Shown in pieces: positions 1 to 41,556 of a stretch of DNA of 41,556 nucleotides (the first letter of the stretch is position 1; every line of letters begins with the position of its first letter). This DNA is from Flavobacteriales bacterium. GTDB taxonomy: Bacteria > Bacteroidota > Bacteroidia > Flavobacteriales_D > Sanyastnellaceae. Below the pieces are notes generated by a model that saw nothing but the letters and a program-made list of their open reading frames with translations, did no database searches and had not been told where the DNA came from. The position numbers were made by a program, and so were the translations under genes. Location: positions 1 to 41,556 of the forward strand of contig JADFAK010000144.1 of NCBI GenBank assembly GCA_015665315.1, read 5' to 3'.

Positions 1-328
1 AACCATTGTGTACAACGTACCAAACGACTGGAATGCGATAGGTATCCTCACAATCAACAACACCATTTCCGCCATTCGCAGCTCTATCTGCTTGTCCGCG
101 TGCCGCCATAATTTTCTGAAGCACTTCTTGTTGAATGTCGTAGAGCGAACCTTCTCCACCGTGTTCTCTCAGCGAGATTTCTTTCACGTGATCGAATCCA
201 CATTGATCGTGTTTTTCATTTGCGACTGCTTTAAGGGGGTCGAAGAATTTTTGATCTTGCGCATATGTTCCCGAAGAAAAAATCAGGATCGCTACACACA
301 TTAAAGCCTGAACTATTGAGCGTTTCAT
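1..328 (-). CDS. Secreted M43-like metalloprotease, 5' part only (runs off window)
   Basis: Reading the minus strand from the ATG at 328-326 gives an uninterrupted frame to the window edge (109 codons). The product begins MKRSIVQALMCVAILIF and has a signal peptide ending near TYAQ, so it is exported. The region reaching the edge reads IPVVWYVVHNG, which resembles the first strand of the cytophagalysin/pappalysin (M43) metalloprotease domain, where 'IPVVxHVxHNG' is typical. The zinc motif HExxH would lie beyond the window, so catalytic identity cannot be confirmed. Many M43 proteins of this phylum are type IX secretion cargo, which fits the PorQ gene in this window, but the C-terminal sorting domain is not visible. 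The forward reading frame over the same bases looks like a shadow. The family assignment is an inference from a short stretch; the coding call itself is firmer. Confidence 0.6.
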   Translation of the reverse strand, partial: MKRSIVQALMCVAILIFSSGTYAQDQKFFDPLKAVANEKHDQCGFDHVKEISLREHGGEGSLYDIQQEVLQKIMAARGQADRAANGGNGVVDCEDTYRIPVVWYVVHNG

Positions 329-477
329 AAGCATTGGGTTGATTGATTAATATTTTGGTACAGTAAAGCTCGCTCAACAAGGACTTATTTTTCAGGGGGT
401 TTATCACGCGGCAAGCGCAAATGAGTGGACGGTAACCTTAAATGAGAATTCGGTAGTGGCCCTTGAGGTCAGAAAAT

Positions 478-505
478 AAAAAAGCCCCAGAAAGATCTGG
501 GGCTT
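478..505 (-). terminator. Rho-independent terminator (minus strand)
   Basis: AAGCCCCAG and CTGGGGCTT form a 9-bp stem (482-490 and 497-505) around a 6-nt loop. Read on the minus strand the stem is followed by TTTTTTATTTT, the classic terminator shape. It lies 230 nt past the stop of the S9 peptidase gene, so that transcript would carry a long 3' untranslated tail. On the plus strand the stem has no good T-run. Confidence 0.8.
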
Positions 506-605
506 CTTACCTTAAGTTAGTTGTAGAAAGTTGGAGTTCGTTAACTTCTTACTTTCTCATTGACCTGTCTAACCAAAATTACCTTGAACCAAAAAAGGTT
601 GTCTG

Positions 606-619
606 TTTGACATGTCAAA
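606..619. repeat. 14-bp perfect palindrome in the 329-734 gene-free stretch
   Basis: TTTGACATGTCAAA is a perfect palindrome. The 406-nt stretch 329-734 contains this, the terminator at 478-505 and a small post-stop hairpin at 705-719. I see no convincing gene in it: reading frames there are short and lack domain-like sequence. Function of the palindrome is unknown; a dimeric regulator site is possible but it is downstream of the S9 gene and about 280 nt upstream of the metalloprotease start. Confidence 0.4.
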
Positions 620-704
620 TGTACTATCGTTTGTCAGCTCATTCTCGACACTTTAGTATGTGGTACACGTGAATGAGTAACTGGTATTATATCGAGGATA
701 ATTG

Positions 705-719
705 GATTTGCCTTTAGGC
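705..719 (-). repeat. Post-stop hairpin motif GCC-taaa-GGCAAAT, copy 1
   Basis: In the direction of the upstream gene the sequence is GCCTAAAGGCAAAT, starting 15 nt after the S9 peptidase stop codon. The same 14 bases occur after the 2-oxoacid dehydrogenase gene at 19190-19203, and related forms occur after two other genes. Confidence 0.5.
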
Positions 720-734
720 TAAATACCAAAAACC

Positions 735-2657
735 TTACTTCTTAATTGCCTTTTTACTGCCCGCACCAATATGCTGGTCTAGGAAACTATCCATCGCGCG
801 GTAAAACTTGAAGCGGTTCTCCTCGTTGTGGAATCCGTGTCCTTCTTCTGGCTCAACGATATAGTGAACATCCACCCCTCGTTCTTTCATGGCAGCTACC
901 ATCTGATCCGATTCGTCAATATTCACACGTGGATCTTTCGCTCCCTGCGCAACCAACAATGGGGCTACGATATTGTCGGCATGAAAAACGGGAGAAGCTT
1001 CAGTCAAGAGCTCCTTGTCATCAACTGGGTGTCCTACCATCTCGTACATCATTTCCAAGAACTGCTCCCAGTAAGGAGGAATCGTTTCCATGAATGTGAA
1101 TAGGTTCGAAACACCCACATAATCAACACCACAGGCGTACAATTCAGGAGAAAAGGCAAGGCCGGCAAGTGTTGCATAACCACCGTACGAACCTCCATAG
1201 ATAGCCACGCGGTCAGGATCTGCAATGCCTTCGCTTACCAACCATGCAACGCCGTCCGAAATATCATCTTGCATTGTCTTTCCCCATTGCTTGAACGAAG
1301 CTTCGAAGAATTCACGTCCGTAGCCAGTCGAACCTCTAAAGTTCATTTGCAATACGGCGTATCCGCGATTGGCCAAGAATTGAACTTCTGGGTTAAATCC
1401 CCAATTGTCCCTCGCCCACGGTCCGCCATGCGGATTAATCACGACAGGTAAGTTCTTCGCTTCCACACCTTTTGGTACAGTCAAATAGCCGTTGATCACC
1501 AATCCGTCTCGCGACTTGTACTGAATGCACTGCATTTCGCACAGATCGCCTTCACTCAACCACGGACTCACATCCTCAATTTTCGAAAGTTTGCCAGTGG
1601 CATCGCTGTACAGGTAGTATGCACCCAATGAGCGATCGCTGTACGTGCGAATGATGAATGTATCCTCGGCCTTGTTCATGCCTGTCAGGGCCAACTCATA
1701 ACCGGGAAGCTCCTTGCTCAATTTATTGTAGCGCGCTTCAACTTCCTTGTCCAAGTATACCCAGTGTCTTTTGTCGGTGGTATAGCTTATAGTCGTGAGC
1801 ACTTTTCTTTTTCTCGAATAGTTCAAAGAAGATACATCCACCTCGTCGTGCTCATAGAGAACTTCAACTTCTTTCCGTTCGCTAATACTATACTTAACCA
1901 ATGCGTTTTTGTCTCGTCCGATATTCGAAGAGGCATACAGGTCTTTGTTGTCAAATGTGAAGAACAAAGGCGACATCGATTCTTTGAAATTGGTGGTCAT
2001 CAATGTTTCCCATTCACTTTCCTCCGTTTCACGGTACAGAATACTATTGTTTACTCCGTCCGTGGTGAAGGCCATGCGCAATTTGCCATCGTGGTCGGTC
2101 ATCCATCCTGAAATATTCCCAGGGTTCTCGGCCAACATGACCAATTCTCCCGTTACGATATTCAAGCGATAGGGATCGAAGATTTGTGGAACTCGTTTGT
2201 TGAGCCCTACTATTATATGGTCGTCGTCATTTTCAAGATCGTCGATGAATTGAGTTCGAACACCCTCAAAAGCCGTCAATGCCTTATAATTCTTCCCGTC
2301 CAAATCCACACCATAAACCGCGAAGTTCTCATCGCCACCGTTATCCTTCAAGTAAAGAATACGGTTGTCGTTGGCCCAAGCGTAACCTGCTATATCTCTG
2401 TCGGTTACCTCGGTAATTCGAGTTGCTTTTCCTTTTCCATCGGCCTGCTTCACAAACACGTTCATGCGGCTCTCGTATGGAGCTAGATATGAAAAGTGCT
2501 TTCCATCGGGCGATATTTGATAACTCGACTTCTCAGGGTTTTTGAAAAAATCTTCTACGGGATACTTCTTCACGGCTTTTGAACTTTGGGCACTTGTCGG
2601 GACACTCAATAGGAGGCATAGACAAGCGAGCGCAAAGGTGCTAATAATTGGTTTCAT
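735..2657 (-). CDS. Secreted S9 family peptidase (prolyl oligopeptidase / acylaminoacyl-peptidase type)
   Basis: 640 aa with a signal peptide ending SAQS, so it is predicted to act in the periplasm or outside the cell, cleaving short peptides. Residues about 30-380 look like the beta-propeller that filters substrates; residues about 390-630 are the alpha/beta-hydrolase domain. The nucleophile elbow is GGSYGG (Ser490), the acid is Asp575 in the QGAKDPRV strand, and the base is His607 in EGHGF. HGGP at about 409-412 fits the oxyanion region. All three catalytic residues are present, so the enzyme should be active. Length is usual for the family. The start is an ATG directly before the signal peptide. 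It stands alone: its own terminator lies at 478-505 and the next gene upstream ends 164 nt away. Exact specificity (dipeptidyl- or acylaminoacyl-releasing) cannot be told from sequence. Confidence 0.93.
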   Translation of the reverse strand: MKPIISTFALACLCLLLSVPTSAQSSKAVKKYPVEDFFKNPEKSSYQISPDGKHFSYLAPYESRMNVFVKQADGKGKATRITEVTDRDIAGYAWANDNRILYLKDNGGDENFAVYGVDLDGKNYKALTAFEGVRTQFIDDLENDDDHIIVGLNKRVPQIFDPYRLNIVTGELVMLAENPGNISGWMTDHDGKLRMAFTTDGVNNSILYRETEESEWETLMTTNFKESMSPLFFTFDNKDLYASSNIGRDKNALVKYSISERKEVEVLYEHDEVDVSSLNYSRKRKVLTTISYTTDKRHWVYLDKEVEARYNKLSKELPGYELALTGMNKAEDTFIIRTYSDRSLGAYYLYSDATGKLSKIEDVSPWLSEGDLCEMQCIQYKSRDGLVINGYLTVPKGVEAKNLPVVINPHGGPWARDNWGFNPEVQFLANRGYAVLQMNFRGSTGYGREFFEASFKQWGKTMQDDISDGVAWLVSEGIADPDRVAIYGGSYGGYATLAGLAFSPELYACGVDYVGVSNLFTFMETIPPYWEQFLEMMYEMVGHPVDDKELLTEASPVFHADNIVAPLLVAQGAKDPRVNIDESDQMVAAMKERGVDVHYIVEPEEGHGFHNEENRFKFYRAMDSFLDQHIGAGSKKAIKK

Positions 2658-2797
2658 GTGCTTTGTTTTGGGGCCCTGAATATTTATTAGGGCGGGGTTC
2701 TCAGTTCAGACGAATTAAAACCAAAAATGCGTACAATCGTCGTTAAATTGGTTGAATGGCAAGTTGCGAGGATCGACGGAAAGCCAAAGCGAAGCGC

Positions 2798-2812
2798 CAT
2801 TTGCCGAATGGC
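2798..2812 (-). repeat. Post-stop hairpin motif GCC-attc-GGCAAATG, copy 2
   Basis: Lies 9 nt past the stop of the decarboxylase gene. Here the hairpin is longer: GCCATT and AATGGC (2796-2812) form a 6-bp stem around a 5-nt loop. Confidence 0.5.
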
Positions 2813-2820
2813 TGAGAAAA

Positions 2821-4044
2821 CTATTTATTATCCTTGAGCTGCTGAATAAAGCCATCCAGTCGCTCCAAGGTAACATGCTCCATTACTACGATTTTGAGCC
2901 ATTTGGCCTCGTGGTGATTGTCGGGAACAAGGGCGTAGTTTTTAGCAATATCGGCGGGAATGTCAGCTGCACGGAGCGTCACAATATTCGAATATTCGTT
3001 GCGGAAATACCCAATAGCCAACTGGTCCAAGCGATCGCACAGCCACGAAGTTCGTTGAATCAAAGTCGCGACTTTCTCCTGCCATCCGTAATAACCGTAC
3101 ATCATCAAAATCATCCATATCGAAATAGCATTGGCGCCCGACCGACTCCCTATTATCGTGCTGTCTTCTCCCTCGACATAGCTGGCTTCTTCAGTAACAG
3201 CGTACTTCATAAAACCCTTTCGCATGAGAAAAATTCCTGTTCCGTACGGTGCCTGGACCATCTTGTGGGCGTCCAGCGTAATCGATGAAATGTGCGGGTT
3301 TCTAAAATCTAGAGGGTTTTTAGCATGCGCAAATGGATATAGGAATCCACCATAAGCGGCGTCGACATGAATGAAAAATTTGCAGCCGGTTTCTTCGAGA
3401 ACTTCAGTCAGAATGTGAATGTCATCCACCGACCCAAACATGGTCGTCATCATATTGGCCACCGCAATGAAGTACTTTTTACCGTTGGCCACACAGCTCT
3501 GAATTTCTTTCGTGAGCGATTCTTTGGTCCAATTTCGTTTCTCGCCCGATACGCTCATCGCATTCCAAGAAATGTTCAGCAAGTTGGCGGCCTTGGGCAT
3601 AGAGTAGTGGCAGTCGCTTGAGCCAATGAGTTGAATTTCATTGTGTTGGGCGTTTAGTTCGAGCAAGAAGTAGTTGCGGTAGATCCATATGGCTTGCAGA
3701 TTGGCCTCGGTACCTCCCGAAGCGACGTAGCCGTCAAACTGACCTTTCTCGCCACCCAAAATCTCCTCGGCGCACAAGCGAATAACTTCTCGTTCAATGG
3801 CCTGCGTTCCTGAAAAGTAGGACTCCGATTTGCCGAGCGTGTGGCAGCCTATGTGGTTGGGATTGTGCACCATAGTCGCCAAAAAAGGCGCGTTCTTCAA
3901 AAATGGTTCGTCCTGGTAAAAGACTTTTGAATCTAGGTGAGAAGCTGGCACGCCAAATACGTCATCCTTGTAAAAGTTGGCGTTTTGATCAATAGCATCA
4001 AATATCGTTTTGCGAATCTCAGCGTGTTCTAATTTCTTCCACAT
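2821..4044 (-). CDS. PLP-dependent group II amino acid decarboxylase
   Basis: 407 aa, cytoplasmic, with the fold of the glutamate/aromatic-amino-acid/histidine decarboxylase group (Pfam PF00282). The PLP lysine is Lys261 in LDAHKM; Asp228 in HVDAAYGG would pair with the pyridine nitrogen; His146 in SSDCHYS would stack on the ring. SGGTEAN at about 109-115 is the phosphate-binding region. These residues argue for a working enzyme that decarboxylates an L-amino acid, but the substrate (tyrosine, aspartate, glutamate or other) cannot be chosen from what is visible. It is somewhat shorter than the 450-500 aa typical of eukaryotic members. No pathway genes are adjacent: an S9 peptidase lies downstream and an AHSA1 gene upstream, both on the same strand. 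Confidence 0.88.
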   Translation of the reverse strand: MWKKLEHAEIRKTIFDAIDQNANFYKDDVFGVPASHLDSKVFYQDEPFLKNAPFLATMVHNPNHIGCHTLGKSESYFSGTQAIEREVIRLCAEEILGGEKGQFDGYVASGGTEANLQAIWIYRNYFLLELNAQHNEIQLIGSSDCHYSMPKAANLLNISWNAMSVSGEKRNWTKESLTKEIQSCVANGKKYFIAVANMMTTMFGSVDDIHILTEVLEETGCKFFIHVDAAYGGFLYPFAHAKNPLDFRNPHISSITLDAHKMVQAPYGTGIFLMRKGFMKYAVTEEASYVEGEDSTIIGSRSGANAISIWMILMMYGYYGWQEKVATLIQRTSWLCDRLDQLAIGYFRNEYSNIVTLRAADIPADIAKNYALVPDNHHEAKWLKIVVMEHVTLERLDGFIQQLKDNK

Positions 4045-4145
4045 GTGCCTGTAAATTTTGCGCGAAGATCGGTAGATTAATTCCTACTACCTGATGAATT
4101 GCACAATGGGAAGGTTGATTTGTGTCAAGATTATACCAGCAACAA

Positions 4146-4640
4146 TTAACTATTAATCAAACCCTGCAATTTTTCATCCTTGTTTCGGAGGTCTAGTCCG
4201 CCTTCAAGGACCGACTTCAAATTGGCCAAATAGAAAGTCCATCCTTCCATGCATCCCAAGTGGTAGCCCGTCTTTCCGGATTCGTCGGTCGGTATATTCG
4301 ACTGCACCAATTCAACGATCGAACCGCCCTCATAACTCGAGATTTCAACGGCGACTACGCAACCTCCAGAGAACTCAAAACTAAACGCGTTCTTTCCGTT
4401 GTTGGACAGGATTTTTCGAGATTCTTGGACGTCGTCGCAATAGCCAAACCACTGCCACAGAAAAGTGTCTCCTTCCTGACATGGATCGTCTTCGGTCCGG
4501 GTGCCACTAGGTCCAGTAAAAATGGAGGTGCGCAAGAACCAAGAAACCAGACCTTTTTCGGTGGTCCAAGCGCGGTAAATTTCTTCCTCGGTTGCGCGTA
4601 CAGAAATGCGCTTCGTAAATGTACTCCAATCGTATGCCAT
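4146..4640 (-). CDS. AHSA1/SRPBCC-domain protein
   Basis: 164 aa. The N-terminal half has the SRPBCC pattern ATEEEIYRAWTTEKGLVSWF, in which a helix packs under a curved sheet; the C-terminal half ends with GWTFYLANLKSVLEGG, the long closing helix of the family. Such proteins bind hydrophobic ligands or, for the AHSA1 branch, resemble the activator of Hsp90. No ligand can be assigned. The gene starts 107 nt from the giant plus-strand gene, so the two are divergent and share that spacer. No partner gene is adjacent that would say more. Confidence 0.8.
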   Translation of the reverse strand: MAYDWSTFTKRISVRATEEEIYRAWTTEKGLVSWFLRTSIFTGPSGTRTEDDPCQEGDTFLWQWFGYCDDVQESRKILSNNGKNAFSFEFSGGCVVAVEISSYEGGSIVELVQSNIPTDESGKTGYHLGCMEGWTFYLANLKSVLEGGLDLRNKDEKLQGLINS

Positions 4641-4752
4641 AGCCCGAATATACGGATGAAATTTGTTCCTCGAGTAAGCAACCCTTTCCCTATTAAAGAA
4701 GTCTAGTTATTAACTACAGTTTTGAACCTTATCTTAACCGATTCGCTTTGAG

Positions 4753-4760
4753 TACTTTTG
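4753..4760 (+). promoter_or_regulatory. Putative -7 box TACTTTTG for the giant PKD gene
   Basis: Perfect match to the Bacteroidota -7 element TAnnTTTG. No good TTTG sits 19-20 nt upstream. Transcription would begin at about 4765, which would exclude the two upstream start candidates and favour the ATG at 4814. Confidence 0.4.
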
Positions 4761-4813
4761 TAATGAAATTGACGAAGTTCTGGATGCGTTTCATGGACTC
4801 GCTTGAAAAACGA

Positions 4814-7800
4814 ATGGCTATCAAAAGTTTAAAATTTTCTATTGCTCTTCTTTGTGTATTAGCATTTCATGCAAATGTTATGTCGCAGTGCGAAGTCGAC
4901 GCCGGTCCTGACGTGACCATTTGCGAAGGCGAAGCCGTTGTCCTCGGTGGCAGTCCAACTGTCATCAGTGGAGGGAATCCACAAGTTTCTTGGAACAACG
5001 GAGCAGCCGATGTTGATAATCCTACCGTAAGCCCCAACAACACAACCACCTACACAGTAACGCTTGATGCAAATGGCGGCTGCTCGGACACCGATCAAAT
5101 TACGGTCACAGTTCTGGATGCCCCAAATGCTGCATTCAACTGGAGTAACGATGGCGATTGTGGTGGTACGCCTATTCAATTTACCAATCAAAGTACTGGA
5201 ACTGGTCTCACCTACGAGTGGGATTTTGATGATCCATCTTCAGGTGGCTCGAATACGTCTACCCAAGTTAATCCGGTCCACACGTTTAATCCGGCTGGAA
5301 ATGGTACGACAACTTTCGATGTGACTTTGACGGTCACCAATGACGATGGCTGTACCGATACGATAACTGAAACGGTGACCATTCAAGAAGCGCCAGATCC
5401 CGTTCTCATTGATCCAGTTTTTGACTTTGTTCAGTGCGATGGAAGTGCCACGTTTTCGATAAGTGTATTAGATGGCTCAACACCCGCAGCGAACACAAGT
5501 TATACGATCGATTGGGGTGACAATTCACCCGTATGGTCGGGGGGAAGTGCCCCCGTGCTTGTTGGCCATACCTACAACGGACTGGGAGTATGGGAACTCA
5601 CCTACACAGTCGTTGGAAGCAATGGTTGTGTCTCCGTACAAGAAATTGATGTGGCCAATGTTACCAACCCGGCAATCGGTGCGGGAACGACGGGAAATAC
5701 TACTGTGTGCGGACCAGTACAGCTCTGTTTTAACTTGAGTTTATACGAATCCAATCACGAATCGACAACCTATACCGTCAACTTCGGAGATGGCAGTCCG
5801 ACTGAAACCTTCAATCACCCGCCCCCTGCGCAAGTTTGCCACACTTATACCAATTCTTCTTGTGCTGGCGGCGTGCCGTATGTTTTTAGTGTTATTGCCA
5901 ACAATGTGTGCTCTTTTTCAGAGGGTACCATTTCGCCAATTGTCATTTATGCCCCGCCAACTGTAGGGTTTATTCCTGACCCTGTCCCTCAATGTGTGAA
6001 TGTCCCCGTGACTTTCATCAACTTGTCGGAGATGGGGTATTACACCAATTGCACGGCCAACGGAACCTTTATTTGGAATTTTGGCGATGGATCGGGAGAT
6101 GTAGTAGCGGTGACCAATTCAGATCAGTCGCATACTTACACCGATCCGGGAACCTATACGGTTTCACTTACGGCGTTCAATGCGTGCAACGTGGGGAATC
6201 CAGCCGTAATCACGCATGAGGTATGCATTGAAGAACCCCCCATAGTCGCGTTCGACGCCGATCCGACCACCAATTGTGTGCCCTTTATTCTCGAAACGAC
6301 CAACAATAGCGCCGTGGGGAACGTGTGCAATATTGGCTATACGTGGGATTTGTATACCATTGATTTAGAGTGTACAGGCACGGCGCCCAATGCCCAATAC
6401 GTCAACGGCACGAATTCAAATTCAGCCGAACCAGAAATCGAATTTCTTTCACCTGGCCAGTACCAATTGGAGCTTACCATGGTGAATTCATGCGGTATCT
6501 TTACCGATGTCCAAACCGTGATTGCCCAAGATATTCCAGAGATCGATGTCGATTTACTCCCAAATATTTGTGAAGGACAAGCCGTCTCTCCTTACGTGTA
6601 CATGGAAGATTGTCTGGCTCCAATTCTCTCGACCGAATGGACCTTTGAACAAGGATCACCTGCCAGTTCGTCCAATGCCAATCCCGGTTCTGTGACCTAC
6701 AACACCGCTGGAACGTGGGACGTGTCAATCGATGTTACCAACGCCTGCGGAACCGTTACCGATGGAACCACTGTTACTGTGGAGCCTGCGCCAGTTGTAA
6801 ATATAGTTTCGTCCTTAGGACTTGATATTTGTGCGGGCCAGTCAACAGTACTTACAGCCGGTGGTGCCGTGACCTATACATGGGACTGGAACGGAACTTT
6901 GTCAACTACGAACGGACCAGTGACAACAGCGACACCTGGGGCGCAAACGACTTATACGATTACGGGATACAGCAGTGCTGGTTGCCCAGGCACGCAGTCG
7001 ATTACGATCGACGTCAATACATTGCCTACAGTTGCTCCTTCGGCCGTTTTTGAAATATGTGCTGGTGATGATGTTCAGCTCGGACTGGATGTCAATGGCG
7101 GACTGCCTCCGTACAATACATATGGCTGGTCGCCTGGGGGAACTTTGGATCAAACAGATATTCCAAATCCAGTGGCCAATCCACTGGTGACTACAAACTA
7201 TGACGTAGTCGTTACCGACGACAACGGCTGCCAAGGGTGGGGAATTGTACCTGTTACTGTCAATCAATTGCCTGTCGTCAATGCTGGGCCCGATGTAGTA
7301 CTTTGTAACCAACCGGTGGGCGAACAATTAACTGGCTTCTCTCCGACACCCGGAGCCGGTGAAACGGGTGTATGGACTGGTCCGAACGTCACTGCTGGTG
7401 GAGTGTTTACACCTGCTGGTACGGGTACCTTTGATCTTACCTACACGTTTACGGATATTCATGGCTGCGTGAACCAAGATGTTGTTCAGGTAGAAGTTGT
7501 GGATCCAGCAACAGCCGATGCAGGAGCAGATTACACCTTTTGTGAAAGTGCGGTACTTGAATTGGTGACAGGAGTAACTCCAGGTGGAGTTTGGTCTGGA
7601 CCCAATGTGGATGCTGCTGGTAACTTTACCGCCACTCCTGCCGGTCTTTATAATCTGACCTACAGCGTTGGAGGCGGCTCTTGCCTTTCTCAAGATTTTA
7701 TAGTGGTTGAGGTTTACGAATTACCACTGGTCGACGTAGGTCTAGATGAAGTCCTTTGCGCTGGAGATAGCGTCCAAATGGACGCCCAAGTGAGCAACGG

Positions 7801-10800
7801 ACTGTTGCCTTATACGGACATTTCTTGGACACCAGCGGGATCACTTTCCGCAACGGATATACTTGATCCATGGGCTTATGCCATAGCTACCGACGTATTC
7901 ACCTTGGAAGTAACTGATTCACATGGCTGCATTGGTGTAGATCAAATGACCATGGATGTGAATGTGAGTCCGATCGTTGAGGCCGGACCAGACTTGGTGC
8001 TATGTAACCAACCTTTCGCCGAACAATTGACTGGATTCTCTCCAATTCCTGGAGCAGGGGAAACGGGAATTTGGACAGGAACGAATTTGGACGCTGGCGG
8101 ACTGTTCACACCTTCTGGCGTAGGAACGTTCACGGCCATTTATACTTTCACCAATGCCATTGGTTGTGTTGGAGTAGACTCCCTTATTATCGACGTAATT
8201 GATCCTACTCAAGCCGACGCGGGTCCTGATTTTGGCATTTGTCTGAACGCAGATCCAGTGCAACTCGCACAACCGGGATCTTGGTCGGGAACAGATGTAA
8301 GTCCAACGGGCTTATTCACCCCAAATGCCGAAGGAACATTTACACTTACCCTTTCTCTTGGTTCGGGTACATGTGAAACTACCGACGATGTTGATGTAAC
8401 GGTGTACACACTGCCTACCGCCGACGCCGGAGCCGATGCGACGATTTGTGAAGATGGTGCCGTTCAACTCGATGGCTCTGGTGTAAGTGATAACATGCCG
8501 ATCACCGTTTACTCGTGGTCTGGTGGTACAGATTTAGACCAAACCGATGTCGCCGATCCATGGGCCGATCCAACTACCACACAAATCTATAACTTGACAG
8601 TTGTAGACAACGTCGGTTGCTCAGGCTCCGATCAAGTAACCGTCTTTGTGAATGGATTGCCAGTCGTTGAAGCTGGCCCAGATATTACTGTATGCGATCA
8701 ACCGATCTCAGAAGTGCTTACTGGTTTCAGTCCGCTCCCAGGAGTTGGCGAGACAGGCGAGTGGACAGGAGTAGGTATTACCGATCCTGCAGGTGAGTTT
8801 ACATCTCCAGGTATCGGAACGTATTGGGCCTACTACACATTCACCAATGTTGTAGGATGTGCCAACGTCGACTCAATTGAAATTACCGTTTTAGATCCAG
8901 TAGTTGCCGATGCAGGACTCGATCAAGTGATTTGTTTGAACAACGGTCTGTACCAATTGATTGGCTTCGATCCGCTTGTAAATATTACATGGTCGGGCAC
9001 AGGAATCGTCGACGCCGATCTCGGAATCTTTGATCCGATGGTAAGCGGCGATGGAACGTTCACCCTCCTCCTCGAATTTGGATCGGGAACATGCTACACG
9101 TTCGATGAAATGGACATTACAGTTGATCCATTGCCAATTGTTGATACCGTAGTAGATGAGCTCATTTGTGGAAATGCCGGACTTACCGATTTGCCAGCAG
9201 CTTCTCCAGCAGGTGGAACTTGGGAAGGACCGGGAATAGTCGACGCCGTGGCAGGTACCTTTGATCCGACGATCGGCGAGGCGACCTATGAGGTATTCTA
9301 TTGGTACACCGATCCAGCCACAGGTTGCGCCGATACCTCGTACACGGATGTTATTGTAGCCCCCGTGCCTACAGCCGATTTTACTCTTGCGCCAATGGGA
9401 TGTACCGATGCCAATCTCGACATCGTCAACAATTCTATCGACGGCGATTCATACGTGTGGGATTTAGGTAACGCCGAATTCAACTACGACTTTGAGCCTT
9501 TGTACACATATCCCGATGAAGGGATTTATACCATCGAGCTTCTAGTGACAAATGTCCTTGGATGCCAAGACTCGCTATCAATAGATAATGAAATTATCGA
9601 TCCACCTTCGCCAGCATTTGTGATCGACCCTACTGAAGGATGTGCTCCTCTACTCGTAACTTTTGAGAATAATTCAATCGGTCAGTACTTAACCTACGAT
9701 TGGGATTTGGCAGTTGGAACGACAACCGATGAGACCCCAGCACCGCAAGTGTACCAGCAGGGTCCTGATGATTTGGACTACGTCGTTTCATTGATGGCGA
9801 CCAACTTCTGTGGTTCTGTACTCGTAGTTGATACGATCACTGTATTCCCTCAGCCAGTGGCCGGTTTTGGAACCAACTTGGATGAATTCTGTTCGCCTTT
9901 CGAAGTGATCTTCAACAATATATCTGTAGGTAACCCTGATACCTGGGAATGGGATTTTGGCGACATGACTTCGAGCGACCTCGAAGAGCCTGGTTCGCAT
10001 ATCTATTTCACTGGAGACGAGCCTACAGATTACACGATTACCCTTATCACGACCAACGAATGTGGTATTGATACCGCGGAATATACGATCACGGTATTGC
10101 CAAACACAGTAACAGCATTTTTCAATACCAACGTGACTTCGGGCTGTGAGCCTTTGGAAGTTGAATTCACCGATTTCTCAGAAAATGGAACGGTCATTTC
10201 ATATGAATTTGGCGACGACTCATTTACCAACGAGCCCAACCCGACCCACGTTTTCATGGAGTCTGGATTTTATACGATATACCAGTACGTAAACAACGGT
10301 TGTAGCTTCGATACCACCTCGATAACCATTGAGGTATTCGACTCGCCTAACTTGGCTTTTACGACGGATGTGCCGAATGTATGTGCCAATCAACCTGTGC
10401 AGTTCATCAACCAATCTGTGGATGTGAACAATGTGTTCTGGGATTTTGGAGATGGCAACACTTCAGGTGAGACCAATCCATTTCACGTGTACGAAGATGA
10501 TGGAGGTGACTTTACAGTTACTCTTTCTGGAACGTCGATTTTCAACGAATGCGAAAGCACCATTCAACAAGATTTTACAGTGTTCAATGTGCCTGAGGCC
10601 GGCTTCACGATTGATGAGATTGTAGGCTGTAGTCCTTTCGATGTGCAATTCACGAATACGACCGATGGCGGATTCTTCTACGCTTGGAATTTCGGCGACG
10701 AGAATACCGACAATGGTATCAACCCGTCCAATACGTTCTACAATTTTACCGCCGATCCAGCTATCTATACGATCACGCTGGTCGCACAGAATTTTGAGTT

Positions 10801-11872
10801 GTGTGCCGATACTTTCCAAACGAATGTCATCGTATCACCAACTCCTATCGCCGATTTCGAGCTTTCACTGACCGAGAGCTGCTACTTCCCTCAACTGATT
10901 TCGATTGTGAACAATACCCAGTTTGCCAACGGCTACGACTGGGATTTCGGTTTGCTCGGCACGAGCACGGTTGTTCAGCCAGAAATCTTAATTGAAGGTG
11001 TAGGTACTTGGCCTATTTCGGTGAGTGCAACAAACTCTTTTGGATGTGAGAATTCACATGTTGATGAGGTCGTAATTCATCCGCTGCCAACCTTAGAGTT
11101 TGCGGTCGATGCACCTTCAGGTTGTATCAATCACGAAGCCAATTTTGTAAACTTCACCGAGGGGGCTATTGATTATCAATGGTATTTTGGCGACGGAGCA
11201 GCATCCAACGCCGATGATCCTTTTCACTTGTACACGGTTCCTGGAACTTACGATGTAACATTAATTGCTACGACCGACCAAGGCTGCGCCGATACATTGA
11301 TGTTCGAAGAATACGTCCAAGCTTATCCATTGCCTTACTCGTCATTCTCTTTTTATCCTGAGAATCCGCATGTATGGACACCCGGAATTCAATTCGAAGA
11401 CCAAAGCGCAGGAGGAGTAGTTAGCTGGATCTGGGATTTCGGAGACGGTAGTTTTGGCGGTGGTGCCAATCCATACCATACCTATGCCGATGCCGGAACG
11501 TATATCATAGAGCAGACTGTCTACAATGTATATGGATGCGAGGATGTTTCTACCAGATCAATTGAGGTGGATGATAAGTTCAACCTGTACGTGCCCAATA
11601 CCTTTACCCCTGATGCCGACAACCACAACGAGTTCTTCCTCCCCCAAATGTCTGGAAAGGATTTAGTGGAATTTTATGAGTTCAAAATTTTCGATCGCTG
11701 GGGTATCAAGATCTTCGAGACCAACGATGTCGACGAACCCTGGGTAGGAGATTACATGGGCCGCGATGACTACTATGTGCAGGACGATGTGTTCGTTTGG
11801 CAAATCAAAGTGCGCCTCAGCAATGACGATGAGTCGAGGTATTATACAGGCCACGTAAATATGCTTCGTTAA
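4814..11872 (+). CDS. Giant PKD-repeat surface protein with type B T9SS C-terminal domain
   Basis: About 2352 aa. A signal peptide (starting MAIKSLKF, ending NVMSQ) precedes some two dozen Ig-like/PKD-type modules. Two kinds alternate: modules beginning AGPDxxIC with an NGxxxxxxxT core, and classical PKD modules with WDFGDG or YEWDFDD followed by a 'Y-x-V-x-L-x-x-x-N-x-x-G-C' strand. The last 95 residues (YVPNTFTPDADNHNEFF ... FKIFDRWGIKIFET ... WQIKVRL) are the gliding-motility C-terminal domain (CHU_C, TIGR04131), the type B signal of the type IX secretion system. The protein should therefore be exported across the outer membrane as an adhesin or matrix protein. Upstream in-frame starts exist at 4748 (TTG) and 4763 (ATG), but both lie at or before the expected transcription start, and the signal peptide begins cleanly at 4814. 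The next gene, 74 nt downstream, is also T9SS cargo. Confidence 0.93.
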   Translation: MAIKSLKFSIALLCVLAFHANVMSQCEVDAGPDVTICEGEAVVLGGSPTVISGGNPQVSWNNGAADVDNPTVSPNNTTTYTVTLDANGGCSDTDQITVTVLDAPNAAFNWSNDGDCGGTPIQFTNQSTGTGLTYEWDFDDPSSGGSNTSTQVNPVHTFNPAGNGTTTFDVTLTVTNDDGCTDTITETVTIQEAPDPVLIDPVFDFVQCDGSATFSISVLDGSTPAANTSYTIDWGDNSPVWSGGSAPVLVGHTYNGLGVWELTYTVVGSNGCVSVQEIDVANVTNPAIGAGTTGNTTVCGPVQLCFNLSLYESNHESTTYTVNFGDGSPTETFNHPPPAQVCHTYTNSSCAGGVPYVFSVIANNVCSFSEGTISPIVIYAPPTVGFIPDPVPQCVNVPVTFINLSEMGYYTNCTANGTFIWNFGDGSGDVVAVTNSDQSHTYTDPGTYTVSLTAFNACNVGNPAVITHEVCIEEPPIVAFDADPTTNCVPFILETTNNSAVGNVCNIGYTWDLYTIDLECTGTAPNAQYVNGTNSNSAEPEIEFLSPGQYQLELTMVNSCGIFTDVQTVIAQDIPEIDVDLLPNICEGQAVSPYVYMEDCLAPILSTEWTFEQGSPASSSNANPGSVTYNTAGTWDVSIDVTNACGTVTDGTTVTVEPAPVVNIVSSLGLDICAGQSTVLTAGGAVTYTWDWNGTLSTTNGPVTTATPGAQTTYTITGYSSAGCPGTQSITIDVNTLPTVAPSAVFEICAGDDVQLGLDVNGGLPPYNTYGWSPGGTLDQTDIPNPVANPLVTTNYDVVVTDDNGCQGWGIVPVTVNQLPVVNAGPDVVLCNQPVGEQLTGFSPTPGAGETGVWTGPNVTAGGVFTPAGTGTFDLTYTFTDIHGCVNQDVVQVEVVDPATADAGADYTFCESAVLELVTGVTPGGVWSGPNVDAAGNFTATPAGLYNLTYSVGGGSCLSQDFIVVEVYELPLVDVGLDEVLCAGDSVQMDAQVSNGLLPYTDISWTPAGSLSATDILDPWAYAIATDVFTLEVTDSHGCIGVDQMTMDVNVSPIVEAGPDLVLCNQPFAEQLTGFSPIPGAGETGIWTGTNLDAGGLFTPSGVGTFTAIYTFTNAIGCVGVDSLIIDVIDPTQADAGPDFGICLNADPVQLAQPGSWSGTDVSPTGLFTPNAEGTFTLTLSLGSGTCETTDDVDVTVYTLPTADAGADATICEDGAVQLDGSGVSDNMPITVYSWSGGTDLDQTDVADPWADPTTTQIYNLTVVDNVGCSGSDQVTVFVNGLPVVEAGPDITVCDQPISEVLTGFSPLPGVGETGEWTGVGITDPAGEFTSPGIGTYWAYYTFTNVVGCANVDSIEITVLDPVVADAGLDQVICLNNGLYQLIGFDPLVNITWSGTGIVDADLGIFDPMVSGDGTFTLLLEFGSGTCYTFDEMDITVDPLPIVDTVVDELICGNAGLTDLPAASPAGGTWEGPGIVDAVAGTFDPTIGEATYEVFYWYTDPATGCADTSYTDVIVAPVPTADFTLAPMGCTDANLDIVNNSIDGDSYVWDLGNAEFNYDFEPLYTYPDEGIYTIELLVTNVLGCQDSLSIDNEIIDPPSPAFVIDPTEGCAPLLVTFENNSIGQYLTYDWDLAVGTTTDETPAPQVYQQGPDDLDYVVSLMATNFCGSVLVVDTITVFPQPVAGFGTNLDEFCSPFEVIFNNISVGNPDTWEWDFGDMTSSDLEEPGSHIYFTGDEPTDYTITLITTNECGIDTAEYTITVLPNTVTAFFNTNVTSGCEPLEVEFTDFSENGTVISYEFGDDSFTNEPNPTHVFMESGFYTIYQYVNNGCSFDTTSITIEVFDSPNLAFTTDVPNVCANQPVQFINQSVDVNNVFWDFGDGNTSGETNPFHVYEDDGGDFTVTLSGTSIFNECESTIQQDFTVFNVPEAGFTIDEIVGCSPFDVQFTNTTDGGFFYAWNFGDENTDNGINPSNTFYNFTADPAIYTITLVAQNFELCADTFQTNVIVSPTPIADFELSLTESCYFPQLISIVNNTQFANGYDWDFGLLGTSTVVQPEILIEGVGTWPISVSATNSFGCENSHVDEVVIHPLPTLEFAVDAPSGCINHEANFVNFTEGAIDYQWYFGDGAASNADDPFHLYTVPGTYDVTLIATTDQGCADTLMFEEYVQAYPLPYSSFSFYPENPHVWTPGIQFEDQSAGGVVSWIWDFGDGSFGGGANPYHTYADAGTYIIEQTVYNVYGCEDVSTRSIEVDDKFNLYVPNTFTPDADNHNEFFLPQMSGKDLVEFYEFKIFDRWGIKIFETNDVDEPWVGDYMGRDDYYVQDDVFVWQIKVRLSNDDESRYYTGHVNMLR
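7271..9133 (+). repeat. Tandem three-module (A-B-C) superrepeat inside the giant gene
   Basis: Units start at 7271 (PVVNAGPD), 7970 (PIVEAGPD) and 8660 (PVVEAGPD), 699 and 690 nt apart. Each holds an A module with LTGFSPxPGxGETGxWTG, a B module beginning ADAGxDxxxC and a C module with a WADP/WAYA-type core. The third unit lacks C and runs into a degenerate A module at 9134. The bases differ enough that this is an old duplication. Confidence 0.8.
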
Positions 11873-11946
11873 GAAAATTATTAGTCCGACCCCAAGGTTT
11901 TCAATTTCATCTGCGTGTTTGGTTGTATAAACTAAAATCAACTGAA

Positions 11947-12861
11947 ATGAAAAAACAATACTTATTACTTCTCGCTCTTTTTGCCGTGGTATCTTTGAAT
12001 GCCCAACTTTCAACAGTGTCTATTGAATTAGTGTATTCTGATGATGGTACTATTGAAGGTTATCCTGAAGGGTTCAATACATGGCGAGTATATGCCCATT
12101 TTGATGGCGCCGATGATGTCTTAAGCGGTTGCTATGCTGTGCAGGGCGGACAACCTTTGGTGCTTGGAAGTTCTACGAATCAAATCTGGAATGCGGCTTT
12201 TGGCGGCGTCTCTCGCGATGATATCAGTGATATTGTAGTACAGCAATTCCCAGCTGTAGCCTACGATTCGTATGTGGCCGTTGGCGCCGGATCGGATGCT
12301 CCAGGATCTGTTCAGTATATAGCTTCTTCTCCGCAAACTGTTTTTCAAGATAAATTACACGTTTCTGGATCGGAAGATGAAATGGATACAAATTTGGAAA
12401 TCGAAGACGGCATGTGGTTTAGCTTTATCGGTGATGTAGATGCCGTTGCTTCAGGTGCTGAAAATGAAGTGCTTATTGCGCAAATTACAACCGATGGCGA
12501 TATCGATGTGTGCATGAATTTTCAAGTTTTCCCTGGCGGACAAGCCGGAGATCTGACGATGTATGACAACTTTTGTGAGACTGCTCAGGCGCCAGTTGGT
12601 GTCGATGAGGTCGCTAAAGTGGATTTCCAAGTCTATCCAAACCCAGCTTCAGATATTGCCGTAGTTTCTTATTTAAATGATGGAAGCATCGGTGGTCAGC
12701 TTGAAGTTGTTGACTTAAGTGGACGTGTAGTTTGGACTACTAAAATGAACACCGAACGCACCATTATCGACGTATCAACATTTGCCGAAGGCTTATACCT
12801 TTTGAGATTGAAAGATCAACAAGGGAATGCAATACACGTGGAGAAACTTTTAGTCGACTGA
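11947..12861 (+). CDS. Small secreted protein with type A T9SS (Por) C-terminal domain
   Basis: 304 aa from the ATG at 11947, directly before a signal peptide ending NAQ. An in-frame TTG at 11923 would add eight residues with no signal-peptide logic, so I reject it. The last 80 residues (VDFQVYPNPASDIAVVSYL ... VVDLSGRVVW ... GLYLLRL) form the Por secretion system tail (TIGR04183), which is removed at the surface with attachment to lipopolysaccharide. The body (residues 20-215) is rich in Asp, Gly and Val and resembles no family I know. It follows the giant type B cargo gene by 74 nt on the same strand, so the two may be co-transcribed and act together at the surface. Downstream is a clear terminator. 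Confidence 0.88.
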   Translation: MKKQYLLLLALFAVVSLNAQLSTVSIELVYSDDGTIEGYPEGFNTWRVYAHFDGADDVLSGCYAVQGGQPLVLGSSTNQIWNAAFGGVSRDDISDIVVQQFPAVAYDSYVAVGAGSDAPGSVQYIASSPQTVFQDKLHVSGSEDEMDTNLEIEDGMWFSFIGDVDAVASGAENEVLIAQITTDGDIDVCMNFQVFPGGQAGDLTMYDNFCETAQAPVGVDEVAKVDFQVYPNPASDIAVVSYLNDGSIGGQLEVVDLSGRVVWTTKMNTERTIIDVSTFAEGLYLLRLKDQQGNAIHVEKLLVD

Positions 12862-12879
12862 GACTAATTAAGTGCAACT

Positions 12880-12915
12880 AAGAGCTTCAGGCGTCCATCG
12901 TCTGGAGCTTTTTTA
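12880..12915 (+). terminator. Rho-independent terminator after the type A cargo gene
   Basis: AGAGCTTCAGGC and GTCTGGAGCTTTTTT pair (with two G-U pairs) around a short loop and are followed by six T residues. It lies 20-50 nt after the stop at 12861 and closes the two-gene cargo unit. Confidence 0.8.
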
Positions 12916-12969
12916 TGCCTCAATTTTCGTGGTATAGTTCTCTATGATTAGCTTTTCAAGCAAATGACC

Positions 12970-15081
12970 TTACTTCTTTCCAACAACGTATTCCAGCTTC
13001 TCGATTTCCACCCGTGACTTAAATACTCCAAAGGCTACCAAAGCAATGCCATTATCGAGTTCCAATACGGTTCCCCGTTCCTTTCCAGCAAGTAATTTGA
13101 CGGTAGTGCCGACAGTGATTTTATCCAGGTTCTTCTTCCGATTCAGCTTGACGGTCTTCTTCTTCTGAATCTTCTCCTTGATCTTGGCTTTGATCTTGAT
13201 TTCCTCCGTTCTGCCTTTCTCTATTCCCAAAAAGTTTCTCAACTCAGCTAGTAGTGCCTTGTTGTTTCCTCGTGTACTGTAGTCGTTGATGAATTTTTGC
13301 AGTTTCTTTCCAAGCGTCAACAAGTCGTTGTTCTTGTCAACCATCTTCTGCTGAGTCGCCAATCGCTCTTCATACTTACTCCTTAGTTTCTCAAATTCAA
13401 CTCGGGCATCTTCCGCCTTTTTCTCCCGATTGATCATTTCACCATTGAGCTTGGATACCTTGCCTTTTTCCTTTTGCAAGTCGGCGATGAGTTGATCCAA
13501 GTTTACTTTGCGGTCATCGAGCTTCCCTTTGGCCTTTTCAATCAAGTCGACCGAGATTCCGTTTATTTCAGCTACCTCGAATGTGAAGGAACTACCGGGC
13601 TGACCGATAGACAACTCAAAAAGTGGTTCAAGCGACTCCCTATCAAACAACATGCAGCCATTCACCGCATTCTGCAGTTGAGCGGCTTTGGTCTTAATAT
13701 TGGTGTAGTGGGTTGTGATAACACCAAACGGTTTCTTCGAATACAGCTCTTCAAAGAATACTTCCGCCAAAGCCCCACCCAAATCCGGGTCCGAACCAGT
13801 GCCAAATTCGTCGAGTAAAAGCAAGGTCTTGCGATTCGAAATTTCCAAGAACCCCTTCATGCGCTTCAAGCGATAGCTATAGGTGCTCAGTTGGTTTTCA
13901 ATACTCTGGTTGTCTCCAATGTCGGTGAGGATAGCGTGGAAATAACTCATGGTACTCGTAGGGTCGCAAGGAACTAAAAGTCCGCTCTGCAACATCAATT
14001 GAAGCAATCCCACCGTCTTCAAGGTGATACTCTTTCCTCCAGCATTCGGCCCGGAAATAACTAATATCCGACTGAATTTGTCCAACTTGATGGTTTGCGG
14101 AATGGTCTTCTTTTTCGCTCGTTGATTGGCCAAAAGTAACAGAGGGTGGTAAGCATCCACCAATAGAATCTGAGGGTCTTGAGAAAGCACCGGGAGATCG
14201 GCCTTGAGCAACTGGGCAAGGCGTGCTTTGGCTTGAAGTATGTCAAACTCAACCAAGATCGCCTGATAGGACTGCAAAGCAGGTCGGTACTCCATCAATT
14301 TCCCAGTAAGCTCCTGCAAAATCCGTCGAATTTCTCGTTGCTCGTCATCGGCAAGCTGCTCCAATTCGAAGTTCAGCTCAATATTTGCCGAAGGCTCAAT
14401 AAAAGTCCAATTACCTGTCTTTGATGAACCTAGAATATGTCCTTTTACTTTGCGTTTATGTCCGCTTAAAACCGAAAGTACACGTCGTTCACCAACAAAT
14501 GCCTCGGTCGTTTCAGCAAGCCATCCCTGCGATTTGAGGTCGCGGGCAACACGATTGAAATTCCGATTTATCTGCTTCCTTACAGTATCCATCGCCGCCC
14601 TTACTTCGGCGAGGAATGGAGAGGCTGTGTTTCTTATTTTTCCCTTGTCGTCGATTACTTTGACGATCAACTGGACCAGCTTAGGGTTCTTTTCTACATG
14701 ATTTATTCGCTCACGCAAATGCGGGTAAGAGACCTTGTCAACTTGGTGGAAAAAGTCAATTACTTCGTGCGCCAATAATGTGAGTCGGAGAATATTTTGA
14801 ATTCCCTCAACCGTTAAAGTTGATCCCTTGAGTTTTAGTAGCTCAAGCTCCTTTGGGATTTCGTCAAATTCAATGCGTGGAAAACCTTGGCCTTCTTCGC
14901 GAATAGAGAGAAATTCACGCGCCTCTTTCAATCGCGTCTCGCATTCCTTCATCGTCGAAAGTGGCGAGAGCTGAGCCATATACGCACGCGCAGAATCACC
15001 ATAACTGAATTCCTGCAGCATGGAAGTTATAGCGTCAAATTCAAGATCGCTAAGCGCTTGTTGGTCGAAGGTGAATGGCAT
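12970..15081 (-). CDS. mutS2: MutS2-family ATPase lacking the Smr domain
   Basis: 703 aa. Residues 1-330 are the clamp/lever region, with LEFDAITSML at the start as usual. Walker A is GPNAGGKS at 344-351, Walker B LLLLDEFGTGSDP at about 420-432, followed by the TTHY switch. Residues about 515-620 are a long charged coiled coil, and the end (TVKLLAGKERGTVLEL) is a KOW/SH3-like segment. MutS2 acts on branched DNA or, in some bacteria, on collided ribosomes; the nuclease step is usually given to a C-terminal Smr domain. That domain, with its LDLRG motif, is absent and the protein stops after the SH3-like part. The ATG at 15081 follows a -7 box by only eight bases, so the message may be nearly leaderless. 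It follows the miaA operon but has its own promoter. Confidence 0.92.
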   Translation of the reverse strand: MPFTFDQQALSDLEFDAITSMLQEFSYGDSARAYMAQLSPLSTMKECETRLKEAREFLSIREEGQGFPRIEFDEIPKELELLKLKGSTLTVEGIQNILRLTLLAHEVIDFFHQVDKVSYPHLRERINHVEKNPKLVQLIVKVIDDKGKIRNTASPFLAEVRAAMDTVRKQINRNFNRVARDLKSQGWLAETTEAFVGERRVLSVLSGHKRKVKGHILGSSKTGNWTFIEPSANIELNFELEQLADDEQREIRRILQELTGKLMEYRPALQSYQAILVEFDILQAKARLAQLLKADLPVLSQDPQILLVDAYHPLLLLANQRAKKKTIPQTIKLDKFSRILVISGPNAGGKSITLKTVGLLQLMLQSGLLVPCDPTSTMSYFHAILTDIGDNQSIENQLSTYSYRLKRMKGFLEISNRKTLLLLDEFGTGSDPDLGGALAEVFFEELYSKKPFGVITTHYTNIKTKAAQLQNAVNGCMLFDRESLEPLFELSIGQPGSSFTFEVAEINGISVDLIEKAKGKLDDRKVNLDQLIADLQKEKGKVSKLNGEMINREKKAEDARVEFEKLRSKYEERLATQQKMVDKNNDLLTLGKKLQKFINDYSTRGNNKALLAELRNFLGIEKGRTEEIKIKAKIKEKIQKKKTVKLNRKKNLDKITVGTTVKLLAGKERGTVLELDNGIALVAFGVFKSRVEIEKLEYVVGKK

Positions 15082-15089
15082 AAGCGGTG

Positions 15090-15097
15090 CAAAAATA
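15090..15097 (-). promoter_or_regulatory. -7 box TATTTTTG of mutS2
   Basis: Perfect TAnnTTTG match ending 8 nt before the ATG at 15081. Expected transcription start is 2-4 nt before the start codon. No clear -33 TTTG at the usual spacing. Confidence 0.5.
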
Positions 15098-15147
15098 CAA
15101 ACAATGTAGCTGACGAGGTGAGCTGCTATAATGGCAGACGAAAATGC

Positions 15148-15615
15148 CTATTTATTAGCTTGCCTTACTATGCGGGTAGACTTGATTCCGTATTTGAATA
15201 AGGTAACGTCTTCTTCAATATGGAAGTCCATTTTAAGGTAAAATTCAACGGGTGATCTATAGCTCTGTCCATCGAACAGCAATTGATTTTTGTCGGTAAC
15301 CACCCAGCCATATACCTGCTCATCACGCGGAAGGAGGTCCATCAATTGTGTTCCTATGCCCATACCTTGATTTTGACGGGAAATGATGATGGCAAACCAG
15401 ATGTCCTGCTCACGATGAAAACGAACCAGCCAACCCATGACGTTTTTCTGACCGTCTTTGACTAAAGCATGTTCGGCCGCATGAAGGGAGCCTAAGTAGC
15501 TCTCTAGACTTAGCAGATTTTCATGCACAAGCTGCACAGGGTATTCGGCATTCCAAAGCCGCAAAATTCCTATTTTGTCTGCCTTGGTAAGTCGATGTTT
15601 GAGCTCAAATTTCAT
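15148..15615 (-). CDS. GNAT-family N-acetyltransferase
   Basis: 155 aa. QNQGMGIGTQLMDLL at about residues 80-95 is GNAT motif A, which holds the pyrophosphate of acetyl-CoA (Q-x-x-G-x-G). The strand before it (WFAIIIS) and the terminal YLKMDFHIEEDVTLFKYG fit the rest of the fold. The acceptor molecule is unknown. Its ATG overlaps the stop of miaA in an ATGA, so the two are translated together as the last genes of a three-gene operon. Nothing is visibly broken. Confidence 0.82.
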   Translation of the reverse strand: MKFELKHRLTKADKIGILRLWNAEYPVQLVHENLLSLESYLGSLHAAEHALVKDGQKNVMGWLVRFHREQDIWFAIIISRQNQGMGIGTQLMDLLPRDEQVYGWVVTDKNQLLFDGQSYRSPVEFYLKMDFHIEEDVTLFKYGIKSTRIVRQANK

Positions 15616-16520
15616 GAAGGGTTCATTCTGGACTCAAGATAGGGAATCACAGAATCAAATTCAGACGAATCGAACCAGGTTGTTGGTTGTTTTTTGAACC
15701 AGGTCAACTGGCGCTTCGCAAAGTTTCGGGTGTTCTTCTTTATACGTTCAACAGCCTCTTCCAAAGCAATATCACCGTCGATGAATTCAAAGATCTCACG
15801 ATATCCCACCGTTTTCAAGGCATTTTCTTCCCGCTTAGACACGAGTGATTTCACCTCATTTACCAATCCAGCTTCGAGCATCTGATCGACCCGTGTATTT
15901 ATCCGATCGTAAATCAATTGACGCTCGGCCGTCAACCCAATCGTAATCACTTCGAACGGGCGCTGCTTGACTTGTTCCTTGTGAAAAGATGAAAAGGGAC
16001 GACCACTGGTCAAACAAACTTCCAAAGCTCGAACCACACGTTGCGTATTCATGTGGTCCATTTGCTCATACCCAATCGGATCGAGCTCTTTAAGCTGCTC
16101 TTGCAAAGGCGCAAGTCCATCCGTATTCAATTTCGTCATCAATTGTCGACGCAAGGCTATGTCGGCCGGCATGTCATCAAGGCCCAAACACACGGCGTTT
16201 ACATACAGACCACTCCCACCAACCATGACAACGATGTCTTTGGTTTGATGAATTTCCCTGATTTTCGCCAAAGCATCTCGTTCAAAATCACCGGCAGAAT
16301 AAAGTTGGTCCACAGGCAGGAAATCAACAAAATGATGGGGAGCATTTGAAAGTTCTTCTTCTGAAGGCTTGGCCGTACCTATCGACATGTCCTTGTAAAA
16401 CTGTCGGGAGTCGGCCGATATGATTTCGGTTTGAAAGTGATTGGCTACGGATATGGCCAATGCAGTTTTTCCAATGGCCGTGGGACCTACAATAGAGATG
16501 AGTTTCTTGGGGAGCGACAT
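15612..16520 (-). CDS. miaA: tRNA dimethylallyltransferase MiaA
   Basis: 302 aa. It transfers the dimethylallyl group of DMAPP to N6 of A37 in tRNAs that read UNN codons. The P-loop GPTAIGKTALA is at about residues 12-22; SADSRQFYKDMSIGTAKPS is the family signature with the substrate-contacting Asp/Ser/Arg; VGGSGLYVNA and the late NTRNFAKRQLTWFKK are also diagnostic. Length is normal. The ATG overlaps the stop of the upstream PRiA4-like gene by one base (TAATG) and the miaA stop overlaps the GNAT start (ATGA), indicating translational coupling of all three. Confidence 0.96.
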   Translation of the reverse strand: MSLPKKLISIVGPTAIGKTALAISVANHFQTEIISADSRQFYKDMSIGTAKPSEEELSNAPHHFVDFLPVDQLYSAGDFERDALAKIREIHQTKDIVVMVGGSGLYVNAVCLGLDDMPADIALRRQLMTKLNTDGLAPLQEQLKELDPIGYEQMDHMNTQRVVRALEVCLTSGRPFSSFHKEQVKQRPFEVITIGLTAERQLIYDRINTRVDQMLEAGLVNEVKSLVSKREENALKTVGYREIFEFIDGDIALEEAVERIKKNTRNFAKRQLTWFKKQPTTWFDSSEFDSVIPYLESRMNPS

Positions 16521-17101
16521 TAGTATTCCTCCTTCCAGTCGTCTAGATTCTCGAATTCATCCTCTCCCTCGTCGTCCATATCATTCAGGTAGGCATCTAT
16601 TTCTGGATCACCAGTGAGATCGGCTTTTTTGTCTTTTTTATCGCCCTCTTCATCAAGAAAATCAAAGTCTGCACCAAAATCTATTTCTTTCTCTTCGATT
16701 TTTGGAGCCTCGCCGTAGGCCATCGTAACCCTCGGATAGAGCGTGGAAGGAGCCGATTTCTTAATTTCTTGCAGTTCGATGTAAAAGCACCACATGCGCA
16801 AGAAATCGTATACGTAGACCAGTTTCTCGTCGGGCTTCGAAATCTTTGTATTTAGCACAACTGATGCCATTCCATCGCCAATGCCTGCATCGAGTTCACC
16901 CATGTCCATCAATGGAATTTCGTCACCTCGATCCCATGTTTCGTTGCTCATGTAAAAGGAAGCCATTTCACCTGGCTCCCAATCAAATGCACGTAGAATC
17001 GACTCGTGAAGATCAAGGAAGGTTCCTGTTGTCTCTATTTCGATATCACGAAAGATGTCCTCTTCCGTGTCTATGATTATGCGAAATTTAAAGATATTCA
17101 T
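16520..17101 (-). CDS. PRiA4_ORF3-like protein with acidic tail
   Basis: 193 aa. The first 130 residues (FRIIIDTEEDIFRDIEI ... LHESILRAFDWEPGEMASFY) match the plasmid pRiA4b ORF-3-like family (PF07929), a ubiquitin-like fold of unknown biochemical role. The last 60 residues are very acidic and probably disordered (DEEGDKKDKK, DMDDEGEDEFENLDD). In this phylum the family is often a plain chromosomal gene; nothing here looks mobile. It is the first gene of an operon with miaA and the GNAT gene, joined by a one-base stop/start overlap. A -7 box lies 20 nt before the ATG. Confidence 0.78.
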   Translation of the reverse strand: MNIFKFRIIIDTEEDIFRDIEIETTGTFLDLHESILRAFDWEPGEMASFYMSNETWDRGDEIPLMDMGELDAGIGDGMASVVLNTKISKPDEKLVYVYDFLRMWCFYIELQEIKKSAPSTLYPRVTMAYGEAPKIEEKEIDFGADFDFLDEEGDKKDKKADLTGDPEIDAYLNDMDDEGEDEFENLDDWKEEY

Positions 17102-17120
17102 CGATGCAAGAATTGAACTG

Positions 17121-17128
17121 CAAAGCTA
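17121..17128 (-). promoter_or_regulatory. -7 box TAGCTTTG of the PRiA4-like/miaA/GNAT operon
   Basis: Perfect TAnnTTTG match ending 20 nt before the ATG at 17101, giving a leader of about 15 nt. The -33 element is not clear. Confidence 0.5.
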
Positions 17129-17148
17129 GTAAGAGTGGTGCTGAACAA

Positions 17149-17772
17149 CTAGAAAATTACCACAAGATTCAACTCAATCTTGATTTTTCGTTGAACTTTT
17201 TCTCCCAAACTGAGATTGTCGTAGAACTTTCCTGCTCCTGCGTGCAGACCATGATCACCAAAATACCATCCTGCCAGTCCTTCGACATGCAGCTTATGTG
17301 CATCGCACCCGGATCGAAAACCTGTGCCTAGTCCGTATCTCAAAGTCTGGTACCTGTTGGTTTCTATCGTAGGATCATCAAAGGCATACCCTTCAGCTGT
17401 TTGTGAAATTCCGCTTTGCTCTTCCTCTTTGTAGGTGTTGAGGTGAGTGAACGAGCTTAAAAACCAGCCATAAGGCCCGGGATATTTGAAGCTGAAATAT
17501 TTCCGCACCGATGCCTCTAGCCCCATGCCTCGCACAACATAGGTGTCGATCGAAGAACTTGGCGAATCACTTGAACGATGCACATATCGACCTCCGTCGA
17601 TGTTCAAGTTGTATCCCCAGGAACTGGAATCTGCGGAATACTCATAGCCGAGCATGAAAATAGGATCTTGCGTGAGGAGATAATTGGCGTTTACACGCAC
17701 GCCATGCTGTTGCCCAGAGGCAATAGACGAAAATAGCAGGAGGACGAGCCCCAGCAGTAAATTCGGATTCAT
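17149..17772 (-). CDS. Predicted small outer-membrane beta-barrel protein, unknown family
   Basis: 207 aa. A signal peptide ending ASGQQ leads into alternating polar/hydrophobic strands (VRVNANYLL, FMLGYEYS, SWGYNLNIDGG, GLEASVRKYFSF, YGLGTGFRSG, KIKIELNLVVIF). The chain ends in an aromatic residue (Phe), as outer-membrane barrels commonly do for insertion. I do not recognise the family. It is probably an eight-strand barrel of unknown cargo or role. The gene stands between the PRiA4-like operon (47 nt downstream) and the YtxJ-like gene (42 nt upstream), all on the minus strand. Confidence 0.65.
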   Translation of the reverse strand: MNPNLLLGLVLLLFSSIASGQQHGVRVNANYLLTQDPIFMLGYEYSADSSSWGYNLNIDGGRYVHRSSDSPSSSIDTYVVRGMGLEASVRKYFSFKYPGPYGWFLSSFTHLNTYKEEEQSGISQTAEGYAFDDPTIETNRYQTLRYGLGTGFRSGCDAHKLHVEGLAGWYFGDHGLHAGAGKFYDNLSLGEKVQRKIKIELNLVVIF

Positions 17773-17814
17773 AATAAGGTCAAAAGTTAGGTTAGCCCCG
17801 TAAAGATACGAATT

Positions 17815-18147
17815 TTAGATCGATCGCTCTATTCCTTGTAGGCTAATAGAACCGTGGCTAGCGTGGTAAAGGACTTTGTTGTTGCTCAATAAAATGAGCT
17901 GGGGTGATTGATGTTCGACTCCCGTTTTGCTAGCTATAGCGTCACTTACATCGCGATGTTGGATCAAGTCCAGGAAATAAGGCTTTACCCGTTCGTCAGA
18001 AAAATCCCACGTCATTTCAAGCTGCTTCCGAGCCATAAAACTAACCGAACAGCGAGTGCTATGTTTGAAAATGGCGATTGGCATGTCGTCAGATTTTGCC
18101 AAGGCACTTTCTAATTCTGCGATTGAGGTAAGTATTGTCCAGTTCAT
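17815..18147 (-). CDS. ytxJ: YtxJ-like bacillithiol-system redox protein
   Basis: 110 aa with a thioredoxin-like fold. FKHSTRCSVSFMARKQLE at about residues 28-45 carries a single Cys where thioredoxins have CxxC, matching the YtxJ (DUF2847, TIGR04019) family that is found in bacillithiol-making bacteria and is proposed to act as a monothiol bacilliredoxin. QHRDVSDAIASKTGVEHQSPQLILL holds the cis-Pro-type loop (SPQ). bshA, the first enzyme of bacillithiol synthesis, is in this window at 30315-31436, which supports the role. It is divergent from the TPR-like gene with 56 nt between the starts. Confidence 0.85.
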   Translation of the reverse strand: MNWTILTSIAELESALAKSDDMPIAIFKHSTRCSVSFMARKQLEMTWDFSDERVKPYFLDLIQHRDVSDAIASKTGVEHQSPQLILLSNNKVLYHASHGSISLQGIERSI

Positions 18148-18178
18148 AATTTCGAAGCTAAGTTAGGTCTAAAATAGC

Positions 18179-18186
18179 TAGTTTTG
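18179..18186 (+). promoter_or_regulatory. -7 box TAGTTTTG of the TPR-like membrane protein gene
   Basis: Perfect TAnnTTTG match 17 nt before the ATG at 18204. No good -33 TTTG is seen. Confidence 0.45.
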
Positions 18187-18203
18187 CGCCAAATTTGATC
18201 CAA

Positions 18204-18743
18204 ATGGACACTCGCATAATTAAAATCGCTGTTGCCGCCGCCGCCTTGGCCTATACAGTATATAGTTTTATCAATGGGCGCTGGGGAATAGGTATCGCCA
18301 TGATCCTTGTTACCGCCGCTCTAGTTTTGGTCACTTTGCGGAGCATGCGCTTGATCTGGGCCTTTCTGCAGTTGAGACAACAAAAATTCGATAAGTGCTC
18401 AGGGATTCTGGCCAAAATCAATCCCGATAAGCTCTGGAAATCACAGAAGGCCTACTATCATTACCTGCAAGGGACTGTTTTATTGCAGACGAACAACATC
18501 ACCGGTTCGGAGAAGATGTTTAAAAAGGCGCTGAATATTGGACTTCGAGCCGCACATGACCGAGCTGGATCTAAATTGAACTTGGCCATGATTGCAATGG
18601 CCAAACAAAAGAAGAAAGAAGCCCAAATGCTGATTGCCGAAGCCAAAAAGATAGATACCAAAGGTGTTTTGGCGGCCGATATCAAGCAAGTGGAAAAAAT
18701 GATGAAGGCACCACCTAAAGTGATTCGTCAGCAAAGACGTTAA
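18204..18743 (+). CDS. Inner-membrane protein with TPR-like C-terminal domain
   Basis: 179 aa from the ATG at 18204 (an in-frame TTG at 18195 is unlikely). Two membrane helices occupy residues about 5-22 and 28-45 with a short NGRW turn, so both ends should be cytoplasmic. The rest is helical with TPR spacing: KAYYHYLQGTVLLQTNNITGSEKMFKKALNIGL and then RAGSKLNLAMIAMAKQKKKEAQMLIAEAKKID. The C-terminus is strongly basic. Such proteins commonly act as scaffolds; no partner is suggested by position. It converges with the small unknown gene at 18753, only 9 nt away. Confidence 0.7.
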   Translation: MDTRIIKIAVAAAALAYTVYSFINGRWGIGIAMILVTAALVLVTLRSMRLIWAFLQLRQQKFDKCSGILAKINPDKLWKSQKAYYHYLQGTVLLQTNNITGSEKMFKKALNIGLRAAHDRAGSKLNLAMIAMAKQKKKEAQMLIAEAKKIDTKGVLAADIKQVEKMMKAPPKVIRQQRR

Positions 18744-18752
18744 GCATCTAAA

Positions 18753-19058
18753 TTACTGGTCTTGGTGGACTGAGGATTTCTGAATTTTCTGGAGTTTACC
18801 CATCAATTGCAGACTTTTCTTATGCAAGTCGCGGGAGAGTTGATCGTAGTGTTTGTCTAGATCAGGAGTACCTTTCCTGTGATTATGAGCATCAATCTTA
18901 ATGGTCATATAATTGATCTCATCCGTGGCCTCTTTAATCAATTTATTCAACTCATCACTGCTTTGTGGATGGTGAATTAGGTGACGAAAACACTGTTCAA
19001 TCACATCATTGAGAAGTGTATGTACGGCAGATTTTAGCTGGACACGGTTTGTAGGCAT
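18753..19058 (-). CDS. Small helical protein of unknown function
   Basis: 101 aa, no signal peptide or membrane segment, almost all predicted helix, with many His and Lys residues (CFRHLIHHPQSS, IDAHNHRKGTPDLDKHYD). Not recognised. The complete frame, an ATG start and its fit between two genes support coding. Nested inverted repeats (19060-19134) lie directly before the start codon and might regulate it. Confidence 0.55.
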   Translation of the reverse strand: MPTNRVQLKSAVHTLLNDVIEQCFRHLIHHPQSSDELNKLIKEATDEINYMTIKIDAHNHRKGTPDLDKHYDQLSRDLHKKSLQLMGKLQKIQKSSVHQDQ

Positions 19059-19059
19059 A

Positions 19060-19134
19060 CAGATCAGAATTTAGTTAGCGGGCAAAGTAATATAGCATTA
19101 AATTCTGAAAATCCGAAATTTGCCGACTGATCTG
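19060..19134. repeat. Nested inverted repeats upstream of the small unknown gene
   Basis: CAGATCAG (19060-19067) is the exact reverse complement of CTGATCTG (19127-19134), and CAGAATTTA (19065-19073) of TAAATTCTG (19099-19107). The arms overlap on the left and are separate on the right, so two alternative hairpins could form, but not both. Confidence 0.45.
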
Positions 19135-19188
19135 CTAAGACCCAAGCTTAGTTGATTGAAAATGGAAGTTCGTCGAAAGGCCGAAAGT

Positions 19189-19203
19189 CATTTGCCTTTA
19201 GGC
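19189..19203 (-). repeat. Post-stop hairpin motif GCC-taaa-GGCAAATG, copy 3
   Basis: Lies 22 nt past the stop of the 2-oxoacid dehydrogenase gene. Fourteen bases (GCCTAAAGGCAAAT) are identical to copy 1 at 706-719. Confidence 0.5.
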
Positions 19204-19224
19204 GTGAAAAAGCCGAGAATTCAA

Positions 19225-21228
19225 CTAGTAATCGAGCAAGGCTTGAACCGCTTCACCTAACCTTTTCTTCGCTAAAAAGTTTTCCTCCAATGCACCTGCA
19301 AATGGAACAGGTGTGTCCAAACTAGCAACACGCTTCACCGGGGCGTCCAGTTCTTCAAAGCAATGTTCATGTATCAACGCACTGATCTCGCCACCAATAC
19401 CTCCAGTCATACAATCTTCGTGCAAAACAATGACTTTTCCCGTCTTTCGAGCAGAGGTTAAAATCGCCTCTAGATCGAGTGGTGCAAGCGTCCGCAAGTC
19501 TAATAGGTCGGCGTCCAAGGCATGCTCGTCGATGTACTCCAAGGCCCAATGAACTCCCAATCCGTAAGTGATAATGGAAATCGAATTTCCCGTTCTGCGC
19601 AGGGCGGCTTTTCCAAATTCAATGGTGTAGTAGTCTTCACATACTTCTTCTTGCAGACTCCTATATAGATACTTGTGCTCAAAGAATAAAACAGGGTTCG
19701 GATCCTCAAATGATCGACATAACAAACCTTTAGCATCCGATGGAAATGCGGGATAGGCAATGCGCAAACCAGGCGTGTGAAAGAACCAAGCTTCATTGCT
19801 TTGACTGTGAAAGGGACCAGCTCCAACTCCTGCGCCTGTTGGCATCCGCACAACTACGTCGGCATTTTGCTGCCAGCGATAGTGAATCTTTGCTAGGTTA
19901 TTGATGATTTGGTTGAAGCCGCACGTGACGAAATCGGCAAATTGCATCTCTACCATCGCCTTGTATCCTGTCATGGAAAGCCCCAAGGCCGTTCCCACAA
20001 TGGCCGATTCGCAAAGCGGGGTATTTCGCACTCGCCCTGAACCAAATTGGTCCAGAAATCCGTCGGTAACCTTAAAGACACCACCGTAGTCGGCAATATC
20101 CTGCCCCATCAAGACGAGGTTGTCATGCTTTTCCATCGATTGCTTCAATCCAGAATGAATAGCATCAATGAACCTCATTTCAGATTTCTTTGACGATGGC
20201 TCAACAATCGGTACATTGAAGTCCTGGAACATAAAATCTAGCTCCGCCTGTGTGTCGGCCTCAACAGCAGGTAATGCCAATGACTCTTTGAGCTCTTCTG
20301 CTATATGTTGTTTTATTTCTTCGCGAATCTGGGTAACCATCGATGTGTCGATAATCCCTTGATCCAACAAGTAGCGTTCGAAATTATCAACGGGGTCTTT
20401 AACTTCCCAAGCTTCTATCAAGCCCTCTGGATAATACTTGGTGCCAGATGCCTCTTCATGTCCTCTCCTACGGAATGTCATGAACTCCATCAGGATCGGT
20501 CGAGGGTTGTCGCGAATAGAAGCAGCTGCCTTGGTAACCGCCTCAAAAACTTCTAATATATTGTTTCCATCAACTTGAATAGCGTCCTCAGAAGGAATGC
20601 CATAGCCTATCGCTTTGTCGATAAATTGCTTGCATCTGAATTGCTGCGACGACGGTGTTGAAAGCCCCCACGAATTGTTCTCAATTCCAATAATCACAGG
20701 AAGCTGCCACACAGCAGCAACGTTGACAGATTCATGGAAGTCCCCCTCGCTAGCTCCACCGTCGCCCGTAAAAACGAAGGTGGCTTTTTTATTCTTCGAA
20801 AGTTTATGCGCCAAAGCGATACCGTCTGCAATACCGAGTTGCGGACCCAAGTGGGATATCATTCCCACTATATGATGCTCCCTACTTCCAAAGTGAAATG
20901 AGCGGTCGTGGCCGTGTGTGAATCCAGCTTCTTTCCCTTGGAATTGAGCAAACAATCGCTTGAGCGGAATGTTACGAGAAACGAAGATTCCCAAGTTTCT
21001 ATGCATCGGAAGAATGAATTCATCTTCCTCCAATGCCTTGGCTACGCCAACAGAAATTGCTTCCTGTCCAATACCCGAAAACCACTTGGATATTTTACCT
21101 TGTCGGAGCTGACTAAGCATTTTTTCCTCTATCAAACGAGGTAGTAATAAGGCTCGATACAAATCTACCAAGGTCTCTTGGCTATGTGACTTTGAATCGA
21201 ATTCAATAGGGGTTAATTGCTCGGTCAT
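19225..21228 (-). CDS. Fused alpha/beta E1 subunit of a 2-oxoacid (branched-chain type) dehydrogenase
   Basis: 667 aa. Residues 1-340 are the alpha part, with the thiamine diphosphate motif GDGGASEGDFHESVN at 155-169 ending at ENNSWGLS; residues about 348-667 are the beta part (MGQDIADYGGVFKVTDGF, LCESAIVG, HSQSNEAWFFHTPG). The complex decarboxylates a 2-oxoacid and passes the acyl group to a lipoyl E2. The fused form is common in this phylum and usually called branched-chain 2-oxoacid dehydrogenase; pyruvate cannot be excluded. E2 and E3 genes are not nearby. An ORF extending to 21333 exists, but a -7 box at 21246-21253 places transcription start inside it, and MTEQLTPIEFDS is a natural beginning, so I use the ATG at 21228. 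Confidence 0.92.
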   Translation of the reverse strand: MTEQLTPIEFDSKSHSQETLVDLYRALLLPRLIEEKMLSQLRQGKISKWFSGIGQEAISVGVAKALEEDEFILPMHRNLGIFVSRNIPLKRLFAQFQGKEAGFTHGHDRSFHFGSREHHIVGMISHLGPQLGIADGIALAHKLSKNKKATFVFTGDGGASEGDFHESVNVAAVWQLPVIIGIENNSWGLSTPSSQQFRCKQFIDKAIGYGIPSEDAIQVDGNNILEVFEAVTKAAASIRDNPRPILMEFMTFRRRGHEEASGTKYYPEGLIEAWEVKDPVDNFERYLLDQGIIDTSMVTQIREEIKQHIAEELKESLALPAVEADTQAELDFMFQDFNVPIVEPSSKKSEMRFIDAIHSGLKQSMEKHDNLVLMGQDIADYGGVFKVTDGFLDQFGSGRVRNTPLCESAIVGTALGLSMTGYKAMVEMQFADFVTCGFNQIINNLAKIHYRWQQNADVVVRMPTGAGVGAGPFHSQSNEAWFFHTPGLRIAYPAFPSDAKGLLCRSFEDPNPVLFFEHKYLYRSLQEEVCEDYYTIEFGKAALRRTGNSISIITYGLGVHWALEYIDEHALDADLLDLRTLAPLDLEAILTSARKTGKVIVLHEDCMTGGIGGEISALIHEHCFEELDAPVKRVASLDTPVPFAGALEENFLAKKRLGEAVQALLDY

Positions 21229-21245
21229 ACTTGTAAAATTGACGG

Positions 21246-21253
21246 CAAAAGTA
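21246..21253 (-). promoter_or_regulatory. -7 box TACTTTTG of the E1 gene
   Basis: Perfect TAnnTTTG match 18 nt before the ATG at 21228. It decides the start, since the longer frame to 21333 would begin upstream of the message. Confidence 0.5.
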
Positions 21254-21391
21254 CAACTTTCGATGGCGATACCTATGCGCAGACAGGCAATTTTCAGGAT
21301 ATATATGGACTGCTGGGAATTAGTGATCGTCAAGTCAAATACAATGTTGAAATCATTTAATTTTCAACGAATTCGACTAGAATTGAAATCA

Positions 21392-21399
21392 TAGTTTTG
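21392..21399 (+). promoter_or_regulatory. -7 box TAGTTTTG abutting the GTG start of the FAD protein
   Basis: Perfect TAnnTTTG match that ends 5 nt before the GTG at 21404. The TAG of the box is itself an in-frame stop, so no upstream start is possible. Transcription should begin at or next to the GTG. Confidence 0.5.
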
Positions 21400-21403
21400 C
21401 AGT

Positions 21404-22969
21404 GTGCCAGCATACATCGAAATAGCAGTACTTCCCGAAGAAGTGGATAATCGTGACTTACTTGAACGCGCAGTCCGAAAAAAGACTCCACGTGATCTAC
21501 AAGGATTTATCGATTTCAGAGTCAATAAACGTTCAATCGACGCGCGGAGAAAGCCTATCGTCTATCGCTTGCGAATGGAATTACTATTGGAAGGAGAAGT
21601 GTGGACTTCAGTCCCTACCCGAGTTTATCAAGATGTGCGCAATGCCCCCGAAATGGCCATCATTGGAATGGGGCCTGCCGGAATGTTTGCCGCACTGGCT
21701 TGTCTTGAAATGGGAGTTAAACCCGTCATCTACGAACGCGGAAAAGAAATTCGGTCTAGAAGACGAGACCTCGTAAAGATCACACGTGACGAGGGTGTCA
21801 ACGCCGATAGCAATTATTGTTTCGGTGAGGGAGGAGCAGGGACTTTTTCCGACGGGAAGTTATATACCCGCTCGAAGAAAAGAGGAGATGTTCTGCGCAC
21901 CCTGGAAACATTGGTCCAGCACGGTGCCAAGCGCGATATTCTCGTCGATGCCCATCCCCATATTGGCACCAATAAGCTGCCTGAAATTATCGAGGATATG
22001 CGTGAGACAATTCTCTCGCATGGCGGTCAGATTCATTTTAACGCAAGAGTTACTGATTTTGAAGTTTCTAATGGAGGGTTAAAGGCTGTTCATGTTGGCA
22101 ATAAGCGCTACGAACATGCGTATCTGGTTCTGGCAACCGGACATAGCGCAAGAGATATATTTGACATTCTAAAGGCCAATATGCTGGCCATGGAGTTCAA
22201 GTCCTTTGCCTTGGGCTGCAGAATTGAACATCCCCAAGAACTCATCGACAACATTCAATACCATTGTAAAACGAGAGGCGATTTCTTGCCTCCCGCGGCT
22301 TATTCCTTAGTTCAACAGGTCAATGGTCGAGGGGTATACTCGTTTTGTATGTGCCCAGGTGGAATCATTGCGCCATGTGCTACCGACAATGGAGAAGTCG
22401 TGACCAATGGCTGGTCACCTTCCAAAAGAAACAATCCCTTTGCCAATTCTGGTATCGTTACAGAGGTGAGGTGGGAGGATGTCGAAAATTGGCAAGACCA
22501 CGGCGCACTTGCCGGTGTGGAATTCCAAAAACATGTCGAAAAATCGTGCTGGGAACATGCCGGTCAGTCACAACTAGCGCCTGCCCAAAGAATGATCGAT
22601 TTTATCGAAAAACGAAAGTCTGTCGATTTGCCTCCATGCTCGTACAAACCGGGCGTTACGAGTGTTGACCTAAATGAGGTTTTGCCCGGTTTTATCTCCG
22701 AGGCAATTCGAGAAGCATTGCTTTCTTTTGGTAAGAAAATGCCGGGATATTTGACCAATGAAGCAATCCTCGTAGCTCCTGAATCGCGGACGTCATGTCC
22801 GGTGCGCATACCTCGTGATAAAGAATCACTCGAGCATCCCGATGTGCGTGGATTCTACCCTTGTGGTGAAGGAGCAGGCTATGCCGGCGGTATCATCTCT
22901 GCGGCAATTGACGGGGAAAAAGTAGCGCGCAAATGTGTTGAACAAATGCGCGCCGTTGGTTTGGTTTAG
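21404..22969 (+). CDS. FAD-dependent dehydrogenase of the COG2509 type, GTG start
   Basis: 521 aa. An N-terminal ferredoxin-like part (residues 1-75) precedes the FAD-binding domain: GMGPAGMFAALACLEMG at about 84-100 is the Rossmann dinucleotide motif with YERG as the ribose-binding end. NADSNYCFGEGGAGTFSDGKLYTR at about 127-150 is the hallmark of this uncharacterised family, and CPGGIIAPC and CGEGAGYAGGIISAAIDG near the end complete the FAD site. The substrate is unknown. The start is forced to the GTG: the stop TAG at 21392 is in frame and there is no later Met before the conserved fold. It converges with the SPOR protein gene, 23 nt away. Confidence 0.87.
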   Translation: MPAYIEIAVLPEEVDNRDLLERAVRKKTPRDLQGFIDFRVNKRSIDARRKPIVYRLRMELLLEGEVWTSVPTRVYQDVRNAPEMAIIGMGPAGMFAALACLEMGVKPVIYERGKEIRSRRRDLVKITRDEGVNADSNYCFGEGGAGTFSDGKLYTRSKKRGDVLRTLETLVQHGAKRDILVDAHPHIGTNKLPEIIEDMRETILSHGGQIHFNARVTDFEVSNGGLKAVHVGNKRYEHAYLVLATGHSARDIFDILKANMLAMEFKSFALGCRIEHPQELIDNIQYHCKTRGDFLPPAAYSLVQQVNGRGVYSFCMCPGGIIAPCATDNGEVVTNGWSPSKRNNPFANSGIVTEVRWEDVENWQDHGALAGVEFQKHVEKSCWEHAGQSQLAPAQRMIDFIEKRKSVDLPPCSYKPGVTSVDLNEVLPGFISEAIREALLSFGKKMPGYLTNEAILVAPESRTSCPVRIPRDKESLEHPDVRGFYPCGEGAGYAGGIISAAIDGEKVARKCVEQMRAVGLV

Positions 22970-22992
22970 TGTTAAGGAGAAATCTTCCGACC

Positions 22993-25095
22993 CTAGTCGG
23001 TGCCGCTATTTAAAATCTTTGTTGCTTCTTCCAGTGAAATGATCTTTTCGCCAAATCGACCCTGGCCTTGTGCCGAATCAAGTCCCTTTGACTTCGCCTG
23101 CTCCAACGAACTTTGCATTTCAGCGGCCGTGGAGAATTGGCCAAAGTAGTAGCTTATCGTTCCATCATCTTGTCGAATAGGTCGAACATTTCCTAGCTCT
23201 AAATATTTGTCCAAGGTTTCTGTTGGAATTTCGTCTGCATAACTTCCCAAAAGGATCGTAAACGTGATGCTTTCCTTATCGATGGAGTGGTTGACTTCAT
23301 CATGCGTCAAGTCTTGTGCTCCTTCTCGCACGGTCATTCCGGCTTCGGCAAGTGTAATTCTTTGTCCGTCTCGGTAAGCTGCTACAAAAGCACCCTCGAA
23401 TCCCTGCATCAGCAATTCAATTTTTCGTTGTGCCGCGTCGTGCATATTGTCGTATGAACCCGTGTTGTATCGCGTCAATCCATCCTGACCAGTCAGCTTG
23501 ACTACGTCGTTGATGTCGGCAAATATGTCTTGTGACAAGGGGTATCGATACGCGCCTATTTGAACTCTAAATGTTGTTCCAGCTTCAAACGCAGGACTAG
23601 CGACCGTGTTGTTTTCCATTTGTGTGCGCACGACTTCAGCCGCTTCGCTCACGTCTACCATACTCGATCCTTCTTGCTGCATCACTTGTCCGCCTATTCC
23701 CTGTTCTTCAAGGTCCATTTGACGCTGAACAGCTTCTGGCAAATTGTCGTAATCTCCAATCAAGTATACGCTTTCATCTCCCTGAGTCCACGATTTCACG
23801 TCTTTGTAGGAGAGAAGCAGGTTGATCTCAGCTTGAGTCAAACCACCTTCATTACTCTCAACTTGCACGCTGTACGAATTTGACCAATGCGATGGGTCCG
23901 ATTCCACTTTTACGTAGTCTTCTTTCCAAACGGTGTTTTCCCACGGAATACTGTCGGTCCACAACAAATACTTGTGATGAAATTCTTCGTCGGAAACAGT
24001 CTCACCGTCGGCATTCACCCATGCTCCACTTGCCGAATTCGGCTCCGAGTCAAGGTAATCAGGTACGCCATCTCCATCTTTGTCCAAGGCAACTCCATGG
24101 GCATCGACAGCAACGCCTTCAGGTGTGTTTGTCTCTTTGTCGATAAAGTCGTTCACTCCATCCTTGTCGCCATCTTCATCGATAACGAGGTATTCCAATT
24201 CTCCTTCTTCATTTACAAACTGCATAGGTTGGGCATTCGGAAGATTTTTTGGAGTAATATTTAAGTCGTAGGTGAGTGTCGCTGAGGTAAAAAGAAATCG
24301 ATCATTCTTAGCATCTCCCTTACGCGATCCTTCTCCTGCCATCGATACATTGTCGACCAAATCGGTAAATGTCCAATGCAGTTCAGTGCCAAAACGAAGC
24401 TTAAATCGATCGGTTAAGAGCATTTGTGCACCGATACCCACCGGGATACTCCAACTGCGATCGGCGTATTTACCCAGACCGTCAAGATCCAAATCTCGTA
24501 AGTCTGTTTCGTAGTGATAGTCACGATTCAAGATCGATGCCGATTCAGCGTCTTTGTGGTTTTCCGGTAAGTCGCGAATGGATCCGTCAGACCAGTAGTT
24601 GTAATGCGCGCCATTGGCTGCGTACAAATCGGTCTTCGATAAAAATTCGAATGATTCAATTCCCACCGATAGATAAGGTTGGATCTTGGTCCTGGCCGGA
24701 ATGAAATTGCTGAAATTGTATTCTATATCGGCTCCCAATGAACGGATTTCCGTCTTGAAGTTGAGGTGCCTGTCGGTCGTGTATTCGTTGACCTCGAAGT
24801 TGCCAAACAAACTGAAGACTCGCACATCTAAGTAGGAGGTGAGTTCGTTGGTCACGCTCAAGCGCCAAGCAGCACCGGCAGTTCCGATATTATAACCTTT
24901 GTTGTCTTGGCCTACTTCTCCCATGAAATAGAATGTGCCCAAGCCAACGCCAACGCGTGGTTTGAGTTTTACGGGCGGAACGTAGAAGTCATCTTCCATT
25001 TCCTGAGGCTGGGCTGTCATTGTCGAGTCATATTGCGCCGAAGCGAAAGAACCGATGAATAAACATGCCACTAATGTGAATAGCGAACGTAGCAT
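22993..25095 (-). CDS. Envelope protein: beta-barrel, thrombospondin type 3 repeats and three SPOR-like units
   Basis: 700 aa. A signal peptide ending SFASAQ is followed by a beta-barrel-like region at about 45-285 (VGVGLGTFYFMGEVG, DIEYNFSNF, IPVGIGAQMLL, TSATLTYDLNI). Residues 303-352 hold acidic calcium-binding TSP type 3 repeats (DEDGDKDGVNDFID, DKDGDGVPDYLDSEP). Three SPOR-like units follow at about 407-472, 506-575 and 609-680 (YSVQVESN, FRVQIGAYR, FTILLGSYA; each with a Gly-Asp/Ser-Tyr/Phe-Asp/Ser core and a closing helix). SPOR domains bind denuded peptidoglycan. The layout is that of an OmpA-family anchor with the OmpA C-terminal domain replaced by SPOR units. It should tie the outer membrane to the wall. 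Neighbours give no further clue. Confidence 0.8.
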   Translation of the reverse strand: MLRSLFTLVACLFIGSFASAQYDSTMTAQPQEMEDDFYVPPVKLKPRVGVGLGTFYFMGEVGQDNKGYNIGTAGAAWRLSVTNELTSYLDVRVFSLFGNFEVNEYTTDRHLNFKTEIRSLGADIEYNFSNFIPARTKIQPYLSVGIESFEFLSKTDLYAANGAHYNYWSDGSIRDLPENHKDAESASILNRDYHYETDLRDLDLDGLGKYADRSWSIPVGIGAQMLLTDRFKLRFGTELHWTFTDLVDNVSMAGEGSRKGDAKNDRFLFTSATLTYDLNITPKNLPNAQPMQFVNEEGELEYLVIDEDGDKDGVNDFIDKETNTPEGVAVDAHGVALDKDGDGVPDYLDSEPNSASGAWVNADGETVSDEEFHHKYLLWTDSIPWENTVWKEDYVKVESDPSHWSNSYSVQVESNEGGLTQAEINLLLSYKDVKSWTQGDESVYLIGDYDNLPEAVQRQMDLEEQGIGGQVMQQEGSSMVDVSEAAEVVRTQMENNTVASPAFEAGTTFRVQIGAYRYPLSQDIFADINDVVKLTGQDGLTRYNTGSYDNMHDAAQRKIELLMQGFEGAFVAAYRDGQRITLAEAGMTVREGAQDLTHDEVNHSIDKESITFTILLGSYADEIPTETLDKYLELGNVRPIRQDDGTISYYFGQFSTAAEMQSSLEQAKSKGLDSAQGQGRFGEKIISLEEATKILNSGTD

Positions 25096-25141
25096 AGCAT
25101 TGTTTTCTAATGCTCCTCTTTACGCGTTCACTTCCCGAAGG

Positions 25142-26278
25142 TTACATTTGAACTTCCCGGCCGATAAGGTCTGCAAGTTCTTGGCCTACCAAACTACCCA
25201 GCGCCACACCCATACCACCAAGGCGAATTCCACAGAACACGCGGGAAGAAATTTTTTGGCAGATATAACTCTTACTAGCGCCAATCCCCATAATGCCCGA
25301 CCAACTATAATCAATCGTGAAGGGTGTGTCTGGAAGTAATTTGGATGAAATAAAATCGTAAATGGTCCTCTGTACATTGTCGGTCAACTCCATCGCATCC
25401 GTGCGTTCCTGATCTCTGAATAAATGACGAAAACCACCAATCAATAGGCGATCCTCAACATTTCGAAAGTATACATAGCCTTCTTGAACATGAAAAGTTC
25501 CCTTGATCGGCATGTTCGGAATAGGGGAGGTGACTACAACTTGGTTTCTGGCTGGTTCTATTTTAGCCGCTGGCAAATGATGCTTGGCAAATCCGTTGGT
25601 GCATAGGGCGAGGTAGCGTGTTTCAAGCCTGCCGTAATCGGTCGTAACAAGGACAGATTGCTCGTTTTCTTCAAACGATTCCAATTTCAGACCATTGATG
25701 ATTTGTATGTCAGCCTCCGCTACTTTCTTCAGTAGGGCTTGGATCATTTTTCCCGTATCAATCGATCCCTCCATATGATTGAATATCGCATAGGGAAAGG
25801 TATCTCGACCAAAACGATCGCCAGCCGAATTATCGGTGTAAGGCTCGCCTCCAATTAAACTTTTTAAGCCATTATTTAAATAGGGAATAGCATCCCGACA
25901 AGTCTCATACAAGGCCCGCTGGTCTGATGAGAACAACTCTTGCCCTCCACATGGATCAAAGCCAATTTGCTCGTCGCCAAGCATGTTTCGCAATGCTTTA
26001 AGTCCGTCCCAACGTTTTTTAACAAGTGCAAATACCTCGGCCTCGGGCATCGTTTTGAGGTCGTCGAGAAGTTCGCTCACACTTCCGAAACAAGCAAAAC
26101 CCGCGTTCTTGCTACTAGCCCCATTGGGTAAAGCGCCCCGTTCGATGACGACAACATGCTTTTCAGGGGCTTGTTCTTTTATTTTAAGGGCCGTATTAAG
26201 CCCTACAAGTCCCGAGCCTACAACTAAATAGTCTATATTTCGTAGGAAAGCATCGTGCTCCCAATAACTAAAATTCAT
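25142..26278 (-). CDS. DAO-type FAD-dependent oxidoreductase
   Basis: 378 aa from the ATG at 26278. DYLVVGSGLVGLNTALKI at about 15-32 is the FAD Rossmann motif, VVIERG the ribose end, and SSKNAGFACFGSVSELLDD is the flavin-contacting segment of the D-amino-acid-oxidase-like family (PF01266). The C-terminal GIMGIGASKSYICQKI and CGIRLGGMGVALGSLVG close the FAD site. It should oxidise an amine or amino acid, but the substrate is unknown; glycine oxidase or gamma-glutamylputrescine oxidase types are possible. A longer frame starts at 26332, but that ATG overlaps the start of the divergent gene and adds 18 residues with no family counterpart. A short inverted repeat (26293-26307) sits in the shared promoter. 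Confidence 0.85.
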   Translation of the reverse strand: MNFSYWEHDAFLRNIDYLVVGSGLVGLNTALKIKEQAPEKHVVVIERGALPNGASSKNAGFACFGSVSELLDDLKTMPEAEVFALVKKRWDGLKALRNMLGDEQIGFDPCGGQELFSSDQRALYETCRDAIPYLNNGLKSLIGGEPYTDNSAGDRFGRDTFPYAIFNHMEGSIDTGKMIQALLKKVAEADIQIINGLKLESFEENEQSVLVTTDYGRLETRYLALCTNGFAKHHLPAAKIEPARNQVVVTSPIPNMPIKGTFHVQEGYVYFRNVEDRLLIGGFRHLFRDQERTDAMELTDNVQRTIYDFISSKLLPDTPFTIDYSWSGIMGIGASKSYICQKISSRVFCGIRLGGMGVALGSLVGQELADLIGREVQM

Positions 26279-26292
26279 ATTTTTACGTTTTG

Positions 26293-26307
26293 AGGGGACA
26301 TACCCCT
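26293..26307. repeat. Inverted repeat AGGGG-acata-CCCCT in a divergent promoter
   Basis: A 5-bp perfect inverted repeat with a 5-nt spacer lies between the divergent starts at 26278 (minus) and 26355 (plus). It could be an operator, or a hairpin in the 5' leader of the oxidoreductase gene. Confidence 0.35.
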
Positions 26308-26354
26308 TGAAACTGCATTGAAGATTTAACATGTTCCAAGGACATAAGCCAAAT

Positions 26355-29093
26355 ATGGGTCAATTTTTTAAAGTTGTTCTTTCTGCTGCTCTTGTATTTC
26401 TATTTAGCCTTGTGGTTTCCGCACAGGACGAACTCCGTGTGGGTGGTTCTGTCAAGGATGCCGCGTCGATGAAAAAGAAGGAAAACGTGACCGTGACCGT
26501 TTATCAAAATGGCTCCGTTTTCGATTCGTACACCACTTCAAGTAATGGTAGGTATGAATTTGAACTACCTCTCGGCATGAATTACTCGTTCAAGTTTTCA
26601 AGTGAAGACTTCTTGGCTAAATCTATCAATGTTGATACCCGAAATATACCTGATGAAGACAAGGCTGGTGGGTTTGATATGGATATGGATGTGTCCCTAT
26701 TTGCTTACGTTGAAGGCTTTGATAAATCCATTCTTGATCAGCCCATTGGAAAGGCTAAGTTCGATCCAGTGAAGAATTCCATTGAGTATGATTTCGATTA
26801 CACGGCAAAAATAACCCAACTCATCAACGAAGAATTCGAGCGCCTCGAAGGAATGGCTGAGGAGATGGAGAAAATGAGGGCCGAGTTCGATGAACTAGTT
26901 CTAAAAGGCGATCAAAAAATGACCCAAGAGAAGTTCGGCGACGCGGTGGCGAAGTACGAGGAGGCTTTGCGAATTTTTCCAGATGATGAGCCTGCGCAAA
27001 CCAAGCTAGCCGCTGCTCAGGCCAAATTTGACGAACAAAATGCCTTGGCTGAACGTGAGAAGGATTATCTCATGCACATGTCCAACGGCGAGAAGAAGAT
27101 CAAAAGCGAAGACTATACGGCTGCGCTAGAATCATTCGAAGCCGCCCTGGATATCAAGCCCGAAGAAAAACTACCGAAAGACAAGATTGCTCAAGTCAAG
27201 GAATTGATGGCTGGCCTCGTTGATCAGGAAAAGTACGATTCCCTCATGGCCGAGGCAGATGATTACTTCGGTTCCGAAGATTATGCACTCGCTATTGAAA
27301 AGTATGAGGCTGCATCCAAAGTTAAGCCGGATGAAAAGCTTCCCCGGGACAAAAAACTTGAGGCTCAACGTCTGCTTGATGCCCTGCTAGCCGGCGAACA
27401 AGCTGAGGCCGATAAGCTGAAAAAATACGAAGACCTCCTTGCCCTAGGAGAACGAAATTTAAAGGACGAAAACTACGAAGTAGCTCGAAGGAACTATGTA
27501 GATGCCGGCGATATTTATCCCGATGAGCGCCTTCCACAAGATAAAATTGAAGAGATAGATGATATTCTCGCGAAGATGGCAGCGAATGCTGATGCCAATG
27601 AAAAAGCAGCTGCGGATAACGCAGAACGCGAGCGGATAGACAAGGAATACGCGGCCTTGATCGATAGCGCCAATGAAAAATTTGATGCCGAGACCCTGGA
27701 ATTGGCGAGAGAAGATTATGTGGCTGCGCTAGAGTTAAAACCGAACGAGAAATATCCTAAAGGACGAATTACACGAATTGACGAACTTCTGGCGAAGGCT
27801 AAGGAGGCCGAAGAGGATGTCGCCAACAATGAATTGGCCGAAAAAATGCGAGAGGCAGATGAACAAGCGGCCAAGGATAAGGCCGAGCGTGAAAGACTCG
27901 CCGAAGAAGAAAGACAACGCCGAATTGCCGAAGAGCTTGAGGAGAATGAACGCCTTGCAGCCCAAAGAGCTCGGGAAGAAGAAGCCAAACAAGACCGACG
28001 AGCACGATTGGCCAACGAGGTCGATACGTCGAAGGAAGATGAAGTAGAAAAGTATTACCGAGAAGCTAGAATTAGTGAAGAGGCGGCCAAGGCCAATAAA
28101 ATTCAACAAGACAAAGAAGACCATCTCGCCTACTTGGCGATGAAAGACGGCAATGCCGAATCAAGCAGAAAAGACAATGAACGTCAGCTTGAAACGCTTG
28201 AAGAGAATATGACAACGATTTACCGAGATGGTGAATATCGTCAGAAGGAAAAGGTACAGGCCAAAGAAGCTCTCAGGGAGAGAGACTCTGAACAACAACA
28301 AGAGTGGATCAGCGAGTCGGATGGCGCCCGTCGTCGAAATGAAGAAGAGGTTGCTGACAAAGAAAACCAACAAATCTTATTGACGGCCAATGACGCACAT
28401 CGTCTGGCACATACGGATAGAGTTGAACGCGAAAAGGAACAGAATGAGGCGTATCAGTCCTCGTATATCAAACGTGGCGATGCGTTGCGAACGGATAACG
28501 AATACAATGTAGATCGTACGAAAGAAGTTCAGCAGAACGTGGCTTTCGATGGTGAAAAAGTGCGACTCGAGAACATGGAAGAGGTGGAGGAGATGAAAGA
28601 AGATGTGGTAAAGTCGACCGACGACGTAATCGCTGCTTCCAATGATCGCCGTGCTTCTCAAATCGACAACAAAGAAGATCAGAAAGAGAGCCTGACTGCC
28701 ATCGGCAAAGGCAAGGAGGACTTGGTAGTCGACAATTACTACAAAGTAAAACAGTCCAAGAATAACAATACGGAAATGCTCCAGCAAGGCGAGGCCAACG
28801 CTCAAAATGCGCGCTACGACAAAAGGAAGGAACTTTTTGCCAAGGATGCTGGTTCGCCTAAAGACGTTGACGCCTACAAATTACCCGAAGGAGCTGAAGA
28901 TGTGCCAGAAGGTGTGAGTGAGAACTCATATCAATTGGGCAACAAAATAGTCATGGAGCGTACAGTGAAAATGGGCAATAAAGTCGATCATTTTAGAAAG
29001 GTGGTAAGCAAGTCAGGAACCTACTACTTCAAGAATGACAAAGCTATTACAGCCAATACTTGGAAGACTGAGACCATTAATATAGGTGATTGA
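26355..29093 (+). CDS. Long periplasmic TPR plus charged-helix protein
   Basis: 912 aa from the ATG at 26355, directly before a signal peptide ending VVSAQ (an ATG at 26331 would add eight residues). Residues about 28-90 resemble a carboxypeptidase-regulatory beta-sandwich (VTVTVYQNGSVFDSYTT, GRYEFELPLG). Five TPR-like repeats start at about residues 185, 244, 300, 364 and 438, each with 'KFGDAVAKYEEAL-IFPDDE' spacing and a shared ending of the type KPDEKLPxDKI. From about 480 to 830 the chain is almost pure charged helix rich in Glu, Lys, Arg and Asn, likely a very long coiled coil or spectrin-like rod. A small globular end (NSYQLGNKIVMERTVKMGNK) is conserved-looking. Probably a periplasmic scaffold; exact role unknown. 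Confidence 0.82.
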   Translation: MGQFFKVVLSAALVFLFSLVVSAQDELRVGGSVKDAASMKKKENVTVTVYQNGSVFDSYTTSSNGRYEFELPLGMNYSFKFSSEDFLAKSINVDTRNIPDEDKAGGFDMDMDVSLFAYVEGFDKSILDQPIGKAKFDPVKNSIEYDFDYTAKITQLINEEFERLEGMAEEMEKMRAEFDELVLKGDQKMTQEKFGDAVAKYEEALRIFPDDEPAQTKLAAAQAKFDEQNALAEREKDYLMHMSNGEKKIKSEDYTAALESFEAALDIKPEEKLPKDKIAQVKELMAGLVDQEKYDSLMAEADDYFGSEDYALAIEKYEAASKVKPDEKLPRDKKLEAQRLLDALLAGEQAEADKLKKYEDLLALGERNLKDENYEVARRNYVDAGDIYPDERLPQDKIEEIDDILAKMAANADANEKAAADNAERERIDKEYAALIDSANEKFDAETLELAREDYVAALELKPNEKYPKGRITRIDELLAKAKEAEEDVANNELAEKMREADEQAAKDKAERERLAEEERQRRIAEELEENERLAAQRAREEEAKQDRRARLANEVDTSKEDEVEKYYREARISEEAAKANKIQQDKEDHLAYLAMKDGNAESSRKDNERQLETLEENMTTIYRDGEYRQKEKVQAKEALRERDSEQQQEWISESDGARRRNEEEVADKENQQILLTANDAHRLAHTDRVEREKEQNEAYQSSYIKRGDALRTDNEYNVDRTKEVQQNVAFDGEKVRLENMEEVEEMKEDVVKSTDDVIAASNDRRASQIDNKEDQKESLTAIGKGKEDLVVDNYYKVKQSKNNNTEMLQQGEANAQNARYDKRKELFAKDAGSPKDVDAYKLPEGAEDVPEGVSENSYQLGNKIVMERTVKMGNKVDHFRKVVSKSGTYYFKNDKAITANTWKTETINIGD

Positions 29094-29148
29094 TAGTCAC
29101 TCCTTCGACCGCAATTTGACCTACTAAATGCATGCTCTACTGGATTAA

Positions 29149-29162
29149 GCCTTCGGCAAATG
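29149..29162 (+). repeat. Post-stop hairpin motif GCC-ttc-GGCAAATG, copy 4
   Basis: Lies 56 nt past the stop of the TPR gene, in the same orientation relative to its gene as copies 1-3. Just after it is another inverted repeat, GTTGA-N8-TCAAC (29167-29184). Confidence 0.45.
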
Positions 29163-29293
29163 ATGAGTTGACTTGCCGATCAACATGCTAGGTGACTTGA
29201 ACTTGTGGAAGTACGAATAAATGAATGAGGATAGGTGTATACCTCCACAATGTTTCTCGACGAATCCCATAATGAACTTCCGATAATTTAATC

Positions 29294-29740
29294 ATGCAAA
29301 AGATCACGATCATCAACGGACCCAATTTGAACTTGCTCGGAGTGCGAGAGCCAAGTGTTTATGGTGATATGAAATTTGATGATTTCCTTGCCCAACTTCG
29401 CAAGGAATTTCAAGACGTAGAGATAACTTATTTTCAAAGTAATATTGAAGGCGAACTCATCGATAAGTTACACGAGATGGGTTTTGAATCTGATGGTATA
29501 ATACTGAATGCTGCAGGGTATACCCATACTTCAGTTTCCATTCTAGATGCTATTCAAGCCATATCCTCCGATGTGATAGAAGTACATATAAGCAATGTAC
29601 ACGCGCGCGAGGAGTTTCGACATAAGTCACTGATTTCTGCGGGATGCAAAGGTAGTGTTTGTGGCCTAGGCTTGGATGGATATCGACTGGCCTTACTCCA
29701 TCTTACTCAGCGTCATTTGCGCTCGTCGCTTTTTTCTTGA
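29294..29740 (+). CDS. aroQ: Type II 3-dehydroquinate dehydratase
   Basis: 148 aa. It converts 3-dehydroquinate to 3-dehydroshikimate in the shikimate pathway and works as a dodecamer in the cytosol. GPNLNLLGVREPSVYG holds the flexible-lid Arg18 and the catalytic Tyr23; NAAGYTHTS begins at the substrate-binding Asn72; EVHISNVHAREEFRHKS contains the catalytic His98. All active-site residues are present and length is normal. It stands alone; the 200 nt before it (29094-29293) contain two small hairpins but no clear -7 box. Its last 38 bases overlap the probable true end of the convergent, frameshifted gene at 29703-30292. Confidence 0.96.
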   Translation: MQKITIINGPNLNLLGVREPSVYGDMKFDDFLAQLRKEFQDVEITYFQSNIEGELIDKLHEMGFESDGIILNAAGYTHTSVSILDAIQAISSDVIEVHISNVHAREEFRHKSLISAGCKGSVCGLGLDGYRLALLHLTQRHLRSSLFS

Positions 29741-30292
29741 GCATTAAGCGTGTGTGCTTTTCTATAAGTTGAAAGAGTACTTTCGTTTCCTTGTCGTCAA
29801 GTTGCTTTCCAAAGGCGTATTTCCTGCCCATGTAGCTGAAGCCGATCACATCCCCCCCATAATCCAGAAACTCTTGTCCATGAACTGCATGAAATTGGCT
29901 TGGTCATATTTATCAATAGCCACCTTTTTGAGATGTTGAAGGTTGAATTCTTGGCGTCCTCCGAAGGGTCCGATTTTGTTCTGGATTGACATGACGCCAG
30001 GGACAATTTCGATAGATTCAAAACCTATGAGTCGCCATAGAAAAACACGACTTATTCGGAACATAAAAAAGGCCCAGAAAACAAGACATCCCAAATAAAA
30101 GTAACGCTCCACTTCGACTTCAGTTCGCCCCGCCTCGTATAGAAACCCAATTCCGCAGGCTGTCCATAGAACAAGCCAAAGGCCAAGTAGAGAAAGCTGC
30201 CACTTTGGTATGCGCGGACTTATTTCGATTTTGACTATTTCTGGAGAAGCGCTGAATGTAACTCGCTCTCCGATGCTTTTAGAATTTTCCAT
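29703..30292 (-). pseudogene. Two-helix membrane protein gene with a 1-nt frameshift
   Basis: The frame from the ATG at 30292 encodes a start region, two membrane helices (about residues 30-50 and 64-85) and a PH-like beta domain (IEIVPGVMSIQNKIGPFGGRQEF), then hits TGA at 29846 right after FWIMGGM. One base out of phase the minus strand continues as DVIGFSYMGRKYAFGKQL and on to a TAA at 29703, which reads as the natural last strands and helix of the same domain. The two frames meet at a run of seven G (plus-strand C at 29852-29858); an eighth G would restore one 196-aa protein. So this is either a sequencing error, a recent loss, or a slipping tract. The gene follows bshA by 22 nt on the same strand. 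Family not recognised beyond the fold guess. Confidence 0.75.
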
Positions 30293-30314
30293 TAATTCAA
30301 GAATTGATGCTCTC

Positions 30315-31436
30315 CTACTTTAGAACACTTTCATACAATTCCTCGTACGCGGGAAGAATTTTATCAATGTCAAACTGTTTAGCTCGCTTGAAAGCGTTGT
30401 CTTTGAATTTGGCCAATCTCTCCTCGTCTTCGAGTAAATAGATAGCATGTTTGGCCATGTCTTCGTAGTCCCCAACATTGCTCATCATCCCCGTAACACC
30501 GTGTCGATTGATTTCGGGGATTCCTCCGGTATTGGTGCTAATTACTGGCACCCTAGCGGCCATGGCCTCAAGTGCAGCCAAACCAAAACTCTCGCTTTCG
30601 GAAGGAAGAACAAAAAGATCGGCGACGCCCAGTGCTTCGGTTGGGTTTTTCAATTTACCCAGCATTATGACATGCTCACATGTATTCAATTCACGGCAAA
30701 GTTGTTCAACTTTACTTCGGTCTGGACCATCACCAATGAGCAATAATTTGGCAGGTGTTTTTTCGAGGACCAAGGCAAACATGCGGATAACATCTTCGAC
30801 TCTTTTGACAGCCCTGAAGTTTGAAATATGAACCAGAATTTTTTCTCCATTGGGTGCATGTTTGAGGGCAAACGCACTCGATTTTTCAAAATGCATTTTC
30901 TCCACGCACACAAAATTCGGAATGACATGGATGTCTTTGTCGACGCCGAATAACTTATAGGTGTCATTCTTGAGACTGTGAGAAACTGCGGTTACCGCGT
31001 CGCTTTGATTGATGGCAAACGAGATAACCGGTTCAAAAGAACTATCTCTTCCCAACAAGGTGATATCCGTTCCGTGAAGGGTGGTTATGACCGGTAATTT
31101 GATCCCATGTGCTTCCAAGATTTTTTTTGCTGTATAGGCAGCACTCGCGTGAGGAATGGCATAATGCACATGCAAGAGGTCGAGTTTTTCATAGCGCGTT
31201 ACGTCTACAATCTTACTGGCTAAAACAAATTCGTATGGCGGGTAGTCGAACAGCGGGTAATCCGACACGTTGACTTCGTGGTAATATATGTTTTCGGCGA
31301 AGGAACCTAGGCGAACAGGTTGGTTGTACGTGATGAAGTGAACTTCATGATCTTTTGCCGCTAGTGCTTTCCCTAACTCTGTCGCAACTACGCCGCTTCC
31401 TCCAAACGTTGGATAGCAAACTATTCCAATCTTCAT
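30315..31436 (-). CDS. bshA: N-acetyl-alpha-D-glucosaminyl L-malate synthase BshA
   Basis: 373 aa GT4-family glycosyltransferase. It joins UDP-GlcNAc and L-malate in the first step of bacillithiol synthesis. KIGIVCYPTFGGSGVVATELG is the family's N-terminal signature and acceptor side; LLHVHYAIPHASAAYTAK and TTLHGTDITLLG follow; the donor side has HISNFRAVKRVEDVI and the nucleotide-sugar motif PSESESFGLAALEAMAARVPVISTNTGGIPE, with the EX7E glutamates of GT4 enzymes. The ATG overlaps the stop of the GH3 fusion gene (ATGA), so the two are coupled. bshB and bshC are not in the window. It is downstream in an operon with a cell-wall recycling-type enzyme, an association worth noting. Confidence 0.95.
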   Translation of the reverse strand: MKIGIVCYPTFGGSGVVATELGKALAAKDHEVHFITYNQPVRLGSFAENIYYHEVNVSDYPLFDYPPYEFVLASKIVDVTRYEKLDLLHVHYAIPHASAAYTAKKILEAHGIKLPVITTLHGTDITLLGRDSSFEPVISFAINQSDAVTAVSHSLKNDTYKLFGVDKDIHVIPNFVCVEKMHFEKSSAFALKHAPNGEKILVHISNFRAVKRVEDVIRMFALVLEKTPAKLLLIGDGPDRSKVEQLCRELNTCEHVIMLGKLKNPTEALGVADLFVLPSESESFGLAALEAMAARVPVISTNTGGIPEINRHGVTGMMSNVGDYEDMAKHAIYLLEDEERLAKFKDNAFKRAKQFDIDKILPAYEELYESVLK

Positions 31437-34429
31437 TTTATGTTCTGATTTGTCGTCAGGTGGTCCGTTGCCATTCTATTCGGAATGTTCAAAGCCTCGT
31501 AAATCACTTCTTGAATATCGGTTCTAATATTCATTTTTAAGAGCTTCGAATTATCTGCATTTGGATACACTCGATTGGACAAAAATACATAAACGATTCC
31601 GTGTACTGGGTCGGCCCATGCAATAGTTCCCGTAAAACCCGAATGACCGAAACTTTCTGGCGTGGCTTGGTTGCATGTAGGACCTGAATCCAATGCGCTT
31701 GTCGGTTTGTCAAATCCTATTCCTCTTCTGTTTCCATCGTCACAATAATGGCAATCGGTGAAATAGTCAATTGTTTCTGGTGCAATGTATTGCCGTCCAC
31801 CGTAATAACCACGATCCATAAACATCTGCATCATGACCGCCAGATCATAGGCCGTGCTAAACACACCCGCGTGTCCGCCAACTCCTCCAGTCATTGCAGC
31901 ACCAGGGTCATGCACATGTCCGTGGACCAGCTGTTTTCTAAATAGGAGATCGTATTCCGTAGGTGCGATTCGCGAAATATCCATGCGCTCCAGTGGAAGA
32001 TACCCGATGCTTGTCAGTCCCATCGGTTTATAAAAGCTTTCGGTAACATATTGGTCAATCGAAAGCCCCGTTTTTTGCTCGACAATCTTCTGGATAAAAT
32101 AATATCCGAGGTCGCTATACTTATATTTCTGTTGGTTGCTGAGTGGGGTGTTGTAGATTTCATTTAGCATGGAATCCCGATAGGCGTCAAGGATATATAG
32201 ATTATCCGCTACCTGGACCGAATACCCTTCTTTTTTTGTGTCGCTGTATATCCGAGGATCCAAACTTCCTTCATTGATTGTCTCGAGATAAAACGGAATC
32301 CACGACCTCAATCTCGCATAGTGAGAAAGCATCTCCCTCAAGTTGAGATTGTAATATTCAGATGTGTCGCATACATCAAGATAATCGCACAAGTTGTAAT
32401 CCACATTCACCAGCCCTTCGTCTTGAAGCTTCATCAGAGCTGCCGTCGATGATACGATTTTGGTTATGGAGGCAATGTCGTAGACCGTGTTTTGATCTAC
32501 CGGAATTTTAGCTTCATAGGTCTGGTTTCCAAATCCTTTGTCGTAAAAAATCTGACCGTCTTTCGCGACAAGAACTCGACAACCCGGATAGGCTTGAGCT
32601 TTGACCCCCGCCATGGCGATGCTGTCGATTCTCTCTAAGTAGCTAGGGTCTATGCCAATCGATTCAGGACTAGTGAAGCCCAGACGCACAGGAGCGAATG
32701 GCTTGAGTCCGCAACCAGCGGGGTATTTTGCTGAAATGGAAACGGGTAGTTGTCCGCCACCGCCGCCCGCACCGGCCAAATAATTGGCAACTGCCCTTTG
32801 GGTGACTTTTGTGTCTTGGTAGGCTACATTCACCATTTGGGCTTTACCTGGAAAGGGGATGGAGGCCAGACCATAAGGGTTGGCAAAAACATTGAGGAAA
32901 ACTTGTGTCTTTTGGGCGATTTCGTTCACCAACCTCGAAGCTTGTTCGGTTAGGTTGTAATTTTTAGAAGCTTTGTTGCTTGTGTTTAACCAGTTGATGA
33001 TTACCAAATCATATTCAGACAAGTCGGCAACGTATTTTTTAATCGTCGAAAAACTTGGCCGATAGTCAACAGCATAGCGGTCGAATAGGGCAAAGTTGGC
33101 CAGCTCGTCGTTGAAAGCATTTTTTTCACCTTCTCCAAAAGAGAGCGTTGCAATCTTCAATGTGTCGGACTTCCATAGTTGAATGGGCGAAGTGTTTTTG
33201 ATCGTGGTGATCGCCTGTGCCACGATTTCTCTTTCCAATGCTTGCGCATACGGTGAGTTCAAATCGGCAATGGCATTTCTCTTCGAAATAGGGCGATACT
33301 TATCAAGGCCTGCCCATTGCTTTGCTTGAAGGATACGCCGACATTTAGATTCTATTTGATCCAAGCTCAGTTGGCCTGAATCCAATGCCTGTTTGATCTT
33401 TTCGATGGCAACAGGGACATCAGCTGGAAACAGCAACATGTCATTTCCGGCTTGAAGCGCTTTGACATCCATTTCCCCTGCTTCGAAATACTTGGCAATA
33501 CCCTGCATCGTCATGGCATCGGTGAAAATCAATCCGTCAAAACCAAGGTCCTCACGGAGGATTCCCGTCACAATTTTTTTCGAAAGTGTCGAGGGTTGAA
33601 GATGGGTTGAATCGATTTTGGGCATGTAGAGATGGGCAATCATCATGCTTCCAATTCCAGCATCAACCAGTTTTTCAAAAGGATATAATTCAATGCTGTC
33701 CAGTCTTGCTCGATCGTGAGGAATAATGGGCAGTTCTTTGTGCGAATCGACATCGGTATCACCATGACCAGGGAAGTGTTTTCCACATGCCATGACACCC
33801 TCGTCTTGCAATCCCTTTGTATATGCTAGTCCATATCTGGAAACAAGCTCACGCATTTCGCCGAATGATCTGTTTCCTATAACTGGATTCGACGCATTGT
33901 TATTGATGTCTACAACTGGGGCGAAATTGACATGAACTCCAATGCGCTTGAGCTGACGGCCCACTTCTCGTCCGAAATTGTAGACCAAGGTCTCATCATT
34001 TACAGCCCCCAAAGTCATTTGTCGTGGATAGACAATGGTTGAGTCGAGTCTCATTCCCGGACCCCATTCGGCATCCATGGCAACCAATAGTGGAACATTG
34101 CTCAAAGACTGGTACCTGTTGTATTGGTCTATTTCACGTATAGGTCCGCCCTGCATGAAAATAAGTCCGCCCACTTCTTGTTCGGTGATCAATTTTTCGA
34201 TCTCGTCACGATGTTTTGAGCCCAGGTTGGAGTAGGCCGCCACCATAAACAGTTGACCAATCTTTTGATCCAATGTCAATGTAGTCATAACCGAATCAAC
34301 CCAAGGATTGCTTTTGGCGTATATCGACTGGTGAATTTCTGGAGGTGAATCCAGATCGATTTTATTCGAAAAGCTAATTAGGAAGATCGAACCAAAAATG
34401 GCGAAAATGGACAGGAAAAGATAGCGCAT
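31433..34429 (-). CDS. Fusion of NagZ-like GH3 glycosidase and beta-lactamase-fold serine hydrolase
   Basis: 998 aa from the ATG at 34429; the longer frame begins with TTG at 34441. A hydrophobic N-terminus (about residues 1-20) suggests export or a membrane anchor. Residues about 45-370 are a GH3 domain of the beta-N-acetylglucosaminidase type: KHFPGHGDTDVDSH with general-acid His230, and nucleophile Asp304 in LIFTDAMTM. Residues about 380-570 are a GH3 C-terminal-like linker. Residues about 590-975 are a penicillin-binding/class C-type serine hydrolase with Ser654-x-x-Lys657 (SITK), Tyr771 in YSD and His929 in FGHSGFTG. Both active sites look complete. The likely work is on peptidoglycan fragments, sugar bond and peptide or ester bond. 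The gene leads an operon with bshA and the frameshifted gene. Confidence 0.9.
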   Translation of the reverse strand: MRYLFLSIFAIFGSIFLISFSNKIDLDSPPEIHQSIYAKSNPWVDSVMTTLTLDQKIGQLFMVAAYSNLGSKHRDEIEKLITEQEVGGLIFMQGGPIREIDQYNRYQSLSNVPLLVAMDAEWGPGMRLDSTIVYPRQMTLGAVNDETLVYNFGREVGRQLKRIGVHVNFAPVVDINNNASNPVIGNRSFGEMRELVSRYGLAYTKGLQDEGVMACGKHFPGHGDTDVDSHKELPIIPHDRARLDSIELYPFEKLVDAGIGSMMIAHLYMPKIDSTHLQPSTLSKKIVTGILREDLGFDGLIFTDAMTMQGIAKYFEAGEMDVKALQAGNDMLLFPADVPVAIEKIKQALDSGQLSLDQIESKCRRILQAKQWAGLDKYRPISKRNAIADLNSPYAQALEREIVAQAITTIKNTSPIQLWKSDTLKIATLSFGEGEKNAFNDELANFALFDRYAVDYRPSFSTIKKYVADLSEYDLVIINWLNTSNKASKNYNLTEQASRLVNEIAQKTQVFLNVFANPYGLASIPFPGKAQMVNVAYQDTKVTQRAVANYLAGAGGGGGQLPVSISAKYPAGCGLKPFAPVRLGFTSPESIGIDPSYLERIDSIAMAGVKAQAYPGCRVLVAKDGQIFYDKGFGNQTYEAKIPVDQNTVYDIASITKIVSSTAALMKLQDEGLVNVDYNLCDYLDVCDTSEYYNLNLREMLSHYARLRSWIPFYLETINEGSLDPRIYSDTKKEGYSVQVADNLYILDAYRDSMLNEIYNTPLSNQQKYKYSDLGYYFIQKIVEQKTGLSIDQYVTESFYKPMGLTSIGYLPLERMDISRIAPTEYDLLFRKQLVHGHVHDPGAAMTGGVGGHAGVFSTAYDLAVMMQMFMDRGYYGGRQYIAPETIDYFTDCHYCDDGNRRGIGFDKPTSALDSGPTCNQATPESFGHSGFTGTIAWADPVHGIVYVFLSNRVYPNADNSKLLKMNIRTDIQEVIYEALNIPNRMATDHLTTNQNIK

Positions 34430-34452
34430 AACATTACTCAAGATTTAACGAA

Positions 34453-34466
34453 ATTATCGCGATAAT
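34453..34466. promoter_or_regulatory. Perfect 14-bp palindrome before the GH3 fusion gene
   Basis: ATTATCGCGATAAT is a perfect palindrome 24 nt upstream of the ATG at 34429, in the promoter-proximal part of the 114-nt spacer after cmk. Its position suits an operator for a dimeric regulator. The regulator is not identifiable. Confidence 0.5.
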
Positions 34467-34555
34467 CGGCAGGCACGATGAGGCGCTTGTCTAATTATCA
34501 ACAAGTGAGTAGCTAAAATTGATTTGAGTAAAAAGGAACTAAAAAGGAGCAAATA

Positions 34556-35281
34556 TCATTCCACTACTCCCGACTCGGCTTCAGTTTTTTTTTCGACAGA
34601 TTCAAAGGCTCTGCGAATGTGGCTCATGGCGAAATCAAACTGTTCTTCTTGCGTCAGGTGTGTGTTGTCGATAATGATGGCGTCGTCCGACTTGCGTAGG
34701 GGGTCGTTGGTTCTATTTGAATCGGTCGTATCTCTACTAGTAATATTCTGTACTACTTCTTGCAGAGATATTTCAGTGCCATTGCTTCGCAGTTCATCAA
34801 AGCGACGTTGGGCACGTACCAAATCATCGGCTGTCATGAAGAATTTAACATGTGCATTTGGCATGACGACCGTTCCTATGTCGCGACCATCCATAACCAC
34901 TCCTCCGAATTCGGCTAGTCTTTTTTGTAGGCGAACCAATTTAGCCCGTACTTCTTTGAGTTCGCTCACTGCGCTCACGAAATTGGAAACCTGCATTGAG
35001 CGGATTTCTTTTTCAACGTTGGCGGTATTCAGGAAAGTCTCTGAACTTTGAGTTTCAGGATTGTATTTGAAGGAGATGTATACGTTGTCAAGCGAACTGA
35101 TGAGGCTATTCGTGTCAAGCTTGCCTTGTTTAATGAAACCACTTTGCAAAGCGTACAAAGCCATGGCCCGATACATCGCGCCCGTGTCGATATACACGTA
35201 GTTGAGTTCTTTGGCAATTTGTTTTGCTAAAGTGCTTTTTCCGCAGGACGAATGTCCGTCTATGGCAATGTTTATCTTCAA
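34556..35281 (-). CDS. cmk: Cytidylate kinase
   Basis: 241 aa. It phosphorylates CMP and dCMP with ATP. The P-loop is GHSSCGKS at residues 9-16; YVYIDTGAMYRAMALYAL is the CMP-binding start; VVMDGRDIGTVVMPNAHVKFFMTA carries the conserved Arg-Asp; RRFDELR and RDTTDSNRTNDPLRKS follow. The start appears to be TTG: no ATG is in frame before the P-loop, and KINIAIDG is where family members begin. A strong promoter (35302-35333) ends 16-20 nt before this TTG. cmk next to porQ is seen in other members of this phylum. The C-terminal tail (EKKTEAESGVVE) is charged and nonconserved. Confidence 0.94.
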   Translation of the reverse strand: MKINIAIDGHSSCGKSTLAKQIAKELNYVYIDTGAMYRAMALYALQSGFIKQGKLDTNSLISSLDNVYISFKYNPETQSSETFLNTANVEKEIRSMQVSNFVSAVSELKEVRAKLVRLQKRLAEFGGVVMDGRDIGTVVMPNAHVKFFMTADDLVRAQRRFDELRSNGTEISLQEVVQNITSRDTTDSNRTNDPLRKSDDAIIIDNTHLTQEEQFDFAMSHIRRAFESVEKKTEAESGVVE

Positions 35282-35301
35282 TTCATCTCTGTTTTGAAAT
35301 A

Positions 35302-35333
35302 CAAATATACCGCGAAAAGACCGATCAATGAAA
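35302..35333 (-). promoter_or_regulatory. Bacteroidota promoter of cmk (TTTC-N20-TATATTTG)
   Basis: The -7 box TATATTTG (35302-35309) is perfect; the -33 box is TTTC (35330-35333), one base off TTTG, with a 20-nt spacer. It leaves a leader of about 16 nt before the TTG start at 35281. Confidence 0.65.
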
Positions 35334-35383
35334 TTGTCACCGACACGAAATGAGTTAAATGTTGAAGGATGGAGTGGGGAGAA

Positions 35384-36412
35384 CTAGAATTTTGTGCTCA
35401 CCGTGAAGCTATTGGACGCTTCTGCAATGTGGTATGACGCCCGGCCATAGGACAAGTTAAATCGCTTGATTTGAACTCCAAAGCCAAATGAAATCCCCGC
35501 TAGACCAGGTTTTTCAGCAACTTTTAGCTCTTGCCTTCTTCGGTAATTGTAACCAGCACGAAGGTGAATGTTCTTGGTGAGTAAAATCTCAGTTCCAATG
35601 TTGATATGGCGCATAAGCTTGTCGCCGAAAACGAATTTACTTTCCTCAATAACTTCGCCAGTAATAGGATCGACAGCTACATCAGCATTCGGATCGGTAT
35701 AAGTGAGATCCCAACGCTGTAAATTTTCCAAGGCTATCGAGAACCTAAAAGGAGCATGGCGAAGCATTTTTGAAACAGCCAGTTGAACTTCGAAAGGAAG
35801 TTTTTCTCGATTGCCATCGGTATAGGTGGTCAGTTGAAGCCCCAAATTCTTGACCAACAAGGCAGCCGTGAATTTATGTTTGTCGTTGTAATAGGTTCCA
35901 CCTAAATCAATGGCGGCGCCGATGGATGTGTATTCTGCTAGTGCCGAATAGATCAGTTTGACATTTGCTCCTACCGTGAAATTTGAGTCAATAGGTAAAC
36001 CACATCCAAGCGTAAGCGCGAGATCGCTGGCCGCAAACTTTCCGATGTCGGCCCCCGTTTCATCACGTGCCGTCATTTGGCCATAGTTGAAATAATCAAT
36101 CGTGGCCGCCACGGTCGCTCCTAAACTATCAAGATGGTGTGCGTAAGACGCAAATCCGAAATTGGTTTGGGCGAAGTAGTTGACGTAGCTCAATGCCACA
36201 CTTTTGTGCGCATTCGAATCGAGTAGGGCGGGATTGTAGATGCCCAAATTTAGGTCACCATCTTTTACAGCTATGAGGTTGCCCCCAAGAGCTCCCACTC
36301 GCGCACTGCTGGGAATGTTGAACGCGTTAAAGACGGTTGAACCACCAAGCTGACCATTTGCCTTTATGGCTAATAACCCAAGAACACAAAATGCTACGAA
36401 TTTATTTTTCAA
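35384..36412 (-). CDS. porQ: Type IX secretion system outer-membrane protein PorQ
   Basis: 342 aa. After a signal peptide ending KANGQ the protein begins GGSTVFNAFNIPSSARVGALGGN, a typical PorQ start, and continues as a FadL/PorV-like beta-barrel of about 14 strands (ALSYVNYFAQTNFGFASYAHHLD, RAGYNYRRRQELKV, GISFGFGVQIKRFNLSYGRASYH), ending in Phe. PorQ takes part in the attachment/surface complex of the type IX secretion system, which fits the type A and B cargo genes in this window. The start codon is TTG at 36412: an in-frame TAA lies six codons upstream and no ATG precedes the signal peptide. A strong promoter at 36439-36470 points to this start. It has its own promoter although cmk and lon flank it on the same strand. 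Confidence 0.92.
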   Translation of the reverse strand: MKNKFVAFCVLGLLAIKANGQLGGSTVFNAFNIPSSARVGALGGNLIAVKDGDLNLGIYNPALLDSNAHKSVALSYVNYFAQTNFGFASYAHHLDSLGATVAATIDYFNYGQMTARDETGADIGKFAASDLALTLGCGLPIDSNFTVGANVKLIYSALAEYTSIGAAIDLGGTYYNDKHKFTAALLVKNLGLQLTTYTDGNREKLPFEVQLAVSKMLRHAPFRFSIALENLQRWDLTYTDPNADVAVDPITGEVIEESKFVFGDKLMRHINIGTEILLTKNIHLRAGYNYRRRQELKVAEKPGLAGISFGFGVQIKRFNLSYGRASYHIAEASNSFTVSTKF

Positions 36413-36438
36413 TTGAAACGGTTTCGGTTACCTCTGTG

Positions 36439-36470
36439 CAAACGTAAGTGAAAGTTTAATATTGCCCAAA
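36439..36470 (-). promoter_or_regulatory. Consensus Bacteroidota promoter of porQ (TTTG-N20-TACGTTTG)
   Basis: Both elements match fully: TTTG at 36467-36470 and TACGTTTG at 36439-36446, 20 nt apart. Expected transcription start is near 36434, about 22 nt before the TTG start. This is one of the two best promoters in the window. Confidence 0.75.
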
Positions 36471-36508
36471 AGCCACGACCGTAGTTCGCGTGAAAATTTG
36501 GATTGTTG

Positions 36509-38947
36509 TTATGCTACCGCGAGAGGATTCAAAACCTGTTCGTTCAATAAAGCCAAGTCTATCACTTCAATCATGTCGGACACAAAATGGAATTTCAATC
36601 CTTCGAGATATCTTTCGTTGATGTCCTCTATGTCTTTTTGATTCTTTTTTGACAGAATGATCTCTTTGATGCCAGCACGCTTCGCAGCCAAGATTTTCTC
36701 CTTGATACCTCCCACAGGAAGTACCTTTCCACGAAGGGTGATTTCCCCTGTCATGGCCAAATATTTCTTGACTTTCTTTTGCGTGAAGGCCGATGCTATC
36801 GCTGTCATGAGTGTAATTCCCGCTGAAGGACCGTCTTTTGGAATAGCTCCTTGTGGAACATGAACGTGAACATTCCAATTGTCGAAAATCTCACTATCCA
36901 ATCCCAAGGTGTCACTGTGCGATTTTAAATATTCAAGTGCCAAGACAGCCGACTCTTTCATTACATCTCCCAAGTTTCCCGTGAGCGTGAGCTTACCCTT
37001 CCCTTTGGTGATCGACGTCTCAATAAATAGGATGTCGCCTCCTGTCGGGGTCCAGGCCAGACCAGTAACTACACCAGCGACATCGTTGTCTTGGTATCGA
37101 TCTTTCTCGTGGGATGGTCCCAGTATTTTACTCAATTCATCGACCTCTACTTTATGCTCAAAAGGCTCGTCCATGGCAATTTGCTTCGCACGGTTTCGCA
37201 CGATTTTGCCAATTCTTTTCTCGAGTCCACGAACGCCAGATTCGTTGGTGTAGTCTTCGACGATTCTCTCGAGTACTTCACCAGAGAGTTCAATTTGGTC
37301 TGCGGTAATTCCGTTTTCACCAAGTTGTTTTTTGATCAAATGACGTTTCGCGATTTCAATTTTCTCTTCAACCGTGTAGCCCGTAACTTCAATGATTTCC
37401 ATTCTGTCTCGAAGTGCGGGTTGAATCGATGAAAGTGAATTGCATGTGGCCACAAACATCACTTTTGACAAGTCATAATCAAGCTCTACGTAATTGTCGT
37501 AAAAGGCATGGTTCTGCTCCGGGTCGAGGACTTCTAGCATAGCCGATGACGGATCACCGTGATGGTCGCGACCTAACTTGTCGATTTCGTCGAGGACAAA
37601 CAACGGATTCGAAGTGCCCGTTTTCTTGAGGTTTTGTAAAATCCTACCCGGCATTGCACCGATGTACGTTTTTCTATGTCCGCGAATTTCAGCTTCGTCG
37701 CGCAATCCACCCAAGGACATGCGCACGTATTGCCTCCCAATCGCCTCGGCCATTGATTTTCCCAACGAGGTTTTTCCTACTCCTGGAGGGCCGTAAAGAC
37801 AAAGAATAGGGGCCTTCATGTTGCCTTTGATTTTGAGAACGGCAAGATGTTCGATGATGCGTTCTTTCACTTTCTCTAGGCCATAATGATCACGGTCTAG
37901 GATTTCTTGGGCACGCTTGAGGTCAAAGTTATCTTTGGAGTAATGCTCCCATGGCAGTTCGAGAAGAAGGTCTAGGTAATTGGCCTGGACAGAATACTCG
38001 GCACTTTGGGGGTTCATGCGTTCAAACTTGGTGAGCTCTTTCTCAAAAGCTTTTTTTGTCGCTTTGGGCCATTTCTTTTTGTCGGCTTTTTTACGCTTTT
38101 CAACGATCTCCTCCTGAACTGGATTGCTGCCCAACTCATCTTGAATCTGCTTCAATTGTTGATTGAGAAAATACTCCCGCTGTTGGCGATCGATATCAGT
38201 CTTTACCTTGTCCCGGATTTCGTTTTTCATCTCGAGCATCTGGAGTTCCTTGCTCAGGTGTTCCATCACTTTGTGACAGCGTTCAGTGAGAGGGGCTATT
38301 TCTAGCAAACTCTGCTTTACTTCGACGTCGGCATTCATGTTGGAAGCAACGAAGTTGACTAAAAAGGATAAGGAGTCAATATTCTTAATAGCAAATCCTG
38401 CTTCAGAAGGAATGTTTGGAGATTGGTTGATGATTTTCATCGACATATCCTTGAGCGATTCCTCCAAGGCAGCGCGCTCTTCGGAAGTCATCTCGGGCTT
38501 GATTTCCCTGAATTCGGAAACCGTGGCTTTTAGAAAAGGCTCTGTCTGCGTAGGCTCAATAATCTCAATTCTCTTCTTGCCTTGAATGATGGCCGTTGTC
38601 GATCCATCTGGCATTTTGAGCATACGCACTATTTGGGCTAAAGTACCAATGCGATTCAGATCTTCAAACGAGGGCTCCTCAATATCGCTGTCTTTTTGAG
38701 AAACAACACCTATCGTCTTGTCGCCTTTGTTCGCTTCTTGAATTAGGCGGATAGATTTGTCGCGGCCAACAGTAATAGGAATGACAACCCCAGGAAATAG
38801 GACTGTGTTTCGCAAAGGAAGAATGGGGATTTCAGAAGGAATTTCTTCTTTGTCCATGTTTTGTTCATCCTCAGAGGTGAAAAGTGGAATGTTTTCGTGG
38901 TCGGAACCATCGCTGAGGTGCATTAATATATCTTCGAATGAATTCAT
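36509..38947 (-). CDS. lon: ATP-dependent endopeptidase La (Lon)
   Basis: 812 aa. Residues about 38-235 are the LON substrate-binding domain ([23 protein letters not shown]), followed by a long coiled coil. The AAA+ domain has Walker A GPPGVGKT at 386-393 and Walker [10 protein letters not shown] at about 450-458. The protease domain holds the Ser708-Lys751 dyad (PKDGPSAG and [10 protein letters not shown]). It degrades misfolded and regulatory proteins in the cytosol. Complete and of usual length, with an acidic N-terminal extension (residues 1-35) typical of this phylum. The 100 nt before the ATG lack a clear TAnnTTTG box; a heat-shock type promoter is possible but not shown. Confidence 0.97.
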
Positions 38948-39047
38948 ATGCTCGTTTATGTCATCCTGTCAGTAAAAGTCAAGATGAATGTTGTGCCGCT
39001 TTCGGCAAGACCTATGCCAAAGCCGGGAATCGGTAAGATTGGCTGAA

Positions 39048-40235
39048 TTACGCTTCCGAACTCGCCGAATCGTCGCGAATATGACGGAATATGTCCCGAT
39101 CTTCTGCCGTAAAGTCAATGCCACGGCGCGCCATGACTCGCTCGGCAACTTCATAACTTTTTTCAAGTTCGAATGGTACGAAACCATCACTTCCTCCCCA
39201 AGAGAAACTAGGAATAAACTTAGGTGGAAATCCGCCCCCAAAAATATTTGCGCAGCAGCCCACTGTTGTGCCCGTGTTGAATTGAGTGTTGATGGCCGAT
39301 TTCGAGTGGTCGCCCATGATCAGACCAATAAAAGTTTGCCCAGAATTAACGAGTTTTCGCTCCTTGTAATCCCACGTTTTGACTTCCGAGTAGTTGTTTT
39401 TTAGATTGGACGTATTGGTGTCGGCTCCGAGATTGCACCATTCACCAAGTACCGAATTCCCTAAATAGCCATCATGTCCTTTGTTGCTATAACCTAGTAG
39501 TACCGAATTGCCCACTTCACCTCCAACTTTACAATGTGGACCGACAGTAGTAGCACCGTAAATTTTCGCGCCCATTTTTAGGCTAGCATTTTTGCACAAG
39601 GCAAATGGCCCCCTAATCATGCAGCCTTCCATGACCTCTGCATCCTTTCCAATATAGACAGGGCCTGAGCTGGTATTGATGGAGCAGGGAAGGATTTGAG
39701 CACCAGGCTCAATGAATAGCCTGTCTGCCGGCCCAATAACTGTCACATAAGCTTCGACCCCAGCCGAATGCCGACCTGCTGTCATCTTGTCGAAATCGTC
39801 TTGAATGAACTTTTCGTTATGGGTGAATAAATCGCTGATCCGTTCCAATAGAAAGCATGTGCCGCCGTATTCGGTTTGAGTCAGCTGGCCATGAACTTGA
39901 ACAAGTTGGTCGAAGCTGAACTCAGATTTTGTTTTGAAGGCTACACATTGACCGCGATACGTAAGCGCTGTTTCTTGCGCCAAGGACCGTATGGCCATGA
40001 CGATGTGCTCATCTGGAATTAGGCGGCTATTTACATAAACATTGGCATTCTGGTAAATAGGATTAAATTTCGCACTGAGGAAATCTGGAACTTTGTAATT
40101 GGAAACTTCTAAGTCAAAATCATTCCATTTTTCTGCTATTGTGCGAATTCCAGCACGCAGCAATCCTACTGGTCTAGTAAATGCCAGAGGTAGAAATTTG
40201 TGACGTAAATGGTCGTCAAACAATTGAATACTCAT
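39048..40235 (-). CDS. GlmU-like nucleotidyltransferase/acyltransferase family protein
   Basis: 395 aa. The first 190 residues resemble a reduced sugar-phosphate nucleotidyltransferase domain (LFDDHLRHKFLPLAFTRPVGLLRAGIRTIAEKW); residues about 190-330 are a left-handed beta-helix of hexapeptide repeats (GPVYIGKDAEVMEGCMIRG, GPHCKVGGEVGNSVLLGYS, HDGYLGNSVLGEWCNLGADT). This layout matches the alternate GlmU family of the phylum (TIGR03991), proposed to make UDP-GlcNAc, though its N-terminal Gly-rich nucleotide motif is not the classical LxGGxGTR. UDP-GlcNAc would feed wall synthesis and also BshA. It is divergent from the MerR gene with 82 nt between starts. Biochemical role is less sure than family membership. 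Confidence 0.8.
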   Translation of the reverse strand: MSIQLFDDHLRHKFLPLAFTRPVGLLRAGIRTIAEKWNDFDLEVSNYKVPDFLSAKFNPIYQNANVYVNSRLIPDEHIVMAIRSLAQETALTYRGQCVAFKTKSEFSFDQLVQVHGQLTQTEYGGTCFLLERISDLFTHNEKFIQDDFDKMTAGRHSAGVEAYVTVIGPADRLFIEPGAQILPCSINTSSGPVYIGKDAEVMEGCMIRGPFALCKNASLKMGAKIYGATTVGPHCKVGGEVGNSVLLGYSNKGHDGYLGNSVLGEWCNLGADTNTSNLKNNYSEVKTWDYKERKLVNSGQTFIGLIMGDHSKSAINTQFNTGTTVGCCANIFGGGFPPKFIPSFSWGGSDGFVPFELEKSYEVAERVMARRGIDFTAEDRDIFRHIRDDSASSEA

Positions 40236-40283
40236 ATCTCAAAATTGCGGTTTTGGACGGTGTTTTCGATGTGACTGACCAGA

Positions 40284-40291
40284 TAGTTTTG
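40284..40291 (+). promoter_or_regulatory. -7 box TAGTTTTG of the MerR gene
   Basis: Perfect TAnnTTTG match 26 nt before the ATG at 40318. A TTTT/TTTC sequence 16-17 nt upstream is a weak -33 element. Confidence 0.5.
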
Positions 40292-40317
40292 AACATTTAA
40301 ATAGGACATCTGTTATT

Positions 40318-41235
40318 ATGGAAAACTGGCGAATGCAAGAATTTTCAATCAACGACCTAGAAAGTTTTACTGGGGTCAAGGCTCATACTATACGGATTTG
40401 GGAACAACGATACGGTCTCTTAGAGCCACGTAGAACAGATACCAATATTCGAGTTTACAGTGATCAGGACTTGAAGAAACTCATCAATGTGTCTGTACTC
40501 AATCGCATGGGGCATAAGATTTCTTCGATTGTAGAAATGTCTGAAACGGATGTGTCCAAGGCATTGGTGGAGGTTGCAAATACTGACGCCGACGATGCGC
40601 AAGCGATTGATATGCTCAAGTTGGCGATGTTGGATTTTGACGAAGAGGCCTTTGCGGGGATTGTCAGAAAGAGCATGGCCGCGACTGGTGTTACCGAAGT
40701 TTTCGAGTCAACTTTGGTGCCTTTTTTGGATCAGGTTGGGATTCTTTGGCAGACAAGTGCGATTTGTCCAGCGCATGAGCATTTCGTGAGTAATTTAATT
40801 CGTCAGATTATTTGCAGTGCCATTGACCAATTGCCAAGAGCGCCCAAAAATGATGGGTCACCGACTTATGTGTTGTTTCTGCCCACAGGCGAAGTTCATG
40901 AGCTCGGTTTGTTGATGATCCACTACGAGTTACGATTGGCTGGCCTCAAATGTGCCTACTTAGGTCAGTCACTTCCCATTGAAGACTTAAACAGTGTTCG
41001 CCAGAGTTTAGGTAAGTGCACTTTTGTGTCCCATCTGACCAATGCCTCCGTTTTTAGCCGAGTCTTGTCCATGTTCGAATCTATAAAACAGGCGTTCAAA
41101 GGCCATGAGGTTAATTTCTATTTGTCGGGAAATGGGTTCCGGTCTACGTCTAGCTCAGAGTCGATCAAAGTGTATGCTACTGCTAAAGAGATGGTTGAAG
41201 CTATCCTGGCGGCAAAGGGGGGCGTTTCAGGATAG
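40318..41235 (+). CDS. MerR-family regulator with cobalamin-binding domain (CarH/LitR-like)
   Basis: 305 aa. Residues 6-75 are a MerR winged helix (FSINDLESFTGVKAHTIRIWEQRYGLLEPRR). Residues about 95-175 are the helical B12-cap with Trp144 and Glu154-His155 in the W-x9-EH pattern; residues about 183-300 are the B12 Rossmann domain with E192-x-His194-x-x-Gly197, where the His would ligate cobalt. In CarH, adenosylcobalamin in the dark makes a DNA-binding tetramer and light breaks it. Here the residue after Trp144 is Gln, whereas Thermus CarH has His132 there, the light-state ligand. Start may also be the second Met at 40333. The ECF sigma gene follows after 112 nt packed with repeats, a likely target of this protein. 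Confidence 0.9.
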   Translation: MENWRMQEFSINDLESFTGVKAHTIRIWEQRYGLLEPRRTDTNIRVYSDQDLKKLINVSVLNRMGHKISSIVEMSETDVSKALVEVANTDADDAQAIDMLKLAMLDFDEEAFAGIVRKSMAATGVTEVFESTLVPFLDQVGILWQTSAICPAHEHFVSNLIRQIICSAIDQLPRAPKNDGSPTYVLFLPTGEVHELGLLMIHYELRLAGLKCAYLGQSLPIEDLNSVRQSLGKCTFVSHLTNASVFSRVLSMFESIKQAFKGHEVNFYLSGNGFRSTSSSESIKVYATAKEMVEAILAAKGGVSG

Positions 41236-41259
41236 GGAATTGTTCCTCTTTTCAACTAA

Positions 41260-41342
41260 TGTTTAATGAATCGTAAAAAACATTAAACAAAATTTTGTGA
41301 TTGACGGAATATGTTTAATCTTTGCGGTGCATTGTTAAACAA
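41260..41342. promoter_or_regulatory. Array of TGTTTAAT-type half-sites (putative MerR operator)
   Basis: TGTTTAATG at 41260-41268 faces its exact reverse complement CATTAAACA at 41281-41289 across 12 nt. Another TGTTTAAT at 41312-41319 overlaps the -7 box, and the quasi-palindrome TTGTTAAACAA lies at 41332-41342. The half-sites flank and overlap the promoter of the sigma-factor gene, the geometry expected of a repressor acting by occlusion. Confidence 0.65.
41294..41324 (+). promoter_or_regulatory. Promoter of the ECF sigma factor gene (TTTG-N19-AATCTTTG)
   Basis: TTTG at 41294-41297, 19-nt spacer, AATCTTTG at 41317-41324 (one base off TAnnTTTG). Transcription would start near 41330, about 18 nt before the ATG. 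The -7 box shares bases with an operator half-site. Confidence 0.7.
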
Positions 41343-41347
41343 AAGTC

Positions 41348-41556
41348 ATGTCAAGAAAAGAATTTGAATCCCTATTGATTTCCAACATCGATAATTTGCG
41401 CATCGTCGCAAGGAAGTTTGTACGAGACACCAACGAGATAGAAGATCTAACGCAAGAGACCTTGTATCGCGCATTGAAGTATAAGGACTACTACCAAGAG
41501 GGAACTAATTTTGGAGGATGGATTTATACTGTTTTACGAAATGTGTTCATCAACGA
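41348..41556 (+). CDS. ECF-type RNA polymerase sigma factor, 5' part only
   Basis: 69 codons to the window edge. The protein begins MSRKEFESLLISNIDNL; ARKFVRDTNEIEDLTQETLYRAL is sigma region 2.1-2.2 with the core-binding 'DLTQET' signature, and FGGWIYTVLRNVFIN is region 2.4, which reads the -10 side of its promoters. Region 4 is outside. It is preceded by an operator-rich promoter and the B12-type MerR gene. Sigma factors of this kind often sit next to such MerR regulators at the head of carotenoid clusters in Flavobacteriia; whether crt genes follow cannot be seen. Confidence 0.92.
   Translation, partial: MSRKEFESLLISNIDNLRIVARKFVRDTNEIEDLTQETLYRALKYKDYYQEGTNFGGWIYTVLRNVFIN

Follow-up and report, generated by a model that had tools for sequence, protein, structure and literature searches.

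A CarH-type MerR regulator and a predicted inverted-repeat operator that may head a photoresponse regulon, including proteorhodopsin in relatives, in a Flavobacteriales bacterium

The window analysed here is a stretch of 41,556 bp that makes up the whole of contig C32 in a genome of 4.6 Mb and 219 contigs. At its end, a MerR gene with a cobalamin domain is followed in the same direction by an ECF sigma factor gene, as the first-pass annotation had read it and as was confirmed by Pfam and by the open reading frames (40318-41235, and 41348 onward). Two 30-bp palindromes with a start-to-start distance of 52 bp lie between the two genes, and a predicted promoter of the Bacteroidota type lies between and under them. 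The features are as follows.

40318..41235, + strand: CarH-type MerR regulator of 305 aa (ORF list, Pfam, phmmer, predicted structure), with an HTH domain at aa 9-74, a B12 helical domain at aa 97-164 and a B12 Rossmann-type domain at about aa 180-301
40747..40782, + strand: Wx9EH motif WQTSAICPAHEH, aa 144-155 (motif scan of homologues)
40891..40908, + strand: ExHxxG motif EVHELG, aa 192-197, in the context GEVHELG (alignments)
41260..41289, no strand assigned: predicted operator site 1, TGTTTAATGAATCGTAAAAAACATTAAACA, TGTTTAA-N16-TTAAACA, with fully complementary 9-nt arms (pattern scan)
41293..41297, + strand: -33-like element TTTTG of the predicted sigma promoter, 18 bp before the -7 element
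41312..41341, no strand assigned: predicted operator site 2, TGTTTAATCTTTGCGGTGCATTGTTAAACA, TGTTTAA-N16-TTAAACA, covering the -7 element
41316..41324, + strand: -7-like element TAATCTTTG within site 2 (alignment of 42 promoters)
41348..41556, + strand: ECF sigma factor, N-terminal 69 codons (region 2), open at the window end (Pfam Sigma70_r2, E=4.9e-11)

In Pfam, the MerR protein was matched above cut-off by MerR_1 (E=1.4e-11) and B12-binding_2 (E=1.2e-9), and the second half of its B12 module received no call. T. thermophilus CarH was its best match in structure as well as in sequence; phmmer aligned it with CarH (5c8d) at E=1.6e-22, and a ColabFold model (pLDDT 86.5, pTM 0.82) was superimposed on CarH 8c33 over residues 92-299 (Z 18.1, rmsd 2.2 A, 192 residues) and on CarH 5c8e over 270 residues (Z 18.3, rmsd 12.1), the high rmsd in the second case presumably resulting from a different HTH placement in the model. 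The CarH entries aligned to the B12 module of the model with Z of 17-18 over 190-198 residues. The NCBIfam CarH equivalog model gave 98.5 bits and did not reach its cut-off of 400, indicating that the protein is not the same equivalog as CarH; with this score and no tandem-repeat operator, it is classed here as a CarH/LitR variant and not as CarH itself.

The Wx9EH motif, which we take to be the adenosylcobalamin-pocket signature of CarH and tied to the adenosyl group, was found in 80 of the 81 MerR homologues scanned, the sole miss (L066) being a misread frame, and in all 48 family genomes read. The pattern of the second motif, whose His is presumably the lower cobalt ligand, was matched in 46 of 48 family genomes, and the other two sequences (EIHELSI and EIHDISI) differed at the last pattern letter only. 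W144, E154, H155 and H194 were invariant across alignment A1 (26 proteins), and the His of ExH was kept in all 80 aligned sequences, with G, A, S or V at the sixth motif position. The residue after the Trp of Wx9EH, equivalent to His132 of T. thermophilus CarH (the number was taken from PDB titles and the place from the phmmer alignment), is Gln in the window protein and Gln, Leu or Ile, never His, in the 80 aligned homologues. The protein thus has the sensor motifs of CarH, and it probably works in a CarH-like way. An adenosyltransferase (PF01923) was found in the window genome and in 59 of the 61 family genomes, so the cells can probably convert imported cobalamin to AdoCbl. The gene divergent to MerR (39048-40235 of the window) codes for a bifunctional GlmU-like enzyme of the TIGR03991 type, and loci L022 and L026 are similar in order (lon, GlmU-like / MerR, sigma).

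The genome was scanned for TGTTTAA/TTAAACA palindromes with gaps of 12-18 bp allowed, and exactly four were obtained, all with the 16-bp gap, against none for the reversed pattern and a single match when the reversed pattern was relaxed to Y/R at one letter per arm. Allowing one mismatch gave no sites and two mismatches gave 16, while the reversed control gave 42 matches up to two mismatches; the regulon claimed for this genome is thus limited to the four exact sites. The half-site TTAAACA includes TnnACA, the core of the CarH repeat nAnnTnnACAn, and the reading of DNA by the HTH domain is therefore probably conserved, though the arrangement differs.

The sigma promoters of the window and 41 family genomes, selected for a site at most 25 bp from the sigma start, were aligned. 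The stretch between the sites has the consensus TTTGG, and the site nearer to sigma contains TAATnTTTG, with TTTG at 95-98% per position in the 42 promoters; in 36 of the 41 family genomes, the other site of the pair lies 52-55 bp further upstream. The box TAATnTTTG is close to the flavobacterial RpoD consensus TTG...TAnnTTTG (PMC3587595), having one extra base between TA and TTTG. Several Pontibacter loci carry site pairs 63 bp apart. As a helical turn of DNA is 10.5 bp, distances of 52-55 and 63 bp are near 5 and 6 whole turns, which fits paired sites on one DNA face. The earlier proposal that the MerR protein represses the sigma gene gains support from this operator pair, which brackets the predicted sigma promoter.

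A weight matrix was built from 50 distinct MerR-sigma sites, with a score of 10 as the usual cut-off. A site with a score of at least 21.9 was present upstream of sigma in all 46 family genomes read at this locus; these counts are partly biased by loci fetched for their operator, and G009, G010, G022, G036 and G048, which were chosen by their MerR gene and have no exact site, did not contribute to the matrix. Among 235 windows upstream of other genes, ten scored at least 10; nine of them were already counted operators viewed from opposite-strand ORFs, and the tenth (L154) lies just upstream of MerR.

As the window is a complete contig, the sigma gene breaks off at its end; region 2 is present in the window ORF and region 4 would fall past the contig end, and the same-genus homologue in L022 has both regions. 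The rest of the gene was not identified among 23 sigma-like matches in the own genome. The genes expected next had been crt or photolyase genes, and this was not borne out, as the contig ends inside the sigma gene, the crt operon lies on another contig (C64) and a surface-protein gene comes next in eight of eight relatives' loci. These are the eight with sufficient sequence past sigma among ten named Flavobacteriales loci that have the MerR-sigma pair without crt, and the protein is of the choice-of-anchor L / T9SS type; in L022 and L026 its gene was read directly as the next ORF. Since a secreted-protein gene follows sigma in many relatives, surface adhesion may belong to the response. The order MerR-sigma-crtI is real elsewhere, though absent from the nearest relatives, and was found in 38 of the 80 named loci, mostly from Pontibacter, with or without a detected site. 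In the same-genus locus L022 (6735-13140), sigma is followed by two genes in tandem for secreted proteins of about 1050 aa each, the first with choice-of-anchor L and T9SS sorting.

The two remaining exact palindromes of the genome are found at other genes. The third, on C64, ends one base before the TTG start of crtI, which heads an operon of crtI, crtB, a 152-aa hydroxylase-like gene and lycopene cyclase; the 152-aa gene received no Pfam or NCBIfam name, and we take it by resemblance to be 'CrtZ'. The fourth, on C131, lies 9 bp before a gene for a secreted four-domain fasciclin protein, followed by tspO, and also includes TAATATTTG. The predicted operators are thus positioned either over the -7-like box (sigma) or against the start codon (crtI and many fasciclin genes). 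Of the light- or cobalamin-responsive carotenoid module that the first-pass annotation had suggested, the type of regulator and, through the operator at the crtI start, the carotenoid link were upheld, and the adjacency of crt genes in this genome was not; the gene check in that annotation covered adjacent genes only, whereas the module is joined by the operator across contigs.

The exact-site scan was extended over 61 family genomes, with Y/R allowed at one place per arm. Exact sites were obtained in 44 of them, and the reversed control was matched in one. When the presence of MerR was defined as a match better than 1e-20 and the co-occurrence table was counted by hand, sites occurred in 42 of 51 genomes with MerR and in 2 of 10 without it (Fisher p = 0.0003); the two exceptions are G007, which is 87% complete and has its site at crtI, and G059. 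Among the family sites listed, 57 exact-site loci were fetched, the sites of eight further family genomes lying outside this set. The site was located at a sigma gene in 32 of the 57 (29 of the 32 with MerR, or part of it, alongside), at a fasciclin gene in 11 (four of them shared with a divergent photolyase), at a rhodopsin gene in four and at crtI in one. Three of the four rhodopsin loci carry a lycopene cyclase/dioxygenase fusion or a blh-type dioxygenase, and one faces a photolyase-like gene. A site scoring at least 10 was detected upstream of crtI in 5 of the 30 family genomes read, the other 25 being without one, and upstream of the fasciclin gene in 12 of 13 genomes, a count biased by loci fetched for their operator. 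Seven sites within ORFs (L131, L133, L150, L152, L155, L156 and L163), with TGTTCAA-type letters on at least one arm, were set aside as chance. Exact operators at L180:4014 and L172:4048 lie near genes for secreted-looking proteins of about 1060-1250 aa, which are possible members of the regulon.

Outside the family, 46 of the 80 named MerR-homologue loci have a site scoring at least 10 within 480 bp after MerR, against 6 of 669 windows taken at random from these loci (highest score 25.6). The arrangements include MerR-operator-crtI in Pustulibacterium, MerR-operator-fasciclin-crtI in Tenacibaculum, and MerR-operator-sigma-crtI in Pontibacter, Adhaeribacter and a Chitinophaga MAG. In six of the 80 (L057, L066, L078, L083, L086 and L092), MerR and a photolyase gene are divergently oriented; these are Bacteroidetes, Bacteroidales and Marinilabiliales MAGs with no crtI match in the locus.

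To judge the link to rhodopsin over the order, 92 rhodopsin genes were read, 45 from the family and 47 from other families, in which 46 of 57 genomes with rhodopsin were covered. A site scoring at least 10 within 300 bp upstream was present at 50 of the 92. The family accounts for 16 of these (among 45 genes) and the other families, counted irrespective of MerR presence, for 34 (among 47; f9 21/30, f3 7/7, f4 4/5, f13 2/2, f8 0/2, f10 0/1). As the rhodopsin hypothesis came from four family loci, the 47 non-family genes are independent of both the hypothesis and the matrix. In the controls from these loci, not one of 87 further-upstream windows or of 92 in-gene windows scored even 6, and a score of 10 was reached by 0.7% of 9200 first-order resamplings. 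The 50 sites are located 17-135 bp before the estimated start. At the same cut-off, 29 of the 45 family rhodopsin genes have no site; counted by genome, 27 of 43 score under 10 before rhodopsin and 20 under 6, MerR being established in 35 of the 43. Two family genomes with rhodopsin and no real MerR match, G018 and G034, have no rhodopsin site, which is a small sample. No rhodopsin was found in the window genome or in its sister G006.

A box TGTT(A/C/T) follows the operator by 14-17 bp in 23 of the 50 rhodopsin promoters (for example L294, L319, L327 and L222), compared with a mean of 1.5 and a maximum of 6 in letter shuffles; 12 of the 23 come from genus g29, 11 of 22 genera are represented overall, and the element was picked post hoc by inspecting the same sequences. 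It is possibly the -10 box of a non-RpoD sigma factor and would then define a second promoter class. The RpoD-like -7 box was rejected as a rule for the rhodopsin sites, being present within 120 bp in 13 of 50 against 207 of 1840 random windows.

The kind of protein, its conserved sensor residues, the operators, their overlap with the promoter and their distribution were computed. Judged from these, the regulator is probably an AdoCbl-dependent, light-released repressor of the CarH type, which would act through an inverted-repeat operator and head a photoresponse regulon, extended in relatives to proteorhodopsin. Its binding to the sites, its dependence on AdoCbl, its release by light and the repressive direction are what we infer. 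In the dark, the MerR protein with bound adenosylcobalamin would oligomerise on the two palindromes about five helical turns apart; as the pair brackets and covers the RpoD-type promoter of the ECF sigma gene, sigma would be kept off. The protein would also occupy the operators at the crtI start, for crtI, crtB, the hydroxylase-like gene and lycopene cyclase, and before fasciclin-tspO. In light, the Co-C bond would be split and the MerR protein would come off the DNA, turning on sigma, carotenoid synthesis and the secreted fasciclin protein. In relatives, the operator would add proteorhodopsin, in some together with retinal synthesis genes, and it also lies between fasciclin and photolyase genes. 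If this is true, the supply of vitamin B12 is tied to photoheterotrophy and photoprotection.

The same protein could alternatively be a sensor of cobalamin status that represses when adenosylcobalamin is plentiful, with no role as a photoreceptor in the cell and with B12-responsive targets. The B12 module is intact and yet the position of CarH His132 is not His, and the adenosyltransferase is present in almost all genomes, including those without MerR, as this reading would allow. We nevertheless regard it as unlikely, as the recognised targets are related to light (carotenoids, rhodopsin with retinal synthesis, photolyase neighbours), no gene of B12 uptake or synthesis was recognised among the ORFs searched at the fetched sites, and Wx9EH, which is tied to the adenosyl group in CarH, is invariant.

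Another possibility is that the palindromes are bound by a different protein or read by the ECF sigma factor itself, the MerR gene being a mere neighbour. Operator-sigma arrangements without MerR alongside (L149, L153 and L160), the exact sites in G007 and G059 and the rhodopsin box, which is placed as if the right arm of the operator were a -35 element, are in line with such a binder. The co-occurrence of sites and MerR given above speaks against it, as do sites beside MerR where no sigma was detected (L036, L038, L076, L089 and L095), the CarH-repeat core within TTAAACA and the RpoD-like character of the sigma promoter itself, and this reading appears quite improbable. A third reading follows CarA of Myxococcus, a CarH paralogue that binds its operator as cooperating dimers (PMC9304148): the repressor would not need B12, its B12 domain would be vestigial, and an antirepressor or a stress signal would release it. 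This is very hard to reconcile with the invariance of the presumed cobalt-ligand His and of Wx9EH in the homologues read, or with the nearest relatives, in which the gene following sigma encodes a surface protein and is not CarS/CarR-like.

Returning to the light-released repressor, the chance is about even that such a B12-dependent protein directly controls proteorhodopsin throughout the Flavobacteriales, with the pump repressed in the dark; the ECF sigma factor may in addition read the derepressed promoters, using the right arm of the operator as -35 and TGTT(A/C/T) about 15 bp further on as -10. The light circuit would then be a feed-forward one, with phototrophy gated by the supply of vitamin B12. 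The control of rhodopsin is poorly understood, and an operator common to a B12-photoreceptor gene and rhodopsin names a candidate regulator, binding site and signal. The constitutive rhodopsin expression reported for the flavobacterium Dokdonia PRO95 (PMC3587595) speaks against a uniform rule, as do the family rhodopsin and crtI genes that have no site. In literature searches of open-licence PMC papers, the titles and abstract openings listed showed neither a CarH-type operator before rhodopsin nor a link to fasciclin, and no experiment on DNA binding, light or B12 with the window protein was found.

The operators of characterised CarH consist of 11-bp direct repeats in tandem (nAnnTnnACAn) and overlap the promoter of the target; CarH binds them in the dark with AdoCbl and leaves them in light (PMC8156234). 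The window protein shares with CarH/LitR (T. thermophilus CarH, 5c8d, 5c8e) the domain order, the fold of the B12 module, Wx9EH and ExHxxG, a carotenoid target and an operator overlapping the promoter, here a predicted one. It differs in that its operator is an inverted repeat with a 16-bp gap instead of tandem direct repeats, so the CarH geometry may not fit unchanged, and also in often having two sites about five turns apart, in Gln at the His132 position, in the pairing with an ECF sigma gene and in the wider regulon of its relatives, including rhodopsin and fasciclin. The CarQRS/CarH system of Myxococcus xanthus likewise combines a MerR protein of the B12 type with an ECF sigma factor in one light response (PMC8156234); there, sigma is held by the anti-sigma factor CarR and CarH acts at the crt promoter, whereas here the operators lie on the sigma promoter itself, and the nearest relatives of the window have a surface-protein gene after sigma.

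Light-induced carotenoids are also known in Bacteroidota from Chryseobacterium lacus, whose authors speculate that one gene acts in a CarA/LitR-like way, and in the available part of that report the regulator and operator are not established (PMC7064467). Strain GF1 has a MerR gene with a B12-binding domain beside or upstream of crt genes, for which a response to photooxidative stress was suggested; unlike the present system, no operator, sigma factor or rhodopsin link is described in the available part of that source (PMC6974559). The CrtI of the window genome (L014:5094-6557, C64) shows 73% and 63% identity to that of genus g18 (G044 and G034; L251 and L252) and 45-55% to most of the family, and in G044 crtI adjoins a MerR gene and has a weak operator (13.7) that likewise touches the start codon; the crt operon may have been acquired together with its operator from a g18-like lineage. 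GF1 itself we take to be a flavobacterium.

A fasciclin protein regulated by light would be a candidate partner of carotenoids. AstaP, an algal carotenoid-binding fasciclin (PDB 8c18), shares the FAS1 domain with the bacterial protein (sequence match E=2.4e-10), and other FAS1 proteins match better (periostin, E=1.5e-44), so that carotenoid binding by the bacterial fasciclin is only a guess. AstaP proteins are reported to be inducible by photooxidative stress. On the fasciclin-tspO contig, a HipB/HipA-like pair (L015:3-1657) and a Fic-like gene (L015:6190-7575) were also recognised by eye.
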